Shown piece after piece: positions 1 through 18,827 of a stretch of 18,827 bases of DNA. Every line of letters starts with the position of its first letter. Positions within the stretch are counted from its first letter, which is position 1. Location: contig JASHOI010000457.1 of assembly GCA_030041195.1 (NCBI GenBank), positions 1 through 18,827 of the forward strand. Direction: 5' to 3'. This DNA comes from Streptosporangiaceae bacterium (GTDB lineage Bacteria; Actinomycetota; Actinomycetes; Streptosporangiales; Streptosporangiaceae). The notes beneath the pieces are model-generated. The model was not told the DNA's origin, searched no databases, and saw nothing but the letters and a program-made list of their open reading frames with translations. The position numbers were made by a program, and so were the translations under genes.

Positions 1-2
1 TG

Positions 3-1064
3 GCGGAGATGGACGGGTTCGACACCTCGCAGGGGATCGTGGTGCTGGGCGCGACGAACCGGCCGGAGATCCTGGACCCGGCGCTGCTGCGGCCGGGCCG
101 GTTCGACCGGCAGGTCACGATCCCGCTGCCGACGCTGCCGGAACGGGCCGCGATCCTGGCCGTGCACTGCCGGGACAAGAAGCTGGGCCCGGACGTCGAC
201 CTGAACGTGGTAGCCCGGGGGACGCCCGGGTTCTCCGGCGCCGACCTGGCCAACCTGGCCAACGAGGCGGCGATCGTCGCGGTGCGCGACAACCGCGAGG
301 TGCTGACCGCGGGCGACTTCGACTCGGCCAGGGACCGGATCCTGCTCGGCCGGCGGGAAGGCTCGAACGTGCTGCTGCCGGACGAGAAGCACGCGGTCGC
401 CATCCACGAGTCCGGGCACGCGCTCGTCGCCGCGCTGTCGGATCACGCCGACCCGGTGGCAAAGGTCACGATCCTGCCGGCCGGGCAGGCGCTCGGGGTG
501 ACCGAGCAGCTGCCGGTGGACGAGCGGCACCTGTACGGCGAGGACTACCTCACCGATTCGCTGGCGGTGCGGCTGGGCGGGCGGGCCGCGGAGCTGGTCG
601 AGTTCCGGCAGGGCTCGACCGGTGCCGCCAACGACCTGGCCAGCGCGACCGACCTGGCGACCAGGATGGTCCGCGAGTTCGGGCTTTCGCCGGCGCTGGG
701 CCCGATCGGCTACCCCGAGGGCGGCTCGGTGTTCCTCGGCGGCGGCGGTGGCCAGGGCTTCTCCAGCCGGCCGTTCGCCGAGGCGACCCAGGCCACCATC
801 GACAGCGAGGTGTCGCGGCTGCTGCGCGAGGCCGAGCAGCACGCGGTGGACGTGATCCGCACCCACCGTGGCGAGCTCGAGCAGATCGTCGACCTGCTGC
901 TGGAGCACGAGACCATCGACGGCTCCGAGGTGTACCGGATCGTCGGCAAGCCGGCGCCCGCGCACCGGCCCGAGGAAATGACGATCGCCGCGCACGCCAG
1001 CGCCGCCCATGACGGCGCGCGGCCCGGCGCGGCTTCGTCGCAGCCTCCAGCCGACGACCACTGA
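3..1064 (+). CDS. ftsH: ATP-dependent zinc metalloprotease FtsH, 3' portion (5' end outside window)
   Basis: This is the C-terminal part of FtsH, the membrane-anchored AAA+ protease that unfolds and degrades membrane and short-lived cytosolic proteins. The reading frame is open at the left edge, so the membrane segments and Walker A/B motifs lie outside the window. Visible are the AAA second region of homology (GATNRPEILDPALLRPGRFD) with its arginine-finger region, then the M41 peptidase domain. The zinc motif HESGH is at 405-419, and the third zinc ligand is probably the Asp in TGAANDL (codon 633-635). All catalytic elements present in this part are intact, so the gene looks functional. The C-terminal tail after about position 960 is Ala/His/Pro-rich and looks disordered. 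The gene ends 17 nt before the next one. The fol genes that often follow ftsH in actinobacteria are absent, so this may be an ftsH paralogue; that is inference. Confidence 0.96.
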   Translation, partial: AEMDGFDTSQGIVVLGATNRPEILDPALLRPGRFDRQVTIPLPTLPERAAILAVHCRDKKLGPDVDLNVVARGTPGFSGADLANLANEAAIVAVRDNREVLTAGDFDSARDRILLGRREGSNVLLPDEKHAVAIHESGHALVAALSDHADPVAKVTILPAGQALGVTEQLPVDERHLYGEDYLTDSLAVRLGGRAAELVEFRQGSTGAANDLASATDLATRMVREFGLSPALGPIGYPEGGSVFLGGGGGQGFSSRPFAEATQATIDSEVSRLLREAEQHAVDVIRTHRGELEQIVDLLLEHETIDGSEVYRIVGKPAPAHRPEEMTIAAHASAAHDGARPGAASSQPPADDH

Positions 1065-1081
1065 CCGGGCGGGCGCACCGG

Positions 1082-2083
1082 ATGAAGCTGCTGGTCCTGG
1101 GTGCCCGGGACGTGCATGGCCTGCTGTCATACGGCGAGTGCGCCGCCGCGATGCGGGATGCGCTCGCCGCGTTCGCCAGCGGCCAGGTGCACCAGCCGCT
1201 GCGGACGATCATCAGGCCGCCGGGCGCGGCCGGGATCATGGCACTGATGCCCGCCTACCTGGCGGCGGGCGCTGACGGTGCGCCCGCGGCGGCCTACGGT
1301 CTCAAGGCCATCTGCATCTTCCCCGGCAACCCGGCCGCCGGCCTTGACTCGCACCAGGGCGTCGTGCTGCTGTCCAGCGCACAGACCGGCGAGCCGCTCG
1401 CGCTGCTCAACGCATCGGCGGTCACCGAAATCCGCACCGCTGCCGTGTCGGCCGTCGCCACCGAGGTGCTGGCCCGGCCCGATGCGACGGAGCTTGCGAT
1501 CATCGGCACCGGCGTGCAGGCGCGGTCGCACCTGCTGGCGATCGCGGCGGTGCGGCCGCTGGACCGGGTCCGGGTCGCCGGCCGGGACCCCGGCAAGGCA
1601 CGGCGGTTCGCCGAGGACATGCGCGAGCGCACCACCGTGCCCGTGACCGCGTGCGGGTCGGCGGCCGACGCGGTCGCCGGGGCCGGGATCGTGGTGACCG
1701 CGACCAGCTCGGCCGTGCCGGTGCTGCGCAGGGACTGGCTGGCCCCGGGGGCGCACATCAACGCGGTCGGGGCGTGCGTGCCGCAGGCCCGCGAGCTCGA
1801 CGCCGAGACGATGGCGGCCGCCGCGGTCTTCGCTGACAGCCGGGAGTCGGCCGCCAATGAGGCGGGCGACTACGTCCTGGCCCAGGCCGAGGGCGCTATC
1901 GGGCCGGACCACGTCAGGGCCGAGCTGGGCGAGGTGCTCACCGGCGCGGCGCCCGGCCGGGCCGCGGACACCGAGGTCACCGTCTTCGAATCGCTCGGCC
2001 TGGCCGTCGAGGACCTGGCGGCGGCCACTCTCGCCTACCGCAACGCCACCGAGCGAGGCGCGGGCGCCTGGGTCGACTTCTAG
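1082..2083 (+). CDS. Ornithine cyclodeaminase/mu-crystallin family NAD(P)-dependent protein
   Basis: A 333-residue protein of the ornithine cyclodeaminase/mu-crystallin fold, cytosolic with no signal or membrane segment. The length is typical of the family. Conserved points seen are Lys75 (GLKAICIFPGN), Arg118 (EIRTAAVSAVAT), the Rossmann dinucleotide loop GTGVQA near residues 142-147, and the C-terminal TVFESLGLAVEDLAAA block. The segment that reads GGD or GAD followed by xP in true ornithine cyclodeaminases reads GACVP here, with Cys232 in place of the catalytic Asp. That resembles the mu-crystallin/ketimine reductase branch (which has GASRP) more than ornithine cyclodeaminase. An imine reductase or amino-acid dehydrogenase role is therefore more likely than ornithine-to-proline conversion; the substrate is unknown. 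The start at 1082 gives the family's normal N-terminus. It lies 17 nt after ftsH and may be co-transcribed with it. Confidence 0.9.
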   Translation: MKLLVLGARDVHGLLSYGECAAAMRDALAAFASGQVHQPLRTIIRPPGAAGIMALMPAYLAAGADGAPAAAYGLKAICIFPGNPAAGLDSHQGVVLLSSAQTGEPLALLNASAVTEIRTAAVSAVATEVLARPDATELAIIGTGVQARSHLLAIAAVRPLDRVRVAGRDPGKARRFAEDMRERTTVPVTACGSAADAVAGAGIVVTATSSAVPVLRRDWLAPGAHINAVGACVPQARELDAETMAAAAVFADSRESAANEAGDYVLAQAEGAIGPDHVRAELGEVLTGAAPGRAADTEVTVFESLGLAVEDLAAATLAYRNATERGAGAWVDF

Positions 2084-2189
2084 CCGACGGGACGCGAATC
2101 CGAGCCAGGCGCGGCCCCGCCCGCGGCATCGATGAACCGATAGGCCTAATAGAGCCGGCCCTTTGGTACATCGATGGCGGCGAGACGTG

Positions 2190-2330
2190 GGTTGCCGGGC
2201 TGGGGCGGCGGATTTGGCGGCCGCGCCGGGGCCGGGGCGGCGGATTTGGCGGCCGGGCCAAGGCTGGGACGGCGGATTTGGCGGCCGGGCACGGGGCTGG
2301 GGCGCGGCGGGGATTTTGGGGCTGGGGTGT
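2190..2330. repeat. 32-bp tandem repeat, three units plus degenerate flanks, in the 318-bp spacer 2084-2401
   Basis: The core GCGGATTTGGCGGCC occurs exactly at 2208-2222, 2240-2254 and 2272-2286, a strict 32-bp period. The rest of the unit is a looser GGGC...GGCTGGG(A/G)CG tail, also seen just before copy 1 (2193-2207). A fourth, degenerate copy with 5 extra bases lies near 2304-2325. The period is not a multiple of three, so this is not a protein repeat even though all frames stay open. The rest of the spacer (2084-2189 and 2331-2390) shows no gene or convincing terminator. The 8-bp palindrome CATCGATG occurs twice, at 2127-2134 and 2169-2176. Confidence 0.8.
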
Positions 2331-2401
2331 CCATCCGGGGCGATGCCGTTCGTCGTGGGGGTGACCGGCCGAACAGGACGGCCCGGCACCGAGGAGGAGT
2401 C

Positions 2402-2593
2402 ATGCATCCGGTTACCGCCCGGGCGATTGCCGCCGAGCAGATCAGGGACTGGCAGGCGAAGGCAGCCGCGATGCGGCTGGCGCGAGAAGCCGAACGGCCA
2501 CGGCGCCCGTGGCTTGGCGTACGCCTGGCGCGGGCCGGCCGCGCCCCGCAGCCGGCTGCCGCTCCGTGCCCGGCCCACGGCCCTGCGGTCTGA
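2402..2593 (+). CDS. Small basic hypothetical protein upstream of tricorn protease
   Basis: A 63-residue protein that I do not recognise. The ATG at 2402 follows a very strong ribosome binding site (GAGGAGGAG, 2391-2399), and this is the main argument that it is real. The frame stays open upstream to 2174, but that stretch crosses the 32-bp repeats and has no comparable start. The N-terminal 35 residues (MHPVTARAIAAEQIRDWQAK and onward) would form an amphipathic, Ala/Arg-rich helix. The C-terminal part is Pro/Ala/Arg-rich and probably disordered. There is no membrane segment, signal peptide or zinc motif; one Cys lies near the end. It ends 25 nt before the tricorn start, so the two may be co-transcribed. 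Confidence 0.6.
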   Translation: MHPVTARAIAAEQIRDWQAKAAAMRLAREAERPRRPWLGVRLARAGRAPQPAAAPCPAHGPAV

Positions 2594-2618
2594 GTGGGGC
2601 TCGGCCTACGATGAACCG

Positions 2619-5600
2619 GTGACCTCAGCCGGATACCTCCGCTTCCCCCATATTCGTGGTGATCTGGTCACCTTCGTCGCGGACGACGACGTCTGGCTCG
2701 CCCCGGCCGTCGGCGGCCGGGCCTGGCGGGTCACCGCCGATCGTGCCGCGGTGAGCCATCCCCGGATCTCCCGGGATGGCACGATGATCGCCTGGACCAG
2801 CAGGCGGGACGGGCCGCCCGAGGTCTACCTGGCCGGGATCGACGGCGGGAACGGCCGCAGGCTCAGCTACTGGGCAGACGCGAGAACCTGGGTATCCAGC
2901 TGGACGCCGGACGGCCAGGTGGTCGCGATCACCGCGGCCGGCCAGCCGTTCCGGCTGACCACGTGGGCGCGTGCGCTGCCGGCAACGGCGGAGCCGGGGA
3001 ACGGGGACGGTGACGGGGGATCAGCGGCGCGGGCGGGCGGTGCGGCGGCCGCCGGGTCCGTGCTCCCATTCGGGCCGGTCACCGACGTGGCCATCGAGCC
3101 GGCCGGGATCGCCCTGCTCGCCGGGACCTTCCGCGAGCCTGCGTACTGGAAGCGGTACCGCGGCGGGACCTCGGGACGGCTGTGGCTGCGCCCCGCCGGC
3201 CCGCCCGCCGGCGAGTTCACCCGGCTGCTTGCCGGCCTGGCCGGCCAGTTCGCCAGCCCCATGCTGGTCGCCGGGAGGCTGGCGTTCCTGTCCGACCACG
3301 AGGGCACCGGCAACCTGTACTCGTGCGCGCTCGACGGCAGCGACCTGCGCCGGCACACCGACCACGACGGCAGTTACGCGCGTAACGCGAGCACCGACGG
3401 CCAGCGGATCGTGTACCACTGCGCTGGGGACGTCTGGCTGCTCGACGGCCTGGACGCCGCCGAAGCGCCGCGGCGGCTCGAGTTCAGCCTGGCCTCGCCC
3501 GCCGCCAGGGCGCCGCGGCTGATCTCGGCAGAAGATCATCTCGGCGGCCTGTCCTGCGATCACGCCGGCCAGGCCAGCGCGATCGAGGTACGCGGGACCG
3601 TGCACTGGCTGACGCACCGGGACGGCCCGGCGCGGGCGCTTTCGGTCGTCCCCGGGGTCAGGGCGCGGCTGCCCCGGGTGCTCGGCAGGACCGGCCAGGT
3701 GGCGTGGGTGACCGACGCCGAAGGCGCGGACGCCATCGAGATCGCGCCGGCCGAAGGGCTCGCCGCGGGAGCCGCTCCGCGGCGGCTCGCCGCGGGTGCG
3801 ATCGGCTGGGTCGCCGACATGGCCGCGGCCCCGGACGGCAGTGCCGTCGCGGTCGCGGCCCGCGACGGCAGGCTGTTCACCGTCGATGTCACGTCCGGCG
3901 AGGTGACCGACGTGACGGCGTCGGGCAACGGCGAGGTCACCGGGCTGACCTGGTCGCCCGACTCGGCGTGGCTGGCGTGGTCGCATCCCGGTGCCCAGCG
4001 ACTGCGGCGGCTGCGCATGGTGAAGGTCGCCGGCCCCAGCGCGACGGTCCTGGACGTCACCGACGGGCGGTTCACCGACACCGACCCGGCGTTCACCGCG
4101 GACGGCAAGTACCTGGCGTTCCTCTCCGTGCGCAGCTTCGACCCGGTGTACGACGCGCAGGTCTTCGACCTGTCGTTCCCATACGGCAGCCGTCCGTATC
4201 TGGTGCCGCTGGCGGCGGCGACGCCGTCGCCGTTCGCGCCGCTGCCCACCGGGCGGCCGGTCGGCACCAGCGACGACGGCAAGCCAGCGCCGGACGGTTC
4301 GGCTGCCTCGGGCGATCGCGGCCCCGGCGCTGACGGCGATCGCGAGGCCGCGCCCCCGCCCGTGGTGGTGGACGCCGAGGGGCTGGCCGGCCGGGTCGTG
4401 CAGATCCCGGCTGCCGAATCGCGGTACTCGTCGCTGCGCGCGGTCAAGGGCGGGCTCGCCTGGCTCAGGCAGCCGGTGACCGGGAACCTCGGGGAGGGCG
4501 GTCCCAGGCTCGGCGACGACGCACCGCGCCCGCGGCTGGAGTACTTCGACCTCGACGCGCAGCGGTGCACCGAGCTGGCCGAGGAACTCGACTGGTTCGA
4601 GGCCAGCGGCGACGGCAGCGTGCTCGTGGTCAGCGACCACGGGAAACTCAGCGTCGTGCCCGCCGGCCGAAAGCCGGACGAGGACAACCCGGCGGACCGC
4701 GTAACCGTGGACAAGTCCCGGGCCAGGTACCTCGCCGACCCGGCCGCGCTGTGGCGCAACGCCTACGCCGAGGCCGGGCGCTACGCCCGGCATGAGTTCT
4801 GGGTACCGGACATGGCCGAGGTGGACTGGGACGCCGTGCTCGAGTCCTACCGGCCGCTGCTCGACCGGATCGCCGGGGCGCAGGACTTCGTCGATCTGAT
4901 GTGGGAGGTGTTCGGCGAGCTCGGCACCTCCCACGCGTACGTCTACGCCACCGAAGAGGGCGGCGATGACCACGAATCCGGCCAGCTCGGGTTGCTCGGT
5001 GCGGACCTTGAACGCGACGCCGACGGGCGGTGGACGGTGACCAGGGTGCTGCCGGGCGAGACCTCCGACCCGCGGGCCCGGTCCCCGCTGGCCGCCCCCG
5101 GCGTGCAGGTCCGCCCGGGGGACACGCTGCTCGCGATCGACGGGCGCGCGCTGGACGCGGCCGGGCCGGGTCCGCTGCTGATCGGCGCCGCCGACAAGCC
5201 GGTGGAACTGACCATCGGCCCGGCGCAGGGCGGCGAGGCCCGCCGGACGGTGGTCACCACGCTCAGGGACGAACGGCGGCTGCGCTATCAGGACTGGGTC
5301 GCCGGCCGGCGGCAGCTGGTCCGCGAGCTCGGCGACGGGCGCGTCGGATACCTGCACGTCCCGGACATGATGAGCGTCGGCTGGGCGGACTTCAACCGCG
5401 ACCTGCACACCGAGATGGAGCACGACGCGCTGGTCGTCGACCTGCGGAGCAATGGCGGCGGGCACATATCAGAGCTCGTGGTGGAAAAGCTCGCCCGGCG
5501 CGTGATCGGCTGGGAGGTGCCGCGCGGGCTGCTGCCGCAGACCTACCCGAGGGACGCCCCCCGCGGGCCCGTGGTCGCGCTGACCGACGAGTTCGCCGGC

Positions 5601-5981
5601 TCGGACGGTGACATCGTGACCGCGGCCATCAAGGCCCTCGGCCTCGGCCCGGTCGTTGGAACGCGCACCTGGGGCGGGGTAATCGGGTTCGACGACTTTC
5701 ATTCCCTGGCCGACGGCACCCGCATCACCGTGCCGCGCTACGCCGTCTGGATCGAAGGCTTCGGCTGGTCCCTGGAGAACCACGGCGTCGATCCCGACTT
5801 CGAGGTGGTCCCGTCGCCCGATGACCACGCCGCGGGCCGGGACCCGCAGCTGGAGGCCGGCGTGCGGATGGCGCTCAAGGCGCTCGCCTCGCACCCGGCG
5901 GTGGCCGCCCCGGCAACCACTGACCGGCCGCCCAGGCGCCGGCAGCCGCTGCCTCCCCGGGCGAGCCAAAGGGGGCGTTAA
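2619..5981 (+). CDS. Tricorn protease homologue (peptidase S41B)
   Basis: A 1120-residue tricorn-type peptidase, a large cytosolic self-compartmentalising protease that trims peptides released by upstream proteases. The order matches the family: two N-terminal beta-propellers (about residues 1-680), a C1 domain, a PDZ domain (about 788-870, starting GQLGLLGADL) and a C2 catalytic domain. Residues matching the Thermoplasma tetrad are Ser771-His772 (GTSHAY), Ser995 (GSDGD) and Glu1053 (SLENHGVDP). The Ser-to-Glu spacing of 58 equals that of the archaeal enzyme (965 to 1023), and Asp996, linked to basic P1 preference, is kept. A Gly/Asp/Pro-rich insert at about 548-585 looks like a flexible loop. 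I chose GTG 2619 because family similarity begins at VTSAGYLRFPHIRGD; the frame is open to 2163 but that stretch is repeat-derived. A TACGAT hexamer at 2607-2612 would suit a leaderless transcript starting at the GTG. Confidence 0.94.
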   Translation: MTSAGYLRFPHIRGDLVTFVADDDVWLAPAVGGRAWRVTADRAAVSHPRISRDGTMIAWTSRRDGPPEVYLAGIDGGNGRRLSYWADARTWVSSWTPDGQVVAITAAGQPFRLTTWARALPATAEPGNGDGDGGSAARAGGAAAAGSVLPFGPVTDVAIEPAGIALLAGTFREPAYWKRYRGGTSGRLWLRPAGPPAGEFTRLLAGLAGQFASPMLVAGRLAFLSDHEGTGNLYSCALDGSDLRRHTDHDGSYARNASTDGQRIVYHCAGDVWLLDGLDAAEAPRRLEFSLASPAARAPRLISAEDHLGGLSCDHAGQASAIEVRGTVHWLTHRDGPARALSVVPGVRARLPRVLGRTGQVAWVTDAEGADAIEIAPAEGLAAGAAPRRLAAGAIGWVADMAAAPDGSAVAVAARDGRLFTVDVTSGEVTDVTASGNGEVTGLTWSPDSAWLAWSHPGAQRLRRLRMVKVAGPSATVLDVTDGRFTDTDPAFTADGKYLAFLSVRSFDPVYDAQVFDLSFPYGSRPYLVPLAAATPSPFAPLPTGRPVGTSDDGKPAPDGSAASGDRGPGADGDREAAPPPVVVDAEGLAGRVVQIPAAESRYSSLRAVKGGLAWLRQPVTGNLGEGGPRLGDDAPRPRLEYFDLDAQRCTELAEELDWFEASGDGSVLVVSDHGKLSVVPAGRKPDEDNPADRVTVDKSRARYLADPAALWRNAYAEAGRYARHEFWVPDMAEVDWDAVLESYRPLLDRIAGAQDFVDLMWEVFGELGTSHAYVYATEEGGDDHESGQLGLLGADLERDADGRWTVTRVLPGETSDPRARSPLAAPGVQVRPGDTLLAIDGRALDAAGPGPLLIGAADKPVELTIGPAQGGEARRTVVTTLRDERRLRYQDWVAGRRQLVRELGDGRVGYLHVPDMMSVGWADFNRDLHTEMEHDALVVDLRSNGGGHISELVVEKLARRVIGWEVPRGLLPQTYPRDAPRGPVVALTDEFAGSDGDIVTAAIKALGLGPVVGTRTWGGVIGFDDFHSLADGTRITVPRYAVWIEGFGWSLENHGVDPDFEVVPSPDDHAAGRDPQLEAGVRMALKALASHPAVAAPATTDRPPRRRQPLPPRASQRGR

Positions 5982-6007
5982 GCGACCGGGTGCCAGCCAG
6001 GGAATGT

Positions 6008-6013
6008 TATGCT
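6008..6013 (+). promoter_or_regulatory. Probable -10 element of the trp operon promoter
   Basis: TATGCT lies 7 nt before the leader-peptide ATG at 6021. Initiation 7-8 nt after this hexamer would put the 5' end of the transcript at or next to that ATG, giving a leaderless leader peptide. No Shine-Dalgarno sequence is present at normal spacing, which fits. I see no good -35; GCGACC at 5982-5987 is only a half match with a long spacer. This is inference from position. Confidence 0.5.
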
Positions 6014-6020
6014 CACCTGC

Positions 6021-6062
6021 ATGCACGTGACCCGCGGCGAAGGCTGGTGGCGCCGCCCCTGA
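6021..6062 (+). CDS. trpL: Tryptophan operon leader peptide
   Basis: A 13-residue leader peptide, MHVTRGEGWWRRP, ending in TGA at 6060-6062. Two adjacent Trp codons (TGG TGG, 6045-6050) sit immediately before the RNA segments that fold into alternative hairpins. In trp attenuation, scarcity of charged tRNA-Trp stalls the ribosome at such codons and frees the downstream segment to form an antiterminator. The next gene is anthranilate synthase, which makes the assignment firm. Tandem Trp codons in a peptide this short, directly before an intrinsic terminator and a trp gene, are very unlikely by chance. Confidence 0.9.
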   Translation: MHVTRGEGWWRRP

Positions 6063-6108
6063 GGCGGTTGCTGGCTCGCGCACGCTGCAGATCCTGACAA
6101 CGACCGCC
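6053..6108 (+). promoter_or_regulatory. trp attenuator: pause hairpin (1:2) and antiterminator (2:3)
   Basis: Segment 1 (CCGCC, 6053-6057) can pair with segment 2 (GGCGG, 6063-6067) across a 5-nt loop that holds the leader stop codon. Segment 2, extended to GGCGGTTG (6063-6070), can instead pair with segment 3 (CGACCGCC, 6101-6108) over 8 bp including one G-U. Segment 3 is also the left arm of the terminator, so 2:3 and 3:4 exclude each other. A ribosome stalled at the Trp codons (6045-6050) would cover segment 1 and free segment 2. Pairings were found by hand. Confidence 0.85.
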
Positions 6109-6131
6109 CGTCGCCGGCGGTCGTTTCTCTT
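6099..6131 (+). terminator. Intrinsic terminator of the trp attenuator (3:4 hairpin)
   Basis: ACGACCGCC (6100-6108) pairs perfectly with GGCGGTCGT (6116-6124) around a 7-nt loop, with one more A-T pair possible outside (6099/6125). A T-rich run, TTTCTCTT (6124-6131), follows directly. It lies between trpL and trpEG, 44 nt before the trpEG start, where an attenuator terminator belongs. It would end transcription when Trp-tRNA is plentiful. Confidence 0.9.
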
Positions 6132-6174
6132 GCCCGCACCGTCCGGCACCGGCGCTGATAACCGAGGGGCCGAC

Positions 6175-8367
6175 GTGGACCTGACGCAGTTCGAGACCAG
6201 CGGCGGAGTACGGGTGAGCCGCGCCGCAACACCGTTTGAACCCGCCCTGCTCGAGGAGATCACCCGGCAGGTCGAGGCCCGCCGGGGCGGCGTGCTCAGC
6301 TCCGGAATGGAGTACCCGGGACGGTACAGCCGGTGGCACATGGCCTACGTGGACCCGTGCGTCGAGCTGGTCGCGCGCGGCCGGCGGCTCACCGCGACCG
6401 CGCTGAACGACCGCGGCCGGTGCCTGTTGCCGGTGATAGGTGACGCGATGCGCCGGGCCGGTGATGAGGTCGAGCCTGGCGCGCCAGCCCAGGTCGAGGT
6501 GGCCGTCCCGGAGCCCGAGGGCACGTTCACCGAGGAGGAGCGGAGCCGGCGGCCGACGGTGTTCTCTGCGCTGCGCCAGATCATCGCCGCGTTCTCCGGG
6601 CCGGACCCGCACCTGGGCCTTTACGGCGCGTTCGGGTACGACCTGGCGTTCCAGTTCGAGCCGGTGCGGCTCCGGCACGCCAGGCCGGCCGGCCAGCGCG
6701 ACCTCGTGCTGCACCTGCCCGACCGGCTGTACGTGCTGGACCGCAAGCGGGAGACCGCGACCTGCTACAGCTACGAGTTCGAGGTGGCCGGGGCGTCGAC
6801 CGAGGGCCTGCGCCGATCCGTTGACCAGCCGGTGGCAGACGAGATGGGGGAGGGGCGGCCCGTTAAGGCCACTGAACTTCCCGAGGAACCTAGGCCAGGC
6901 TCGTTCGCGCGGGTCGTGGAGCAGGCTCGGGAACGGTTCGCGCGCGGGGACCTGTTCGAGGTCGTGCCCAGTCACGTCTTCCACGGGACCTGCGGCTCGC
7001 CGGCCGCCTTTTACGAGCGGCTGCGGCGGCGCAACCCGGCGCCGTATGAGTTCTTCCTCAACCTGGGCCAGGGCGAGTATCTGGTCGGTGCGTCCCCGGA
7101 GATGTACGTGCGGGTGACCGGTGACCGGGTGGAGACCTGCCCGATCTCCGGGACCATCGCACGCGGCGGCGACGCGCTGGCCGATGCCGAGAACATCCGC
7201 GCGCTGCTGACGTCGGCCAAGGAGGAGTCCGAGCTGACCATGTGCACCGACGTGGACCGCAACGACAAGTCCCGGGTGTGCGAGCCGGGCAGCGTCAAGG
7301 TGATCGGCCGGCGCCAGATCGAGATCTACAGCAGGCTGATCCACACCGTGGACCACGTGGAGGGGCGGCTGCGGCCCGGTTTCGACGCGCTGGACGCGTT
7401 CCTGACCCACATGTGGGCGGTGACCGTGACCGGCGCGCCCAAGACCTGGGCCATGCAGTTCATCGAGGACCACGAGGACCGCCCGCGGCGCTGGTACGGC
7501 GGCGCGGTCGGGATGATCGGCTTCGACGGTGGCATGAACACCGGGCTCACGCTGCGCACCGCGCACATCAGCGGCGGGGTTGCCGCGGTCCGGGCCGGGG
7601 CGACGCTGCTGTTCGATTCGGACCCGGCGTCGGAAGAACGGGAGACCCACCTGAAGGCCAGGGCGCTGCTGGAGACGCTGTGCGAGACGCAGGCCCCCGC
7701 CGAGGAGCCGGAACGGGTCGCCGAGGTGCCCGGGGCAGGCATGAAGGTACTCCTGGTCGACCACCAGGACTCGTTCGTGCACACGCTGGCGGGCTACTTC
7801 CGCGAGGCTGGCGCGGAGGTGACCACGCTGCGGGCCGGGTTCGACCCGGCGCTGCTCGACCGCTACCGGCCCGGCCTCGTGGTGCTCTCGCCGGGCCCCG
7901 GCAGGCCCTCGGACTTCGGCTGCGACGCGCTGCTGACCGCGCTTGACGACCGGGGCATCGCCGCGTTCGGCGTGTGCCTCGGGCTGCAGGCGATGGTGGA
8001 GCACGCGGGCGGGCAGCTCGGCCTGCTGGCCGAACCGGTGCACGGCAAGCCGGGGACCGTGCGGGTGCTCGGCGGGCCGGCCGCCTCCGGCCTGCTGGCC
8101 GGCCTTCCGGCCGAGTTCACCGCCGGGCGGTATCACTCGCTGCACGCCGTTCCGGCCGGGGTCGGGAGCGGGTTCTCGGTCACCGCGGTCACCCCCGACG
8201 GGGTGGTGATGGCGATCGAGGACGAGGCGGCCGGGCGGTGGGGGGTGCAGTTCCACCCGGAGTCGATCCTCACCGCGTCCGGCCGGGCCGGCCATCGGGT
8301 GATCGGGAACGTGCTGCGGCTGGCCCGGGCGCGGTCGCGGGACGAGGCCCTCAGCACCATGCACTAG
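6175..8367 (+). CDS. trpEG: Anthranilate synthase, fused TrpE-TrpG (component I and glutamine amidotransferase)
   Basis: A 730-residue bifunctional anthranilate synthase converting chorismate and glutamine to anthranilate, the first committed step to tryptophan. The TrpE half (about 1-515) carries the chorismate-binding core: PYEFFLNLG, CPISGTIARG (322-331), VDRNDKSRV (about 360) and TVTGAPKTW (about 418). The TrpG half starts at Met523 (MKVLLVDHQDSFVHTL) and has the full amidotransferase triad: Cys601 (GVCLG), His694 and Glu696 (FHPES). The N-terminal block LSSGMEYPGRYSRW is typical of the fused clade also found in Streptomyces and Rhizobium. GTG 6175 is chosen because GAGGGG (6164-6169) lies 5 nt upstream; a TTG at 6130 falls inside the terminator. 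Expression is probably controlled by the attenuator. The stop codon overlaps that of the convergent permease. Some fused copies serve secondary metabolism, but the trp attenuator argues for tryptophan supply. Confidence 0.96.
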   Translation: MDLTQFETSGGVRVSRAATPFEPALLEEITRQVEARRGGVLSSGMEYPGRYSRWHMAYVDPCVELVARGRRLTATALNDRGRCLLPVIGDAMRRAGDEVEPGAPAQVEVAVPEPEGTFTEEERSRRPTVFSALRQIIAAFSGPDPHLGLYGAFGYDLAFQFEPVRLRHARPAGQRDLVLHLPDRLYVLDRKRETATCYSYEFEVAGASTEGLRRSVDQPVADEMGEGRPVKATELPEEPRPGSFARVVEQARERFARGDLFEVVPSHVFHGTCGSPAAFYERLRRRNPAPYEFFLNLGQGEYLVGASPEMYVRVTGDRVETCPISGTIARGGDALADAENIRALLTSAKEESELTMCTDVDRNDKSRVCEPGSVKVIGRRQIEIYSRLIHTVDHVEGRLRPGFDALDAFLTHMWAVTVTGAPKTWAMQFIEDHEDRPRRWYGGAVGMIGFDGGMNTGLTLRTAHISGGVAAVRAGATLLFDSDPASEERETHLKARALLETLCETQAPAEEPERVAEVPGAGMKVLLVDHQDSFVHTLAGYFREAGAEVTTLRAGFDPALLDRYRPGLVVLSPGPGRPSDFGCDALLTALDDRGIAAFGVCLGLQAMVEHAGGQLGLLAEPVHGKPGTVRVLGGPAASGLLAGLPAEFTAGRYHSLHAVPAGVGSGFSVTAVTPDGVVMAIEDEAAGRWGVQFHPESILTASGRAGHRVIGNVLRLARARSRDEALSTMH

Positions 8368-9971
8368 CTCGGCTGCGTGCCGACCTGAACGATCTCGCCG
8401 TCCTCGGTCAGCGCAACCTCGCTCTGCATCTCGCCGCGGAAGAACCCGGGCCTGAGCTTGCGCTCGGTCAGCATCCAGACCAGCCCGGCCAGCGCGGTCA
8501 CGATGCCGATCGACAGCACGCCGCCGATCCGCCAGTGCGGGGCGAACGGCATCAGCCAGGTGGTGTCGCTGTTGGTTGAGTTGCAGTAGTAGTAGATGCT
8601 CCAGCCGAGCAGGGCGAACAGCATGATCCCCGACAGCAGCGGCATCAGCCCTCGCAGGAAGAAGTCCTTGGCGCTGCGCAGCAGCACCCGGCGGTAGAAC
8701 CAGGTGCAGGCGAAGCCGGTGATGCCGAGGTACACCGCGACGAAGAAGGTGCAGCCGGTCACCGCGTCCCCGATGATGTCCCCGCCCGAGACGAAGTTGA
8801 GCACCACATACATCACGATGGAGACCGCCGAGAACGAGATCGTGGAGAAGGTCGGGGTCAGGTAGCGCGGGTGGATCCGGCCGAAGATCGCGGGCAGCGC
8901 CTTGTGGAACGCCATCGACACCGTGGTCCGGGCGTTCGGCAGGATCGTGGTCTGTGTGGTGCCGACCGCGGAGCTGAGCACCATCAGCAGCAGCAGCCGG
9001 GTGAAGATGGTGCCGATGACCGAGCTGCCGAACACCGCCGTGCCGAGCACCGACAGCACGTCGCCCTCGTGGTTCGGGTTGGTGAGCCCGATGCCTTTGC
9101 TGCCGACGCCGGCGAAGGCCTGCACCGACGTGGTGGTCAGCGCGTAAATGACCAGCAGCAGCACGGTGGCGACGACGCCCGCGTTGCCGGGGACGCGACG
9201 CGAGTCCTTGGTCTCCTCGTTCACCGACACCGTGGTGTCCCAGCCCCAGTAGACGAACACCATCAGCAGCATGCCGGCCACGAACGCGCTGACGCTGTGC
9301 AGCTGGAACGGGTTGAACCAGCTCCACGAGACCGCCAGGTGGCCGGCGGGCGCTGAGCCGGTGCCGAGCCTGACCAGCGCGGTCACCGACAGCACCGCCA
9401 GCATCAGCACCTCGATGACGACCAGGGCCACCTGAGTCCTGGCCGACACCTGGATGCCGCGGTAGCACATGTAGGTAAGCACCACGAGGAAGGCGATGCC
9501 GACCAGCAGCACCCACGGGCTGGTCGCGTTGCCGCCGATGGCGTCGAGCCCCAGGAACAGGAACACGTACTGGCCGGCGATCTGCGCGTAGCTCGCCATG
9601 CCGAGCAGGTCGGCGGCGATCGTGCCCCAGCCGCCGGCGAACCAGCCGGTCTTCGGCCCGAGTGCGCGGGCAGCCCAGATGAAGCTGCTGCCGCAGTCGG
9701 GGTCGGCGTAGTTCATCTCCTTGTTGGCCCAGGAGGAGAAGAACATCGGGATGAACGCGAGCAGCACGATCAGCGGCGTCTGCACGCCGACCACGAGCAC
9801 GACGAAGCCGAGCGTCGCGGCCAGGCTGTAGGCCGGCGCGGTTGACGCGATGCCCATCGCCGTGCTCTGCAGGTAGCCGAGCGCCCCGTCCTTCAGGCCG
9901 CGCGCCGAAGCGCCCGGAGCGGCGGTCTGCTCGACGTCGGCTCGCAGCGCCTCCGATGCCTCGGATCCCAT
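8364..9971 (-). CDS. APC superfamily amino acid permease
   Basis: A 535-residue integral membrane transporter of the amino acid-polyamine-organocation superfamily. The N-terminal block (GLKDGALGYLQSTAMGIAST) followed by AYSLAATLGFVV is the TM1 signature region, and about twelve hydrophobic segments follow. Both ends are hydrophilic, with the C-terminal tail after RPGFFRGE. ATG 9971 is chosen because AGGAGGA (9976-9982 on the minus strand) lies just upstream; the frame extends to 10013 without a better site. The gene lies 146 nt downstream of the PucR-type regulator on the same strand, so the regulator may control it. A short inverted repeat ACCA-AA-TGGT (10056-10065) in that gap could be an operator, though it is weak evidence. 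The substrate is unknown; adjacency to trpEG is not evidence for tryptophan because the genes converge. Its TAG stop shares CTAG (8364-8367) with trpEG. Confidence 0.92.
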   Translation of the reverse strand: MGSEASEALRADVEQTAAPGASARGLKDGALGYLQSTAMGIASTAPAYSLAATLGFVVLVVGVQTPLIVLLAFIPMFFSSWANKEMNYADPDCGSSFIWAARALGPKTGWFAGGWGTIAADLLGMASYAQIAGQYVFLFLGLDAIGGNATSPWVLLVGIAFLVVLTYMCYRGIQVSARTQVALVVIEVLMLAVLSVTALVRLGTGSAPAGHLAVSWSWFNPFQLHSVSAFVAGMLLMVFVYWGWDTTVSVNEETKDSRRVPGNAGVVATVLLLVIYALTTTSVQAFAGVGSKGIGLTNPNHEGDVLSVLGTAVFGSSVIGTIFTRLLLLMVLSSAVGTTQTTILPNARTTVSMAFHKALPAIFGRIHPRYLTPTFSTISFSAVSIVMYVVLNFVSGGDIIGDAVTGCTFFVAVYLGITGFACTWFYRRVLLRSAKDFFLRGLMPLLSGIMLFALLGWSIYYYCNSTNSDTTWLMPFAPHWRIGGVLSIGIVTALAGLVWMLTERKLRPGFFRGEMQSEVALTEDGEIVQVGTQPS

Positions 9972-10117
9972 GATCGTCCTCCTGAGGTTCAGGACCAGCC
10001 CAGGTCTGCTCAACTATCGGGCGGCCGGGCATGGATGGGAAAGAGACATGTTGTAACCAAATGGTGCTTTCGTCATACAGTCTGTCGGCCCGCGCGCGGG
10101 GCCGGGACGGATCTGCC

Positions 10118-11152
10118 TCAGTCGTCGAGCAGCCGCCACGTGGTCAGGGCGACCCTGGCCCGGGTCAGCCCGGTGGGGGCGGTGAGGTCGATGCCCAGAG
10201 CCTTCCCGATCTGCTCGACACGGCGGGCGACGCTGGTGTGGTGCAGGTGCAGCAGGTCAGCGGCGCGGCGCAGAGAGCCGGCGGCGCAGTAGACGTCCAG
10301 CGTTTCCAGGTCCTCCTGGCTGCGGGCGATGCGGGTGATCGCGGCCACGTCGGCGTTGTCGCGCGCGGTGCCGGAGGGTATCTCTGCCAGCAGCGCCAGC
10401 GCGCCGAGGTCGCCGTAGCGCAGGACCGGCTCGCGTGGGCTGGTGAAGCGCAGGGCGGTGCGTGCCTCTCGCCAGGACCGGTCAGGGCTCTCCGCGCCGC
10501 CGATGCCCGCACGCACGCCGACCGGGAACCTGTCCAGGTCGATGGTGGTGGCCAGGATGACGCCCGCGTCGGCTAGCGGTGCCGCCTTCACCGGGCGGGC
10601 CGGGCAGACCAGGCCGCTGACCTGGTCGAGCGGAAGCCGCGTCCGCACGGCGGCGACACGGACCGGCAGGCCGGCGGCGAAGCCCAGCAGCCGCAGCGCC
10701 CGGGTCCTGGCCGCGTCCTCGGTATCGCCGCTGATCACTAGCTCGACGAGGGCCGGGTCGGCCATCGTGGTGCGGGCCGGGCCATACCGCTCGACGACCG
10801 CCGCGACCGCGATCGCGAGCCGGTCCAGCAGCACATCATCGAGCGGTCCCGGCGGGCCGGGCCGCTCCAGCCACGCCGCGCCGATCTCCTCCTCGTCCAG
10901 CGTGATGGCCACCGTGCTGGACGCGGCCGCCGGCGGTGCGGTGGCCTGCCCGCCGTCGGATGACATGCGGATCGCCTGGCCCGTGCCGTCCAGACGGATG
11001 CCGGCGACGCACTCGGCCAGGCCCGCCGACGCCCGGGCGAGCGCCGGGAGGTCCACCCGCCGGCGCATCAGCGTGTCGTAGAACGCGACGACGCGAATCG
11101 CGCCCCCGGCTTGCGGGTCCAGGTGCGACAGCCGCGCGGCCAGTGCCTCCAC
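10118..11152 (-). CDS. PucR/CdaR-type helix-turn-helix transcriptional regulator
   Basis: A 344-residue regulator whose C-terminal 60 residues match the PucR-type helix-turn-helix: LDVYCAAGSLRRAADLLHLH, then HTSVARRVEQIGKALGIDLT. The N-terminal and middle parts (VVAFYDTLMRRRVDLPAL and onward) look like the sensor and GGDEF-like regions of this family, but I see no defined ligand motif. GTG 11152 gives the expected N-terminus (VEALAARLSHLDPQAG); the ribosome binding site is weak. The same frame stays open far upstream antisense to the MFS gene, which I treat as a GC-rich artefact. It is divergent from the MFS-hydrolase pair with a 90-bp gap and precedes the APC permease on its own strand. Such regulators often control neighbouring transport or catabolic genes, so control of either unit is a reasonable inference. 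Confidence 0.85.
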   Translation of the reverse strand: MEALAARLSHLDPQAGGAIRVVAFYDTLMRRRVDLPALARASAGLAECVAGIRLDGTGQAIRMSSDGGQATAPPAAASSTVAITLDEEEIGAAWLERPGPPGPLDDVLLDRLAIAVAAVVERYGPARTTMADPALVELVISGDTEDAARTRALRLLGFAAGLPVRVAAVRTRLPLDQVSGLVCPARPVKAAPLADAGVILATTIDLDRFPVGVRAGIGGAESPDRSWREARTALRFTSPREPVLRYGDLGALALLAEIPSGTARDNADVAAITRIARSQEDLETLDVYCAAGSLRRAADLLHLHHTSVARRVEQIGKALGIDLTAPTGLTRARVALTTWRLLDD

Positions 11153-11233
11153 AACACCGAAGCATAGGCGCGCCGACCGGTGCGCAAACGGCGGGGAATG
11201 CCCGACGACTGGCGGACGACTCCGGGAGCGGCG

Positions 11234-11244
11234 ATCGTAACGAT
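11234..11244. promoter_or_regulatory. Short perfect palindrome at the MFS transporter start, possible operator
   Basis: ATCGT-A-ACGAT is an exact 11-bp inverted repeat covering the first bases of the MFS start codon (ATG 11243), in the divergent gap facing the PucR-type gene. A bound protein would block initiation there. The arms are only 5 bp and could arise by chance. Confidence 0.25.
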
Positions 11245-12865
11245 GGACAGCATGAATCACTACGAAGGTGTCAGCACCGGGCCGGGCTCGCGCGGGGGCG
11301 TCACGCGCCGCCGTCAGATCATCCTGGCCGTCGTCCTGCTCTCGGTCCTCGTCGTCTCGATGGACAACTCGATCCTCTACGTCGCCCTCAAGACCCTGGC
11401 GGAGCGGCCGCCGACCGGGCTGGGGGCGAGCCAGAGCCAGCTCCAGTGGGCGGTTGACGCCTACATCCTGGCCTTCGCCGCCCTGCTGCTGTCCGCCGGC
11501 GTGCTGGGTAACCGGGTGGGGCACAAGCGGGTGCTGCTGACCGGGCTGACCTGTTTCGGGGTCTTCTCGGCCCTGTCGGCGTTCTCCAGGAACTCCGGCG
11601 AACTGATCGCCTGCCGCGCGGTGCTGGGGATCGCGGCGGCGCTCATCATGCCGCCCACCCTGGCGATCGTGACCCGGGTCTTCCCCGGCGAGGGCCGCGC
11701 CAAGGCCATCGGCATCTGGTCGGCGGTCGTTGGCGCCGCGACGGCCATCGGCCCGATCGTCGCGGGGGCGCTGCTCGGGAGCTTCTGGTGGGGCTCGGTG
11801 TTCCTGGTCAACGTGCCCGTCGTGGCCGTGGTCGTGCCGGCCATCTGGTTCGGTGTGCCCGGGTCCGCCGAGCGTGAGCGCCGCCGCCTGGACCCGGCGG
11901 GGGTCGCCCTGGCCACCGCCGGGCTGGTGGCCGTCGTCTACGGCGTGATCCGGGCCGGTGACCTGGACTCGTGGACCACGCCCGAGGCGTACGCGCCGAT
12001 CGCCGGCGGCCTGCTCCTGCTCGGCGCCTTCGCCCTCTATGAGCGCCGGGTCAGCCAGCCGACCCTTGACGTCCGCTACTTCCGCGACAGGCGGTTCACC
12101 GCGTCGGTGGTGGCACTCCTGATGCTGTCCTTCGCGATGCTCGGCACGGTCTTCGGCATGACCTTCTACATCCAGAGCATCAAGGGCTACACCGCGCTGC
12201 AGACCGGCGTGTGCCTCCTGCCGCTGGCCGCCGCGACGATCCTCTTCGCGCCGCGGGCGCCGATCCTGGTGCGCCGCTTCGGCGAACGCGCCGTCACCGT
12301 GGCCGGCCTGCTGCTGGTCGCCCTGGCCATGCTCGGGCTGGCCGCGCTGGGCGCCGCGACGACGATCTGGTACTTCGAGCTGATCATGTTCGTCTTCGGA
12401 GCCGGTATGGCGCACGTGATCACGCCGGTCACCGCGCAGATGGTCGCCGCCATGCCCGCGGACCAGGCCGGCACCAGCTCGGCCGTGAACAACACCTTCC
12501 GTCAGGTCGGCAGCGCGCTGGGCACCGCCATACTTGGCTCGATCCTCGCCACCGGCTACCGCGGCCGGATCGGGCCCGACCTGAAGCTCCTGCCGGCCTC
12601 GCTCCGGGCTCCGGCGGAATCGTCGATCACCGGCACCCTGCAGGTGCTGCGGGCGATCGGCGGGCCGGCCCGGGTGTACATCACGCCGGCCGAGAACGCC
12701 TTCATGCACGCCATGCACGCCGCCTCGGCGGCCGGCGCCATCGCCGTATTCGTCGCGGCCGTCGTCGTCTTTTTCCTCGCGCCGCCACGAACGGCGGCCG
12801 GAAGCAGCCGTTTGGAGTCACGGCAAGACGTGCCGGCCCGCGCCATGGCGGACACCCAGCGATGA
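11243..12865 (+). CDS. MFS drug/metabolite exporter, DHA2-like (14 TM)
   Basis: A 540-residue major facilitator superfamily transporter of the DHA2 (EmrB/QacA-like) type, predicted to export small molecules using the proton gradient. After a charged cytosolic start (VTRRRQ) the first membrane helix runs to SMDNSILYVAL, where the Asp in TM1 is typical of DHA2 exporters. Motif A appears as GNRVGHKRVLLT (89-100), and GPIVAGALLG resembles the antiporter motif C. About fourteen hydrophobic segments fit the subfamily, and the C-terminal tail is short and basic. ATG 11243 is used; in-frame ATG 11252 is the alternative, and neither has a strong Shine-Dalgarno. The stop overlaps the next start by ATGA, implying translational coupling to the hydrolase. 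The substrate is unknown. Confidence 0.93.
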   Translation: MDSMNHYEGVSTGPGSRGGVTRRRQIILAVVLLSVLVVSMDNSILYVALKTLAERPPTGLGASQSQLQWAVDAYILAFAALLLSAGVLGNRVGHKRVLLTGLTCFGVFSALSAFSRNSGELIACRAVLGIAAALIMPPTLAIVTRVFPGEGRAKAIGIWSAVVGAATAIGPIVAGALLGSFWWGSVFLVNVPVVAVVVPAIWFGVPGSAERERRRLDPAGVALATAGLVAVVYGVIRAGDLDSWTTPEAYAPIAGGLLLLGAFALYERRVSQPTLDVRYFRDRRFTASVVALLMLSFAMLGTVFGMTFYIQSIKGYTALQTGVCLLPLAAATILFAPRAPILVRRFGERAVTVAGLLLVALAMLGLAALGAATTIWYFELIMFVFGAGMAHVITPVTAQMVAAMPADQAGTSSAVNNTFRQVGSALGTAILGSILATGYRGRIGPDLKLLPASLRAPAESSITGTLQVLRAIGGPARVYITPAENAFMHAMHAASAAGAIAVFVAAVVVFFLAPPRTAAGSSRLESRQDVPARAMADTQR

Positions 12866-13794
12866 ACCACCCGGAGACCGTGACTGCGAGGATGGCTGCC
12901 ATGGATCCCGAACTGGAGGCCTTCCTGCCGCTGTTCCCCCGGGCCGACCTGACCGACCCGGCCGCCGACCGCGAGACCTTCGCCGAGCTGGCCAGCGCGA
13001 TCCCGGCACCGGACACAGCGGGCATGGAAGTCGACGACGTCACGGTGCCCGCCGAATCGGACGTGCCGGTGCGGATCTACCGCCCGGGGCTGACCCCGGG
13101 CGGCATCGTCTGGCTGCACGGCGGCGGGTTCGTCCTGGGCAACCGGGACACCGAGCACCCTTGGGCTGCCCGCCTGGCATGCCTGTCCGGCACGGCGGTG
13201 GTCTCGGTGGGCTATCGGCTGGCCCCCGAGCATCCGTTCCCGGCCGCCCTGGACGACGCCTGCGCCGTGCTCACGTGGACCGCCGGGCACGCGGCCGAGC
13301 TCGGCATCGACCCGGCGCGGATCGCGGTCGGCGGGCACAGCGCCGGCGGAAACCTCGCTGCCGCGGTGACGCTGCGGGCACGTGACGAGCAGGGGCCGCC
13401 GATCCGGTTCCAGCTGCTGAACCAGCCCGGGCTCGACGACCGGCAGGAGACCTGGTCGCAGCGCCACTTCACCGATACGCCCTGGTGGAAGCGCGACACG
13501 GCCGCTACGTCATGGCGGCACTACCTGGGCTCCGCGCCCGCCACGCCGTATGCCGCGCCGGCCCGGGCCGCCGACCTGTCGGGCCTGCCGCCCGCCTATA
13601 TCGCCACCGCGGAATTCGACCCGAACCGCGACGAGGGCATCGGCTACGCGCTGCGCCTGCTGCAGGCGGGCGTGCCGGTCGAGCTGCACCAGTGGCCCGG
13701 CACCTTCCACGGCTCGCAGGCGATCTTGTCCGCCGAGGTCTCGCAGCTCCAGAACGCAGAGATCGCCGCCGTGCTGCGCCGCGCCCTGGCCTAG
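12862..13794 (+). CDS. Alpha/beta hydrolase, hormone-sensitive lipase (HSL/GDXG) family esterase
   Basis: A 310-residue cytosolic serine hydrolase of the HSL family. The oxyanion motif HGGGF is at 86-90, the nucleophile elbow GHSAGGN has Ser160, and the likely acid and base are Asp253 (EFDPNRDEG) and His283 (TFHGS), so the triad is complete. Length and motif spacing match bacterial HSL-type carboxylesterases. It starts within the stop codon of the MFS exporter (ATGA, 12862-12865), so the two are almost certainly co-translated. An esterase coupled to an exporter suggests deacylation of the exported or related compound, but that is inference. The natural substrate is not evident. The last codon is followed by 54 nt before thyX, with no obvious terminator. 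Confidence 0.94.
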   Translation: MNHPETVTARMAAMDPELEAFLPLFPRADLTDPAADRETFAELASAIPAPDTAGMEVDDVTVPAESDVPVRIYRPGLTPGGIVWLHGGGFVLGNRDTEHPWAARLACLSGTAVVSVGYRLAPEHPFPAALDDACAVLTWTAGHAAELGIDPARIAVGGHSAGGNLAAAVTLRARDEQGPPIRFQLLNQPGLDDRQETWSQRHFTDTPWWKRDTAATSWRHYLGSAPATPYAAPARAADLSGLPPAYIATAEFDPNRDEGIGYALRLLQAGVPVELHQWPGTFHGSQAILSAEVSQLQNAEIAAVLRRALA

Positions 13795-13848
13795 TGACGT
13801 ACCTCACCCGCCGGCCACTGTCGGCGTCCAGCAGTAAGGTGCCGTGGC

Positions 13849-14637
13849 ATGAAGAGCGTGCAGCCCGAGGTGTTCCTCGTCGCCCGTCCGGAACTCGACT
13901 ACGACCAGATCGCCGCCTATCTGCGTGAGGTAGGCGGGGAGAAGTGGCTGGAGAAGCTGGACCGCGGCCACCTGGACAACGACGCGCTGAACCTGGCCGA
14001 GTTCGGCGGGAGGCTTTGCTACCGCTCGTGGGAGCCCGGGCTCAACCCGAACGTAACCCGGGTAAGAGCCGACCAGGACAAGTACCTGGAGAACATCCTG
14101 TCCAGCGCGCACGGCTCGGTGCTCGAGCACGTCAGCTTCAGCTTCGTGCTGCATAACATCTCACGGGTGGCCAGCCACGAGCTGGTTAGGCACCGGCCGG
14201 GGGTGGCGATCTCACAGGAGTCGCTGCGGTTCGTGCGGCTGGCGGACATCCCGTTCTGGTTCCCGGACTGGGCCCAGGCCGACGCCGAGCTGATGAAGCG
14301 GGCCACCGCTCTGCTGGAGCAGATGGAGGAGTTCCAGCGCTGGATGGCCGGGCACTTCGGGCTCGATGACGAGGGGGTCCCGTTCCACGAGAAGAAGCAC
14401 AAGACCTCGTTCATGCGCCGGCTCGCGCCGGACGGGGTGGCCACCGGCTTGCTATGGACGGCGAACGTCCGGACCCTGCGGCACACGATCGAGGCGCGGA
14501 CCGACCCCGGTGCCGAGGAGGAGATCCGGCTGGTGTTCGGCAAGATCGCCGAGCTGGTGCGGGCCGAGGCCCCGGCGCTGTTCGGCGACTACACCGTGAC
14601 CGACGGCGCGTGGATACCGCAGTGGCGAAAGGTGTGA
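13849..14637 (+). CDS. thyX: Flavin-dependent thymidylate synthase, ThyX family (variant signature)
   Basis: A 262-residue ThyX-family protein; ThyX makes dTMP from dUMP using FAD and methylene-tetrahydrofolate. Supporting blocks are CYRSW (57-61), HGSVLEHVSFSFVLHNISR (88-106) and the C-terminal NVRTLRHTIEARTD plus AEEEIR. The ThyX motif begins RHR at 114-116 but continues PGVAISQESLR instead of the usual HFSYSQLSQR. It therefore has one extra residue and lacks the Ser three places after RHR, although the SQxS element (122-125) is kept. This looks like a divergent ThyX subgroup rather than a broken gene. ATG 13849 has AAGGTG (13836-13841) upstream; TAAGGT there could alternatively be a -10 element. 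Whether it is the cell's main thymidylate synthase cannot be told without the rest of the genome. Confidence 0.93.
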   Translation: MKSVQPEVFLVARPELDYDQIAAYLREVGGEKWLEKLDRGHLDNDALNLAEFGGRLCYRSWEPGLNPNVTRVRADQDKYLENILSSAHGSVLEHVSFSFVLHNISRVASHELVRHRPGVAISQESLRFVRLADIPFWFPDWAQADAELMKRATALLEQMEEFQRWMAGHFGLDDEGVPFHEKKHKTSFMRRLAPDGVATGLLWTANVRTLRHTIEARTDPGAEEEIRLVFGKIAELVRAEAPALFGDYTVTDGAWIPQWRKV

Positions 14638-14650
14638 GAGTGTTTGCCGC

Positions 14651-15361
14651 ATGCCAGGCATTTCCTACCAGGTAGCCGACCGCTCCACGCCCGGATACCT
14701 CGCGATCCCGCAGGCCGGCTCGGCCCCCGGCCCGTGGCACGGCGTCGTAGTGATCCATGAGGCGTTCGGCCTGAACGACGACATCAGGAACAAGGCAGAC
14801 CAGTTTGCGGCACACGGGTACCTGGCCCTCGCCCCCGATCTCTACGGCGGCAAGTCCTGGGTGCGCTGCGTGCTCGGCGCGATCCGGCAGCTCCGGTCCA
14901 GGTCGGGGCCTGCCTTCGACGCGCTGGAGGCGGCCCGCAGGTACCTGGTCTCCCGGGACGACTGCACCGGGCGGACCGGCGTCATCGGGTTCTGCCTGGG
15001 CGGAGGGTTCGCGCTGCTCTGCGCGCCGCGCGAGGGCTTCGCCGTGGCCTCGGTGAACTACGGCCAGGTGCCGAAGGACGCGGAGACCGTGCTGCGCGGG
15101 GCTTGCCCGATCGTCGCGAGCTACGGCGGACGGGACCCGATGGGCACCGAGCCTCCGGAGCGGCTGCAGCGCGCCCTCACCGTGCTGGAGATCCCGCACG
15201 ACGTGGAGGTGTACCCCGGCGTCGGGCACCGCTTCCTCACCGAGCCGTCCGGCGCGGCCGCGGTGCTCTGGAAGTTCGCCAGGATGAACTACGTCGAGTC
15301 GGACGCGGCCGATGCCTGGCGGCGGATTTACGCGTTCTTCGGGGAGCACCTGGGCGGGTGA
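14651..15361 (+). CDS. Dienelactone hydrolase family protein
   Basis: A 236-residue alpha/beta hydrolase of the dienelactone hydrolase family, which uses a Cys-Asp-His triad. Seen are Cys115 in GFCLGGG, Asp162 in GGRDPMG and His193 in GVGHRF, plus Glu37 in VIHEAFGL, the residue that primes the cysteine in characterised dienelactone hydrolases. Length is normal and there is no signal peptide, so it should be cytosolic. The start is 13 nt after the thyX stop on the same strand, so the two may be co-transcribed, although no functional link is obvious. No chlorocatechol or other aromatic-degradation genes are nearby, so a true dienelactone substrate is doubtful and a general carboxylic-ester hydrolase role is safer. 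Confidence 0.92.
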   Translation: MPGISYQVADRSTPGYLAIPQAGSAPGPWHGVVVIHEAFGLNDDIRNKADQFAAHGYLALAPDLYGGKSWVRCVLGAIRQLRSRSGPAFDALEAARRYLVSRDDCTGRTGVIGFCLGGGFALLCAPREGFAVASVNYGQVPKDAETVLRGACPIVASYGGRDPMGTEPPERLQRALTVLEIPHDVEVYPGVGHRFLTEPSGAAAVLWKFARMNYVESDAADAWRRIYAFFGEHLGG

Positions 15362-15387
15362 CCGCTCCGATCAGCAAGATGCAAAAC

Positions 15388-15529
15388 GGGATTGCACGAA
15401 GAGCAATTGCACGTCTTGCGACCTGCGTGGGATTGCACGGGAGGAAATTACCCCACGCCGCTGCGGTCGATGGGATTGCATGCGGCGCTCTCGCCGGATC
15501 CCGACGAGCCAGCCCCGTGGGATTGCATG
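15388..15529. repeat. Four spaced direct repeats GGGATTGCA(C/T)G in a convergent spacer
   Basis: GGGATTGCACG occurs at 15388-15398 and 15429-15439, and GGGATTGCATG at 15472-15482 and 15519-15529, so copy-to-copy distances are 41, 43 and 47 bp. Three of four copies are preceded by G(T/A)T-like bases (GTGGG or GATGGG). A further partial copy, CAATTGCACG, is at 15404-15413. Intervening sequences are unrelated, except for a weak A/T-rich element (AATTGC, AATTAC or ATTTGC) about 8-12 bp after three of the copies. The array fills the 195-bp gap between the convergent dienelactone hydrolase and globin-reductase genes. It is too short and irregular for a CRISPR array. Confidence 0.7.
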
Positions 15530-15556
15530 GCGTTCATTTGCGCGGCAGGCGCCCGG

Positions 15557-16945
15557 CTACCTCGCCGAGTCCGGTGGATCGTAGCGGATCTGGCCGTGCC
15601 GGACGCGGTCCGCGAGAAGCGCAACCGTCCGCCGCACCATGGGCTCGGGGCCGCTTACAAAGATTTCCCTGCCCTCGCATTTCGCGTAACGCGCCGCGAC
15701 GTCGGGCAGCGAGCCGTTAATGCCATCGAATTCTTGCTGCTGTGAGACCACGGGAATCACCGTCAGCGGCGAATAGATCCATTCGAGCACTCGCAGATCG
15801 GGCAGGTCGTAGAGGTCCTCTTCGCACCGTGCGCCGAAGAACAGGACGATCTCCCGGCGCCGGCCCGGCTTGCTGGCGTTGATCGCTCCCTCGATGATCG
15901 CCTTGATCGGGGCGAGCCCGGTGCCGCCTGCGATGCACAGCAGGCCGGTGTCCTGGTCGGCGGATGCGGTCATCTCGCCGCACGCCTGGCCGAGCAGCAG
16001 GGTGTCGCCGGGCCGGGTGTTGTGCACCAGCGACCCGCTCACCAGGCCGCCGCACAGGCCGCGGACATGCAGGTCTATCAGGCCGTTCTCCCGCGGTGCG
16101 TTGGCGATCGAGAAGTTGCGCCAGACCCGCGGCCACCGCGGCACCTGTACGGCGATGTACTGGCCCGGCGTGTAGTGCAGCGGCTGGTCTGGCTTGATCG
16201 TCAGCACCGCGAGGTCCGGCCGGCGCTGGTCGTGCTGCACCACCTCCGCGACCCACCACGGCGGCTGCAGCGCCGCGTCCTGCTCGGCCGCTGCCAGCAT
16301 CCCTGCGGAGACACGGCCCAGCGCCGTGTCCCACGCGGCCTGGGTCCGGGCGGTCCAGTTATGCCCGTTGAAATGGCGGACCGTTTCGGCGAGCACGGCC
16401 AGGAACGGCTCATAATGCCGTTCCCTGACGCCGAACTTGCGATGGCCGCGGCCCAGCTGGCTGAGATAGTCCGTCAGCGAATCCGGGTTATCGATCTGCC
16501 ACACTATCCGGGCAAGGGCGGCAAACACCCGTTCCATGTGATCATGCATTGCGTGCGGGAATATTGAGCGAATTTCCGGATAACGTGCGAAAAGACATGC
16601 ATAGAAGTGCTCCATTGCCAGCTGGGAATTCTCGGTGAGGTGCGAGAATGATTCCTTTACCAGCCGGGCATCGAAATCCCTGGCATCTTCCAGGTGTTCT
16701 GATGGCGCCTCAGCATCGGGCCGCGCCTGCGCTCGCGCAACGTCATCTTTTGCGTCGGTGTCCGCAATTCTGACTGAAAACCGCCGATTGGGATCGGTTA
16801 AAGAAAAAAGCCGTTCCTGCTGGGGGGCGCGACGCCGCCCGAAGGGCAAGCGAGGCTGCTGACCTGCGAAGCTAACCAGAGGACTGTCATCAGGGTAGCC
16901 GCCATCAAGCGCGATCGCCATAGTCCGAGTGTCGCATCCTGACAT
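15557..16945 (-). CDS. Flavohaemoprotein-like globin with FAD/NAD(P)H reductase domain
   Basis: A protein of about 462 residues joining a haem globin to a ferredoxin-reductase-like module, the architecture of flavohaemoglobins that detoxify nitric oxide. The globin (about 80-220) has HFYACLF with the B10 tyrosine region and a proximal His168 in LGRGHRKFGV. The reductase shows the FAD motif RNFSIAN and the nucleotide motif GGTGLAPI. An N-terminal extension of about 80 residues precedes the globin, rich in Asp/Ala/Arg and probably disordered. Its coding DNA is clearly less GC-rich than the rest of the window. The start is uncertain: ATG 16945 is used, ATG 16921 is equally possible, and the frame is open to 17044. 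A TATATA just upstream of 16945 may be a -10 element, which would favour 16921. NO dioxygenase activity is inferred from architecture only. Confidence 0.88.
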   Translation of the reverse strand: MSGCDTRTMAIALDGGYPDDSPLVSFAGQQPRLPFGRRRAPQQERLFSLTDPNRRFSVRIADTDAKDDVARAQARPDAEAPSEHLEDARDFDARLVKESFSHLTENSQLAMEHFYACLFARYPEIRSIFPHAMHDHMERVFAALARIVWQIDNPDSLTDYLSQLGRGHRKFGVRERHYEPFLAVLAETVRHFNGHNWTARTQAAWDTALGRVSAGMLAAAEQDAALQPPWWVAEVVQHDQRRPDLAVLTIKPDQPLHYTPGQYIAVQVPRWPRVWRNFSIANAPRENGLIDLHVRGLCGGLVSGSLVHNTRPGDTLLLGQACGEMTASADQDTGLLCIAGGTGLAPIKAIIEGAINASKPGRRREIVLFFGARCEEDLYDLPDLRVLEWIYSPLTVIPVVSQQQEFDGINGSLPDVAARYAKCEGREIFVSGPEPMVRRTVALLADRVRHGQIRYDPPDSAR

Positions 16946-17171
16946 GCTATATACAACCTTTTTCGGCCCGCTTGCTTGAAAGAATACGCAGAGTAGCGGA
17001 ATGCCGTTCGGCCAACTTTCGCGATCATGCCCGGGGGCAGACACAGGTTTATCGGCGCCGACGCCACTTTCGCGTTAAGGGCACCTGAGCCGCTGCGATC
17101 GGCGAAATATTCAGGGCGTCACCCACCGTGTCCGGCCGCATGAGGCCGTTTCGCCTCGCCGGGAGGCTGCG
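16946..17171. promoter_or_regulatory. Divergent promoter region between globin-reductase and C26 genes
   Basis: This 226-bp gap must hold promoters for both divergent genes. On the minus strand TATATA, just before ATG 16945, is the best -10 candidate, with no clear -35. A direct repeat ACTTTCGCG occurs at 17015-17023 and 17066-17074, which could be a regulator site. I see no NsrR-like or FNR-like palindrome. GGGAGG (17161-17166) is the ribosome binding site of the rightward gene. Confidence 0.4.
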
Positions 17172-17906
17172 GTGCACCATCATGGGCTCATGACTCGCCC
17201 GCTCATCGGCATCACCAGCGAGATGGCTGCCGCCCGCTGGGGGGATCGCGTGCGGGAGGCCGTATTGGCGCCCGCCAGCTACGCCTGGGCAGTGGAGCGG
17301 TCCGGATGCGTGCCGCTGCTCCTGCCGTCGGCGCCGTATCACGCCGCTGACCTCGCAGCAGGGCTCGACGGAGTGGTGTTCTGCGACGGCGCCGACGTCG
17401 ACGCCGGGCGCGACGCCGCCGGGCAGCACGACCAGGCCGGCCGGCCGGACCGGGCGCGGGACGCTCGGGAGTTCGCGCTGATGCGCGTGGCGATCGAGTC
17501 CGGGCTCCCGGTGCTCGCGATCGGCCGCGGCATGCGCGTGCTGAACGCGGTCAGGGGCGGCTCGCTGATCGAGCGCCGCGACGGCGGCGACAACGGCCAC
17601 GCACCGGGCCCGGCGACGTGGATCACCCGCGACGTCCGGCTCAGCCCGGACAGCAGGCTCGGCCGGCTGCTCGGGCCCACCGTGACCGTGTCGTTCGCGA
17701 GCATGCCGGGCGGCCGCGACCAGGCCGTGGACCGGCTCGGCAGCGGCCTGACGGCGGTCGCCTGGGCCGACGGCGAGTCCGTCGAGGCGATCGAGCTGGC
17801 CGGCCACCCGTTCGCGATCGGCCTGCAGTGGCATCCCGAGCAGGGCGAGGACATGCGGATCTTCGAGGAACTCCGCGCGGCCGCCGACAGCCGCGCCGCC
17901 GCCTAG
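17172..17906 (+). CDS. Peptidase C26 / gamma-glutamyl-GABA hydrolase family protein lacking the catalytic Cys
   Basis: A 244-residue class I glutamine-amidotransferase-fold protein of the PuuD/C26 family, whose active members cleave gamma-glutamyl amides. The family N-terminus (RPLIGIT), the DGADVD block and the C-terminal LQWHPEQ are present. His221 and Glu223 are retained, but the nucleophile motif, normally GICRGM(Q/R), reads AIGRGMR, with Gly118 (GGC, 17523-17525) replacing Cys. The GGGDVDP loop also reads CDGADVDA, and the following PxPE-type region is altered. The protein is therefore probably catalytically inactive by this mechanism, although the frame is intact and coding quality is good. 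GTG 17172 is chosen for the GGGAGG 5 nt upstream; ATG 17190 (MTRPLIGIT) is the alternative and matches the usual family start. No polyamine or GABA genes are nearby. Confidence 0.86.
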   Translation: MHHHGLMTRPLIGITSEMAAARWGDRVREAVLAPASYAWAVERSGCVPLLLPSAPYHAADLAAGLDGVVFCDGADVDAGRDAAGQHDQAGRPDRARDAREFALMRVAIESGLPVLAIGRGMRVLNAVRGGSLIERRDGGDNGHAPGPATWITRDVRLSPDSRLGRLLGPTVTVSFASMPGGRDQAVDRLGSGLTAVAWADGESVEAIELAGHPFAIGLQWHPEQGEDMRIFEELRAAADSRAAA

Positions 17907-18390
17907 CCAGCACCAACCCCGCCGCAACCTGCTTTCCGCAACGTGCGCGCAGAATGAGGGCGATTTGGTAACCGGAGTCGCGTCAGGGAGCGACCAGGTG
18001 CGGGCCTGCGGCCGGGTTCCGGGTCCGCGGCGGGGTTCGCCGAAGATGTAGGAGGATGGCGTGCATATGGGGCTCGCAGATCATCAACACGCCGGTTTGA
18101 TCTTGGCGCCAGGCCCGTTTCCATGATCGCGGTGGGTTTTTCGCAGATACGACAACAAATCCACCGCGATCATGGAAAACCGCTGTCTGACGCCAGCAAG
18201 TCAAACGCAGATTCGGCCAAAGCGCTCACTCTGGCGCGCCGTGCATACCATGCGCCAGGACGCTACAACAGAAAGCAACGGGTTATTTCGCTGCGAGCAC
18301 ATGCCGCCGCCCAGGCTCCTAGATCTTTTAGGTGGCGGGCTGGGGGCGAGGCGCGGGGGCGGTCGCTGGCGCGAGGCAAGGTAAAGAGCA
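17907..18390. other. Gene-poor convergent spacer
   Basis: This 484-bp gap between the convergent C26 and SCP2 genes has lower G+C than its neighbours. It holds the long inverted repeat described separately and a possible 21-codon reading frame (18061-18126) behind AGGAGG-like bases. I see no tRNA, no intrinsic terminator with a T-run at the expected side, and no transposase remnant. The stretches 17907-18040 and 18210-18390 show nothing I can name. Confidence 0.7.
18094..18206. repeat. Long inverted repeat, MITE-like or cruciform-forming
   Basis: The arm TTTCCATGATCGCGGTGG (18118-18135) is the exact reverse complement of 18161-18178. Pairing continues inward by one G-U and three T-A pairs, leaving a loop of about 17 nt (18140-18156). 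Outside the perfect arms, GGTTTGATCTTGGCG (18094-18108) is imperfectly complementary to CGCCAGCAAGTCAAAC (18191-18206), so the symmetry spans about 113 bp. T-runs lie inside the loop side rather than after the stem, so it is not a standard terminator. No target-site duplication was found. Confidence 0.85.
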
Positions 18391-18825
18391 CTAATAAACA
18401 GAGCGGGCGCCGAACATCTCGGCCATCCGGTTCGCCAGCGCCAGGTCGCCGTCCATCGTCATCCGGCCGTCCAGGATCAGCGGGTAGAAGCTGCCCGCGG
18501 TGGTGAGCACCCGGACGAAGTCGGCCAGCGGGACCCTGACCGTCAGCGCCGCCCCGGGGCTGCTGCCCTGGTGCACCCCGGCGTGCCCGTCGCGCACCTC
18601 GATCGACCATGGCCGGCGGGTCCCGTCGGCCATGCCCAGGTCATAGACGATCGCGCCGTCGAAGCCGGCGGCCTTGGCGGGATCGAACTGGCGCGTCATC
18701 ATCCCGAACAGGGCTCGCTGTGCCTGGCTGCTCCCGAAGATCTGCTCCAGCCTCGGGTCCGAGGCGCGGCCCATGGCCCGCTGCAGCCCGGCCCGGCCGC
18801 GCCCCCGCAGCGAGTCCCGGGCGGT
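18391..18825 (-). CDS. SCP2 sterol-binding domain protein (5' end outside window)
   Basis: A protein with an SCP2 sterol-carrier domain, a small cytosolic lipid-binding fold often found alone in actinobacteria. Diagnostic stretches are the RQFDPAKAAGFDGAIVYDL strand region, the APSAALTVRV-like strand (here SPGAALTVRVPLADFVRVL) and the C-terminal LILDGRMTMDGDLALANRM, the classic GxxxxxGD element of SCP2 proteins. The first ATG in the window is at 18774, which would give 127 residues. However, the frame stays open to the right edge with plausible helical sequence (SLRGRGRAGLQRAMGRASDP), so the gene very likely starts beyond the window. It converges on the C26 gene across a long spacer. The ligand is unknown; hydrophobic lipids are expected from the fold. 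Confidence 0.85.
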   Translation of the reverse strand, partial: TARDSLRGRGRAGLQRAMGRASDPRLEQIFGSSQAQRALFGMMTRQFDPAKAAGFDGAIVYDLGMADGTRRPWSIEVRDGHAGVHQGSSPGAALTVRVPLADFVRVLTTAGSFYPLILDGRMTMDGDLALANRMAEMFGARSVY

Positions 18826-18827
18826 GC

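Follow-up and report, generated by a model that had tools for sequence, protein, structure and literature searches.

In the trp attenuator of Escherichia coli, four leader segments pair in mutually exclusive stems, and the leader described here follows the same logic. It differs in that the E. coli leader is Shine-Dalgarno-led and combined with TrpR repression. In that system, a distal segment is said to block leader initiation (the work of Das et al. from 1983), and we know of no description of a fifth segment. A trp attenuator of Streptomyces venezuelae was reportedly described by Lin et al. in 1998, and leaderless poly-Cys attenuator ORFs of mycobacteria reportedly by Canestrari et al. in 2020. 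The mycobacterial ORFs resemble the present leader in being short leaderless ORFs that act as amino-acid sensors in an actinobacterium, but they sense another amino acid. No conserved terminator hairpins were found in mycobacterial cys leaders, according to the relevant passage of PMC1262725.

Streptomyces trp attenuators share with our locus a leader peptide with tandem Trp codons, which, according to an excerpt of PMC8079986, is leaderless in trpL1 before trpE of Streptomyces lividans. In 19 Streptomyces loci, TAnnnT occurred 6-7 nt 5' of the ATG. These leaders differ in their peptide of the MFA...NWWWTA... type and in their core gGCC-rGCy-GGCC (as given in PMC1262725); most of the 19 loci also carry a stretch similar to CCGTTCCTC 3' of the terminator. 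In Sinorhizobium meliloti, a leaderless trpL precedes a fused trpE(G); excerpts of PMC7298713 report that the RNA 5' end is the trpL ATG, that trpE(G) is regulated, and that the terminator yields a small RNA. S. meliloti differs in being an alphaproteobacterium; its rnTrpL also acts in trans. With these two precedents, a leaderless trpL is not unusual in kind.

A leader layout shared by related trpEG loci

In the window, which is the whole analyzed stretch of 18,827 nucleotides from a soil actinobacterium, a fused trpEG gene is preceded by the leader elements listed in Table 1, and the coordinates first proposed for the attenuator were all confirmed. The encoded protein scored 1077 bits against NCBIfam PRK13566.1 (cut-off 645) and 969.1 bits against TIGR01815.1 (TrpE-clade3; cut-off 739.15), the latter being a full-length match over residues 6-717. 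By far the best explanation of the leader is a transcription attenuator that works through the ribosome and a leaderless leader peptide (probability about 0.87) and would control the stand-alone trpEG.

Table 1. Leader elements, stems and gene in the window
Feature	Position	Strand	Remarks
-10 hexamer TATGCT	6008-6013	+	7 nt 5' of leader ATG; predicts that the transcript starts on or beside this codon
trpL leader ORF	6021-6062	+	13 codons, MHVTRGEGWWRRP and stop; ATG at 6021
Segment 0	6022-6029	+	RNA 5' end with two start-codon bases; predicted to pair with 0'
Two adjacent Trp codons of trpL	6045-6050	+	
Segment 1	6053-6057	+	within the Arg-Arg-Pro codons after Trp-Trp
Stop codon TGA of trpL	6060-6062	+	inside 1:2 loop
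Segment 2	6063-6070	+	adjoins stop codon on its 3' side
Segment 0'	6081-6089	+	complement of segment 0; 8 bp, one bulged base
Segment 3	6099-6108	+	
Segment 4	6116-6125	+	forms terminator stem 3:4 with segment 3; loop 6109-6115
T-rich tail of terminator	6124-6131	+	
Segment 5 position	6139-6155	+	complement of terminator loop and segment 4 in relatives; degenerate in window
Shine-Dalgarno-like GAGGGG of trpEG	6164-6169	+	
trpEG	6175-8367	+	fused anthranilate synthase components I and II, 730 aa; GTG start at 6175
Stem 1:2	6053-6057/6063-6067		5 bp
Stem 2:3	6063-6070/6101-6108		8 bp including one G-U
Stem 3:4	6100-6108/6116-6124		extendable to 6099/6125, 10 bp

The layout was common to 75 of the 80 related trpEG loci that were fetched, mostly from Streptosporangiales, and, together with the protein scores, this bears out the preliminary description of a trp attenuator with two adjacent Trp codons before a fused trpEG. 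It was absent from a locus at a contig edge (L005), from a locus that had lost the leader (L008), and from three trpEG copies next to a reductase-like gene (L027, L029, and L064). All 26 further non-duplicate loci, in which the leader start was picked by its -10 spacing, had the layout as well. Proteins of about 90% identity exist; in 297 genomes of one family, scanned for closer relatives whose upstream regions could be compared, the best identity was 77%. Counts over 76 loci refer to the 75 loci with the layout plus the window. The leader peptides contained WWR[RC] in all 76 loci, with a run of two (39 loci) or three (37 loci) Trp residues. The distance from the last Trp codon to segment 2 was 8-12 nt throughout, and the stop codon began 2-5 nt 5' of segment 2 in 73 loci.

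An in-frame ATG preceded the Trp run in 72 of the 76 loci, including the window, and the other four use GTG. In every one of these 72 loci, TAnnnT was present 5-10 nt 5' of the nearest in-frame ATG, the background frequency of TAnnnT being 22 in 26,520 positions, and a Shine-Dalgarno-like motif before the leader start was found in none of the 76. The earlier proposal that trpL is probably leaderless fits well with these counts. A two-hexamer promoter of the sigma-70 type was not found in the window, nor was a -35 match. It is unlikely that attenuation proceeds as proposed on a transcript with a short 5' leader that is not strictly leaderless. The -10 box at 9-10 nt from the chosen start in three of the 76 loci would leave a few untranslated bases, but the spacing is 6-8 nt in the other 73 and the Shine-Dalgarno-like motif is lacking throughout; in S. 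lividans, the distance from the -10 box to the start averages 6.3 nt, as stated in an excerpt of PMC8079986.

Core stems and two additional helices

The window contains the mutually exclusive stems 1:2, 2:3, and 3:4 of trp attenuators, with 3:4 and its T-rich tail having the sequence of an intrinsic terminator; one terminator-like site was found in the window versus 0.1 in shuffles. The core stems vary little among relatives. For 3:4, 96.1% of the cells were paired over the 76 loci and 18 cells had changed on both sides, a result that none of 500 shuffles equaled, although the pair-type count was not above the shuffles (493 of 500 reached it). A control slid by +3 gave a covariation score of 0.187 versus 0.179 for 3:4, but only 70.5% of it was paired. 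For 2:3, 91.0% of the cells were paired; the 14 cells with two-sided changes were all at one pair, and the sixth pair failed in 41 of the 76 loci. Only one-sided changes were seen in 1:2 over the same loci. Of the exclusive hairpin set that had been claimed, the anatomy stands and 3:4 covaries, whereas covariation of 2:3 is confined to a single pair and that of 1:2 was not found.

The T-rich tails are interrupted in many relatives. In RNA ending at the T-tract, the modeled probability of 3:4 was 0.92 on average and 0.94 in the window. With a stalled ribosome included in this equilibrium model, the probability of 2:3 exceeded 0.5 in only six of the 76 loci and was 0.00 in the window. As the equilibrium with a stalled ribosome still favors 3:4, antitermination must be kinetic.

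Beyond the classical scheme, two predicted helices, 0:0' and 4:5, covary across relatives, and we found neither pairing described in the literature. Helix 0:0' joins the RNA 5' end to the spacer that separates segment 2 from segment 3. When partners were swapped with the nearest relative (n = 38), the own pairing was better in 20 cases, worse in 5, and equal in 13 (p = 0.002). The start codon was unpaired at 0.45, compared with 0.59 when the spacer was shuffled (p = 6e-5), and the best 0:0' duplex paired two or more start-codon bases in only 45 of the 76 loci. In the window, the helix is modest to weak (shuffle z -1.1).

Helix 4:5 joins the terminator loop and segment 4 to the stretch 3' of the T-tract. 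Of the 26 further loci, 11 had a shuffle z of less than -2, and 6 had values near or above zero (L139, L140, L143, L144, L145, and L149). The own downstream stretch was the best partner in only six of the 76 loci, with a median rank of 11, and 82 of 500 shuffles reached the pair-type count. Segment 5 of the window is degenerate (shuffle z -1.3; modeled probability of 4:5 0.00-0.03). A conserved 4:5 found no support in Streptomyces, as the complement in the 19 loci was on average hardly stronger than shuffled (mean z -0.77) and own pairs had no advantage over swapped ones (0.69 of the permutations did at least as well). On logical grounds, we rejected a role of segment 5 in the termination decision: the polymerase makes this segment only once it has passed the T-tract.

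Segment 5 could alternatively serve translational control: in the 3:4 fold it would pair with the Shine-Dalgarno site of trpEG, and formation of 4:5 would free the site. By eye and uncounted, its GGGCC-type end complements a GGGGCC-type site in many loci, and the modeled accessibility of the trpE site in the 19 Streptomyces loci rose weakly from 0.17 to 0.24 (up in 6 of 19, down in 1; p = 0.006). In the 76 loci, however, the modeled accessibility of the trpEG site was 0.35 versus 0.36 (an increase in 13 loci and a decrease in 9; p = 0.91), and as this model showed no effect, we did not adopt segment 5 as a sequestrator and consider such control improbable. It is very improbable that the leader is untranslated and that the conserved RNA is a T-box, a riboswitch, or a protein-binding attenuator: the high sequence conservation of the leader core would suit such an RNA, but the Trp run, the frame, and the stop position are retained in 73 of the 76 loci, and a comparison of the window with 4227 Rfam families gave no match at the leader region up to E 5, for which reason known riboswitch or T-box regulation was rejected. 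Chance, whereby hairpins and a Trp-Trp ORF would have arisen fortuitously in a GC-rich intergenic region, would suit the fold of the window RNA, which does not surpass shuffles (z -0.42; at least as good in 65 of 200), but this reading is refuted by the conservation of the layout in 75 of 80 and 26 of 26 loci, together with its absence from the three trpEG copies that lie in a different gene neighborhood.

Proposed course of attenuation and its meaning

For the favored attenuator with a leaderless leader peptide, we infer from the sequence where the transcript starts, how the ribosome stalls, where the polymerase terminates, and how tryptophan acts. The first transcribed base would be the A of the leader ATG or one adjoining it, and the 5' AUG would recruit a ribosome without the help of a Shine-Dalgarno site. 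When Trp-tRNA is plentiful, the ribosome would translate Trp-Trp-Arg-Arg-Pro up to the stop codon and cover segment 2, so that 3:4 would form and RNA polymerase would terminate. With scarce Trp-tRNA, it would stall at the Trp codons, covering segment 1 and leaving segment 2 free, whereupon 2:3 would form and transcription would continue into trpEG. Without a ribosome, 0:0' and 1:2 would hold segment 2 and 3:4 would terminate, so that the default would be off. Once the spacer is made, 0:0' may lower the accessibility of the 5' end, so that mainly early ribosomes would translate the leader. In relatives that keep it, 4:5 may hold segment 4 of the read-through RNA and thereby block re-formation of the terminator.

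Timing is a problem for a leaderless attenuator, as the loading of a ribosome on the bare 5' AUG has to precede the arrival of the polymerase at the terminator, about 110 nt further on. A testable answer would be a conserved helix that reduces access to the 5' end after spacer synthesis, and the covariation of a segment that lies past the site of termination raises the question of the attenuator's role after read-through. The element of the window matches no Rfam family, and its relatives occur in cultivable actinobacteria; Thermobifida fusca (L053) and Actinoallomurus iriomotensis (L021), for instance, have the layout. Tentatively, and at somewhat less than even odds, we propose that the leaderless trp attenuator of Streptosporangiales is a seven-segment relay and not a four-segment switch. 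Its 5' end with the start codon would itself be a switch element that, through 0:0', allows only early ribosomes to translate the leader. Helix 4:5 would invade the terminator via its loop and lock the read-through RNA open, thereby fixing one regulatory decision per transcript. If this is true, the window would contain a relay in which 0:0' is retained and 4:5 is for the most part lost.

Leader loci and their genomic context

All features that the preliminary description had listed for 6008-6175 were present at unchanged coordinates, and its fused trpEG was borne out by a protein match far above two curated cut-offs. As the open reading frame overlapping the end of trpEG is convergent and lies on the minus strand, trpEG appears to stand alone.

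Features of the trp locus in the window
Feature	Coordinates	Strand	Remarks
Large protein	2553-5981		TolB-like propeller and C-terminal-processing (S41) peptidase matches; ends 26 nt before the -10 box
-10 box	6008-6013		
trpL leader ORF	6021-6062		reads MHVTRGEGWWRRP
Helix 0:0'	6022-6029 / 6081-6089		8 bp with a single bulge; z -1.1 against shuffles
Segment 1	6053-6057		
Stop codon of trpL	6060-6062		
Segment 2	6063-6070		
trpEG	6175-8367		GTG start; fused anthranilate synthase
Amino-acid-transporter-like gene	8364-10013	minus	convergent with trpEG; 4-base overlap at the trpEG stop

In a protein search, the nearest trpEG relatives among the matches listed (best 120 of 8000 scored candidates) were about 90% identical. 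The leaders were compared in the best 80 of 367 relatives that a single scan of genome contigs had yielded. A leader was present in 75 of these 80 loci, 74 recognized by script and L001, whose ORF continues past segment 2, added by hand, which gives 76 loci with the window. Judged by record titles, they come mostly from Streptosporangiales (Actinomadura, Actinoallomurus, Nonomuraea, Thermobifida, and others). The five loci without a leader are L005, whose contig starts just upstream, L008, and L027, L029, and L064, in which no attenuator was found in the 330 nt read upstream of trpEG. L008 has a -10-like box (TACGCT) about 130 nt upstream of trpEG, directly followed by terminator-like remains; its leader was either deleted naturally or is missing through an error of assembly. 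The trpEG copies of L027, L029, and L064 have a different context, directly behind a short-chain-reductase-like gene (labelled by eye), and may belong to specialised-metabolite clusters.

A model built from the leader loci, applied with strict filters to 246 genomes of the class, had matches in 28; 22 of these genomes were already part of the family sample, and the other six matches were weak (E 4e-5 to 8e-4). The window site, itself one of the training rows, scored 60.2 bits. A further set of 29 loci (20 via this model and nine via protein) was reduced by three duplicates to 26, and the layout was found in all 26, with the start again picked by -10 spacing. Nineteen Streptomyces loci (L114-L132) came from 19 of 41 genomes that matched a leader pattern.

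Switch geometry and the probable leaderless start

All 76 leader peptides contain Trp-Trp-(Trp)-Arg-Arg or Arg-Cys, with the Arg codons forming segment 1. A distance of 8-12 nt separates the last Trp codon from segment 2 in the 76 loci, and the stop codon starts 2-5 nt ahead of segment 2 in 73; in L001, L015, and L030 the leader frame passes over segment 2, with no stop in the 1:2 loop. Given this spacing and a ribosome that covers about 12 nt past its codon (PMC4833913, accessible part), a ribosome stalled on Trp would leave segment 2 free, and one at the stop codon would cover it.

The covariation of stems in trpEG upstream regions, proposed as a check in the preliminary description, held for the terminator stem 3:4, for 2:3 at its last pair only, and not for 1:2, which had no two-sided changes and only one-sided variation in the 76 loci. 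In our alignment of 76 rows (A3), 3:4 was paired in 96.1% of cells and had changed on both sides in 18, 14 of them from A-U to G-C at a single pair; its pair-type count was no higher than in shuffles, and sliding by +3 gave an equal covariation score but just 70.5% pairing. Stem 2:3 was paired in 91.0% of cells, and its 14 two-sided changes all fell at the last pair, one that 41 of 76 loci do not form. Folding of RNA ending at the T-tract gave a pairing probability P(3:4) of 0.92. As this value was still 0.86 with a stalled ribosome, the modelling indicates that antitermination is kinetic and not an equilibrium state.

As the start codon had first been chosen partly by -10 spacing, we repeated the leaderless test without this criterion. 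Four or more codons ahead of the Trp run, 72 of 76 loci have an ATG in frame; the remaining four have a GTG start. The nearest such ATG had TAnnnT 5-10 nt upstream in 72 of 72 loci (background: 22 in 26,520 positions). A Shine-Dalgarno-like motif (GGAG, GAGG or AGGA) preceded the chosen start in none of the 76 loci. In S. lividans, according to the accessible part of PMC8079986, the mean -10-to-start distance is 6.3 nt, leaderless RNAs make up 17% of primary transcripts, and TrpL1, the leader peptide of trpE, is reported as leaderless; in S. meliloti, the ATG of trpL opens the attenuator RNA ahead of trpE(G) (PMC7298713, accessible part). The leaderless trpL, previously called probable, is therefore well supported, and it has precedents.

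Helices 0:0' and 4:5

The first bases of the transcript (typically AUGCGAACCG) complement the spacer that separates segment 2 from segment 3 (typically CGGUUCGUGCAU), which defines helix 0:0'. Its duplex energy was -12.4 kcal/mol with the own partner vs -10.5 with swapped partners (8 permutation SD), z against shuffled sequence was below -2 in 53 of 76 loci, and in a nearest-relative swap the own partner was better in 20, worse in 5, and equal in 13 of 38 (p 0.002). The start codon is involved less often than the bases that follow it, with at least two of its bases paired in 45 of 76 loci. Its modelled probability of being unpaired fell from 0.73 in RNA ending after segment 2 to 0.45 once the terminated leader was complete (a decrease in 57 of 76 loci; window, 0.999 to 0.51). 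Shuffling the spacer letters gave 0.59, with the native spacer giving the lower value in 53 of 76 loci (p 6e-5). For the first eight bases, the native value was 0.27 vs 0.47 with the shuffled spacer (lower in 63 of 76, p 6e-10). Elsewhere, z was below -2 in 16 of 26 further and 9 of 19 Streptomyces loci.

In most loci, a complement of the terminator apex (part of segment 3, loop, and segment 4) lies downstream of the T-tract, typical partners in this helix 4:5 being GCCCTCACCGGCGG and CCGCCTGGTGAGGGC. On A3 it was paired in 92.7% of cells, and in 41-57% once slid by 1-3 columns, a comparison that favours the chosen register because it was taken from one row. Two-sided changes occurred in 62 cells, a number reached by 0 of 500 shuffles; the pair-type count was matched by 82 of 500. 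The mean duplex energy was -26.2 kcal/mol for own vs -21.5 for swapped partners (13.6 permutation SD, inflated by relatedness), the own downstream stretch ranked 11th of 76 in the median, and the shuffle z averaged -3.1, with 61 of 76 loci below -2. When the effect of relatedness was reduced by matching every locus to the nearest relative still free whose apex differed, the own partner was better in 25, worse in 6, and equal in 7 of 38 (sign p 0.0009). Adding segment 5 to the folded RNA brought P(3:4) down from 0.92 to only 0.46; the median P(4:5) under stalling was 0.79. Segment 5 of the window is poor (z -1.3; P(4:5) 0.00-0.03), and z was below -2 in only 11 of 26 further loci and about zero or positive in six; 20 of the 29 loci from which this sample was drawn had been supplied by the leader model, which itself has columns for segment 5.

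In the 19 Streptomyces loci, the complement after the terminator was on average hardly stronger than shuffles, no covariation of it was found, and a small change was modelled at the ribosome site. Behind the terminator, a CCGTTCCTC-like stretch recurs in most of these leaders; it can pair with the loop and segment 4 or alternatively, as judged by eye, with the ribosome site (GGAAC type) of the following gene.

Possible roles and precedents

Helix 0:0' would allow early ribosomes to load before the start site turns less accessible, comparable to the way in which leader synthesis is limited in E. coli, as reportedly described by Das et al. in 1983. Helix 4:5 comes too late in transcription to influence termination at the T-tract. 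Any action must therefore be on the read-through RNA, where 4:5 may hold segment 4, stabilise the message or expose a site for processing. An obvious role of 4:5, regulation of the trpEG ribosome site, was not supported (modelled accessibility 0.35 vs 0.36, p 0.91).

The accessible part of PMC1262725 describes trp attenuators for Corynebacterium and Streptomyces and includes Thermobifida fusca among its genomes, naming no trp attenuator there for T. fusca. An actinobacterial trp-attenuator alignment of 117 columns and eight sequences (PMC2891591, accessible part) contains several unnamed extra conserved helices, which may overlap 0:0' or 4:5. In the literature searched, as far as accessible, neither a segment beyond the terminator nor a start-codon helix was found for this group; as most subscription papers, including an S. 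venezuelae study, lay outside it, the evidence for novelty of the two helices is weak. The window element, whose function we infer throughout, is a real leaderless trp attenuator of an ordinary kind and unusual form, and it belongs to a conserved family in which two further helices, not found described, accompany the classical stems.
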